From: Methanobacteriota archaeon
GTDB lineage: Archaea; Halobacteriota; Methanosarcinia; Methanosarcinales; Methanosarcinaceae
DNA: 42,846 nucleotides
Direction of reading: 5' to 3'
NCBI GenBank assembly: GCA_030054735.1
Contig: JASGVX010000104.1
Location: forward strand, 1-42,846
Shown: piece by piece, positions 1 through 42,846 of the stretch
Layout of the letters: the number at the start of each line of letters is the position of its first letter
How positions within the stretch are numbered: the first letter of the stretch is position 1
Made by a program: the position numbers and the translations under genes
Notes under the pieces: model-generated
The model's input: only the letters and a program-made list of their open reading frames with translations
Told to the model about the DNA's origin: nothing
Databases searched by the model: none

Positions 1-258
1 AGGGCAGTCTTTGTTCCAGCAAAAAAATTGTGAAAAATCGATTTCAGAAGTAATTATGATGCCTCCAAATAATAATAGATTCAAGATTATATAAAACTAT
101 GTCTATGATTTGGGGACACGACCCAAAAATGCCATCTGGAAAAATATTGATTTTCAAAAAAATCCAGAGGAATGTGGGATAAAAATTAATTGGGGATTTT
201 AAATAATATAAAATCCAGAAATTTTACTTCGGAGAGTGTGCAAAAAGAAACGAAAAAA
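1..258. other. Non-coding AT-rich edge
   Basis: No convincing gene is seen. The open frame that runs through the dispersed repeat from about 236 to 502 has no ribosome binding site and no recognisable protein sequence. Confidence 0.5.
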
Positions 259-322
259 CGCACATGAAATTCTTCGAATAACAGGCACAAAAATTGAAAA
301 TACTTGGAAGCACTTTCATGCC
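259..322 (+). repeat. Dispersed intergenic repeat R1, copy 1
   Basis: This is a roughly 65-bp sequence starting CGCACATGAAATTCTTCGAA and ending in GGAAGCACTTTCATGCC. Related copies lie at 1590-1653 (opposite strand), 4271-4336 and, interrupted, 18465-18612. The 3' end matches one arm of the palindrome at 23318-23357. It is non-coding and of unknown function. Confidence 0.7.
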
Positions 323-577
323 AAAATAAAGCTGCACTGGCGTACCCCGCAGCAAATAAGATGTCAAACTAAGAGGCATTCGACTGAATATGAGGAAACA
401 AATAAACATCCTATAGTAAAAACGACTGACTGGCCTGTAAGAAACTCAGAGCTAGAAATATCTGAAAACCCGATAAGAAAATGGCAAGAGCCCAGCAGGT
501 AAGATACTCTAAAAAAAGCAGCAATGATACAAACTGCAAAATATAAGAGAATAGATTTACAGAGAATTAAAAAGCTA

Positions 578-651
578 TGGGCCCGCTGCGATTCGAACGC
601 AGGACCTCACGGTTATCAGCCGTGCGCTCCACCAGGCTAAGCTACGGGCCC
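578..651 (-). tRNA. tRNA-Ile (anticodon GAT), copy 1
   Basis: Read on the minus strand, the 7-bp acceptor stem GGGCCCG pairs with CGGGCCC. The anticodon loop is CTGATAA, giving GAT (isoleucine). The T arm carries GTTCGAATC and the discriminator is A. CCA is not encoded. The second copy at 714-787 is identical across the whole gene. Confidence 0.95.
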
Positions 652-713
652 GAAATTAATGTAATTAATTAAGAAAACCTGAATTTCTCTGAAAAGAGAC
701 CGTTGGATTGTGG

Positions 714-787
714 TGGGCCCGCTGCGATTCGAACGCAGGACCTCACGGTTATCAGCCGTGCGCTCCACCAGGCTAAGCTACGGGCCC
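714..787 (-). tRNA. tRNA-Ile (anticodon GAT), copy 2
   Basis: An exact duplicate of the tRNA at 578-651, with 62 bp between them and the same orientation. The spacer is not part of the duplication, so either gene conversion or selection keeps the two identical (inference). Confidence 0.95.
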
Positions 788-1006
788 AGATCTCAGATTA
801 TTTCAAATTATCAGGGTTGAAAGGCTTTCTAGGGAAAGCATCTCAATCCGACAACAGTTCTAATACGCGAATTACTACTTATAACTTTTGCTCGATTATT
901 CGGGATTTTCCATACCCTGAATTTTGTTTACAGGAAGCGGCCACATGGCGACAGTTATATATACGACATTGAGTGTATGAGGAAGTGTTTCAAGTAAAAC
1001 ATACAT

Positions 1007-1078
1007 GGGCCGGTAGATCAGGGGAAGATCGCTACCTTGGCATGGTAGAGGCCTCGGGTTCAATTCCCGACCGGTCCA
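1007..1078 (+). tRNA. tRNA-Ala (anticodon GGC)
   Basis: The acceptor GGGCCGG pairs with CCGGTCC and includes the G3:U70 wobble pair that identifies alanine tRNAs. The anticodon stem-loop CTACC-TTGGCAT-GGTAG gives anticodon GGC. The T loop is GGTTCAATTCC and the discriminator is A. It runs opposite to the two tRNA-Ile genes. Confidence 0.93.
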
Positions 1079-1209
1079 CATTCTTTTCTAATTAAATGTG
1101 TAATTAAGCAGAAACCTTTATAGTTTTTAATCCTGCTACTTCTATTAAGAATTTAAAGATAGATTTTAGAGATCGGTTCCTGGATTTAGTTCCTGGATTT
1201 AATAACATT

Positions 1210-1472
1210 ATGACCAATCAGGAAGGGGTCCTGTATATAATCATATTTGTCAGTTTCTTTATATCCCCGGCAGGTATTCAACTTTGCCATATTAATGAAT
1301 CTGATGATATCATCTGGCTGATAATTGAACCCTGTTTTTTACAGGCTCGATGACTGTTCTTGCCCCAGCAATTCTGAATCCAGACCTTCTCAAATCCATT
1401 TTGGGTTTAACCAGTATTCTGACCTCTTATTCAATCATAGCAGTTATGGCCATTTCTCGGAAAGAAACATAG
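1210..1472 (+). pseudogene. Two short coupled reading frames, possible frameshifted small membrane protein
   Basis: A 47-codon frame from ATG 1210 (hydrophobic segment YIIIFVSFF) ends at TGA 1351-1353. That stop overlaps, as ATGA, the ATG at 1350 of a 40-codon frame ending at 1472 with a hydrophobic stretch SYSIIAVMAI and a basic end. The pair reads like one small two-helix membrane protein broken by a frameshift, or two coupled peptides. There is no strong Shine-Dalgarno and no family is recognised. It could be chance. Confidence 0.25.
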
Positions 1473-1589
1473 TCATCTTAAAGTGAATTTAAAAAACATA
1501 AAGAAACCTGTTTAGTATATATTCGATGACTCCATTTTCTCACAAAAAAGTAGAAAATGAAACGCATTAAAACGTTTCATTTTAGTTTT

Positions 1590-1653
1590 AGCATGAAAGT
1601 GCTTTCCAGCACTTTCATATTTTGTACCTGTTATTCGAAGAATTTCATATGCG
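1590..1653 (-). repeat. Dispersed intergenic repeat R1, copy 2
   Basis: Inverse of the repeat at 259-322. Here the hairpin part is GCATGAAAGTGC-TTTCCA-GCACTTTCAT. It lies just past the 3' end of the surface-protein gene and could act as its transcript end (inference). Confidence 0.65.
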
Positions 1654-1660
1654 TATCTGA

Positions 1661-3823
1661 TCATTTTGGTAGCTTTATATAAAATAGTGCACAGATCAGG
1701 CATAATAAGAGCATACCAAGTACACCATAATTAGGGGAAATTTCACGGTATTTTGTTTTTTCATTCTGGTCTTTATCCAGTCCCGTATTCAACCCTGTAG
1801 TTTCATTTCCTTCCCCTTGATGAAACCGTGTTTTCAGACCATTTTCATCTTCGGAAATATTTCCGGAGATACCTTTTGCCTTAGCTGTTATGGCAAAAGA
1901 GGAGAAGCCCGGAACATCGGTTGTGATGTAGAGGAATTTATCATCTTCTCCTGATAGGTTGCCAGCCAGCTGCTTCCATTCTTTGTTTTCATATCTGTTC
2001 AGGGTGATCGAGTCCTGATTTATACTTTTATCATCAAGCCAGGCTTTTTCAACTTTGAAACAGAGAACAGGATTTGCAATATTCTTTGAGGTCGCATATC
2101 CACTATTTCCAACCCAGACATTAAAAGACTTGTAAACCTCTCCTTCTGGCAGTTCGGAAACAAGTGAGGATTTCTTATTTAATTGCTCAACAATGGTTGT
2201 TATCTTGCCTGCATTTTTGATCGCATCAAAGCCCACATACACAACACATGTTGCGTTCTTTTTGAAATCAAACTTTACAGCCTTGCCATTGGTAATAAAT
2301 ACCTGGGAAAGTTCTTTTACTTCAACATTCCTGGCAGGCTCAGGAGATCCTCCTACAGCTCCTCCACCGCTGCTACGTCCTCCTGAACTTCCCCCACTAC
2401 TGCTTCCTCCTGAACTTTCTCCACTGCTGTCTCCTCCTGAACTTTCCTCCTCCATCACATTTATTGCATCTGTTTTTGAATCCGTACCGTTTTCATTGAT
2501 CGCTGTCAGTTTAGCGCTGTAAGTCCCTGAGGCATTATACACATAAACAAAACTTGGGTCGGTTGAATCCACAATTCCGTCATTGTTAACATCCCAGCTT
2601 CTAGATGTTGCATTTTTCGACAGATCAGTAAAGGTCACTGAAAGAGGTAAATAGCCACTGGTAGGATTAGCGCTGAAATTTGCTTCAGGTAAGATAGCAA
2701 TTTGTTTTTCCAGCACAGTTATCACAACAGTTTTCCAGGCTGTACCGTTTGCATTACTCCCCGTCAGGTTGACAGTATAGGCTCCTGGGTTTTCATAAAC
2801 ATAAGCAGGGTTCTGGACATCAGAGTCAGGTTGGCCATTGTTATCAAAGTCCCAGCTCAACGAATCTGCATTTTGTGAAAGGTCGGTGAACTGGACAGAG
2901 AGAGGGGCATTCCCACGGGTCGTACTTGCCTTAAAATTTACTGCAGGAAAAACCGGTTCAGGTTTCTTCTTAGGAGTTACCAGAGGCAGATAATCAATTA
3001 CATCGTCATAGATCTGATATGCTTCTTCCGCAATGCCGTCACCGTTTGTATCATTATGAGTCTGGGAAAAGCCGTCTCCCGAAGGAGATCCCCAGAAGTT
3101 GCCCCCTAAATACGGACCTCCTATAATATTTTTACCCGAAGTCATTTTAGTGTTTAAGATGAGATTACTATCTTCCTCTACCATCAGATTTACATTATTG
3201 CTGAAATAATTGTTATAAATTGAAGCAGAATCCTGGGATATACGGATGCCCACGCTACAGTCTTTAAACGTATTCCCGGTAACAACGTGACCACCTATCC
3301 CAGAAATAAAAGATATTCCCACTACACAGTTTTGGAACGTATTTCCAGTAATTTCATTATCCCTGCTGTCAAATACTGATACTCCGGTCGGACTCTCTGT
3401 AAAGAGGTTATTCATTATTACCTGATTTCCATACATGTAATTGTTACCTATACTTACACCACAGCCATTGAACTTGTTATTCCTGATTGTGCATGATACG
3501 CCGTCACCTTCAAAGTTTACATCCTGAGTGATTGTCAGCCCTTCAATTTTCGATTGTCTGAGAATATCAAAACCACCCACTGAAGGATACTCAGAAGCCC
3601 CTTTTATTGTCACGGATTTTTCCACCTGGATATGTTCATCAGGGTAAGTTCCGGGATATACTATTATCGTATCCCCATCAACAGCATCAAGCAAAGCAGC
3701 CTGGATAGTTGTATAATTTCCAGGCCCATCATCATCAACATAAATCGTTGCAGCTGACGCACTGCCGGCAAAAACCTGAAGTGCAAGAACCAGCGTAAAT
3801 AAAGTAGATAATGCTCTTTTCAT
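1661..3823 (-). CDS. NosD/PKD/PGF-pre-PGF domain surface protein
   Basis: A large exported protein, likely part of the cell envelope. From Met 3823 there is a signal peptide (MKRALSTLFTLVLALQVFAGSASA). A NosD-type right-handed beta-helix follows, with repeated N-x-F/N-x-I turns (about residues 25-240). Then come two PKD domains (about 285-370 and 380-460, with PLSVQFTD/PLSVTFTD and WDF/WDV cores), a Ser/Gly-rich linker (about 460-500), a PGF-pre-PGF domain of methanogen surface proteins, and a C-terminal membrane helix ending in a short Lys tail. It lacks a clear PGF-CTERM motif, so it is probably held by the helix itself. The frame opens 14 codons upstream (3865), but only the internal Met gives a normal signal peptide, so I chose it. 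Role: adhesion or envelope structure, by family. Confidence in the domains is high; the ligand is unknown. Confidence 0.85.
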   Translation of the reverse strand: MKRALSTLFTLVLALQVFAGSASAATIYVDDDGPGNYTTIQAALLDAVDGDTIIVYPGTYPDEHIQVEKSVTIKGASEYPSVGGFDILRQSKIEGLTITQDVNFEGDGVSCTIRNNKFNGCGVSIGNNYMYGNQVIMNNLFTESPTGVSVFDSRDNEITGNTFQNCVVGISFISGIGGHVVTGNTFKDCSVGIRISQDSASIYNNYFSNNVNLMVEEDSNLILNTKMTSGKNIIGGPYLGGNFWGSPSGDGFSQTHNDTNGDGIAEEAYQIYDDVIDYLPLVTPKKKPEPVFPAVNFKASTTRGNAPLSVQFTDLSQNADSLSWDFDNNGQPDSDVQNPAYVYENPGAYTVNLTGSNANGTAWKTVVITVLEKQIAILPEANFSANPTSGYLPLSVTFTDLSKNATSRSWDVNNDGIVDSTDPSFVYVYNASGTYSAKLTAINENGTDSKTDAINVMEEESSGGDSSGESSGGSSSGGSSGGRSSGGGAVGGSPEPARNVEVKELSQVFITNGKAVKFDFKKNATCVVYVGFDAIKNAGKITTIVEQLNKKSSLVSELPEGEVYKSFNVWVGNSGYATSKNIANPVLCFKVEKAWLDDKSINQDSITLNRYENKEWKQLAGNLSGEDDKFLYITTDVPGFSSFAITAKAKGISGNISEDENGLKTRFHQGEGNETTGLNTGLDKDQNEKTKYREISPNYGVLGMLLLCLICALFYIKLPK

Positions 3824-4145
3824 TTTCCACAAGATAAAAACCCCTACAAACTTTATATGTATCATAACATCAATAGTTGCCGCAAATTTAATTTTAACGG
3901 TATAAGATGCATAGCATGGTTATGATACTTGATTTAAAGGATTAAAGTATCTTAAACCATACTTTCTATATTTAAGAATAACTTATTTTACGAGATCAGC
4001 AATAAGATATAAAATTAACTAAATTGTTCTGCATTCGACTGAAAATTGTAATTTTTGCATGCATTAAATAAGAATAAGCTGGAATTTTTTCATAGGGTAG
4101 ACAAAAACATTCAAAATAGGACAGATAATTGATTATAGTCGAATA

Positions 4146-4166
4146 CCCCGCTAGCTTGCTGCGGGG
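4146..4166 (+). repeat. Hairpin resembling an IS200/IS605 element end
   Basis: CCCCGC and GCGGGG flank TAGCTTGCT, in which AGC and GCT can pair further and leave an unpaired T. IS200/IS605 transposon ends typically carry such imperfect subterminal hairpins. No transposase is next to it, so at most it is a relic. Confidence 0.4.
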
Positions 4167-4270
4167 ATGAAAAACTTCCCCGATAACCGTTGTTAAATAA
4201 CTGATTTTATATCTTTAATTACCTTTATACTGTTGATGGAATTACGACATGCAAACCATTGTGTATATAA

Positions 4271-4336
4271 AACGCACATGAAATTCTTCGAATAACAGGC
4301 ACAAAAAATGAAAGTACATGGAAGCACTTTCATGCT
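4271..4336 (+). repeat. Dispersed intergenic repeat R1, copy 3
   Basis: The same sequence as 259-322 with a few changes. It starts AACGCACATGAAATTCTTCG and ends with ATGGAAGCACTTTCATGC. Confidence 0.7.
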
Positions 4337-4571
4337 AAACAGGATATCAAAAGGGAGAAATTCAAAAGAGGAAGATTGTGGAAACAGAGATATTCACGCT
4401 TGATGAAAGGATAACAATAAATATCGGAATTGCCGCAATTTAGGAAAAAAGGAACAAGAGAGTAGGTGATGAGATTTTTCATCACGGACTTTCATGCCAG
4501 AGTAAAGTATAAACAAAACCTCTGGCACACTATTATTTAAGACAAAAAGGCTTAGCTTTCAGGTGGTTTAC

Positions 4572-5111
4572 ATGAAAGAATCCGTTCCGGAAATTCACAA
4601 AAAAAACGCTAAAAAATCTTATTCTTTTGCCGTAATCACAATTTCTACTTCAAGATACGAGATCTACGGAAGCACGATTTCTCCTGAAGAAGCAGAAGAC
4701 CATTCAGGAAAAGCCATAAAAGACCTTCTTGAAGGTGCAGGCAATAACGTTTCTTTTTACAGGCTTGTGCCTGACGAAAAAGATGCAATTCTTGATGCCC
4801 TTTTTTCTGCTCTTGACAGTTCTGCGGACGTCGTAATCACAAACGGAGGCACGGGACTCTCTCCGAAAGACCTTACTATCGAGTCCGTAACCCCTCTCTT
4901 TGATAAGGAAATTCCAGGTTTTGGGGAACTTTTCAGGTACAAAAGCCTTGAAGAAATAGATACGTCGGTAATCCTTACCAGGGCTTCTGCAGGAGTAATT
5001 AAAGGAAAGGCTGTATTTTGTCTTCCAGGGTCCCCAAATGCAGTGAAGCTTGCTATTTCTAAAATTATCATTCCTGAAGCCGGGCATATCGTCAGGCATG
5101 TGAAGGAATAA
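4572..5111 (+). CDS. moaB: MoaB/MogA-type molybdopterin adenylyltransferase
   Basis: A MoaB/MogA family protein of molybdenum/tungsten cofactor synthesis. Members adenylylate molybdopterin before metal insertion, in the cytoplasm. The family core is clear: AVITISTSRY near the N-terminus, the MPT-binding TNGGTGLSPKDLTIE, and the C-terminal CLPGSPNAVKLA loop. The frame opens at GTG 4563, but AGGTGG at 4561-4566 is a good Shine-Dalgarno for ATG 4572, so I start there. It sits about 1 kb upstream of modAB, which fits a molybdate/tungstate theme (methanogen formylmethanofuran dehydrogenases need this cofactor). Length is normal for the family. Confidence 0.92.
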   Translation: MKESVPEIHKKNAKKSYSFAVITISTSRYEIYGSTISPEEAEDHSGKAIKDLLEGAGNNVSFYRLVPDEKDAILDALFSALDSSADVVITNGGTGLSPKDLTIESVTPLFDKEIPGFGELFRYKSLEEIDTSVILTRASAGVIKGKAVFCLPGSPNAVKLAISKIIIPEAGHIVRHVKE

Positions 5112-5140
5112 AAGTTTAACACACTATATCAGGGGAAAGC

Positions 5141-5980
5141 ATGAGCCTGGGATATATAAAAAATCTGGCTGCCAGAACAATAAAGGAATGGATAGAAGAT
5201 GATGCACATACTTACAGCGCTGCACTGGCTTTTTATTTTGTGCTGAGCCTTCCTGCTCTTCTCTTATTTACGGTATCTATAGGAAGCTTTTTTTTAAAAT
5301 CAAAACAGCTTCAGGAAAAGATAATCGAAGATATGCAGGGCTTAGTTGACCAGAGTATAATCGATATGATAAATTCACTTTTTGAGAACACTCCTGAAGC
5401 TGATTTCCTCTCATTGGGAGCAATAATCGGTTTTTTGCTCCTTCTCTGGACTGCAAGCAATGTTTTCAGGCAATTAAAGAGTTTCCTTGAAAAAGCCTGG
5501 AATATCGAACCTCTTGAGCCCAAAACCATTAAAGACTTTATTAAGGATGCGGTCATCTCTTTTTTCATAGTCATAGGTCTTGGAGGGCTCTTTGTATTCA
5601 GTATAATTATAGAAGGAGTCCTTTATGCAGCTTCAAGCCTGCTCCGGGGATTTATCCCAATTTCACCTCTTTCCCAGTATGCTGGCTCAATAAGCAGTTT
5701 TCTAATCCTTGTGCTCTTTTTCATGCTCGTATACAGGGTATTGCCTGACTCAAAGCTTGCCCTGAAACCTGTTTTTCTGGGGTCGCTGGTAACAGTTTTT
5801 CTAATAAGCATAGGCAAGTATGCCATGGGCCTTTATCTCGGATATAGCAATCCTGTTAGTATTTATGGAGCTATCGGGTCTATTACAGGGCTGTTTCTGC
5901 TGATCTATTATTCCTCAATCATGATTACAATTGGTGCTGAGTTCACAAATGTTTATTCGGAATCACGGACTGATTCCTGA
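5141..5980 (+). CDS. YihY/BrkB-family membrane protein
   Basis: An integral membrane protein of the YihY/virulence factor BrkB family, normal length. The family N-terminus is visible (DDAHTYSAALAFYFVLSLPALLLF), followed by about six hydrophobic segments, including LSLGAIIGFLLLLWTASNVFRQL and the C-terminal IGSITGLFLLIYYSSIMITIGAEF. The ATG is preceded by AGGGGAAAGC. It begins 29 bp after moaB in the same direction and may be co-transcribed with it. The family was once called ribonuclease BN by mistake; its role is not well settled and nothing here fixes a substrate. Confidence 0.85.
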   Translation: MSLGYIKNLAARTIKEWIEDDAHTYSAALAFYFVLSLPALLLFTVSIGSFFLKSKQLQEKIIEDMQGLVDQSIIDMINSLFENTPEADFLSLGAIIGFLLLLWTASNVFRQLKSFLEKAWNIEPLEPKTIKDFIKDAVISFFIVIGLGGLFVFSIIIEGVLYAASSLLRGFIPISPLSQYAGSISSFLILVLFFMLVYRVLPDSKLALKPVFLGSLVTVFLISIGKYAMGLYLGYSNPVSIYGAIGSITGLFLLIYYSSIMITIGAEFTNVYSESRTDS

Positions 5981-6058
5981 GTTCAAATATATTTTATGCT
6001 TAAAATCACTTCTTTTACCAGCACAGGGAATCTTCTTATACTATTAAAATACAAAAAG

Positions 6059-6088
6059 AACCGTTATGTTTAAGTAAACACAACGGTT
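6059..6088. promoter_or_regulatory. Palindromic operator upstream of modA (ModE-box-like)
   Basis: A 30-bp palindrome with 14-bp arms that differ at one position: AACCGTTATGTTTA-AG-TAAACACAACGGTT (left 6059-6072, right 6075-6088). The CGTTATGT / ACACAACG half-sites resemble the CGTTATAT-type half-sites of bacterial ModE boxes. It lies just downstream of a TATA-like TATACTATTAAAAT (6038-6051), so it would cover the transcription start, as expected of a repressor site. The regulator itself is not in the window. Confidence 0.65.
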
Positions 6089-6119
6089 TATTACAAAAGT
6101 ATTTTGTTCAGGTGAGATT

Positions 6120-6947
6120 ATGAAAAAAGAACTGCTAGTTCTGTTAGTGTTATTAGGTGTATTCCTTGCAATAGGATGTACTGATGATGGAATCGAAGAC
6201 ACAAACAAAACAGGTACCTCAGCCCCAGCAGAAACCAGAGTTTCTAAGCAGGAGCCTGAAACTATAATGGTTTCTGCAGCTGCCAGCCTTACCGAAGCTT
6301 TTACGGATATGGAATCCCGCTTTGAAGCCCAAAACCCTGGGACTGATGTAAATCTGAACTTTGCAGGGTCTGGGAATCTTCGTGCGCAAATAGAAGGAGG
6401 AGCTCCTGTTGATGTTTTTGCTTCGGCTGACGAGAAAAACATGGACATACTTGCCACTAAAAGCCTTATTGATAACTCAACAAGAAAGGATTTTGCCCAG
6501 AACTCACTTGTGCTCATTGCTCCTGCAGCCAGCGGTTTTAATATAACGGAACTGGCAGACCTGACAGACCCTCAGGTTGAGAGAATCGCAATTGGAAACC
6601 CTGATACTGTTCCTGTTGGGAAATACACAAGTACCGCATTGACTGAAGCTGGCCTGTTGGATAAAACAAAAAATAAGTTTATACTTGCCGAAGACGTCAA
6701 ACAGGTTCTTACATATGTTGAGAGGGGAGAGGTAGACGCTGGTTTTGTCTATATGACCGATGCAAAAACTGCAGAGCCCGGAACTATTAAAGTAGTTACT
6801 AATCTGTCTGTCAGTACTCCTGTTAGATATCCGATAGCTGTGCTTTCCTCATCTGAGAATAAAGAAGTCGCACAGGAGTTTGTTGATTTCGTAACCGGAG
6901 AAGAAGGGCAGGAAATACTGCAAGAGTACGGCTTTACTCCCGAATAA
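6120..6947 (+). CDS. modA: Molybdate/tungstate ABC transporter substrate-binding lipoprotein
   Basis: Periplasm-side oxyanion-binding protein of a molybdate-type ABC importer. The signal sequence ends in a lipobox-like AIGC near residue 20, followed by a Thr/Ala/Pro-rich spacer, so it is probably lipid-anchored. The ModA family signatures are present: VSAAASLTEAF, NFAGSGNLRAQIEGGAPVDVFASAD, and the late YVERGEVDAGFVYMTDA and EFVDFVTGEEGQEIL. It is of ModA type, not the WtpA type often found in archaea. GGTGAG precedes the ATG by a few bases. It is followed after 10 bp by modB. Regulation probably runs through the palindrome at 6059-6088. Confidence 0.93.
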   Translation: MKKELLVLLVLLGVFLAIGCTDDGIEDTNKTGTSAPAETRVSKQEPETIMVSAAASLTEAFTDMESRFEAQNPGTDVNLNFAGSGNLRAQIEGGAPVDVFASADEKNMDILATKSLIDNSTRKDFAQNSLVLIAPAASGFNITELADLTDPQVERIAIGNPDTVPVGKYTSTALTEAGLLDKTKNKFILAEDVKQVLTYVERGEVDAGFVYMTDAKTAEPGTIKVVTNLSVSTPVRYPIAVLSSSENKEVAQEFVDFVTGEEGQEILQEYGFTPE

Positions 6948-6957
6948 ATGCATAAGA

Positions 6958-7641
6958 ATGGTCTCTATGCTTGACAGAATATGCTTTCCTTTATCTCTTA
7001 CACTCTGGATAGCAGCCATATCGTCTCTTCTCGTACTCTTAAGTGGCGTAAGCATAGCTTATATATTTGCAAGGTATGATTTCCGGGGAAAAAAACTTGC
7101 TGAGTTATTCGTAACTCTTCCCCTTGTCCTTCCCCCTACCGTAATTGGATATATCCTTGTTGTCCTTATGGGGAAAAACGGGTTTTTAGGACAGTTGATT
7201 TTCAAAATGTTTGGGACAGGAGTCATGTTTACATGGCAGGCAGCAGTTCTTGCAGCTTATACTGTTTCCCTTCCCCTTATGGTGAGAACCACACAGGCAG
7301 CTATAGAAGCAGTGGATAGGGAAGTGGAATATGCCGCCTATATCCTTGGTAGGACCGAGCTCGAGACTGCCCTATTGATAACATTGCCCCTTGCAAAAAG
7401 GGGGGTACTGGCAGGTCTGGTACTGAGTTTTGCAAGGGCTGTTGGAGAATTCGGAGCAACCCTTATGCTGGCAGGAAATATCCCCGGAAGAACGAACACG
7501 ATGTCAATTTCAATATACAGCGCTTTTCAGTCAGGTGACAATGAACTTGCCCAGGTGCTTGTTTTAATTCTTATTCTTATGTCCATGCTGACTATTGCAT
7601 TGACCGGAAGATTTGCCAGCCGGAAAAAGTTTGAGGTATAG
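6958..7641 (+). CDS. modB: Molybdate ABC transporter permease
   Basis: Membrane permease of the ModABC importer, 227 residues, with about five to six helices. The ABC-coupling (EAA) loop is clear: EAVDREVEYAAYILGRTELETALLITLPLAKRG is followed by LSFARAVGEFGATLMLAGNIPGRTNTM, the ModB signature. Start: ATG 6958, with only a weak ribosome site; Met 6967 is the alternative. No modC ATPase follows. The next 170 bp hold two palindromic repeat elements and then an unrelated minus-strand gene, so the ATPase is elsewhere or was lost. Confidence 0.92.
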   Translation: MVSMLDRICFPLSLTLWIAAISSLLVLLSGVSIAYIFARYDFRGKKLAELFVTLPLVLPPTVIGYILVVLMGKNGFLGQLIFKMFGTGVMFTWQAAVLAAYTVSLPLMVRTTQAAIEAVDREVEYAAYILGRTELETALLITLPLAKRGVLAGLVLSFARAVGEFGATLMLAGNIPGRTNTMSISIYSAFQSGDNELAQVLVLILILMSMLTIALTGRFASRKKFEV

Positions 7642-7661
7642 GCTTGAATGTTAAAATAGAG

Positions 7662-7749
7662 CTAGTGTCACGTCGGCAGTAAAATGTCACATATAGTCAG
7701 TTACAGCTATTCAGAATCCTTTAATCCTTGGGGATTGACAAGACACTAG
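7662..7749. repeat. MITE-like element family 1, copy 1
   Basis: An 88-bp non-coding element with terminal inverted repeats CTAGTGTC (7662-7669) and GACACTAG (7742-7749). The interior (TTACAGCTATTCAGAATCC, then TCCTTGGGGATTGAC) recurs in inverse orientation at 33546-33632 and, diverged, at 18481-18567. It carries no reading frame. Confidence 0.75.
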
Positions 7750-7751
7750 AC

Positions 7752-7808
7752 AGGTTGTCTCAAAACTATACCCGGCATTTAGAATTAACTTTATTTTTGA
7801 GACAGCCT
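7752..7808. repeat. Short inverted-repeat element, IS-end-like
   Basis: Arms AGGTTGTCTCAAAA (7752-7765) and TTTTGAGACAGCCT (7795-7808) match at 13 of 14 positions around a 29-bp middle. Sequences of the AGGCTGTCTCAAAA type are common at transposon ends, so this may be a minimal relic. Lying between convergent genes, it could also act as a two-way terminator (inference). Confidence 0.55.
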
Positions 7809-7852
7809 CACAGAAAAAATGCTGTTTTTTTGACATCTGCGGAAAGTCAGTT

Positions 7853-8263
7853 TTAAACAGCAATTTCCCCTATAATTATTGGAGTTTCATGATCCCAATA
7901 AAGATGTATAGTAGTGGTGCTCCAGCGGTTCAGAGATACTGAAGCTGTATCCTCTGCAGAACCGCTGTCTAATATAATTCTAAATGTATACTCTTTTGAT
8001 CCAAAAGAACTTCCCAGATTAGACGTTTTTTCTTTTGATACTGATTCGTTTGGATGAAGCTTGTATGATTCTTTGAATATAGATTCGTTATCAGAATCCA
8101 ATATTTCAACAGATATTTCATGGGTCCTGGCATCATGGTTTGTTAACTCAAAAAAATTAGGTAAAGCCGGACCGCCCAGAAGAAATATTAATGCATAATA
8201 ACCCACAATTGTAATTATAGGTATGATCAGCAAGATGAGAAGTATTTTTTTGATATTTTGCAT
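7853..8263 (-). CDS. Hypothetical membrane-anchored protein
   Basis: A small protein with one N-terminal membrane helix (IKKILLILLIIPIITIVGYYALIFLL) and an outside domain rich in beta-type segments: HEISVEILDSDNESIFKESYKL, then EYTFRIILDSG and ASVSLNRWSTTTIHLYWDHE. No family is recognised. The frame extends to 8305, but Met 8263 has GAGGG eight bases upstream, and the first 14 codons of the longer frame lie in sequence shared with other intergenic copies (near 12905, 15725 and 18365). I therefore start at 8263. Confidence 0.6.
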   Translation of the reverse strand: MQNIKKILLILLIIPIITIVGYYALIFLLGGPALPNFFELTNHDARTHEISVEILDSDNESIFKESYKLHPNESVSKEKTSNLGSSFGSKEYTFRIILDSGSAEDTASVSLNRWSTTTIHLYWDHETPIIIGEIAV

Positions 8264-8328
8264 TTGAAATCCCTCTATAATCTTTTTAATGTTAATTTTT
8301 TTCATGAATTACTTTTATAATTAATTTG

Positions 8329-8424
8329 TGGCCAAATCATCTAACTGAAAGAATAATCAAACCTAAATCCGAGTTTTTTGGAGATTTATAGAGCTATTTG
8401 ATTGTCAGTTAGATGATTTGGCCA
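8329..8424. repeat. MITE-like element family 2, copy 1
   Basis: A 96-bp element with perfect 20-bp terminal inverted repeats, TGGCCAAATCATCTAACTGA and its complement. Its centre includes AAACCTAAATCCGAGTTTTTT. Full copies of the same length lie at 12945-13040 and 15763-15858, and a truncated one at 18401-18451. No reading frame. Confidence 0.85.
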
Positions 8425-8494
8425 TAAAATTTAAGTAAATTATCTGACAAGTGTTAAAAAGAGGGCTAACAATGTCAAGATAGATATTTTTGGG
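8425..8494 (+). pseudogene. Relic of the 5' end of the membrane winged-helix regulator gene
   Basis: The sequence after the MITE copies the stretch that follows the MITE at 15859: AGTAAATT, the Shine-Dalgarno AGAGGGCTAACA, then ATGTCAAGA and GATATTTTTG. Here the fourth codon is a TAG stop, and similarity ends at about 8494. It is a broken duplicate of the start of the gene at 15907-16647. The following 240 bp up to 8731 contain nothing I can assign. Confidence 0.65.
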
Positions 8495-8731
8495 CTTTGT
8501 AGAAAGTCTATCTAAATTAGATATAAAAGATCGAAAAAATAAGTAAATCCACACAATAATTTTCTGTGTTTCATCAAAAGAAGAACAGAGTACTTTAGAA
8601 TTTCAAGACTTTTAGAAATGATGAAAATTTGATTTCAAGCGTTAATGCCCTCTATTGTCATTAATGATATTGGTAAGTGCAATTATGGAGCCATTAAAAG
8701 TGAAAACTTGAAGTCATATTTCAACCATTCC

Positions 8732-9331
8732 TTAGTTACTATAAATGTAACTTAGCTGTACTGAAAAGATATTTTCATTCTGCTCAAGTCCATTTTTAAT
8801 CCTTATTGCATCTTTTTCTGGGATCCAATGTGTCAGGGGTCCATCACTATAAAGAAAACGAATATCACAGCAGATAAACTTTTTCACCCCAATATCATAT
8901 TTGTCCAGTATTGCAAGAAACTTTTCGTCCTGGACCGCTTGTTCAGAGACCGGAAGAACGTAATCATCTCCCTTTCTGATAACGTGAGCAGGAGTAGATA
9001 TCGGCCAATCCTTTTTATCTTTCCTCATCTCTTTTATAAGTTCGCGTCTTATATCACTCCAAATATCTTTGTCCACTATTATGTAATATCCTTCACCCGT
9101 AGTATTAGTATCATATTCCATTCTATAGTTCCGAGTCATGTTGTAGTTTTGAAGAATGGCTTTTACTTCTGACTCAGAAACTCCATCTTTAAATTGAATA
9201 AAGATACCACCTACCTGGGAATCAGGATATGGAGTTTGTGTATTATTTGGAGTTTTTATAAATTGACCAGCAATCATTACGAAAATAAAAAAAATAATTA
9301 AAAGAATGATTTCTTTATTGATTTTGCTCAT
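8732..9331 (-). CDS. UPF0228 family protein
   Basis: A membrane-anchored or exported protein of 199 residues with an N-terminal hydrophobic segment ([19 protein letters not shown]) and the UPF0228 core: [24 protein letters not shown], later [10 protein letters not shown] and [29 protein letters not shown] know this family from Methanosarcina, often in several copies; its function is unknown. The ATG lies one base past the TGA of the gene at 9333-9794, and the AAGGTG ribosome site is inside that gene's last codons. The two are thus translationally coupled, downstream of the shared cassette at 9795. Confidence 0.8.
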
Positions 9332-9332
9332 A

Positions 9333-9794
9333 TCAACACCTTAAACTTGCAATTAAACGTTTATCCGTAATATTAGCCACATCACGCAGCACAAGATTGT
9401 CTGCAGTCACAAATTTATCTGGATACCTGCTCCAGATATCCTGTAGATCAGCTTTTAACTTTTCTTTATCCTCCTTCTTAAGATCAGACTCATCAATCGC
9501 AGTGAAATAAGCAGCCTGACTCTCCTTATCAGTAGCAGCAAAAGCAATCCCACTATAAGGAGATGCCTTCACCACATCCGGTAAAGAAGCCTGCAACTCC
9601 AAGTAATTCGCAACTTTCTTCTTTTCTTCTTCACTTAGTTCAGCCTCTAAAGCCTCCACCTTTAACTGAGAAGCGTCTTTATTTAGGTTGGTTTGCTGCT
9701 CTTCGGTCAAAGATATTACTGATGGTATCAACACCATACCAACTAGCAATATTGCTAAAACGAGTATACTTATTCTACTTTTGTCACACTTCAT
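9333..9794 (-). CDS. Secreted hypothetical protein, cassette-driven
   Basis: A 153-residue exported protein. A signal peptide (about residues 1-30, [19 protein letters not shown]) is followed by a charged, mostly helical stretch ([33 protein letters not shown]) and a second acidic helix region ([24 protein letters not shown]). There are only two cysteines, one the last residue. No family is recognised. ATG 9794 has AGGAG eight bases upstream, and that site is one arm of the inverted repeat conserved in the shared upstream cassette. It forms a two-gene unit with the UPF0228 gene. Confidence 0.75.
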
Positions 9795-9891
9795 TATTCC
9801 AACTCCTGTTTATTTCCCAGGAGGCATAATCAGGCAAGCCTTAAATATTCACAAAGATAACACTAACTCATGCCTGCGGGCAAGGTGGGGT
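9795..9891 (-). promoter_or_regulatory. Shared upstream cassette, copy A (promoter plus RBS inverted repeat)
   Basis: The upstream region shared with the genes starting at 12757, 15576 and 18215. Read on the minus strand it has a TATA-like GAATATTTAAGG (about 9841-9850), then CTCCTG (9823-9818), a 9-nt spacer and CAGGAG (9808-9803), which is the Shine-Dalgarno. The arms could pair in RNA and hide the ribosome site, or act as a DNA operator at the transcription start. This copy stops at the 3' end of the YVTN gene. Confidence 0.65.
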
Positions 9892-11148
9892 TTAATTACC
9901 AAAACTTCTTTTCTTTATCCTCCATCCAACACATAGGCAGGTCAAGCCCCCCAACAATCCGAAGCCTGGAATCGAACTAATCTCATTCGACTCATTTCCA
10001 CTCGAACTACTATGATCAGATTCTGAATTATTATTTTTTGAATTATTTAGTTCGACAGCATTTTTCTTTTCAGATGAAGAAAAGTTAGTTTCTTCAACCT
10101 CTATGTTTTCAGTTGCGTTGGAGGCTGCACCTGTGCTTTGATCAATTACGTTGGAATCTATGAATTTCCCTAAGGCAATTTCAACAGGATTTTCTACATA
10201 TATAGTGGTTATAACATTGTTTGTAGACGTGTCAATTACAGAAATGGTGTTGCTACCGTAGTTAGCCACATATACCTTTTTTCCATCAGGAACAAATGCA
10301 ATTCCACAAGGATTAGTTCCTACAAGAATTTCAGCTGTGACATTATTTCTTGCTGTATCAATTACAGAAACCGAATTTTTTTCCCAGTTCGTCACATATA
10401 CCTTTGTTCCTGTCGGGTTAACTGCAACTCCCCAGGGATATTCTCCTACATTTACAGTGCTTATAACATTATTTGTGGCTGTTTCAATTACAGAGACATT
10501 ATTGCTTCCTGAATTGGTCACATATACCTTTGTTCCATCTGGACTGACTGCGACATCCCAGGGTTTATCTCCTACATTTACAGTGCTTATAACACTGTTT
10601 GTAACTGTGTCAATCACAGAAATGATATCGCTGCGATGGCTTGTAACATATATTTTTGTTCCATCGGGAGTGATTGCAATTCTATCAGGATTCCACCCCA
10701 CATTAACTTTTGATGTTACGCTGTTTGTGGCTGTGTTAATTACTAAGATATTGGTACTATCACGGATCGACACATATACCCTTGTTCCTGCTGGGTTAAT
10801 GGCAGATCCCCAGGAGCTGCCTCCAACATTCACTGTGGAATTAACTGTATTTGTTACTGTGTCAATTATAGAGACCGTGGTACTGCCTATAGCCGAGTCC
10901 GTTACATATATTTTTGTTCCGTCCGGTGTGACTGCAACTTCGCCAGGATAACCATCTATTTTCATCGTCGCTATAACAGTATCTGTTGTGGTATCAATTA
11001 CAGAGACTGTACCACCCGAACTCGTCACATATGCGAAGGGATCTGCACATGCAACATTTACCTCTACTATAAGTGCAAGCGCCACTATTACAAAGATTCT
11101 TATGAGGATATTCTCCCGATATACTTTATCACATGTTATTTCTTCCAT
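9892..11148 (-). CDS. YVTN beta-propeller surface protein with PGF-CTERM anchor
   Basis: An exported surface protein of 418 residues. The N-terminus holds an unusual late signal peptide (hydrophobic IRIFVIVALALIVEVNVACA, residues about 17-36). Seven YVTN repeats follow (cores FAYVT, IYVTD, VYVSI, IYVTS, VYVTN, VYVTN, VYVAN, each with SVIDT-like and VNVG-like strands), enough for one seven-bladed propeller. A Ser/Asn/Glu-rich linker of about 60 residues leads to IPGFGLLGGLTCLCVGWRIKKR, a PGF-CTERM-type signal that archaeosortase A would process. AGGAG stands nine bases before the ATG. YVTN propellers in methanogens are envelope or adhesion proteins; no ligand can be read from the sequence. Confidence 0.9.
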   Translation of the reverse strand: MEEITCDKVYRENILIRIFVIVALALIVEVNVACADPFAYVTSSGGTVSVIDTTTDTVIATMKIDGYPGEVAVTPDGTKIYVTDSAIGSTTVSIIDTVTNTVNSTVNVGGSSWGSAINPAGTRVYVSIRDSTNILVINTATNSVTSKVNVGWNPDRIAITPDGTKIYVTSHRSDIISVIDTVTNSVISTVNVGDKPWDVAVSPDGTKVYVTNSGSNNVSVIETATNNVISTVNVGEYPWGVAVNPTGTKVYVTNWEKNSVSVIDTARNNVTAEILVGTNPCGIAFVPDGKKVYVANYGSNTISVIDTSTNNVITTIYVENPVEIALGKFIDSNVIDQSTGAASNATENIEVEETNFSSSEKKNAVELNNSKNNNSESDHSSSSGNESNEISSIPGFGLLGGLTCLCVGWRIKKRSFGN

Positions 11149-11557
11149 TTTGAATCTCCTATATGGATTCTTATACCGGAGTTTATACTTTCATAAATAA
11201 AACAACATTAAGAGGCACCTTTTTAATAGAGTCTAATAAAAAATTAATTATATTGGCAAGTAATTCCAAAAAGTTTAATATAAAATAGAGATATATTAAA
11301 CTGATTTGGTTATAGTCCTTATAGTGAAAATTGAAGAGCATTATTTTCTCGGCAAGTTTTCATATGCTTGATTTTACTTTCAAGGGCATAACTCCTATTG
11401 AATATATTGTTAAATATGAAAATAGTAAATATTGTGTATTTCATGTTTTAAGTAAACACACCAAATAATAAAAAGAATTCTATAAAGTCCGCTTTTTAGC
11501 TTGCTATATACAAATCCAGCGTTAAAACCATAACTTTATAGAACTCCGTGAAGAATT
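11149..11557. other. Intergenic, no gene seen
   Basis: About 400 bp of AT-rich sequence between the YVTN gene's promoter side and the end of the C39-like peptidase gene. I see no gene, RNA or strong palindrome. Confidence 0.5.
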
Positions 11558-12757
11558 TTACCTCACATATACACGTCCAATTTCTGGGCCACCGTAAGTG
11601 CATTCATAATATACATTACCATCTTCCGGATCGTTAATGTACATATAGAAATACCCGCCTTGATTTAAATATCCCCGACAAATTCGACAATGCCCAGAAA
11701 CCATACTGAAAAAGGGTCTTTCATTGTCAATCTCGGTAACAACGTCAATATTATAAAGTGCAGTAGTTCTAACAGTCGGTGTTTTACCCCATACATCTTC
11801 AACCCATTCCTCAATGTCGTCATATGAGAGCCCATATGGGGGCCCGTCCAAATAGTTATAGATGTACGTTTGTGAAGGGGTTGAGGTTGGAATATTAAAG
11901 TACTCACAGAGCATTTGGATAGAAGTGGGAACACAGTAATAAGTAGTTTCTTGTGTATAAATGGGAACAGAAACATATCCACTTGTTATTGCCATTATCG
12001 CTGCATCGCCACTGAGTATCTTAATGTTTTCTTCAGTGATTGCTACATTACTATTAACTCCTTTATTAGTTATTGCTTGTTCTATAGATTTTGTAAAGTT
12101 ATCACTTTTCTGCCATTCCTTTAAATTTTTTCCCACGCCATTCTTCAATCTCTGTTCATATATTGACCAAACTCCCAAGTCTCCAAAATTGGTTTCATTT
12201 ATGGGTTTATCTTGTACCTCATCAAGGGTGTATGCATCTACAAATATCCGATGTTCATCTCCTGTTGCCTTGTCCTTTATTATGGTCATTGCCCCTACTT
12301 TTGGATAACTGTATACAACCATAAAAGTTGATTTGATTTCTCCAGTTGGGTATTTATCATTGGCTATTCCTTTTGATTTCTTCATGGCTTCAGCCGCCTT
12401 ATAGGGTTTAGGATCAAATTTAATATCGTAGATCGAAGGACCCAGCATTTTATCGGCACAGACGTCGATTGTACCTATCAATTTATTTTCTTTATACACT
12501 GAGAATTGATAAAATAGCTTCTGGCCATTTATGTCGTAAAGCTCCTGGGGTTTGGGATCAATTGATGCCCCTGCCCAGTTTTCAAAGCCTGGTGCATTGC
12601 CTGCTATAAAACTTATCATGTGTGCATTCGCATGTTCAAAGGCTTCTTCTGCAGTTACACTGTAGTCTTTTTCTTCCTGTGCGCTTACCGGCAGAAGTAT
12701 CATGCTCATCAGCATCATTGTGGCAAGTAGTACACTTAATACAAATTTCTTCTTCAT
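11558..12757 (-). CDS. Secreted C39-like (papain-fold) cysteine peptidase
   Basis: An exported protein of 399 residues with a clear signal peptide (VLSVLLATMMLMSMILLPVSA). The first ~240 residues have no motif I recognise and may be a pro-region (YSVTAEEAFEHANAHMISF is helical). The C-terminal ~130 residues look like a peptidase C39-like domain: catalytic Cys in QETTYYCVPTSIQMLCEYF, His in VSGHCRICRGY, and a following Asp/Asn in MYINDPEDG. That order (Cys, His, Asp) fits the family. It starts from ATG 12757 behind the shared cassette. It could mature or degrade secreted peptides, perhaps those of the neighbouring cassette genes (inference). Confidence 0.78.
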   Translation of the reverse strand: MKKKFVLSVLLATMMLMSMILLPVSAQEEKDYSVTAEEAFEHANAHMISFIAGNAPGFENWAGASIDPKPQELYDINGQKLFYQFSVYKENKLIGTIDVCADKMLGPSIYDIKFDPKPYKAAEAMKKSKGIANDKYPTGEIKSTFMVVYSYPKVGAMTIIKDKATGDEHRIFVDAYTLDEVQDKPINETNFGDLGVWSIYEQRLKNGVGKNLKEWQKSDNFTKSIEQAITNKGVNSNVAITEENIKILSGDAAIMAITSGYVSVPIYTQETTYYCVPTSIQMLCEYFNIPTSTPSQTYIYNYLDGPPYGLSYDDIEEWVEDVWGKTPTVRTTALYNIDVVTEIDNERPFFSMVSGHCRICRGYLNQGGYFYMYINDPEDGNVYYECTYGGPEIGRVYVR

Positions 12758-12944
12758 TTCATACTCACTCCTGTTTATTTCCCAGGAGGCAAGATCAAGA
12801 AAGCTTAAATACTCACAAAGCTAACACTAATCATGCCTCCGGGCAAGGTGGGGTTCGAATAGACTTTTCAGAGCAAATTTGAACTCCACCAAACATCTTT
12901 TTAATGTTCACTTTTTTCATGAATTTACTCTTATATTTAATTTG
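12758..12944 (-). promoter_or_regulatory. Shared upstream cassette, copy B
   Basis: Same layout as copy A: TATA-like ATATTTAAG, then CTCCTG (12788-12783), 9-nt spacer, CAGGAG (12773-12768) just before the peptidase start. Further upstream it holds a second inverted repeat (TGGGGTTCGAAT paired with AATTTGAACTCCA) and an MKK-like start fragment, before MITE family 2. Confidence 0.65.
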
Positions 12945-13040
12945 TGGCCAAATCATCTAACTGAAAGAATAATCAAACCTAAATCCGAGTTTTTTGGAGA
13001 TTTATAGGGCTATTAGATTGTCAGTTAGATGATTTGGCCA
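12945..13040. repeat. MITE-like element family 2, copy 2
   Basis: A 96-bp full-length copy with TGGCCAAATCATCTAACTGA termini. It sits at the outer end of cassette copy B, as copies 3 and 4 do for their cassettes. Confidence 0.85.
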
Positions 13041-13132
13041 TAAAATTTAAGTAAACTCAGTAGTTCACTAATTTTTTACTTTTCCTTAAACATGTTTTCC
13101 GATACCTGTATATATTATGAAAACGCCGCCGT

Positions 13133-13836
13133 ATGTCTCTTTTCACATCTAAATCTGGATATGGTTCAAAAATCGAATTAAGGTCAAAAGAATGTATTGA
13201 TGCTGTGTTACAACCTCTCAGAAATCAGTAACTATCAAGATCAATGGTTCCCTTACATGTGAAAACATTTTTCGTACTGTTGTGAATATGGCAGTCAACA
13301 ACCATTCTGTCCACTCAGTCTCTAAACAGTATAAATATGTTGCTTGCGAAACATCTCTACACTACTATCTTAACAAACTAAACATGGAAGAACTATAGTA
13401 CATGCATGAGCCGGGAATCCGGGTTCTCTGAGGCAAAGAGGCTATAATTATGAATACAAGCACGAGCATCGATTTGAACTCTTTCGTTGCTATCACGTTA
13501 CTCATCCTTCAATTGATAATTTTTTATTTAATTTATGTTTGTTAAATTCATATCTTGTTGAATGCAGAGTCTTCAGGGATAAAAGCCGAGTATTAAACCA
13601 AAGGCATCCTCTTCACATCGAGAATGACTGAACTTGTTGACCCAGTCATTTGCCTTTCACGATAAAGCTACGATTATAATCCATGGAAGAAAGAGATCTA
13701 TTCTGTAGGTGCTATTGTTCATGAAATTTACATTTTAAAGTGATTTAGACATGATATGTACATGACTATCTATCGCTTTTATATGCCGACTGCCCTCACA
13801 AACATATCATTTATCTGTGAATACTTCAATAGCATC
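13133..13836 (+). pseudogene. Decayed insertion-sequence transposase
   Basis: Transposase-like peptide pieces appear in changing frames: SGYGSKIELRSKECIDAVLQ from ATG 13133, then VNMAVNNHSVHSVSKQYKYV and ETSLHYYLNKLNMEEL ending at 13398. Later pieces are SYDYNPWKKEIYSVGAIVHE near 13670 and MPTALTNISFICEYFNSI near 13790. Stops and frameshifts separate them. They resemble Methanosarcina IS transposases as I remember them, but I cannot name the family safely. The last part runs into the 3' end of the gene at 13837. Confidence 0.5.
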
Positions 13837-14250
13837 CTAACAGGAGGACTGTCTTTCCGCTTTAACTACTCTCTTTTTCATGTATTGATAAATTAAAAAT
13901 ATTGTAATATAACCTCCTGCCAGACTTACTTTTGAACTAACTTCAATATTCAATAAGTACGCAAATATCATTAGAATAAGCCACAGGAAATAAGCTATTA
14001 GATTACTTTTTATGATTACTATGTCTTCAATCCTCTTTTTTTCGTCAATTACACCACTTGAGACTATATAATGTCCTGTGAACATGAAAAGAATGAGAAG
14101 ACCCATCGAAACCCAAATGTCTATCTGGGTCTGGGCATAAAAATTAAATTCAAAGCTCATTGTAATGATTACAAACAGCCATAAATACCAAAATATTAAC
14201 CCAATCAGAAGTCCTATAATCTCTTCAAGTTCTGCTTTAAATATTTTCAC
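13837..14250 (-). CDS. Hypothetical four-helix membrane protein
   Basis: A 137-residue integral membrane protein with four predicted helices (IIGLLIGLIFWYLWLFVIITM, IWVSMGLLILFMFTGHYIV, LIAYFLWLILMIFAYLL, LAGGYITIFLIYQYM) and a basic C-terminus. It starts with GTG at 14250 behind GAGAGTGACATCAA. No family is recognised. Its last codons overlap the end of the transposase relic, so the C-terminus may have been altered by that insertion. Confidence 0.6.
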   Translation of the reverse strand: MKIFKAELEEIIGLLIGLIFWYLWLFVIITMSFEFNFYAQTQIDIWVSMGLLILFMFTGHYIVSSGVIDEKKRIEDIVIIKSNLIAYFLWLILMIFAYLLNIEVSSKVSLAGGYITIFLIYQYMKKRVVKAERQSSC

Positions 14251-14287
14251 TTGATGTCACTCTCTAAATTTAATTTTTTGAAGTGTA

Positions 14288-14400
14288 GGACTTACGCACT
14301 TGAAATGTAAAATCAGATACATATGAGCTCGTCAACATTTTTTGAGTTTATACAGTTAAGTCACTTCCGCTCGTGGTTTTCAATTCAACTGCGTAAGTCC
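14288..14400. repeat. MITE-like element family 3, copy 1
   Basis: A 113-bp element with termini GGACTTACGCA and TGCGTAAGTCC. The interior (TCGTCAACATT, GTTTATAC, TTCAACTGCG) matches a second copy of the same length at 16800-16912. The open frame that crosses it (14323-14571) is not a credible gene. Confidence 0.75.
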
Positions 14401-14589
14401 AAATTGTTTTGTAGTTTAAATCGTGAGTTCTATTATCTTAGATTTGAAGAGGGAGAGAACATAATTAAAATATATAATAGTATAAAATTGTTTAAATTTC
14501 ATCCTCATGCTGTATCATTCATGGCATATGTTTATGGGTTTGATATGCCTAAGCTGTTCCATAAAGTGTAAGAAATAAGTCTAACAGAT

Positions 14590-14772
14590 TCAATAAAGTA
14601 TTCCAGTTTTTCGATAATAACTAGCCAATTTATATAAATATCCACAAAGAAACGCAATCCAAATAGAGAAATACGTTATATAATCATACTTTGGGTTATG
14701 TATAGTAAGTCTGAATACTACTACAAAAGTAATTAATTGAATTAATATTGCTATCATGTTCTTTTTTTCCAT
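14590..14772 (-). CDS. Small hypothetical two-helix membrane protein
   Basis: A 60-residue protein with two hydrophobic segments (MIAILIQLITFVVVFRLTI and YFSIWIAFLCGYLYKLA) and a basic end. ATG 14772 has GAGGG six bases upstream, a good ribosome site, which is the main reason to accept it. It follows the gene at 14836 on the same strand after a strong hairpin. No family is recognised. Confidence 0.55.
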   Translation of the reverse strand: MEKKNMIAILIQLITFVVVFRLTIHNPKYDYITYFSIWIAFLCGYLYKLASYYRKTGILY

Positions 14773-14790
14773 AACATCCCTCTAAATTAA

Positions 14791-14820
14791 ATTTGGCTGA
14801 TATTATACTATCAGCCAAAT
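14791..14820 (-). terminator. Perfect 12-bp hairpin between two minus-strand genes
   Basis: ATTTGGCTGATA and TATCAGCCAAAT pair perfectly around a 6-nt loop (14803-14808), 15 bp past the stop of the gene at 14836 and 18 bp before the next start. It may end or attenuate transcription of the secreted-protein gene. No long U-run follows, so an operator for the 60-residue gene is also possible. Confidence 0.5.
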
Positions 14821-14835
14821 GGTTAATTAAATTGG

Positions 14836-15576
14836 TTAAATTGTATACCAATATGAACCAATTTTCATACTAACATGACCTGTTAATGGATATTGGAGCG
14901 CATTTGCATAGAGTATACGAACATCTATACTATTATCAGAATTTGATTCCATCCAATAAAATGTCGCTATTCCATAAGCCACCAAAATGCCGATCGCATC
15001 ACCATAAGGCAACGGTCCATCGAGTATTATTCCAAGAAGAATAGCAGCAGTTCCAGCACCACCAGCAAGCAAGAGCCCATCTTTTGCCGAGAAGTGAATA
15101 TGAACTCCACCTGTTGTTGTAGATCCGTATGTTTCAAGATAACTTCCATCCCAAAAATTTATCTTAGGAACAGAAATTGCTTCTGCAACTACTGAATCAT
15201 CATTAAGACTTTCTATAGGTACGAGTTTTTTGGATGCCAGTTCACTCTGATCCACAAAAGCAAAATTTGTTCTATTAGGATTCTTTTCATCTGCCCATGA
15301 AATCATGTATGCAATTGATCCATCATCTTTTTTGAAAGATACTATCTTTTCTTTATCAGTTTCTTTCAATACTTTCATGCTTTTTGATGTTTCATTCGCT
15401 TTTTCCATTGCTTTTTTGATGTCTTCTTCAGAAACTGATACTTTGTTCGGATTTTCTGTTGCATCAGCATACTCTTTATTTTGCGATTCTGCTTGAGCCG
15501 TCACAGCCGGCGCAAAAGCAATACTCAAAAGAAGTAATGCCATAAACATTGCACTTATTTTAATTTTCTTAATCAT
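14836..15576 (-). CDS. Secreted protein with glycine-rich hydrophobic segment
   Basis: A 246-residue exported protein, cassette-driven. The signal peptide is MIKKIKISAMFMALLLLSIAFAPAVTAQA. A charged helical region follows (about 45-90, EEDIKKAMEKANETSKSMKV), then a segment GVHIHFSAKDGLLLAGGAGT continuing into AAILLGIILDGPLPYGDAIG (about 157-196), and a C-terminal part with aromatic residues (SMKIGSYWYTI). The Gly/Ala-rich stretch looks membrane-active, as in some bacteriocins, but that is only resemblance. The frame opens at 15618, but AGGAGG stands six bases before Met 15576, which begins a perfect signal peptide, so I start there. No family is recognised. Confidence 0.7.
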   Translation of the reverse strand: MIKKIKISAMFMALLLLSIAFAPAVTAQAESQNKEYADATENPNKVSVSEEDIKKAMEKANETSKSMKVLKETDKEKIVSFKKDDGSIAYMISWADEKNPNRTNFAFVDQSELASKKLVPIESLNDDSVVAEAISVPKINFWDGSYLETYGSTTTGGVHIHFSAKDGLLLAGGAGTAAILLGIILDGPLPYGDAIGILVAYGIATFYWMESNSDNSIDVRILYANALQYPLTGHVSMKIGSYWYTI

Positions 15577-15762
15577 ATTTTTCCTCCTGTTTGACACCCA
15601 GGAGGCAGGATCAAGCAAGCCTTAAATATTCACACAGCTAACACTAACTCATGCCTGCGGGCAATGTGGGGTTCAAATAGACTTTCCAGAGCAAATTTGA
15701 ACTCCACCAAACATCTTTTTAATGTTAATTTTTTTCATGAATTTACTCTTATAATTAATTTG
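15577..15762 (-). promoter_or_regulatory. Shared upstream cassette, copy C
   Basis: Same layout, with the longest stem: CCTCCTG (15605-15599), 9-nt spacer, CAGGAGG (15589-15583). The spacer sequence differs from copies A and B while both arms are kept. TATA-like ATATTTAAGG and the GTTCAAAT/ATTTGAAC inverted repeat are also present. Confidence 0.68.
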
Positions 15763-15858
15763 TGGCCAAATCATCTAACTGAAAGTATAAGTAAACCTAA
15801 ATCCGAGTTTTTTGGAGATTTACAGGGATATTAGATTGTCAGTTCGATGATTTGGCCA
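15763..15858. repeat. MITE-like element family 2, copy 3
   Basis: A 96-bp copy. One arm has a single change (CAGTTCGATGATTTGGCCA). It separates cassette copy C from the divergent regulator gene. Confidence 0.85.
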
Positions 15859-15906
15859 TAAAATTTAAGTAAATTGTCTTGACAAGTGTTGAAAAGAGGG
15901 CTAACA

Positions 15907-16647
15907 ATGTCAAGAAAGATATTTTTGATTATGTTGCCGCCTTTGCTTTTTATTCTGGTTCTGAGTGCCATAGGCACATCCAGTGCGGATACCGAGGGAT
16001 ATATTGTTGGTCCCTGCCCACCTGATGAAGAGCTCGAAAAGCTGGGTAATACCGTCGATATGAGCGGTGCTGATGTAACGTATACATTTTGGGAATTTCC
16101 TTTATCATTCAAGATAGCTTACATCGTGGGATATCTGATCGCTTTTACTTCTTTTTTTAAATTAGTTCCAGTAGTCCTGGGCCAGATAAAGAACAAATAT
16201 AAAAATAGAAGTAAAATTATTAATTACGTAATGGATACGCCGGGGTGTACGCCATCTGAAATTTCAAAAGACCTTAATATTAGTCGGGGATCTGTGAGGT
16301 ATCAGCTGGAGGCGCTCAATGCCGAAAATGAATTGACTTTAATGAGTGGAGGGAAGTTCACAAGAGCCTTTCAAAAATCCCATGTTTTAACAAATAACGA
16401 TAAAATAATGATAGCACATCTTAAAGGCGATACAAGAAAACAAATACTTCTTAATATTCTGGAAAATCCAGGGATTACAAATCAGGAAATCTCAGAAAAG
16501 CTGAGTTTAAGCAAAAGCACTATCCACTGGCATATTAAAAAGTTGAAAGAAGACGATATTGTATTTTCCAAAGCAGATGGGAGGTTTACAAAATATCTTA
16601 TAAACCCTGCTGTAGAACCAGATCTGCTAATATGGTTTAATACATAA
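15907..16647 (+). CDS. Membrane-anchored double winged-helix transcriptional regulator
   Basis: A 246-residue protein. An N-terminal signal or membrane segment (KIFLIMLPPLLFILVLSAIG) is followed by a short outside domain with GYIVGPCPPDEELEKLGNTV. A second membrane helix (FKIAYIVGYLIAFTSFFKLVPVVL, about 69-92) leads to two cytoplasmic winged-helix domains: about 103-155 (CTPSEISKDLNISRGSVRYQLEAL) and 175-235 (ITNQEISEKLSLSKSTIHWHIKKL). The layout suits a one-component sensor that reads an outside signal and binds DNA at the membrane. The frame opens at GTG 15886, but AGAGGGC sits seven bases before ATG 15907. It is divergent from the cassette-driven secreted-protein gene and is the obvious candidate regulator of the cassettes (inference). 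Confidence 0.8.
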   Translation: MSRKIFLIMLPPLLFILVLSAIGTSSADTEGYIVGPCPPDEELEKLGNTVDMSGADVTYTFWEFPLSFKIAYIVGYLIAFTSFFKLVPVVLGQIKNKYKNRSKIINYVMDTPGCTPSEISKDLNISRGSVRYQLEALNAENELTLMSGGKFTRAFQKSHVLTNNDKIMIAHLKGDTRKQILLNILENPGITNQEISEKLSLSKSTIHWHIKKLKEDDIVFSKADGRFTKYLINPAVEPDLLIWFNT

Positions 16648-16648
16648 G

Positions 16649-16798
16649 GCACGAGACGATTTTTCGTTCTGCGTTAAAAAAAGAAATTGGATAGCTGCAA
16701 ATGATAGAGACAGCATAAACAGTGATTTAGCTTTTTTATTCACTGGAAAAGAGATGAACGGTAGCGATATTGGTTCTGCACGTGTATTTAATGGCAAT
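16649..16798 (+). pseudogene. Fragment resembling an M12-type zinc metallopeptidase
   Basis: In one frame the sequence reads NWIAANDRDSINSDLAFLFT then GKEMNGSDIGSARVFNGN. This resembles the DLAxLFTGK...GxxIGxA stretch of archaeal reprolysin-like (M12) peptidases as I recall them. There is no start, the HExxH site is absent, and the coding stretch runs into MITE family 3 at 16800. It is a gene fragment, not a working gene. Confidence 0.4.
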
Positions 16799-16799
16799 A

Positions 16800-16912
16800 G
16801 GACTTACGCAGTTGGGGAGGGAAATCAGGCACATGCGGACTTGTCAACATTAGTCTGATTTATACGCTTAAGTCTTTTCCATTTATGGTTTTTAGTTCAA
16901 CTGCGTAAGTCC
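16800..16912. repeat. MITE-like element family 3, copy 2
   Basis: A 113-bp element with GGACTTACGCA and TGCGTAAGTCC ends, flanked by TA on both sides, which could be the target duplication. It cuts the peptidase-like fragment. A small hairpin, TGAAGC-TTCGG-GCTTCA, lies just beyond at about 16971-16987. Confidence 0.75.
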
Positions 16913-17084
16913 TATTATATCATAATCTCCTTTTTTGACGTCCGTAGCAGATTTTAATACTTGTAAGGTGAAGCTTCGGGCTTCATCTTTGTTTAATTCT
17001 TTTTTGTGCTTGTTTTTTTATTCTTGTTTAACTTTCTAATTTGTGCAATTTTGCCAGTTATTTCCTATGCAGTTCTGATAAAAA

Positions 17085-17858
17085 TTAAAAACCTTGATCT
17101 AATACGACTCTAGCTTCGATTTTACCCCTATCAGAGGTATCCAAGACGAGATAGTTTAAATAAGAACCCCTATACTTTTTTGGCCATTCCGTTGGGTCAT
17201 TATACCCTTCGAGGGTAACTTTAAAATGAATAGCTCCATTTTCTACATTATTACTAATGTATACATAGCTCTCATACATTGGGTTTGTATCATATTTTAC
17301 CTGATCTCCATATGCGATCAAAGAAGTATTTGAAATGTTTAGCGCAGGATATAGTATAGGACCATTTTTGGAAATTGGATCGAAAATATCAATATAGTCT
17401 GCAACTACATTTTCCTGTAAAGAAATGTCGTTAAGTACGGAATCATTTGTCTTAAACCCTAACATGCGACTTTCTTCTGTTTCTGCGATAAATGTGGTCC
17501 AATTTCCGCGAATAGATTTGTTATCAAGAGTTTCTGTGGTGTTTTCAAAATAAGGACCTTTTCGATGACTTTTCGGGGTATGAAGAATATACTCTTGCAA
17601 TAAACTTTTTAAAAAAGACGGTTCTTTCTGGGAAGGAGTAATAACAAATTCCCCGCCCTTCGTCGCAGGGATTGGGACCAGTATTTCAGTAGTCCCTGTA
17701 ACCTCTCTTCCGGAGAGACCATTTATTTCAACCTCATAGTAATAATGATATCTTCTATAATCACTCCTCCACTCCCTCATATTCATTTCAATCAAATACA
17801 ATCCTGCTAATAGAATAAAGATCAAAGAAATTGTGAGGAATATATACTTCTTTTTCAT
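17085..17858 (-). CDS. Hypothetical membrane-anchored exported protein
   Basis: A 257-residue protein with one N-terminal helix (YIFLTISLIFILLAGLYLI) and a large outside domain with many potential N-glycosylation sites (NTTET, NKS, NWT, NDS, NIS, NTS). The domain is rich in beta-type segments such as YYYEVEINGLSGREVTGTTE and GAIHFKVTLEGYND. No family is recognised. GGAG lies about seven bases before ATG 17858. A hairpin with a U-run (17874-17900) separates it from the gene upstream, so it probably has its own promoter or depends on read-through. Confidence 0.6.
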   Translation of the reverse strand: MKKKYIFLTISLIFILLAGLYLIEMNMREWRSDYRRYHYYYEVEINGLSGREVTGTTEILVPIPATKGGEFVITPSQKEPSFLKSLLQEYILHTPKSHRKGPYFENTTETLDNKSIRGNWTTFIAETEESRMLGFKTNDSVLNDISLQENVVADYIDIFDPISKNGPILYPALNISNTSLIAYGDQVKYDTNPMYESYVYISNNVENGAIHFKVTLEGYNDPTEWPKKYRGSYLNYLVLDTSDRGKIEARVVLDQGF

Positions 17859-17873
17859 TTCAATTCTCCATAG

Positions 17874-17900
17874 AAAAAAAAGAGAAGTTTTTAACTTCTC
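17874..17900 (-). terminator. Hairpin plus U-run terminator
   Basis: On the minus strand GAGAAGTT-AAA-AACTTCTC is followed directly by eight T residues, the form of an intrinsic terminator. The TAA stop that would end the frame-restored version of the upstream secreted-protein gene lies inside the hairpin (17892-17894). Confidence 0.75.
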
Positions 17901-17966
17901 ATGTATTTTACAAGTCCTAAATTGTACTTTGCCGTTCTAAGTTCTTCAGCGGAAACATAGCAATTG

Positions 17967-18215
17967 TCAATGTAATCGAACAAAATTTTTTGTTGTTTGT
18001 CCGTCTGCTTCAAGCAAGTACCAGTAAGGCATTTTAGAGCTCGTATTAATTATTGTAATTGGTTCTAGCTCTGGAACTGGATATGTTGTGTATTCAACCG
18101 CCTTGTCAGAAGCATCTTCAGTTAGTGTTTCAGCACTTGCTGTTGGCACAAAAGCTATTCCCACCAGAAACATTGCCAAAAACAATGTCCCTATTCCTAA
18201 TTTCTTTGCTATCAT
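17967..18215 (-). CDS. Secreted protein, probably truncated by a frameshift
   Basis: An 82-residue exported protein with signal peptide MIAKKLGIGTLFLAMFLVGI continuing to AFVPTASA, starting at ATG 18215 behind cassette copy D. After ...LLEADGQTTK the frame reads NFVRLH and stops. Dropping one A from the A6 run at about 17985-17990 instead gives ILFDYIDNCYVSAEELRTAK followed by YNLGLVKYMRS, ending at TAA 17892 inside the terminator hairpin. That restored ending fits far better, so the gene is probably frameshifted by one base, or a sequencing error lies here. No family is recognised. Confidence 0.6.
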   Translation of the reverse strand: MIAKKLGIGTLFLAMFLVGIAFVPTASAETLTEDASDKAVEYTTYPVPELEPITIINTSSKMPYWYLLEADGQTTKNFVRLH

Positions 18216-18400
18216 GTAGATATCTCCTGTTCATTTTCCAGGAGGCTGAATCAGGCAAGCCTTAAATATTCACAAAGCTAACACTAACTCATGCCTACGG
18301 CAACGTGGAGTTCAAATAGACTTTCCAGAGCAAATTTGAACTCCACCAAACATCTTTTTAATGTTAATTTCTTTCATGAATTACTTTTATAATTAATTTG
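18216..18400 (-). promoter_or_regulatory. Shared upstream cassette, copy D
   Basis: CTCCTG (18244-18239), 9-nt spacer of different sequence, CAGGAG (18229-18224), start codon at 18215. Upstream is the inverted repeat TGGAGTTCAAAT / ATTTGAACTCCA, perfect in this copy, and then truncated MITE family 2. Confidence 0.65.
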
Positions 18401-18451
18401 TGGCCAAATCATCTAACTGAGACTATAAATGAACCTAAATCCGAGTTTTTT
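18401..18451. repeat. MITE-like element family 2, truncated copy 4
   Basis: This copy starts with TGGCCAAATCATCTAACTGA and matches the family as far as CCTAAATCCGAGTTTTTT. The other half, including its inverted repeat, is missing. Confidence 0.7.
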
Positions 18452-18464
18452 CCAAATATATTTT

Positions 18465-18612
18465 AGCATGAAAGTGCTTCCAGTGTCTTGTCAGCATCAA
18501 TATATCGTATGAATTCAATTGTAACTATTCAGAATCATTAAATCTTTGAAGGTTGACGTAACACTAGCTACTTTCATTTTTTGTGCCTGTTATTTGAAGA
18601 ATTTCATATGCG
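18465..18612 (-). repeat. Dispersed repeat R1, copy 4, interrupted
   Basis: The repeat is split: AGCATGAAAGTGCTTC (to 18480) and ACTTTCATTTTTTGTGCC onward (from about 18570) are separated by a MITE family 1 element. Elsewhere these parts are directly joined, so the MITE inserted into an existing R1 copy. Confidence 0.65.
18481..18567. repeat. MITE-like element family 1, copy 2 (nested)
   Basis: A diverged copy (CAGTGTC start, ACACTAG end, with AACTATTCAGAATCATTAAAT inside the element near its right half) inserted within R1. Compare 7662-7749. Confidence 0.6.
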
Positions 18613-18660
18613 TTTCATATTTTTTTCTAAATAGGAAAAAAGAAATTGCATCTTCTGCCT

Positions 18661-19983
18661 TTACATTTCTTTTTTCTTTTCCCCGAAAGCTCCTTTTACG
18701 ATTTTAACTGCACAGAGTTCTCCGCACATAGAACAGGCATCGCTTTCTGTCTTGCGGGCGTCCCGGATTTTTCGGGCGCGTTCGCCGTCGATTGCAAGCT
18801 CAAACTGCTTTTCCCAATCAAGGTCCCTGCGGGCATAGGCCATGGCTATGTCCCGTTTCCAGGCGCGTTCTCTTTGCCCTTCTTTTATGAGATCGATGGC
18901 GTGAGCTGCAAGTTTTGTTACAAGAAGGCCCTCTTTAATGTCTTCAATAGACGGTATGGCAAGGTGTTCGGAGGGGGTTACCATGCAGAGGAAGTCAGTG
19001 CCGTGCATCCCTGCCACTGCAGCTCCTATTGCACACGTAATGTGGTCAAAACCTGGAGCAATATCGGTAACAAGCGGGCCCAGTAGGTAGAGAGGAGCTC
19101 CGTTGCAGAGTTCTTTCATGCCCCGGACGCTGAGTTCGATTTCATTCAATGGGACGTGCCCCGGCCCTTCAACAAAAGTCTGGACATTGGCAGCCCTTGA
19201 GCGTTTTACAAGTTCCCCGAGGGTGATGAACTCCATGAACTTCGGGCGGTCGGAAGCGTCAGCAATACACCCGGGACGCATTCCGTCTCCAAGGCTAAGG
19301 GTCATGTCGTATTCTTTTGCGATTTCAAGGAGGTAGTCAAATTCGGCATAGAAGGGGTTGTCTTCCCCGTTATGCAGCATCCAGGCAAGGGTAAAAGAGC
19401 CCCCACGGCTGACCACATTCATTATCCTGTCACTCTGGCGCAGGCGCTCAAGGGAGTTTAAGTTAACCCCGGCATGTATTGTTACAAAGTCCACACCCTG
19501 TTCGGCATGTTTCCTGACGGCATTGAACATGTCATCGGAAGTCATTTCCACCACAATTTTCTGAGAAGCTGCAGCCTGGTAGATAGGGACAGTTCCCACC
19601 GGGATGTTTACGGCTTTAAGAATACGGGTGCGGATCTCGTTCAGGTCTCCACCTGTTGAGAGGTCCATTACTGCATGAGCCCCGAAGGTTTCTGCAGCTT
19701 TTGCTTTCTCGACTTCGGCATTAATGTCAATGCAGTCCCTTGATGTGCCTACATTGGCGTTTATTTTTGTACTCATGTATTTGCCAATCCCGACAGGGAG
19801 GGTGTCCCTCCTGAGATTCCTGGGAATGGCAATGAGCCCTTTTGCAATGCAGGAACAAAGAATATCAGCATCTATTGCTTCAGCTTTTGCCACGGCTTCC
19901 ATTACAGAGGTAATGATTCCCCGCTTTGCATCTTCCATCAGCGTCATTTTTTGCTCCATATCTGAGGTGGATGAAATAAGCAT
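18661..19983 (-). CDS. thiC: Phosphomethylpyrimidine synthase
   Basis: ThiC makes the HMP-P pyrimidine of thiamine from aminoimidazole ribotide by radical SAM chemistry. Family landmarks run in order: [100 protein letters not shown]. The C-terminal cluster site reads CSMCGELC (Cys 417, 420, 424), CX2CX3C, one residue shorter than the CX2CX4C of bacterial ThiC. AGGACTGA precedes ATG 19983; Met 19959 is an alternative. No clear TPP riboswitch is seen upstream. Minus-strand monocistronic gene, divergent from topA. Confidence 0.95.
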
Positions 19984-19989
19984 TCAGTC

Positions 19990-20051
19990 CTGAACTATTC
20001 TAGCCCTAAATATTCAAGCCCTGAAGTATTCTAGCCCTAAATATTCAAGCC
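19990..20051. repeat. Tandem repeat, 31 bp x 2
   Basis: Two adjacent copies (19990-20020 and 20021-20051) differ at one base: CTGAACTATTCTAGCCCTAA and CTGAAGTATTCTAGCCCTAA, each followed by ATATTCAAGCC. They lie directly before the thiC start codon, in its leader or promoter. Confidence 0.7.
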
Positions 20052-20529
20052 CAGGAATGTCCAGGCATGAATAAGGAAGTATTAATAAGGACACACCAGT
20101 AAAGAAAACAGAACTACCGGTAGATATACCAATAACTATGATAATGAATAATATAATCGGATTAACTTTCTAATTGAACAATCTTTTAGTTAGAACTACT
20201 GATAATGATTAATCTGGGAATTCATTTTGTCGCTTTGAACAGAGAGTAAACTGATATATAGCTTTTTACTTTCGGAAAAGTCTCCTCATATTGTATAAAT
20301 AGACAAAAATATAAATAAGGTGAGCCTATTAAGCAGGTTGTAGATGTGCAGGAAATCCATACCTGTTGTTTATAAAGCGAAGGGTTTTTACAGAGGGCAG
20401 GGGCTTTATAGACTGCGGATAGATAACTAAAGTTAATCAGTTAGAGTTATTGGTCATTTAGAGTCAAAAATCAAACCGGAAAACGGTTTATTACCTATCA
20501 TTACATATTTCTTTAATATTCCGCCTTAA

Positions 20530-20580
20530 TGTTTCATACAATATACTGTTTCATAAAATATACTGTTTCATACAATGTTT
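20530..20580. repeat. Tandem repeat, 17 bp x 3
   Basis: Three copies of TGTTTCATACAATATAC-type units (20530-20546, 20547-20563, 20564-20580), the last diverging at its end. They lie about 75 bp upstream of topA. Confidence 0.65.
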
Positions 20581-20653
20581 CTTAAGATTATCCTGCATTC
20601 TTCATGACCTTCCCTTACAATATTCTATATAACAAGAGGCTAAGGTACTTCAT

Positions 20654-23143
20654 ATGACAGTTGTCGCATTTGCAGAAAAAAACAAAGCAGCAGCCCAGAT
20701 CGCCAGCATCCTTGGCGATGGGGAAGTGGACAAAATTTCGGTGGAAGGGCTGCCTGCTTATGAGTTTAAATGGAAAGGAGAAGAGTGGCTTATAATGGGG
20801 CTGTCCGGGCATATTATGAGCTACGATTTTCCGGAAAGATATAACAAATGGAGTGAAGTTGACCCGGGCACGCTGCTTGAGGTTGACCCTGAAAAATTCG
20901 TTACCAGAAAAGAGTACGAAGCTGCAATAAAAAACCTGGCAAAAAGGGCAGACAAAATTATCCTTGCATGCGACTATGACAGGGAAGGGGAAAACATAGG
21001 GTTTGAAGCAAAAACCCTTGCCGAAGAGGTTACAAACGTGCCTGTAGCAAGGGCGCGTTTTTCAGCTCTTTCCCCAAAAGAGGTCAAAAAAGCTTTTGAA
21101 AGCCCTGTAGACCCTGACTACAACCTTGCTATGGCTGCGGAAGCCAGGCAGATCCTTGACCTGAAAATGGGGGCTGCTTTTACACGCTTTGTTACGCTCT
21201 CGGTCAGGGAAAAGGCAAGGACAAAAGATGTTCTTTCAATAGGGCCCTGCCAGACTCCTACCTGCGGGTTTGTGTACGAAAGGGAAAAAGCAATCCAGTC
21301 TTTTGAGGCAAAGGACTTCTGGAAGATTACTGCAGTCTTTGCTGCTAAGGGCGGAGAATTCGAAGGTAGTCACAGGGCAGGAAACATCCACGACAAAGAA
21401 AAAGCAGCTGAGATCTTCAAGCGCTTAAAAGGGGCAAAAGAAGGGCTTGTTGTAAAAAAGACGGTAAAAGAAGCAAAAACCAGCCCTCCGAACCCTTTGA
21501 ATACTACAGAGTTCCTGAAAAGGGCTTCAAAATTCCTGGGGATCAGCCCCGAACTTGCACTTGAGACAGCAGAACAGCTATACCTTGCAGGGTTTACCAG
21601 CTACCCGAGGACAGATACAAACAAATACGCAGACGATTTCGATTTCAAGTCCCTGGTTTTTGATTTTGCAAGGCAGAATGAGTATAAGCCCTTTGCAGAG
21701 TCAATCCTTTCTGCACCGATAGTTCCTAAGAATGGAGATAAAGACGCACACGACCACCCACCAATACACCCCATCCGAGCTGCTTCAAGAGGAGAGGTCA
21801 GTTCTGCAATAAATATACCGCAGGCGGCAGAAGTCTATGACCTTATCGCAAGGCATTTCCTGGCAAACCTGATGCCTGCTGCGGTTTTTGAAAAGACACA
21901 CCTTCACCTTCAGGTCAATGAAGAACCTTTTGATTCCTCAGGTACCGTGCTTAAAGATGCAGGTTGGCTTGAAGTATATCCGTTTGAAAATAAAAAAGAT
22001 AAGCTTCTCCCGTTTGTAGAGGAAAAAGAGAAAGTGGACGTAAAAAAGCTGAGCAACACAAAGTCAAAAACCAGCCCTCCGAAGAAGCTGACAGAAGCTG
22101 AACTCCTGACCCTTATGGACAAGCATGGGATAGGGACAAAAGCAACAGCTCCAACCCATATAGAAACAAACAAAAAGAGGGGTTACTTCGAGAACAAAGG
22201 AAAGACGATTTCGATACTTGATACAGGTTTTACCCTGATGGATGGGCTTTCCCTGTCTGTCCCGATACTTGTAAAGCCTGATATCCGTTCAAAGATTGAA
22301 GCACTTATTCAGGAAGTAGAAGACGGAAAAAAAGAGTTTGAAGCTGTTCTTGACGAAGGCACAGCCCTGATTAAAGAAATGTATGCCCAGCTTGAAGCAA
22401 ACAAAAAAGAGCTAATTTCAAACATCGCAGGAACTATCAAGGACGAAGCCGCCCTTGAAGACAAGAAAAACTACATAGGGACCTGCAAGGTTTGCGGGCA
22501 CGTGCTCAGGATCATACAGACGGATTCAGGGCGTTTTGTGGGTTGCACAGGCTACCCGGACTGCAGAAATTCCTTCCCTCTTCCGAAAACAGGAGCCCTG
22601 ACCGTTCTCAGGAGCAAAGAGTGCAAAAAGGAAGGAGCAGCCGTCCTGAAGGTAGGAAACAAATACAACTGGTCTGTTGGTGTAGGCCCCTGCTTTAAGT
22701 GTGAGCTTGAAAAGGAATGCTACCCTCCTGAAACCGTAGGGCTCTGCCCTGAATGTGACGGGAGCATGTTCCTTATATCTTTTAAAGATAAGCGCTTTCT
22801 GGGCTGCACAAAGCGCTGCGGGTATACTCATTCGGTCCCCAAGACCGGAAAATTGACTCTTCTAGATAAAACCTGTAAGGACTGCGGCTGGAAGATGTTC
22901 AGGCTAAAAGAAGATGGTGTCGGAAACGAAAGTCTGGAAGGGGATTTCTGCTTAAACCGGCGCTGCATGGAAGGAATAAAATACTGGAAAAAGGCGGGTG
23001 GAGTAAGGGCGCAGAGAAAGATTTCTGCAGAGCCTGCATCAGGGCAGGGAGCAAAAAGCGCGTCAAGAATTGTGGAAAGACCGGCAGCAGGCAGAGTTTC
23101 AAGAGCGTCATCTTCCGCAGGCAGCAGAATAGAGAATAAGTGA
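20654..23143 (+). CDS. topA: DNA topoisomerase I (type IA)
   Basis: Type IA topoisomerase, 829 residues, relaxing negative supercoils through a 5'-phosphotyrosine. TOPRIM is at the N-terminus (FAEKNKAAAQIAS; acidic CDYDREGENIGFE at 106-118). Then come SIGPCQTPTCGFVYERE and the active-site Tyr 317 in GFTSYPRTDTNKY, then GIGTKATAPTHIE. The C-terminus has three or four cysteine-rich zinc modules (CKVCGHVLRI...CTGYPDC; CPECDGSMFL...CTKRCGY; CKDCGWKMF...CLNRRC), then a basic Ser/Ala/Arg tail from about residue 785. AAGGT precedes the ATG. The zinc ribbons and tail bind single-stranded DNA in relatives. Confidence 0.96.
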   Translation: MTVVAFAEKNKAAAQIASILGDGEVDKISVEGLPAYEFKWKGEEWLIMGLSGHIMSYDFPERYNKWSEVDPGTLLEVDPEKFVTRKEYEAAIKNLAKRADKIILACDYDREGENIGFEAKTLAEEVTNVPVARARFSALSPKEVKKAFESPVDPDYNLAMAAEARQILDLKMGAAFTRFVTLSVREKARTKDVLSIGPCQTPTCGFVYEREKAIQSFEAKDFWKITAVFAAKGGEFEGSHRAGNIHDKEKAAEIFKRLKGAKEGLVVKKTVKEAKTSPPNPLNTTEFLKRASKFLGISPELALETAEQLYLAGFTSYPRTDTNKYADDFDFKSLVFDFARQNEYKPFAESILSAPIVPKNGDKDAHDHPPIHPIRAASRGEVSSAINIPQAAEVYDLIARHFLANLMPAAVFEKTHLHLQVNEEPFDSSGTVLKDAGWLEVYPFENKKDKLLPFVEEKEKVDVKKLSNTKSKTSPPKKLTEAELLTLMDKHGIGTKATAPTHIETNKKRGYFENKGKTISILDTGFTLMDGLSLSVPILVKPDIRSKIEALIQEVEDGKKEFEAVLDEGTALIKEMYAQLEANKKELISNIAGTIKDEAALEDKKNYIGTCKVCGHVLRIIQTDSGRFVGCTGYPDCRNSFPLPKTGALTVLRSKECKKEGAAVLKVGNKYNWSVGVGPCFKCELEKECYPPETVGLCPECDGSMFLISFKDKRFLGCTKRCGYTHSVPKTGKLTLLDKTCKDCGWKMFRLKEDGVGNESLEGDFCLNRRCMEGIKYWKKAGGVRAQRKISAEPASGQGAKSASRIVERPAAGRVSRASSSAGSRIENK

Positions 23144-23317
23144 AGGATTGTTAAAAGGGATAAAATTGTGGAGAGTAGAAGTGAATTTCGCTCTGGAGGA
23201 CTGAATTAGATAGATATATCTGGGCCTCTGATCCGTGCGGCTTTAGCAGCTATATTGAACCACTCATTACTGTATCTCAAATATTGTCTTCTGCTTTTTT
23301 CTCAGTTTTTTCCTTTA

Positions 23318-23357
23318 ATTTAGCATGAAAGTACTTGGAAGCACTTTCATGCTAAAT
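23318..23357. repeat. 40-bp palindrome related to repeat R1
   Basis: Arms ATTTAGCATGAAAGTACTT and AAGCACTTTCATGCTAAAT (19 bp, one mismatch) flank GG. The arm sequence is the hairpin part of R1, here without the rest of the repeat. It lies 175 bp past topA and could mark its transcript end. Confidence 0.7.
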
Positions 23358-23445
23358 ACTTGACAAAAAGGTTCTGTCCGAAAAAGTTCCAGATAGAAAA
23401 AAGGTTATGACCAAAAAAAGTTCCTGATCAAAAAAAAGTTTTTTG

Positions 23446-23461
23446 GCGGGAAAAATCCCGC
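23446..23461. terminator. Hairpin between convergent topA and ilvE
   Basis: GCGGGA-AAAA-TCCCGC, GC-rich in AT-rich surroundings, preceded by TTTTTT on one side and followed by GATTTGATTTT on the other. It could end transcripts from both sides. Confidence 0.5.
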
Positions 23462-23522
23462 GATTTGATTTTACCTTCGAGTTGCTCTCTTCTTTTTAGC
23501 AAACTTTTTAATTTTTCATTTT

Positions 23523-24401
23523 TTATTTATAAATAGGGGTTCCCGTACTCCGGGTTATTTTGTCAAAGGCTTCGACCATCTTCATTGTCAGGGAACCGGG
23601 TTTGCCTGTACCTATGACTCTTCCGTCAAGCCTGGTAATAGGAGCGGCTTCGGCTGCAGTTCCGGTTACGAAGATCTCGTCCGCTGTGTAAAGATCAAAA
23701 AGGCCGAGGTTTGCTTCAATAACCTGGTATCCCATCTCATCAAGAAGCTCGATGGCTGTTGCCCTTGTGATGCCCTTTAAGTTGCTTATTGTGTGGGGCG
23801 TTAGGACCCTGTTGTTTTTGACGATAAAGATATTGTCTCCCGAACCTTCGCACACAAAGCCGTTCTGGTCAAGGAAGATAGCTTCATCTCCACCTTTCTC
23901 ATTGGCTTCAATCTTTGCCAGGATATTGTTCAGATAGTTCAGGGACTTGATGTTTGGGGACAGGGCATCAGGTGCGTTTCTGCGGACACAGACGCTAACT
24001 CCTGTGAGCCCGATCTCGTAAAGATTGCCGTACATGGCTCCCCAGCCCTGGGCGATAACAACGATGGTTGGCTTTCCACAGTTGCGGGGATCAAGCCCCA
24101 GATCGCCGATTCCTCTTGCGACGATTGGGCGGATGTAAGCATCTTTGAGGTTATTTTTCCTGAGAGTCTCAAGGATTATCTCGGACATTTCTTCTCTTGT
24201 GATGGGGATGTCCAGTGCGATTGCTTTTGCGGAATCATAAAGCCTGTCAACATGTTCCTTTAATTTGAAAACACGCCCGTTATATGCCCTTATGCCTTCG
24301 AAAACACCGTCCCCATATAGGAAACCGTGATCATAAACCGAAACTTTGGCTTCAGACTTCGGGACAAAATTCCCGTTTAAATAAATCAGTAACTCACTCA
24401 T
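23523..24401 (-). CDS. ilvE: Branched-chain amino acid aminotransferase
   Basis: Class IV PLP aminotransferase making Ile, Val and Leu from their keto acids. Family features: [41 protein letters not shown], the PLP lysine K152 in [37 protein letters not shown], and [12 protein letters not shown]. The length of 292 residues is normal. The frame opens at TTG 24407, but ATG 24401 with GGATGA seven bases upstream is the better start. It stands alone, convergent with topA. Confidence 0.95.
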
Positions 24402-24749
24402 TTGCAAATCATCCTTTTTGGTTTTTATTAGCTATAGGGTAGTTAACTGGAGCTTTCGATCCTATCCAGCTCTTAACCTACAAGCGGATACCCCATTTAA
24501 CTTTTTAACTCTTTAGCAGTATGTAGGCTCTGTGCAAAGGTCTTATATGAACTTAGAACTTCGAGAGAGTTACCATACTGGAAGTCTTTATAAGCACTCT
24601 AATTAAAGTGGGTAGATCCTGAATATATATTACAATTCCGCTTCAACATAAATATTTTAAGGTTTAATTCAGTTCCAATTAACACGTCTATACAAAAAGC
24701 TTTTATCTTAGAATGCGCAATTCGTATCCCGCAGTAAAATAAGCAAATA
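24402..24749. other. Intergenic, ilvE promoter side
   Basis: About 350 bp between the ilvE start and the tRNA-Arg gene. I see AT-rich promoter-like stretches (TATATTACAATT near 24625) but no gene or strong hairpin. Confidence 0.45.
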
Positions 24750-24824
24750 GGGCTCGTGGCTTAGCCAGGATATAGCGCTGGGCTTCTAACCCAGACGTCG
24801 GGGGTTCAAATCCCTTCGAGCCCG
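24750..24824 (+). tRNA. tRNA-Arg (anticodon TCT)
   Basis: The acceptor GGGCTCG pairs with CGAGCCC. The anticodon stem-loop CTGGG-CTTCTAA-CCCAG gives TCT, reading AGA. The T arm is GGGGTTCAAATCCC and the discriminator is G. CCA is not encoded. Confidence 0.94.
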
Positions 24825-25299
24825 CTTAATTTCCTTTTGATTTGTCTTTGAAAACAAACCTCAGTTACCTTCCTGATGTTTCTCTACCTTTTACTGAGGT
24901 CACCATTTGCTTTCATTTAACTTGCACTTTTTCGTAATGTTTTCCTGCACATCTACAGCTTTTTATGGAATCCTGTATTAAATGCCTTTTAAAATCGCAA
25001 AAAACAGGTTTGAAACTTGAAATAAATAAGATTTAAACAAAAAGTAGATACCAAGGCTAAAAATATGTAAATTCCCTGAAAATCCAGCATTCCCTGATAA
25101 CTCAGCACAATTCTATCTCGATAAAGCAAGAATAGTAGTTCACCTCTTTTCTTTATTATTCAGATTTTTTTCCCTGAAATTCAGGATTTTCCTGCATATT
25201 GATTATTCTATTTATAAGAACATATATTATTCTAGTATTATTCTACTCCTCTTATTATTCTACTCCTCTATTTTTTTCCCCTGTTTATCTCCTTTCTTT
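24825..25299. other. Intergenic, no gene seen
   Basis: About 475 bp of AT-rich sequence with runs such as TTATTCTACTCCTC repeated twice near 25245-25270. Nothing else can be assigned. Confidence 0.5.
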
Positions 25300-26661
25300 T
25301 TAATGGCATTCAGCGCAGCTGCACTCTTTATCCCTGCGGATGATTCCGTACAGCATAAGAGGGAGCAAGAGGGCTGCAAAACCCATTTTAATGCTCTCGG
25401 GAAGCAGTTCTTCTGCACTTCCAATTGTTGCAGTCGCACTCATTCCCAGCTTAAGGTAAAGCCAGTCCAGAAGAATTCCTGCTCCAAGGGCACAAAGAGA
25501 GATAACTCCCACGTAAAGGGCTGCGGAACGCTTTCCAAGATACCGGGCGACCATTGTTATGCTTACCGCATTAGTTGCAGGTCCTGCGAGAAGGAAAACA
25601 AAAGCAGTACCAGGGCTCATTCCTTTGGCTACAAGGCTTGCGGCAAGAGGAGTCGAAGCAGTAGCACAGATATAAAGCGGGATACCCACAAAGAGCATGA
25701 CCATCATTGACCATAACCCACCACCAAGGTAATCCCGGATCAGGGTCTCGGGAACTGCATAAGAAATTATCCCTGCAAGCAGAATTCCAATCAACATCCA
25801 TTTCGAAATCTCTCCCGGAAGTTCTATGAATGAATATTTCAGGCCTTGCAGAAACTCGTCTTTAATTGACCTTTTAATTCTCTTATTTGGAAAGGGTTCG
25901 TTTTTCTCCTGCTCGCAGTGGCTGCAGCCGCATGAGGGGGTTTTACTTTCAGGCACATACGTTGTGGTGGAAAGTAAGAGAGGTCGGACTCCTTCCCCGG
26001 ATCCGGCCTTCAATTCCAGATCCGTGGTTTTTGAAGGCATCGTCTTCAGGACAGGTTTTATCTCTTTTTCTGGCACTTCAGATGTGCTGCAACTGCAGGA
26101 AGGGGAATTGCATTTAGTGCAGGCTGTAGATACACCAACAAGGGTTGAAGCTGCAAGGATTTCCACTTTCTTCCCGGAATTCTCCGGTTTTTTGCTTCCG
26201 CTTTTCTCTGGCTCTTCTCCTATTAGCAGGTTTTCTGCAAGCCCTGCAAAGACAGCAGTTACAAGGGCAGCAAGTGGACGGAAAACTGCCATCAGAGGGT
26301 CCAGGAGAGCGTAGGTAACCGCTATTGAGTCCACTCCTGTTTCAGGAGTGGAAATAAGGAAGGAAAGGGTTGCACCCCTGTTTGCCCCTCTTTTTCTTAT
26401 AGACATGGCTGCCGGGATAACTCCGCAGGAGCACAGGGGCAGGGGAAGTCCTGCCAGGGAGGCTATTATTACAGACCGGATTTTTCCTGCTGATGCTCCA
26501 AGATAGTCCACAATCTTCTTGTCAGGCACAAGGACATTGAGGATACCTGCAACCGCAAATCCGAAAATCAGGTAAGGAGCAGCTTCTATAAAAACTTCCC
26601 ATGAAGATATCAGGATGCCAAAAAGTAGGTCAGGGACTGAACTGAGAATTTCAGTACTCAC
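25300..26661 (-). CDS. DUF318/SO_0444-type metal efflux permease
   Basis: A 453-residue membrane permease of the DUF318 type; SO_0444 relatives are described as Cu/Zn efflux transporters. Two repeat halves are visible. The first has EAAPYLIFGFAVAGILN, the metal-site motif LPLPLCSCGVIPAAMS (Cys 77, 79) and RGATLSFLISTPETGVDS. The second has WMLIGILLAGIISY, GIPLYICATASTPLAASL and GPATNAVSI. Between them is a long cytoplasmic loop with cysteine-rich patches (CTKCNSPSCSCS and CGCSHC), and the C-terminus is CSCAECH; all could bind metal. It starts with GTG 26661, which overlaps the stop of the arsR-type gene by 4 bp, so the two form one operon. It is likely induced by the metal sensed there. Confidence 0.85.
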   Translation of the reverse strand: MSTEILSSVPDLLFGILISSWEVFIEAAPYLIFGFAVAGILNVLVPDKKIVDYLGASAGKIRSVIIASLAGLPLPLCSCGVIPAAMSIRKRGANRGATLSFLISTPETGVDSIAVTYALLDPLMAVFRPLAALVTAVFAGLAENLLIGEEPEKSGSKKPENSGKKVEILAASTLVGVSTACTKCNSPSCSCSTSEVPEKEIKPVLKTMPSKTTDLELKAGSGEGVRPLLLSTTTYVPESKTPSCGCSHCEQEKNEPFPNKRIKRSIKDEFLQGLKYSFIELPGEISKWMLIGILLAGIISYAVPETLIRDYLGGGLWSMMVMLFVGIPLYICATASTPLAASLVAKGMSPGTAFVFLLAGPATNAVSITMVARYLGKRSAALYVGVISLCALGAGILLDWLYLKLGMSATATIGSAEELLPESIKMGFAALLLPLMLYGIIRRDKECSCAECH

Positions 26662-27011
26662 GATTTTTCCTCCACATGTTCAAGGCACATCTCAATGAGT
26701 GTGCGTACATGGTAGTCTGCGATATAGTAAACAGTAAATTTTCCTTCTCGTCTGACCCTTACGAGGTCAAGCTGCCTGAGGGTCCGAAGCCCATGGGAAA
26801 CTGCAGACTGCGTGACTTCAAGTGCCTGTTCGAGTTCACAGACGCACATTTCTTTCTGTTTGAGCAAAAAAAGGATTTTCAAGCGGGTATCCGATTGAAG
26901 AGCCTGAAAAATTGCAGACATCCTCGTGATAATTTCGGAATCAGGGACCTTCTCCATCAGAGATTTTATATTCTCAGGGTTTACTCGCCTGCACTTCTTT
27001 CTCATAAACAT
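26658..27011 (-). CDS. ArsR/SmtB-family metal-responsive repressor
   Basis: A 117-residue winged-helix repressor. The alpha-3 metal motif ELxCxC is present as KEMCVCELEQAL, followed by the recognition helix VTQSAVSHGLRTLRQLDLVRV and wing REGKFTVYYIAD. The family releases DNA when metal or arsenite binds the cysteines. No good Shine-Dalgarno precedes ATG 27011 or Met 27005. A TATA-like TTAATATATG lies about 25 bases upstream on the minus strand, so the mRNA may be leaderless. The first codon lies inside the operator 27010-27029, so the protein very likely represses itself and the permease. Which metal is sensed cannot be told. Confidence 0.88.
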   Translation of the reverse strand: MFMRKKCRRVNPENIKSLMEKVPDSEIITRMSAIFQALQSDTRLKILFLLKQKEMCVCELEQALEVTQSAVSHGLRTLRQLDLVRVRREGKFTVYYIADYHVRTLIEMCLEHVEEKS

Positions 27012-27029
27012 ATGAACAACTGTTCATAT
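27010..27029. promoter_or_regulatory. ArsR/SmtB-type operator over the start codon
   Basis: A perfect palindrome, ATATGAACA-AC-TGTTCATAT, with 9-bp arms. TGAACA/TGTTCA half-sites are typical of SmtB/CadC-type operators. It overlaps the repressor's start codon and its likely TATA box. Confidence 0.75.
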
Positions 27030-27080
27030 ATTAATTTCTTTCCTTCTTTCTATTTACTGGAGTAATTTTTGAAGGATTCT

Positions 27081-27854
27081 TCAAAACCTAAGCATAAAGT
27101 CTGCAAATAATATTAAAGCAAAGAGGGATATCCAGTCTCTTCTCTGCATTCTAAGTTCATGTATTGAGGTCCTGCGGGTTCCCTGGTATCCTCTGCTCTC
27201 CATTGCGAGAGCAAGTTCTTCAGCGTCCCTTATCACACCTTTTATCAGGGGTATGGCAAGGGCAGAGACTGAGCGAAGAGGGTTCTTCCCAAAGTACATG
27301 CCCCTTGAAGCCTGGGCAACTTTTGTTCGCTCAGCTCTTTCAAAGAGAATTGGAAGAAAAGATATGGAGAGGTTCATCATTGTCGCAAGTTCAAAGGAGT
27401 TTACACCCAGCCAGCGGAGGGGGAGCGGGCGAAGCATTCTCTCTATCCCGGAGGTGATTGCAGATGGGTCAGTGCTGGCTGTCATAAGGGCGGCAAAAAG
27501 CAGGAGGAGTATAAACCGCGCAGAAAGCCTTAGCCCGTTTTGAAGTCCTTCCAGGCTGGGGTTTAAGATCCAGAAAGAAGTCAACACATGCCCTTTAGTG
27601 AAGAACAGCTGCGCAAAAAATATGAATATTATAAACAGAATCATGGGCCTTACTGCTCTGAGAAATACTCTTGCTGGCAGCCCGGAAATTGAGGCAAGAG
27701 CAAAAAAGAAAACAAACAGGGTCACTATCCCGAAAAAACTTTCTGTCCTGAAGGTCAGAATTCCAAGCAGCATCACAGCTGCAAGTTTTGTCCTGGGGTC
27801 AAGCGTATGCAGAAATGAATCTCCGGGCACAAAACTGAAAACCGGTCCTTGCAT
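27081..27854 (-). CDS. ecfT: ECF transporter T component
   Basis: The membrane coupling protein of an energy-coupling-factor importer (EcfT/CbiQ family), 257 residues with about five to six helices. The N-terminus has HTLDPRTKLAAVMLLGI. The two cytoplasmic coupling motifs, each Ala-x-x-x/Met-x-Ser-Arg-Gly, are AQASRGM and AMESRGY. It is the last gene of the bioY-ecfA-ecfA'-ecfT unit, so with BioY it would form a biotin importer. A 150-bp gap with tandem repeats separates it from the ATPase gene upstream. Confidence 0.9.
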   Translation of the reverse strand: MQGPVFSFVPGDSFLHTLDPRTKLAAVMLLGILTFRTESFFGIVTLFVFFFALASISGLPARVFLRAVRPMILFIIFIFFAQLFFTKGHVLTSFWILNPSLEGLQNGLRLSARFILLLLFAALMTASTDPSAITSGIERMLRPLPLRWLGVNSFELATMMNLSISFLPILFERAERTKVAQASRGMYFGKNPLRSVSALAIPLIKGVIRDAEELALAMESRGYQGTRRTSIHELRMQRRDWISLFALILFADFMLRF

Positions 27855-27928
27855 GCTTTTTTTCGCCCTCCTTGTTTCTCGTTTTATATTTGCCTGAATA
27901 ATTCCAAGTATTTCACAGGCTATTTTTC

Positions 27929-28015
27929 AAGCTGCTTTCAGGTATATTATTCAGGCTTCTTTTCAGGTATATTATTCAGGCTGCTTTTCAGGTATTATTC
28001 AGGCTACTTTTCAGT
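27929..28015. repeat. Tandem repeat, about 24 bp x 3.5
   Basis: Units of the form CAGGCTGCTTTTCAGGTAT followed by ATTATT repeat, the last unit running into the final codons of the ATPase gene at 28004. The spacer between the ATPase and ecfT is made largely of it, suggesting slippage expansion. Confidence 0.7.
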
Positions 28016-28840
28016 CTTTTTTTTCTCAATTATTGATTTTACTCTTAATATCTCCTCGAGAGCTTCTTCAACCGTAAATAAAGCAGGGTTCACCTGGATT
28101 CCGCTGGATTTAAGTTCTCTCATCATTGCTGCTATCGGAGGAAGGGGAACATTTTCGGATTCAAGGTACTCTTTTCTGCTTCCCTGAAAACTTATCCTGC
28201 CTTCCTGGAGATGGATTATTTTTTCAAGAAGGGGAAATAACCCGTTCAGGTTGTGGGTTACGGTTATAACTGCGGTCCCCTGGTCTTTTACTTTTTTAAG
28301 AGTTTCCAGAATTTCTTTTTTTCCTGAAGGATCAATCCCTGTGATAGGTTCATCCAGTACAAGGTAGTCCGGCCTGAGGGCAAGAGCACATGCAAGAGCA
28401 ACTCTCTGCATCTCTCCTCCACTCAGGCTGAAAGGGTTCCGGGATAGCATTGTGCGGTCAAGATAGACAGCTTCAAGAGCTTCAAGAACTCTCTCTTCAG
28501 TTTCTTTTCTGGAGTATCCGAAGTTTAGCGGTCCAAAGGCTATCTCATCATATATTGTCCTGCAAAATAGCTGGTCTGCCGCCTGCTGGAAAACCATTCC
28601 TATCATGCTTTTAGCCTTTTTTGAAGAAGGAGAAAGCCCATCAATAGTCACTTTTCCTGAGTCCGGGCGCAAGATCCCATTAAACAGTTTTATGAGGGTC
28701 GATTTTCCTGCACCATTTTCTCCCAGAATCCCCACAAATTCCCCTTTTTCGATGCGCAGATTGACATCTTTTAAGGCTGTAATTTCAAGTGGGGTATTTT
28801 TCGAGTAGAAAAAACTTACGTTTTCAAGAATAATTGGCAT
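28004..28840 (-). CDS. ecfA: ECF transporter ATPase
   Basis: One of two ATPases of the biotin ECF importer, 278 residues. It has Walker A GENGAGKST (40-48), Q-loop FQQAADQLF, signature LSGGEMQR (139-146), Walker B YLVLDEP with Glu 164, and H-loop VTHNLNG. A C-terminal extension of about 50 residues ends in IIEKKKTEK. ATG 28840 follows GGAGGAGAT, a strong ribosome site inside the end of the upstream ATPase gene, with which it overlaps by 25 bp. The two were probably produced by an old duplication and act as a heterodimer. Confidence 0.92.
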   Translation of the reverse strand: MPIILENVSFFYSKNTPLEITALKDVNLRIEKGEFVGILGENGAGKSTLIKLFNGILRPDSGKVTIDGLSPSSKKAKSMIGMVFQQAADQLFCRTIYDEIAFGPLNFGYSRKETEERVLEALEAVYLDRTMLSRNPFSLSGGEMQRVALACALALRPDYLVLDEPITGIDPSGKKEILETLKKVKDQGTAVITVTHNLNGLFPLLEKIIHLQEGRISFQGSRKEYLESENVPLPPIAAMMRELKSSGIQVNPALFTVEEALEEILRVKSIIEKKKTEK

Positions 28841-29640
28841 ATCTCCTCCGCAAAGTTGGAAGGGGAAGAGGTCTTTTCCCAGGGGATCATGACTCCGTGT
28901 TTTTTCAGGCGCTCTGCAAGATCCATTAGGGGAGGCGGAGTGAGTCCAAGATCCAGGAGAAATGGGTTGGAGAGTACGTTTTCTGTTTTTCCTTCAAGCA
29001 CAATTCTCCCTCTGTCCATTACTATAATTCGGTCAGCATCATGCAGTTCTTCAAGATTATGTGTAATGTATATTATCGTTTTTTCTTTTTCATGAAGCTT
29101 TTTTACGTGTTTAAGGACGAGTTTTCCCGAATCAGGGTCCAGCATAGAGCTTACTTCATCAAAAACAAGACATTCAGGCTCCATGGTAAGGGTTCCTGCA
29201 AGAGCTACACACTGCCCCTGCCCACCACTCAGGGTCTTTGGAGAATGATACCTGTAATTTTCAAGCCCTATTTCAGCAAGGACTCTCTCCACTCGCCTCC
29301 TTATTTCTTCCGGGGGTAGGCAAAGGTTTTCAGGTCCGAAGGCAAGGTCTTCTTCTACGGTCCTGCCAATAAACTGCGTTTCTGGGTTCTGAAACACAAT
29401 GCCAACAATTTTTCTGATTTCCTGAAGCATGGAAATATCTCTTGTATCCATGCCCTTTACCATGACCTTTCCTTTTCCGGGTTTCAGGAGCCCGTTGAAG
29501 TGGAGGGCCAGAGTGGATTTTCCGCTCCCGTTTCGTCCTATTATCCCGATATATTCCCCTTTTCTTATTTCTATATATATGTCTCTGATGGCGGGTTTCC
29601 CATCAGAGTAGCTGTAACTTACGTTTTCGAGCCTGATCAT
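28816..29640 (-). CDS. ecfA: ECF transporter ATPase with altered signature motif
   Basis: The second ATPase of the pair, 274 residues. It has Walker A GRNGSGKST (35-43), Q-loop FQNPETQFIG (the pattern of EcfA ATPases), Walker B CLVFDEV (157-163) with Glu 162, the D-loop region SSMLDPDSG, and H-loop ITHNLEE. The signature reads LSGGQGQCVALAG (137-149), where Cys 144 replaces the usual Arg of LSGGQxQRV. It overlaps the next gene by 25 bp and follows bioY after about 120 bp. Confidence 0.92.
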   Translation of the reverse strand: MIRLENVSYSYSDGKPAIRDIYIEIRKGEYIGIIGRNGSGKSTLALHFNGLLKPGKGKVMVKGMDTRDISMLQEIRKIVGIVFQNPETQFIGRTVEEDLAFGPENLCLPPEEIRRRVERVLAEIGLENYRYHSPKTLSGGQGQCVALAGTLTMEPECLVFDEVSSMLDPDSGKLVLKHVKKLHEKEKTIIYITHNLEELHDADRIIVMDRGRIVLEGKTENVLSNPFLLDLGLTPPPLMDLAERLKKHGVMIPWEKTSSPSNFAEEICQLFLKT

Positions 29641-29764
29641 GCTTGGTCCGATTTAATACTTCTTTATCAATTTATATGAAGATTGGTACTCGTTTTTTGC
29701 AGGATAAAAGCTCACATATATGGGGAGCGAAATAGAATCCACACAAATAAATTCGCGTGAGCTG

Positions 29765-30325
29765 TCACAGTTCATTGCTTGAAGCAATATATGCGGCAAC
29801 CGCTGTTTTTATTATCTCCCCTGGAATGAAGGGAATTAATCCGAGGGTAATGGCTGTCCAGAGTCCTACTTCAGCTACCAGCATCAACTGGAAAACTCCG
29901 AGGGCGTATATTATCAAAATTCCTGTGCTCATGTTAAGGGCATTGATCGCAAGCCCTGATTTTTTGGCGTGTTCTGCTTTTTCAGCAAGCTTTCCTACAA
30001 TGAAGGCAGCAGCGATAAAACCGAAAATGTATCCTCCGGTAGGTCCGAGAAGCACTCCTATTCCGGAGCTGCCTCCTGCAAAGACTGGAAGCCCTGCAAC
30101 GCCAAGAAGTGTATATACAATCATACTCAGGCTTCCCCACTTACTCTTCAACATGCTCCCTGCAAGCAGGACAAAGAAAACCTGCAGTGTGACCGGAACA
30201 GGTGAAAACGGTATGGGTATCTGTATGTAAGCTCCTGCAGCCGTCAGGGCTGCAAAAAGGGATGCAAAAACCATTTTTCGAAGCTCTGAAGTATGAACTG
30301 AATTAGAATTATGTTTTATATACAT
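29765..30325 (-). CDS. bioY: Biotin ECF transporter S component BioY
   Basis: The substrate-binding membrane protein for biotin, 186 residues with about six helices. BioY family features: IPIPFSPVPVTLQVFFVLLAG, GLPVFAGGSSGIGVLLGPTGG followed by YIFGFIAAAFIVG, and the end FIPGEIIKTAVAAYI. ATG 30325 has AAAGGA about seven bases upstream. It is first in the operon with two ecfA genes and ecfT. The upstream region holds a BirA-type operator and a second long palindrome, so biotin should regulate it. Methanogens that need biotin for pyruvate carboxylase would import it this way. Confidence 0.94.
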   Translation of the reverse strand: MYIKHNSNSVHTSELRKMVFASLFAALTAAGAYIQIPIPFSPVPVTLQVFFVLLAGSMLKSKWGSLSMIVYTLLGVAGLPVFAGGSSGIGVLLGPTGGYIFGFIAAAFIVGKLAEKAEHAKKSGLAINALNMSTGILIIYALGVFQLMLVAEVGLWTAITLGLIPFIPGEIIKTAVAAYIASSNEL

Positions 30326-30422
30326 GCTTTTTCCTTTTGCGTTAATTTTATTTCTGTACCGGCTTTATTCGGAGTATAATACTGTCAGCTTTATTTATCG
30401 TTAACCTTTGTAAATGAGGTAA

Positions 30423-30449
30423 TTATCTGTAATATCATATTACAGATAA
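30423..30449. promoter_or_regulatory. Perfect palindrome in the bioY leader region
   Basis: TTATCTGTAATAT-C-ATATTACAGATAA, 13-bp arms around one base, about 100 bp before the bioY start codon. It may bind a dimeric regulator. It does not match the BirA pattern next to it, so it may be a second operator. Confidence 0.55.
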
Positions 30450-30452
30450 ATA

Positions 30453-30484
30453 TTGTTAACCTATCGAAGTTACATGGTTTACAT
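30453..30484. promoter_or_regulatory. BirA-type biotin operator upstream of bioY
   Basis: TTGTTAACC, 14 bases, GGTTTACAT. The E. coli bio operator has TTGTAAACC and GGTTTACAA half-sites about 16 bases apart, so the layout and half-sites agree closely. It lies upstream of a biotin importer. The regulator (a BirA with a DNA-binding domain, or a separate protein) is not in the window. Confidence 0.65.
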
Positions 30485-30739
30485 TAGATTTAAAACTTTC
30501 CAGCAGTATTTAAGCTAATGACAATGAGAGCCTTTCTATCCTGCTTATTAGATGTCCAGTCACGTTTTGTAATTTTTTCCAAAAATAATGAGGATTTCTT
30601 TTTTAAAGACACTTGCGAAGGCCTGTTCTTTGTTTCGGAACGACAATTAAATATATATCTTATACCGGTATTATGGATACTTCACCTGGAATACAGTTTT
30701 ACTACACTGTTTTTATGCTGTGTTCAGGGAATACATTGT

Positions 30740-30814
30740 GGGCGCGTGGCCTAGCCCGGATATGGCGGCAGCCTCCTAAGCTGTAAATCGGGGGTTCAAA
30801 TCCCTTCGCGCCCG
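30740..30814 (+). tRNA. tRNA-Arg (anticodon CCT)
   Basis: The acceptor GGGCGCG pairs with CGCGCCC. The anticodon stem-loop GCAGC-CTCCTAA-GCTGT gives CCT, reading AGG. The T arm is GGGGTTCAAATCCC and the discriminator is G. It is followed by CCA in the genome, unlike the other tRNAs here, so the 3' end may be encoded. Confidence 0.93.
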
Positions 30815-30991
30815 CCAAATTCTATCTTTCTATTCATATCTTTTCATCTGTTTTGTTTGTTTTGTTTGTTTTGTCTGTTTTGTCTCTTTTTTACCCTTAC
30901 TGTTTCACTTTATCTATCCTATCTACCTTTTTTGCAAGCATCTCCCCTAAATTATGGAAATATTTGATTTTTAATAAACATTAAAACCAGA

Positions 30992-31040
30992 GCGCTGGCG
31001 CGAAACATACCCAGTTGCTTACGGTGGGGTGCGCCAGCGC
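30992..31040. ncRNA. GC-rich hairpin of unknown function
   Basis: GCGCTGGCGC (30992-31001) and GCGCCAGCGC (31031-31040) pair perfectly around 29 bases that include ACCC and GGGT, able to extend the stem past an internal loop. It stands out in an AT-rich spacer between tRNA-Arg and a transposase relic. It could be a structured RNA, an element end or a terminator. Confidence 0.35.
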
Positions 31041-31204
31041 AACTTTGATTTAACTGTCAAAGTCAGGATCTACTATCTCAGCTGATTGTGATTTTAAATT
31101 AGAACTTATTATTCATGCGCTTAAGTTTAAGCACATAATAGGATATCAGAACCTACATTCGGCATGTCGACATTAAATATCATTAATATTATATCTCTTC
31201 TCTG

Positions 31205-31575
31205 ATCTCCCATAGTAGAAAATAACATCAGTAGAAGAGTTGAATCCTCCTTAAAACGTACAAAGTTCTTAGGTCATCTTGGTCTTATTGCAGGAGTTTT
31301 CCGAGAACTTGAAGTTGACAAACTGATCGATGAGATGCTTCCTAAAAAAAGGAAGCAAATGTTCCTCACTCAGTTTGTATCCTTGCCATATTGCTCAATG
31401 GTCTTGGTTTCGTAGGGCAACGTCTGTACCTGTTTCCTGATTTTTTCAAAAACATTTCTACTGAAAGGCTCTTTGGAGACGATATAACAAAAGAAGACCT
31501 TAATCAATATGCTATCGGTGAGACTCTTGACAGAATCGTAATATCAATAATAACAGTGGTAATAATAATGGTGAT
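31205..31575 (+). pseudogene. IS1634-type transposase N-terminal relic
   Basis: Two frames carry the DUF4277-type N-terminus of IS1634-family transposases: FLGHLGLIAGVFRELEVDKL then IDEMLPKKRK, and after a frameshift near 31365 LNGLGFVGQRLYLFPDFFKN followed by ERLFGDDITKEDLNQYAIGETLD. It then runs into an AATAAT-rich stretch and a stop. The catalytic part is missing. The intact open frame is only 65 codons (31391-31588). Confidence 0.75.
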
Positions 31576-32360
31576 AACTATTAATTGAGCCTATCCCAAA
31601 AGATAATTTACTTCTATTCATTATCAATTCCTATAATAATTTTCGAGATCCGGAGCTCGATCGATATATCGAGATATAAAATTCGAGAAGCAAGTCCTGA
31701 GTTTTTGGATCAACTCATAAAGAAGTCTTTAGATAACGATTTTCATTAGAAATGAATCCTTAATTAAGGTACTTTCAATTTTAAACCAATGTTTCTTTTT
31801 TCTTTCGTTTTTTAGAATATGTTTTCCTGCACTTATCCGGACATATTTCTTTTAAGAGCGCTTCAATCAACGATAGTAATAATATGATCTATATATTCTA
31901 ATGGAAATCTATACAAAAGATTTAAATATACATAATTATTTATAATAACTTGTTATCCCACAACATACCCTCTCGGGGTCAATCCCCGATTAAAAATTTT
32001 TCTTTTGCCTTCTATATGTAATTTTAAAAGGTGCGTCTCTTTGTAATTCAATTATTTCGATTTAACGCAGTTCTGCATTTTTGGCTGAGCTCATCCCAAA
32101 ACTCAGTTTTAATCTCAACTCTCATAATTATTCAGGATTCTTTTCGTAATCAGAAGCTCGATTTGTCATTTATGCAAGATTTAAAGAAGCAAATTTTGAA
32201 GCATAGACTTAATCATAAATATATATGAATATACTGTCTATATACTTTATGTTGAAAAAGTATATGTATTTGAGGGACAACTATAGTATGTCGAAGAGAA
32301 CCCGAACAGAAATAAAAATACTAATAAACTAAATACAGACTTTAAAAGAGGTGATAAAAA
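31576..32360. other. Intergenic with insertion-sequence debris
   Basis: About 780 bp without a credible gene. Two related fragments, TGAGCCTATCCCAAAA (31587-31602) and TGAGCTCATCCCAAAA (near 32085), suggest old repeat ends. A small hairpin lies at 31973-31989. The open frame at 32031-32228 has no ribosome site. Confidence 0.5.
31973..31999 (+). terminator. Small GC hairpin followed by T-rich stretch
   Basis: TCGGGG-TCAAT-CCCCGA followed by TTAAAAATTTTTC. It is terminator-like, but no gene reads into it, so it may belong to an element end. Confidence 0.35.
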
Positions 32361-32573
32361 ATGGAACAACTGAGGAGTTTGATTATTGAAAACGTATCAA
32401 TGTTCAATGCAGCCTTTCCTAACAGGTTCTGCCATAGTCCGGACGTTATTTCCGCGATCTCACATGACTACAAGTTCACTTACAGACAGGTCGAAAATGA
32501 GATCGAGAAGATGATCCACGAAGGAGTTCTTGATGCAGAACTTTCCAATTGGGATGGAATAAAGGTCTTATAA
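32361..32573 (+). CDS. Small hypothetical protein, possibly DNA-binding
   Basis: A 70-residue soluble protein without signal or membrane segment. It starts at ATG 32361 behind a strong GAGGTGATAAAAA. The sequence is mostly helical (VISAISHDYKFTYRQVENEIEKMIHEGVLDAEL), with the spacing of a short helix-turn-helix followed by a wing-like NWDGIKVL. I do not recognise a family. The good ribosome site and isolated position argue that it is real. Confidence 0.65.
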   Translation: MEQLRSLIIENVSMFNAAFPNRFCHSPDVISAISHDYKFTYRQVENEIEKMIHEGVLDAELSNWDGIKVL

Positions 32574-33545
32574 GAATATTGCTGTTCAGCAAGAAAATAA
32601 ACTGGAAATCAACACTGCATAACGACATAATGAATTAAACTGATGCGTCAAAAATCATTCAGAAATGCTGAATTTGACTGAGTGTTTAAGAATATACCAA
32701 ACATTTAGTCCTTTGATTAAGTATCGGTAACTGAACCGAGTGTTTAAACAGGACAAAGAGATATATAGCGAGAATTTAGCCTAAAATTTCGACGGTAGCC
32801 AACTCTTTTTCCTTAAAATCTTTTAGTCCTGAAATTTCAAAAAAAGTATTTTTCAAAGCTGTCTTTTTTCAGAGAGTATCTTTTTCTAAGTTTCAAAAGA
32901 ACACAATACCCATGATACTTTCCAATTATAGATGAATTCGACCTAATTTCTCTGAGATTGAAACTTTAAAATCTCTTTTTTATTTGCCGCATCTATGCAC
33001 AAAATTTCATCGCAATCGTTTCTTCGGTTTATTTAATAGGCAGCGTGACTAATTTTCTGTAAAATCACAAATCTCAGAAAGTTTGTGGGACGAAGATACA
33101 GCTTCAGAAGAACCTACTTTCATACCATATGGAAAAATTTAACTTAGAATTTACAGAATTTTCGGCACACTGTCATTTAATACAGAGTTTACTTCCATAT
33201 CTTCTTCAATCGATTAAATCTGAGTAAGAGAACAAATGTTTATCACGTGATGTTCCTATATTAGAAGATAATATGTACTAAGAATAATAAACACCATAGA
33301 CTCATAAAAGTATATATGAATTATTTAGTAAATCTGTAACCCCTTCATTTCCACTGGAAAATAAAGCAATTAAGTTTATTTGTATAAACTTTTCATGATT
33401 TCATAGTGCCCATTCATACAGAAAAAAAGAGGAAAGATTTCACAAAGAAAGATTTACTTCTATGTTTCCTTCAATCTCTTTACTATCGAAGAAAGAACAG
33501 GTAATGTTTCTATAGCCTCATTGAGATAATGAGAAGCTATGAACT
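32574..33545. other. Long AT-rich intergenic region
   Basis: Almost 1 kb with no gene I can support on either strand. There are short degenerate repeats (GAGTGTTTAA at two places near 32680-32750) and no strong hairpin. Confidence 0.5.
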
Positions 33546-33632
33546 ACTGTAGCGTCAATCCTCAAGGATAAAAGGATTATGAATAGCTGTAACCGAATAT
33601 ATGTGACATCTTACTGCTGACGTGACACTACT
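33546..33632. repeat. MITE-like element family 1, copy 3
   Basis: The inverse of 7662-7749: CTACTGTAGCG-like start, TCAATCCTCAAGGATAAAAG, AATAGCTGTAACCGAATATA, and GACGTGACACTA end. It lies 8 bp from the stop codon of the PsiE-family gene. Confidence 0.7.
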
Positions 33633-33640
33633 TGCAAAAA

Positions 33641-34141
33641 TTAATTATTTTCATGAACAGGATTGCAATAATCAAATATGCTTTTCAAGCCTGCTTTTGA
33701 AGGTTGTCCTACCCCCGGTACAAAAGTATTAGATGCCTGGGTTTTTGCCGGCGAATATTTTACAGCAAACACCCTTATTATACCCAGCACGAGTAGTAAG
33801 GTAGCCAGACTTAACACAAATTTGTACTCAAACTCCTGTGAATAAAGACCCACAGCGATCTCACGCATTACTATCAAAATTGTAGTATCCGTTACATCTG
33901 TAAGCTTGATTCTGTCATGTTCGTGATAATCGACAAAAGCTTTGAAAAGATCAATAACAATGAAGACCGTTAGCACACTTGTTACCATGTGGTTGAAACC
34001 GCTTTCAAGAGACTCAAAAATAATGAAGCGAATCTCAAGTAAGGTCTTTGCCATTCCTACAATTAATGCCAGCAACAATATATAAAGAAAGATTGTACTA
34101 ATTGTATCTGTGGCCTTTTTGAATAATTTTATACTTTTCAT
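33641..34141 (-). CDS. PsiE-family membrane protein
   Basis: A phosphate-starvation-inducible E (PsiE) family protein, 166 residues with four helices. The family segment is clear: FIVIDLFKAFVDYHEHDRIK then LTDVTDTTILIVMREIAVGL. The last 30 residues are hydrophilic and unusual, and the stop lies beside a MITE. AAGGAGAACGAG precedes the ATG, and a TATA-like CTTTATATATTTTAA lies about 40 bases upstream. It diverges from the alkaline phosphatase gene, so both could respond to phosphate (inference). PsiE's biochemical role is unknown. Confidence 0.82.
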   Translation of the reverse strand: MKSIKLFKKATDTISTIFLYILLLALIVGMAKTLLEIRFIIFESLESGFNHMVTSVLTVFIVIDLFKAFVDYHEHDRIKLTDVTDTTILIVMREIAVGLYSQEFEYKFVLSLATLLLVLGIIRVFAVKYSPAKTQASNTFVPGVGQPSKAGLKSIFDYCNPVHENN

Positions 34142-34650
34142 CTCGTTCTCCTTATATTGGCTGCATCACCATATTTTTTAAAATATATAAAGTTTTTCTC
34201 ACTATCCTATATAGTCAACTAAAAAATAAAGAGGTGAGTTTAGAGATAAGTTCGTTTTATGGATGTCTTTCTCGTTCAATAACACTTCAATAAAAATTTT
34301 TGTTTTGTAAAACTGCTTACTTTCATCTCACATATGTAAGAGAGCATGTCTCTCAGGTTATTAGGCAGAATCTTTGTTAGATTACGTCGTTATTTCCTGT
34401 TTATAATTGGAGATTACCAGTGTATAAAATGGAGATATATAAGGGGTAAGTATTTTGACAAAACGCTGGTACCACATAATAGAGTTCTATAGCTCCACTT
34501 TTCCTACATTCAATACTAACTGATATATATTTTATATGTGAAAAATTCAAATACAGCTGGCTACTTCTTCAAATATGAGACCAAAAATTAGAATATTGTT
34601 TGAAATAGAGCCTACTCTAGAAAGCAAGTCTCAGTTTGAGGTAGTTTTTC
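34142..34650. other. Divergent promoter region psiE/alkaline phosphatase
   Basis: About 500 bp without a gene. TATA-like sequences lie at about 34178-34192 (minus) and 34522-34540 (plus). I looked for a shared phosphate-type operator and found no convincing repeat. Confidence 0.45.
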
Positions 34651-36576
34651 ATGGATACTAAAGAAATAAACACTCTAATAACCCTCTTAGTAGGGCTTCT
34701 GCTGCTGGGAAATGTTGGTTCTGCAGTAGCTGTGAAAGTTGATACGAGTAATGAAGACATTTCAGGTAATTATACTGATTTCACTAACTTCGTAGACAGC
34801 AAATGTTGTCCAGGATCAAAAATTGAAATTAAAAACATGATTATTCTGGTCCCTGATTGGTGTTCTCAGAATTTCCAGATGATTGCCCGATGTAACAGTG
34901 GAAATGTGGAAATTATTACGTGTAATGAAGATGTTTCAGGTAATCATACTGATCTCAATGACTCCGTAGACGGCAAAGATTGCCCAGGATCAGAAGCTGA
35001 AATAAAAAACGTGATTGTTCTGGTCCCAGATGGGTGTTCTCAGAGTGTCCAGACGCTTGCCCGATGGTATAGTGGAAAACCTCTGAAGCTTGATGAAATC
35101 GTAGCCGGACTGGTTTCTACTTACAGCATAGACTCGGTTATTACTGATTCTTCATCAGCTGCAACTGCTTTTGCCACCGGATATAAGACAACAAACGGCT
35201 TTGTAAGTGTCGGGCCGAGTAATGCCTCTGTTTTAAGTATACTGAAAAGCCCTTCTGAAAGTATGCAATACAGACCACTTGCAACGGTGCTTGAAGGTGC
35301 AAAGCTTGAAGGTAAGGCTACGGGGCTTGTAGCAACTTCCCGGGTCACCCATGCTACACCTGCTGCCTTTGCTTCTCACGTAGATAACAGGGATAATGAA
35401 AATGAGATCATGGAACAGATGGTCTATGGAAATATTGATGTGGTTTTCGGAGGAGGTTCACGCCATCTTGTATCTGAAGCAGAAGGTGGAAAAAGGACTG
35501 ATGGAGAAAACCTGACAGAAGTGCTTCTTGAAAGAGGCTACCAGTATGTTGACAACAGAGATAAAATGTTAAATCTATCATCCGGAAAAACGTGGGGACT
35601 TTTTGCCAGTAGCCACATGGCACCGGATATCGACCGTTCTGAACTTGCACCTGAGGAACCTTCTCTTGCAGAAATGACTGGAAAAGCCGTTGAACTGCTA
35701 TCTCAGGACAAAGACGGCTTTTTCCTTATGGTTGAAGGGAGCCAGGTGGACTGGGCAAATCATGCTAATGACCCTGCTTATGTAGTCACAGAGTTCCTGG
35801 CTTTTGATGAAGCCGTCAAAGTTGCAGTCGATTTTGCAGAAAAAGATGGGCATACCCTTGTCCTGGCTTTCCCTGACCATAATACAGGTGGAATGACTAT
35901 TGGCAGTATTTCTGATCCCAATTATACCTCTACAACCGTAGAAGATGTAGTTGATCCTCTCAAAGGTATGAATCTCAGTTCAGCAGGTCTTGCAAAAAAA
36001 ATAGGAACAAATATCTCTTCTGAAAACATTAAAACCCAGCTGGAAACATGGTGGGGGATTGATGCAACAGACGAGGACGTCACAAATTTACTCGAACTCC
36101 ATGATAATGGAGAAGGTCTTTCCCTTGACTATGCGATAAATGAAGTAATCTGTAAAAAACATACTGTTATCGGATGGACCACTCATGGGCACTGTGGTGA
36201 AGATGTTCCTCTGTGGGCTTATGGACCTGATTGTCCTGCAGGCTATATAGACAATACCGAAATCGCGGGATATGTCGCTAAAAAACTTGGATTTGATCTG
36301 AATAAGACAAATTCGGATCTTTTTGTAGAAGTAGAGGAGGTTTTCTCCAGAGATGACGGAGACGGGAAACTGAATGAAAGTGAATATTTGCTGGACACGA
36401 CAAACTCCTCAAACCCTGTGTTGAAAATAGGAGATGCCGAACTACCAATAAGCAAAAATGTTCTTATCAAAGGCGGTGTAACCTATGAGCTCAATGGAAT
36501 AGTCGTTTATGCTCCAGTAACAGGCAAAGTTTACATTCCCACTGAAGCGCTTTCACTTCTTAATGGGACAAAATAA
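34651..36576 (+). CDS. Alkaline phosphatase with duplicated N-terminal segment
   Basis: An exported phosphomonoesterase of the alkaline phosphatase superfamily, 641 residues with a signal peptide (ITLLVGLLLLGNVGSAVA). Metal Asp 127 lies in VIVLVPDGCSQ, nucleophile Ser 167 in TDSSSAATAFATG, and later ligands in VEGSQVDWANHAND, FPDHNTGG and TTHGHCGEDVPLWAYGP. Residues about 34-91 are an in-frame copy of 92-149 (VPDWCSQ against VPDGCSQ), so the first strand and metal loop occur twice. Only the second copy keeps the full motif and links to the active site. The last 120 residues are a separate beta-rich part with an EF-hand-like DDGDGKLNESE. GAGGTAG precedes the ATG. Confidence 0.9.
   Translation: MDTKEINTLITLLVGLLLLGNVGSAVAVKVDTSNEDISGNYTDFTNFVDSKCCPGSKIEIKNMIILVPDWCSQNFQMIARCNSGNVEIITCNEDVSGNHTDLNDSVDGKDCPGSEAEIKNVIVLVPDGCSQSVQTLARWYSGKPLKLDEIVAGLVSTYSIDSVITDSSSAATAFATGYKTTNGFVSVGPSNASVLSILKSPSESMQYRPLATVLEGAKLEGKATGLVATSRVTHATPAAFASHVDNRDNENEIMEQMVYGNIDVVFGGGSRHLVSEAEGGKRTDGENLTEVLLERGYQYVDNRDKMLNLSSGKTWGLFASSHMAPDIDRSELAPEEPSLAEMTGKAVELLSQDKDGFFLMVEGSQVDWANHANDPAYVVTEFLAFDEAVKVAVDFAEKDGHTLVLAFPDHNTGGMTIGSISDPNYTSTTVEDVVDPLKGMNLSSAGLAKKIGTNISSENIKTQLETWWGIDATDEDVTNLLELHDNGEGLSLDYAINEVICKKHTVIGWTTHGHCGEDVPLWAYGPDCPAGYIDNTEIAGYVAKKLGFDLNKTNSDLFVEVEEVFSRDDGDGKLNESEYLLDTTNSSNPVLKIGDAELPISKNVLIKGGVTYELNGIVVYAPVTGKVYIPTEALSLLNGTK
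34748..35095 (+). repeat. In-frame 174-bp tandem duplication in the phosphatase gene
   Basis: Two adjacent copies, 34748-34921 and 34922-35095, offset by exactly 58 codons. They share GTAATGAAGA, TTTCAGGTAAT, CCAGGATCA, CTGGTCCC and TGTTCTCAGA. The two copies differ widely enough that the duplication is not fresh. Confidence 0.8.
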
Positions 36577-36620
36577 ATGGAGCTGAAGAAAGGAGAGCTT
36601 ATCTAAAATTTGAGTTAATT

Positions 36621-36650
36621 AAAGGGAAAATAATCCCTTTTTTTGTTTTT
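36621..36650 (+). terminator. Terminator after alkaline phosphatase
   Basis: AAAGGGA-AAATAA-TCCCTTT followed by TTTTGTTTTT, 45 bp past the stop codon. Confidence 0.7.
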
Positions 36651-36891
36651 AATCGTGATTTATAAGTTGTGTCCTTGAATCACTGGTTAATTCCAAAGAA
36701 CAGGCGTGTCCATTGTATTTGAGGAGAAGTAGAGAAATTCTAACTATTTCGTATTTCAACAACTTACTTCCACTATCGAATTTCCGAGTTTTTGAATCAA
36801 TAACTGATTTATATTTAATATATAGATTACTTACTAATAATTAGTCATATTTAATATATATTAAATAAAATAAATATGTATGTAGTTCAAT

Positions 36892-37089
36892 TATTCATTT
36901 TTCAGAGCATACTATCTTCCTGAGATTGCAGATTCAATGCATCAAAATATAACCACGAGTTCTCCGGATATAGTAATTATCACCTGCGACCTGCCGGAAA
37001 ATGTGTTTGCAGTCGAATATAACGGAGCAAAAAACTTCATTGAGAGAATCAAACCTTCTTTCAGCACGTCGACCTTTAATTTTTCATAA
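36892..37089 (+). pseudogene. Possible gene fragment
   Basis: An open stretch reads FFRAYYLPEIADSMHQNITT, then DIVIITCDLPENVFAVEYNG and AKNFIERIKP, ending at TAA 37087. The first ATG is 36937, with no ribosome site. The protein-like composition and higher GC than the surroundings suggest the remains of a gene. I do not recognise the family. Confidence 0.35.
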
Positions 37090-37636
37090 TTTTTCTTGAT
37101 GCCGAATTTGAAATAATACATATTATTTGTACGTAACTTTTAGGTTTACATATGATCAATTATAGGGTCCTTCCAAATCAACGCTAAAACTAAGGATATA
37201 AAATACTTATTTTGGTCTATAGGCATGTATTTCGGATTTACCTAATAAAAATACACTTTAAAATTGATTTTTTGGATAAATAGTCTATAATTATCTTTAA
37301 AACTGATAAATGAACGAAATAGAATCATTATTTGCTCACAGCTTTATTAATTTCTAAATAAGGCACCTGATATCACTTTCTTCCATACGAATTCAATGAT
37401 GAAAGTAAAAAAAAGACATTTAATCCGTTATTTGAAGTATATAAGATATTTAAATGGAAAATAAATCATTTAGAGTATGTACTTTAATTGGAAAAGAAAC
37501 GACACTATATTTAATTGAGTAAATAAGGATTAATAGTCTTTAAAAAACTGATCCTCTTTCAAGAGGTCTAAATAATTAGATTATATCCAAATTTATTTAG
37601 AAGAGTATATATTTTAATAAACAAATTAGATTGCTT
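37090..37636. other. AT-rich upstream region of the NurA-HerA operon
   Basis: About 550 bp without a gene, markedly AT-rich. It ends in the operon's probable promoter (37604-37618). Confidence 0.5.
37604..37618 (+). promoter_or_regulatory. TATA box of the NurA-HerA-TGT operon
   Basis: AGTATATATTTTAAT is centred about 27 bases before ATG 37637. Archaeal transcription begins about that distance downstream, so the mRNA would be leaderless, which explains the lack of a Shine-Dalgarno. Confidence 0.5.
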
Positions 37637-39442
37637 ATGAGTTCAGTTATCTCAGATATACTCTCAGGATACAAAAAGGCGTTAGACGCATCTCAAGAGG
37701 TATACGAAGAGCTGTATACTGAGAGAGCAAAAAGTGCCAAAGAATTCTATAATCTTTTTTTTAAAGACTTAATAAAAGACTGCTCAAACTTTGATGATCC
37801 TGCTAAACAAAGACAGATAAAAAGGCAAATCGAATATATTTTTAAGACCGACAATATAAAATTTGCCGCAGTTGATGGTACTTGCTACAAAAATAGACTG
37901 GGAGACTATATGGTATTTTTTGGTGGTTCTTATGGGATCAGAGGAAATATACATTTTGAAGGTGAACCACCAAGAGTGAAATATGAGAAATGGTCGTCAG
38001 AACAAGATGTAAGTATGGTAGCATATGTCCCGGTTCCATTTGCAGAACTGAATGATGTATCAGAAGAGCAATTTATATTAAAACCTGATGAAGAAAAGGT
38101 AAACTTACTCTCGATACACACTCAAATTATGCAATTGGCTGAAATCTACCTCATATATGATTTGATAAAAGCTTCTAGTCTCCGTCCAAAGTTTGTCCTT
38201 TGGGATCAATCCATGAGCGGGATAATGGCCAGTAATGACATTGGTACACCTAACATTAATCTCATTGGTTACAGACATGCAGGTAGAGAGCTAAATATTG
38301 CAGACGTACTAATTGCTTACTCCCATCCTTATAATGAGTATCTTGGAGTTCCTTCTGCCAAAAAGTTTAGGCTATATAATTATGTATTAAGTAAGTTGAC
38401 AAAGAAATCACCTCAAAGAATATCAGAGTTAATTAAAGAAGCAAATATTGAAGAAGACGAATTCTTACGAAGAATTAAAATTTTGAGTTTAAGAGACCAC
38501 CCCAAGTTAAAACCAATTATTTCAATAGAAGGAGATTTAATTCATTTAAATCAGGAATATAAAGATTCATGGGAATATACTGTCAATCTTTTTGATACTT
38601 TTTGTATGAATTTATTCAAAAAGAAAGATCAGAGTGCTCTAATATATGAAGCAAATGAAAATGGGGAAAGCAGAAGAAGATGGATGTCTCCAGATGATTT
38701 GCGTTTTATGATTTCTGTGGGAATTCGAGCAGTAATTGAGGAAGCTTGGAAACATGATATTTTGTTAATTGGAATTGTAAAAGATTCTGCTGCTAGATAT
38801 CTATCCCGGAATTTCCTTGGAGTTATGAGATATTTAGGAGAATACGAGTTTAAAGATTTTTTACTTCCCTGGACTGATAGATCGTTTTTAGAAATAATCC
38901 CTCTTGGTGATGATAATCTAAATGCTCCTTGGACAACAATAGAGTATGACTCTGCTTTTATGACTTTACATTTAGAAGAAATTAATGGCCCCGTAAGAGG
39001 GGTTCAAGGACATGTTGTAAACACAGAAAGAATAGTTGTTAAATCTTTAGCACAGTTTTACTTAAATAGAAGCCGAAAACATCCATTAATGGGTCATGTT
39101 ATTTTTATTGATAGGCTCTTACTTCCCAGTTTTGAAAAAGGAAGATTAAGTTCTGTACATATAGCAGAAAAAGAGTTAGGTGATATTTATCCAGTTGTAT
39201 TCAAAAGTAATAATAAAGAAAACCTTATTCAGGACGTTACAATATACATTTTGAAAATATTAACGCGCAATCTATACCCAGAAGTAATAGGCTACCCTGA
39301 TCCTTTGCATAAAGCGGATTGGGGGGCCAAAACACTATATAAAAAAGTCAAGTCTATGATTGACAGTAGTGGAGTCTCTCTAAAAACACGTCCTCTTAAC
39401 AAAACATTTAGAAAAATAAGAGAGGAAATTAGGAGGATCTAA
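37637..39442 (+). CDS. nurA: NurA-domain nuclease
   Basis: A NurA-type nuclease, 601 residues, longer than the usual ~350-450. The RNase H-like catalytic motifs are visible: AAVDGTCYKNR with Asp 80, VLWDQSMSG with Asp 190, GIVKDSAARYL with Lys 382-Asp 383, and the C-terminal LMGHVIFIDRLL with Asp 492. The extra length lies in a helical N-terminus (1-70) and a middle insertion (about 240-335, KLTKKSPQRISELIKEANIE). NurA partners with HerA for DNA end resection in archaea. The frame opens at TTG 37631; I use ATG 37637 with a leaderless mRNA. Its TAA abuts the HerA ATG. AT-rich codons set it apart from topA or thiC. Confidence 0.88.
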   Translation: MSSVISDILSGYKKALDASQEVYEELYTERAKSAKEFYNLFFKDLIKDCSNFDDPAKQRQIKRQIEYIFKTDNIKFAAVDGTCYKNRLGDYMVFFGGSYGIRGNIHFEGEPPRVKYEKWSSEQDVSMVAYVPVPFAELNDVSEEQFILKPDEEKVNLLSIHTQIMQLAEIYLIYDLIKASSLRPKFVLWDQSMSGIMASNDIGTPNINLIGYRHAGRELNIADVLIAYSHPYNEYLGVPSAKKFRLYNYVLSKLTKKSPQRISELIKEANIEEDEFLRRIKILSLRDHPKLKPIISIEGDLIHLNQEYKDSWEYTVNLFDTFCMNLFKKKDQSALIYEANENGESRRRWMSPDDLRFMISVGIRAVIEEAWKHDILLIGIVKDSAARYLSRNFLGVMRYLGEYEFKDFLLPWTDRSFLEIIPLGDDNLNAPWTTIEYDSAFMTLHLEEINGPVRGVQGHVVNTERIVVKSLAQFYLNRSRKHPLMGHVIFIDRLLLPSFEKGRLSSVHIAEKELGDIYPVVFKSNNKENLIQDVTIYILKILTRNLYPEVIGYPDPLHKADWGAKTLYKKVKSMIDSSGVSLKTRPLNKTFRKIREEIRRI

Positions 39443-41248
39443 ATGCCTTTTAGATTAAAACCTGGTAGACTAATGTTAATGGAACCTGATCCCCGTACAA
39501 CTTATAAACACACTATATGGTTTAATTATACAAGAAATCAGATGATAAGCATTAAAGAAGGGGACCTAATAGCAGTTCCAAATTTCAATTCGACTGCTGA
39601 TACAACTGTATACAGTATACTTGAAGTTACCAGTACTATGCCTGTTCACTATGCTCTTGGATCAAATGCTGCTGACATGCGAGGTTATCCAGGATATGTT
39701 ATGGAAGCAGCTGCTAACTTACCAAGCGACTGGATAGATCAAGAAGATGATTCTTTTGAAGATACCACGAAAATAATATGCACTGCAGTTCCTATTTATA
39801 GAGAATTTGTTGATGAAGGAACTAATATAAATAATCTTAGAATAACTGCTGAAACTTCGCTTCCAATGGTGGGAGGGGAAGTGAGGTTATTGTCTCCAGA
39901 GTTTACTGAAAGAGTTTTCAATAATGGAATTGATTCTCGAAAAGAAAATGTGATGGAAATAGGAAACTTGTTGAGAGACGAAAAAGTAAAAATTTACACT
40001 AGAATAGACGAGTTAATTAAAGTTCATTTTGGACTTTTTGGGTTTACTGGCGTCGGAAAAAGTAATTTTTTAAGTAACTTTATTTATAATATTTTTGAGA
40101 ACTCTAATGAAACCGTGAAGATTGTTCTTTTTGACCTGATGGACGAATACACAGGTCTCCTAATCGATAAAATATTGGATAAGAATATTAATTCAAATAT
40201 AATATGTATCGGAGAAAGAACTTTAACTCGGCCAGTTTTTGAATACATAAACTCAAAAAGTGAAACAAAATTAGAAGAAGCTGCTGATTCTTTATTAAAG
40301 AATCTTCTAGTTCCAAAAGGTATGAAACGGTATAAAGATTTATACCTACCATTTCTAGAAACACTATTAAAAAACAATAAAGTAAAATTAGTAGAATCTA
40401 GTATAGATAGATCATTCGGCCAATTTTTATTAGAAGTCCATGACAAAGTTTACGATAAGGACACAACTGCGAGAATTGAAATCGAGCTTGATAAAATATT
40501 AAAAAATTCTAAGAAAAAATACGAAGATGAAAAACTTACTGATGAAGTGGCAAGAACAATAATAAATTATCTGTCTGAAATATCTAAGGTACAGGATGAA
40601 TTTGTAAGAAAAAGAATTAGTAAATTGATACATTATCTTGAAGAAGTAATTGACTCTGATAGACCTGAAGTAAATCCTGATTCAAAAATATCTATCACAC
40701 AAATGATCCATGATTTAAACAACGAAGAAAAAAGTAGTCTTTATATAATTTTATCCCATGATCCAAATGCATTAAGGTCTTTCTCAAGAAAACTGGGATA
40801 TCAAATTTATGAGAGCAGAAGAGGAAATGGAAAAATAACGCCAATTAACTCATTTATTTTCGATGAAGCAGACGAATTTATTCCACAAAATGCAACAGGA
40901 ACTTACGCAGAGTCATCACAAATAATCGAAACGTTAGCAAGGAGAGGAAGAAAATTTGGGTTGGGGATTGGAATCGCAACCCAGAGAATTACTTATTTGA
41001 ATACAAATATAATGGGGCAGCCTCATACATACTTCATCAGTAAATTACCAAGAGACTCAGACCGAGAAAAAGTTGCAGAAGCATTTGCAATGTCAAAGGA
41101 AATGTTAACACAGACGTTTAAATTTAATAAAGGGGACTGGTTATTAGTGAGTCACGATGCCACTGGTCTTGACGCTGTGCCTATACCAATAAAAACTGAA
41201 AATGCTGAAGATAGATTAAAAAAATTTCTTGGTGCTGATGAAGAGTGA
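39443..41248 (+). CDS. herA: HerA-type DNA-translocating ATPase
   Basis: A HerA/FtsK-type hexameric ATPase (DUF87), 601 residues. The N-terminus is consistent with a HAS-barrel (1-150), followed by Walker A GFTGVGKS (200-207), a long charged helical insertion (about 270-430), Walker B SFIFDEADEF (Asp 474, Glu 475), an arginine-finger candidate ARRGRKFG (499-506), the sensor glutamine in IATQR (Gln 514), and the C-terminal FNKGDWLLVSHDA. AGGAGG lies seven bases before ATG, inside the nurA end. The normal HerA partner, NurA, is directly upstream. Because Methanosarcina should also have a chromosomal HerA-NurA repair pair elsewhere, this one is likely an accessory version (inference). Confidence 0.9.
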   Translation: MPFRLKPGRLMLMEPDPRTTYKHTIWFNYTRNQMISIKEGDLIAVPNFNSTADTTVYSILEVTSTMPVHYALGSNAADMRGYPGYVMEAAANLPSDWIDQEDDSFEDTTKIICTAVPIYREFVDEGTNINNLRITAETSLPMVGGEVRLLSPEFTERVFNNGIDSRKENVMEIGNLLRDEKVKIYTRIDELIKVHFGLFGFTGVGKSNFLSNFIYNIFENSNETVKIVLFDLMDEYTGLLIDKILDKNINSNIICIGERTLTRPVFEYINSKSETKLEEAADSLLKNLLVPKGMKRYKDLYLPFLETLLKNNKVKLVESSIDRSFGQFLLEVHDKVYDKDTTARIEIELDKILKNSKKKYEDEKLTDEVARTIINYLSEISKVQDEFVRKRISKLIHYLEEVIDSDRPEVNPDSKISITQMIHDLNNEEKSSLYIILSHDPNALRSFSRKLGYQIYESRRGNGKITPINSFIFDEADEFIPQNATGTYAESSQIIETLARRGRKFGLGIGIATQRITYLNTNIMGQPHTYFISKLPRDSDREKVAEAFAMSKEMLTQTFKFNKGDWLLVSHDATGLDAVPIPIKTENAEDRLKKFLGADEE

Positions 41249-42576
41249 ATAAAGACATTTCAAAAACGTTTACTCCTTTTTTTGTCGCAGATAGGCAAGC
41301 TTCTCTTCAAATAATAAGAGGTCTGGAGATTCCTGACGGGAAAAAAATTGGGATAATGACCCATGCAAATACTACAAATAATTTCAAAAATGTAATGGCC
41401 CAATTTCCATGTTCTGAAAAAGATTACTGCGAAGTGATAAAAAAGGAGTGCCCATATAAAAAAGATATCAAAAAATGTGAAGAGGGGAAAAAGTTCACTG
41501 AAAAAGTAATTAAGATTTCTGATTCAGGTGTATTTACAAAAGAAGGGTGCATGTTTGAAGATTATTCTAAACTTTTCGAAGAATATGAAAAAATGAATGT
41601 TAATTATGGAATAATTATAGATTATTTAAAAGATAAAGAAAAAACAGTTGAAAGCGCCAAGTCAGCATTAAAGACATATAAATCAAAAGATTGGACATTT
41701 AAGTTGATAGGAGTAGCTCAAGGAAATACCGTGGATGAATATGTAGAGTGCTATCAGACTCTAAAAAACTTAGGTTTCCAGTACCTTGCAATTGGAGGGC
41801 TACTAGAAAAAAAAGAAAATACTGTTAGATACGTAAAAATTCGAGACGAAACACTCTTACATGATGTCTTAAAAAAAATTAGAGACAAAGATCCTGAGAG
41901 TTGGCTCTTCGCCTTAGGAAGCTATGCACCAAGCCGTCATAACTTATTTTTAGATATAGGTATCCAAGGTAGTGACTACAAAGGTTGGATTTTCCAGTAT
42001 AAAAAACAAAATCCGGATGCAAAAAAAGGTGATCTAGAAGCGAGAAGTTCTAGATACAGGCAAGTAAGGTTTTTTATAGAGAATAAGATTGTAACTAAAA
42101 ACCAAGATTTTGGGAAATGGCCTAAACTATTGGTCATTCCTTGCTCTAAGAAAAAACTAGCATCCGAGGGTATGCTACCGGCAATAGAGAGATATCAAGG
42201 GCAATACTTCAAAATTTTGAAAAAATATGTAACCGATTTTAGTAATAATAATGGGTTTGACATTGCCATTCTCTCAGCTAAATACGGATTACTCGAACCA
42301 ATGGATAATATCGAATATTATAACCTAAAAATGGATGCAATACAAGCTCAAAGTTTAAAAGGATCGATACTCAAAAAACTTGCTAAGATGAATGAGTTAA
42401 AACAATATAGAGAAGTTGTCATAAATCTTGGCAGTCATTACATAGAAGCAATTGAAGGATACGAAAAAATCTTTGACAACGCGGTTGAATTTAAATTTTT
42501 TGAAGGAAGAATTGGAGAAAGACAAAAACAAATGAAAGATTGGCTTGAGGAGAATAAACCTTTGAAATCAAATTAA
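41245..42576 (+). CDS. TGT-like (DpdA-like) base-exchange enzyme fused to DUF6884-like domain
   Basis: A 443-residue two-part protein. Residues 1-255 carry TGT landmarks: FFVADRQASL at the start, the catalytic-Asp motif ISDSGVF (Asp 93), IIIDYLKDKEKT, GVAQGNT, LAIGGLL (TGT AIGGL, 182-186), and a candidate nucleophile Asp 244 in GIQGSDYKGW. The usual C-terminal CXCXXC zinc site is missing; four Cys (56, 62, 69, 78) may bind metal. Residues 294-380 read LLVIPCSKKKL, ERYQGQYF and ILSAKYGLLEP, a DUF6884-like domain. The layout recalls DpdA, which puts 7-deazaguanine into DNA, and ArcS, which has a TGT domain plus a PCS-motif domain. GTG 41245 overlaps the herA stop by 4 bp. DNA as substrate is inferred from the NurA-HerA partners. 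Confidence 0.72.
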   Translation: MNKDISKTFTPFFVADRQASLQIIRGLEIPDGKKIGIMTHANTTNNFKNVMAQFPCSEKDYCEVIKKECPYKKDIKKCEEGKKFTEKVIKISDSGVFTKEGCMFEDYSKLFEEYEKMNVNYGIIIDYLKDKEKTVESAKSALKTYKSKDWTFKLIGVAQGNTVDEYVECYQTLKNLGFQYLAIGGLLEKKENTVRYVKIRDETLLHDVLKKIRDKDPESWLFALGSYAPSRHNLFLDIGIQGSDYKGWIFQYKKQNPDAKKGDLEARSSRYRQVRFFIENKIVTKNQDFGKWPKLLVIPCSKKKLASEGMLPAIERYQGQYFKILKKYVTDFSNNNGFDIAILSAKYGLLEPMDNIEYYNLKMDAIQAQSLKGSILKKLAKMNELKQYREVVINLGSHYIEAIEGYEKIFDNAVEFKFFEGRIGERQKQMKDWLEENKPLKSN

Positions 42577-42727
42577 GAGGACACGAATCCAAAAAGTAGG
42601 TACCTTAACTCCACTTAATTATAGGGACTATATCCTAGAATTTGCTTATTTTTTCTTTTTTTAAACTTCAATTGAATCATTTCAAATAGAAATTTATTTA
42701 TACTATGTTCCCTATATCGTATAGAAT
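42577..42727. other. Spacer between operon and IS, probable IS left end
   Basis: AT-rich, with a T-rich stretch (42647-42663) that could end the operon transcript and a short ATAGGGACTATATCCTA inverted repeat (42622-42638). The IS terminal repeat cannot be fixed because the other end is outside the window. Confidence 0.4.
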
Positions 42728-42846
42728 ATGGAAACTTGGGCAAGAGACTGGCTTGAAGATCAGCGTAAAGCTGGAGAAAAATGTCTTGAAATCAAAGTTC
42801 GAGGCGACTGTCATTATGTTTATCGCTCTACGAGTAGATATGACAA
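42728..42846 (+). CDS. IS transposase, 5' end (partial)
   Basis: The frame reads METWARDWLEDQRKAGEKCL then EIKVRGDCHYVYRSTSRYD and runs off the window. The WLxxQRxxGEKCLEIK...YYVYRSTxxYDK pattern is one I associate with the N-terminus of IS4-like transposases in Methanosarcina. No Shine-Dalgarno is evident. It marks an insertion sequence directly downstream of the NurA-HerA-TGT operon. Confidence 0.65.
   Translation, partial: METWARDWLEDQRKAGEKCLEIKVRGDCHYVYRSTSRYD

Follow-up and report, generated by a model that had tools for sequence, protein, structure and literature searches.

Several described systems place a base-exchange enzyme of the TGT type beside other DNA-acting machinery. In Dpd (dpdA-K), a DpdA-like TGT and a DpdC-related YaaA/DUF6884 domain are found next to DNA-degrading effectors, with DpdD-K as the restriction part; DpdC converts preQ0 to the amide. 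TGT/DpdA-type genes are also paired with other effectors in BRC, including a HerA (PMC12839542), and in BRIGADE (PMC12458937). PglZ, a BrxC-like ATPase, a STAND NTPase and DUF4007 form the basis of BRC, which also has a HerA/FtsK translocase and, in a subset, a TGT, with 7-deazaguanine self-marking proposed; neither a DpdC homologue is reported for it nor NurA mentioned (PMC12839542). BRIGADE, reported from haloarchaea only, is an archaeal hybrid of Dpd-type base modification and another effector class, YprA helicases with PLD or PD-(D/E)XK nucleases (PMC12458937). SIR2-HerA, DUF4297-HerA and archaeal NurA-HerA couple a hexameric HerA motor to a partner nuclease or effector without a base-exchange enzyme, and DISARM combines DrmABC with a methylase.

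The locus described here, a trio of nurA, herA and a third gene (g3), appears to be a minimal form of the 7-deazaguanine restriction-modification systems, one not described before. It resembles Dpd in its TGT and DUF6884 domains, but these are fused into one protein, DpdB is missing and NurA-HerA stands where Dpd has DpdD-K. No dpdD-K restriction genes were found in the trio loci, where nurA and herA alone flank g3 conservedly, with no fourth conserved gene. Like BRC it has a translocase and a TGT, yet it consists of NurA, HerA and TGT-DUF6884 only, and the BRC set (PglZ, DUF6079, STAND NTPase, DUF4007) was absent from the scanned neighbourhoods, whose genes were other defence or housekeeping genes. 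The YprA-family helicases of BRIGADE are likewise absent from the trio. The first-pass annotation knew of no system with exactly these three genes, and in the literature covered, mostly outside subscription journals, we found no description of DpdA with HerA and NurA, or of DISARM/DrmA with a transglycosylase; the kind of pairing, however, is already known from Dpd, BRC and BRIGADE.

The trio lies in a 42,846-nucleotide stretch of a Methanosarcinaceae draft genome (hereafter the window; Table 1). As first annotated, the nurA stop abuts the herA start, and herA and g3 overlap by 4 bp; the overlap reads GTGA. The nurA start had been placed at 37604 and was revised, since the longest open reading frame begins at the TTG and homologues favour the ATG.

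Table 1. Coordinates of the three genes and of the domains of g3 in the window
Feature	Position	Strand	Remarks
nurA-like nuclease gene	37637..39442	+	601 aa from ATG 37637; TTG 37631 is an alternative start
herA, hexameric translocase ATPase	39443..41248	+	601 aa
g3, DpdA-like TGT and DUF6884/YaaA (DpdC-like) fusion	41245..42576	+	443 aa
TGT domain of g3	41269..42012	+	residues about 9-256; D93, D126, Q159, GG184-185, D244
Four-cysteine insert within the TGT domain	41410..41478	+	C56, C62, C69, C78; possible metal site
DUF6884/YaaA domain of g3	42124..42552	+	residues about 294-436; PCSxxK and SAKYGL motifs

For the first gene, all eight aligned members matched PF09376 (NurA) weakly (best E=2.5e-4), the window protein falling below the Pfam cut-off (16.4 vs 21 bits). 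Profile comparison gave a 33% probability (E=5e-4; controls 0.1%), which alone is no proof of NurA. Stronger support came from the structure search, in which ranks 1-10 of Foldseek were all NurA structures (3tal, E=7.8e-6; HerA-NurA 9x1l, E=3.4e-4), the query being a low-confidence model (pLDDT only 46). The acidic motifs initially called intact are present, D82, E171, D192, K384 and H560 being invariant across eight homologues, and the protein is predicted to have the NurA fold and active-site residues. HerA carries its Walker A and B motifs (GFTGVGKSN at residue 200, FDEAD at 473), contains a DUF87 domain (PF01935, E=1.8e-14) and matched HerA structures in the PDB (best 9x1l, E=2.8e-19). Its PADLOC label, "Type III coevolved" (PDLC01055, E=8.9e-94), has no echo here, since no regularly spaced repeat array was found near the trios.

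The third protein matched the DpdA profile NF041059 (E=1.3e-8) far better than TIGR00449 (E=0.0075); with 34 bits against an equivalog cut-off of 200 bits, it is a relative of DpdA and no equivalog. PADLOC profiles agreed (DpdA, 4.7e-10; DpdC, 2.2e-4), while PF01702 scored 14.8 bits, under the 26.3-bit Pfam cut-off. The sole PDB match by sequence, the DNA-guanine transglycosylase 7ui4 (DpdA, a DNA preQ0 insertase), was also the best fold match in Foldseek over the whole PDB (E=2.8e-9), where the top matches were all TGT folds. By hhalign, g3 aligned with DpdA-DUF6884 proteins at 97% and with the TgtA and ArcS of the host itself at <1%, which led us to reject a housekeeping TGT; profiles, hhalign and fold search thus upheld the earlier view of g3 as DpdA-like, unlike the tRNA-only enzymes. 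We consider it improbable that g3 modifies tRNA or other RNA during infection, as a translation-stopping effector, while NurA-HerA attacks DNA in parallel. The TGT fold family does act mostly on tRNA, and tRNA TGT structures ranked just behind DpdA in the fold search, but at the level of sequence profiles the similarity extends to DpdA and not to the tRNA enzymes of the host, and the operon partners of g3 are everywhere DNA-acting translocases, helicases, nucleases or defence effectors.

Judging from the alignments, g3 keeps the catalytic Asp pair, the Gln and the guanine-pocket GG of TGT enzymes. D93, D126, G184, G185 and D244 occur in all 14 family members and Q159 in 13 of them, the motifs being those already recognized (D93-S-G-x-F, GG184-185, D244-YKGW). 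The CxCxxC...H zinc site of TGT/DpdA is missing from g3 and present in a DpdA-DUF6884 protein of the L037 type; in 12/14 g3 members the stretch from DYKGW to the DUF6884 domain is free of cysteine, and the four-cysteine insert is missing from some relatives. The C-terminal domain, initially overlooked, matched PF21818 (DUF6884, E=3.6e-14) and PF03883 (E=3.7e-10) and appears to resemble DpdC distantly. One of the DpdA-DUF6884 proteins in the hhalign 97% group shares its locus with a DpdJ-like helicase, linking the DUF6884 fusion to Dpd-type surroundings.

The trio is recurrent, with nurA, herA and g3 in the same order and on the same strand in 11 archaeal genomes with differing flanks, and thus more than a chance arrangement. 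Among 393 genomes of the phylum its distribution is patchy (6/393), and the operon linkage is obligate; each of the five intact NurA copies there is accompanied by g3, and the other three copies are decayed. A split version occurs in two cyanobacteria (DUF6884 gene, cl19, HerA, TGT), with the DUF6884 domain as a separate gene. We considered cl19, which takes the place of nurA there, as a NurA, an identity that was not supported (profile comparison, 42%). No g3 or NurA of the trio family was found in plasmid collections, phage collections or viral contigs, the plasmid collections yielding only single-domain DUF6884 matches.

In line with the earlier proposal of a defence system, neighbourhood scans placed the trio among defence genes: one neighbour is an operon for type I R-M, another a pair of SIR2 and HerA genes. 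An archaeal NurA-HerA pair is normally an end-resection pair (PMC12977600), but that the trio is such a repair pair adjoining a tRNA TGT by accident has only the faintest chance, a reading already contradicted by recurrence and context: the flanks differ among the 11 genomes, NurA is too divergent for the Pfam cut-off, the spread is patchy and the neighbours are defence genes. Copies of g3 also occur elsewhere. In a Heimdallarchaeota locus (L055), drmA-drmB-drmC, the DISARM core, is followed by a g3 that overlaps drmC by 4 bp and occupies the methylase position, with no methylase seen within the fetched 16.6 kb; this copy keeps the TGT catalytic set, and its DUF6884 domain is degenerate and has lost PCSxxK. 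In Archaeoglobus (L049), g3 overlaps a gene for a DruE-like (Druantia-like) helicase-PLD protein, the only YprA helicase found with g3, an arrangement that comes closer to BRIGADE than the trio does. Another copy follows SIR2-ORC/CARF genes. Across these loci, g3 has entered new pairings with several different anti-virus machines. This setting, together with the conserved transglycosylase active site, would go unexplained if HerA-NurA simply destroyed all DNA upon infection, with g3 a regulatory or DNA-binding (YaaA-type) protein and no modification involved; we give that little credence, although the related DUF4297-HerA system degrades host and phage DNA alike (PMC11291478).

The nurA and herA trees are congruent, and AU tests indicated exchange of g3 between pairs, so that NurA and HerA share one common history and g3 has been swapped between NurA-HerA pairs. 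Such a pattern would be expected if g3 is a modification cassette open to exchange, and is compatible with a sensor role too. As the main rival, g3 might act as a type IV-like sensor, recognizing or removing modified guanines (e.g., archaeosine-type) in viral DNA and directing NurA-HerA there. Swapping of specificity would fit the exchange, the patchy distribution needs no genome-wide marking, 7-deazaguanine DNA occurs in phages and archaeal viruses (PMC6884629), and the DISARM-linked copy retains its TGT set with a degenerate DUF6884 domain. We nevertheless regard a sensor as less likely, since all g3 members retain the base-exchange catalytic set, the nearest annotated relatives are DpdA insertases, and the DISARM-type operon that contains g3 showed no methylase in the part fetched.

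Marking would require preQ0, which the first-pass annotation had expected the archaeosine pathway of the host to supply. This holds for its relatives, with QueC in all 30 other genomes of the genus, but QueC was not found in the source draft assembly, probably an assembly gap given those 30 genomes. Among 15 other genomes carrying the g3 family, 14 have QueC above cut-off. DpdB (NF041060) was not found above cut-off in the 15 genomes tested, with one weak match; it is the partner of DpdA in Salmonella, while phage DpdA works without it (PMC6884629). The lack of DpdB above cut-off and of the CxCxxC...H motif counts against Dpd-like marking by g3, as do the loss of PCSxxK in the DISARM-linked copy and the QueC result in the source draft.

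On this evidence, we see an even chance that the trio works as a minimal restriction system based on base modification, with g3 marking self DNA and NurA-HerA destroying DNA that is unmarked. In the DNA of the cell itself, the TGT domain would replace guanine by a 7-deazaguanine, for which the analogy of DpdA suggests preQ0, and the DUF6884 domain would probably complete or read that base, as DpdC does in converting preQ0. HerA, the hexameric motor, and NurA, its nuclease, would jointly thread and degrade DNA lacking the mark, in a layout like that of a type I R-M enzyme, where g3 would stand for the modification or recognition subunit. We infer DNA as the substrate, the identity of the base and the trigger of degradation by a missing mark. 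A broader possibility, which we hold only tentatively, is that g3 is a portable self-marking cassette, with one 7-deazaguanine mark serving NurA-HerA, the DISARM core, the Druantia-like helicase-PLD and perhaps SIR2-ORC, read as a common self tag while the halves mix across archaea and cyanobacteria.

If true, no smaller 7-deazaguanine modification-restriction system would be known, with a gene count of three against about eleven, and the archaeal NurA-HerA pair would gain a role in defence that comes with its own self-mark. In DISARM-like and Druantia-like operons, replacement of the methylases by a base-exchange enzyme would show that one chemical self tag can serve different restriction engines, and how the mark is read, the unsolved step in Dpd, would become testable with three proteins.

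The nurA, herA and DpdA-like genes recognized by the first-pass annotation are present near the contig end, all on the plus strand. The start proposed for nurA (37604) was too early, homologues beginning at the codon of a downstream ATG.

Genes of the nurA-herA-g3 trio (g3, third gene), in window coordinates
Gene	Coordinates	Strand	Remark
nurA-like	37637-39442	+	start at ATG 37637, from homologues
herA	39443-41248	+	abuts nurA
g3	41245-42576	+	overlaps herA by 4 bp

Upstream of the trio lie an alkaline phosphatase-like gene and ca. 1 kb in which no ORF reaches 80 aa. The former carries a 174-bp in-frame tandem duplication near its 5′ end (window 34731-35078, copies 82% identical). The contig ends 270 bp 3′ of g3, and an ORF starting METWARDWLEDQRKAGEK (window 42728-42846) begins 150 bp past g3 and continues off the end. 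By eye this ORF looks like the beginning of a transposase, which may be why the contig breaks there; its 39-aa fragment had no Pfam match.

The g3 product has two domains, TGT (residues 9 to 256) and DUF6884/YaaA (residues 294 to 436). The first matched the DpdA models of PADLOC (4.7e-10) and NCBIfam (1.3e-8, versus 0.0075 for general TGT), and the second PF21818 (3.6e-14) and PF03883 (3.7e-10), with only 2.2e-4 for PADLOC DpdC. The sole PDB sequence matched by a profile of 14 relatives was the DNA-guanine transglycosylase 7ui4. That structure, the DNA preQ0 insertase DpdA, was also the top PDB fold match of the AlphaFold2 model (pLDDT 84; E = 2.8e-9, probability 1.00), with tRNA TGTs ranking next. 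This agrees with the TGT/DpdA-like assignment made initially; global TM-scores were low (0.3 to 0.4), and the modeled fold match is therefore considered family-level evidence. A comparison with tRNA-type paralogs, suggested by the same annotation, gave no alignment with the host's own TgtA (contig C82) or ArcS (contig C111, carrying the PCAARKPYSRSQSH motif), both at <1% probability, versus 97% for DpdA-DUF6884 proteins of other archaea; one of these proteins shares its locus with a DpdJ-like helicase.

The residues that we take, from general knowledge of TGTs, to be the catalytic set are conserved in all, or all but one, of the g3 family members. In contrast to canonical TGT/DpdA, g3 has no CxCxxC...H zinc site, and some members have a distinct four-cysteine insert (C56, C62, C69, and C78). 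DpdA-DUF6884 proteins of a longer type carry the zinc motif and are encoded in conserved loci alongside large AAA and helicase genes (L037:2109-15484, including DpdJ-like and UvrD helicases, L041, and L042), which are Dpd/BRIGADE-like systems in methanogens.

The window NurA scored under the Pfam cut-off, although all eight aligned members match, and its low-confidence model (pLDDT 46) still retrieved NurA structures at ranks 1 to 10, among them the Thermococcus HerA-NurA complex. We consider it a divergent NurA. HerA is clear; its best match was the PADLOC model labeled “Type III coevolved” (E = 8.9e-94), although we saw no repeat arrays in the vicinity of the trios.

Recurrence of the trio, a check called for at the outset, was assessed by scanning genomes with the g3 alignment and by searching the phylum. 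The order nurA-herA-g3 is intact in the window genome, G125, G159, a Methanophagales bin (L036/L057), two Methanoperedens (L046 and L047), JdFR-19 (L050), Methanoculleus (L051), Methanosarcina UBA11020 (L052), and Methanoperedenaceae GB37 (L054), and is cut by a contig end in Thermoplasmata AUK189 (L056). No fourth gene is conserved across these loci. In two cyanobacteria the pieces are split into a DUF6884 gene, a 592- to 593-aa gene, HerA, and a TGT-only gene. The 592- to 593-aa protein (L053:4233-6011 and L058:4254-6035) occupies the nurA position before HerA, and its C-terminal region is weakly NurA-like. The full-length family is rare (6/393 phylum genomes and 1/386 cyanobacteria, with a clear score gap beneath). 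This NurA occurs in eight of the 393 phylum genomes; all five intact copies accompany g3, and the other three are decayed, without intact g3. In the decayed copies (G024:C1 ca. 380106-384000, L132; G036:C45, L133; G142:C255 and C13, L134 and L135), nurA is truncated or herA is shortened beside transposase genes. These cases, only three, would fit a loss of restriction when modification was lost.

We also found g3 without NurA-HerA. In Heimdallarchaeota (L055:2098-9464) it closes a drmA-drmB-drmC-g3 operon, overlapping the drmC end, with no methylase among the genes scanned. At the Archaeoglobus locus L049, g3 and a DruE-like helicase overlap, the helicase being followed by a DruE-like part that has a DrmC-like PLD stretch. 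In Thermoplasmatota (L048:4478-7980) g3 is preceded by two genes, SIR2-ORC/CDC6 and CARF6-type, a pair that reappears, convergent, adjoining a trio at L033:10997-14489 and is possibly a signaling defense pair of its own. Elsewhere a type I R-M operon precedes the trio (L035) or a SIR2-HerA pair adjoins it (L051). The link of g3 to defense is guilt by association, consistent across loci.

Among known systems, Dpd would share its chemistry with the trio but has a different gene set. BRC has HerA and TGT in common with it but includes PglZ, BrxC-like, STAND, and DUF4007 parts, with no DpdC homologue reported (PMC12839542), and in haloarchaeal BRIGADE, Dpd-type modification goes together with YprA helicases (PMC12458937). 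In the literature searched, neither a pairing of NurA-HerA with a DpdA-type enzyme nor one of DISARM with a transglycosylase was described; the first-pass annotation, likewise, knew of no described system composed of exactly this trio.

Identity matrices of NurA and HerA were concordant (rho 0.81, 6/5,000 permutations), whereas g3 does not track them (0.17 and 0.24). L035, L046, L047, and L052 form one clade (100/100) in nurA and herA that g3 rejects (AU 6e-62), and L035, L051, and L052 form one in g3 that is rejected in nurA (AU 9e-6) and herA (AU 4e-48), these sets having been picked after the matrices were seen, so that the P values are somewhat optimistic. The pattern is visible in both g3 domains, and the trees argue firmly for g3 having been swapped between NurA-HerA pairs. 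Such exchange fits both self-marking and the main rival explanation, in which g3 would sense modified viral DNA.

Self-marking would draw on preQ0, whose supply by the host had been proposed. This is plausible: QueC scored over the cut-off in 14 of 15 further family genomes and, within the genus, in every one of the 30 other genomes. The window genome itself, a 99.4%-complete draft, has TgtA and ArcS but no QueC over the cut-off, owing either to an assembly gap or to real loss with preQ0 salvage. DpdB was absent over the cut-off from the family genomes. Because DpdA places preQ0 in DNA, where DpdC turns it into the amide (summarized in PMC12839542), and phage DpdA inserts preQ0 without DpdB (PMC6884629), the likeliest function of the trio is one in which g3 would mark self DNA and HerA-NurA would degrade DNA without the mark.
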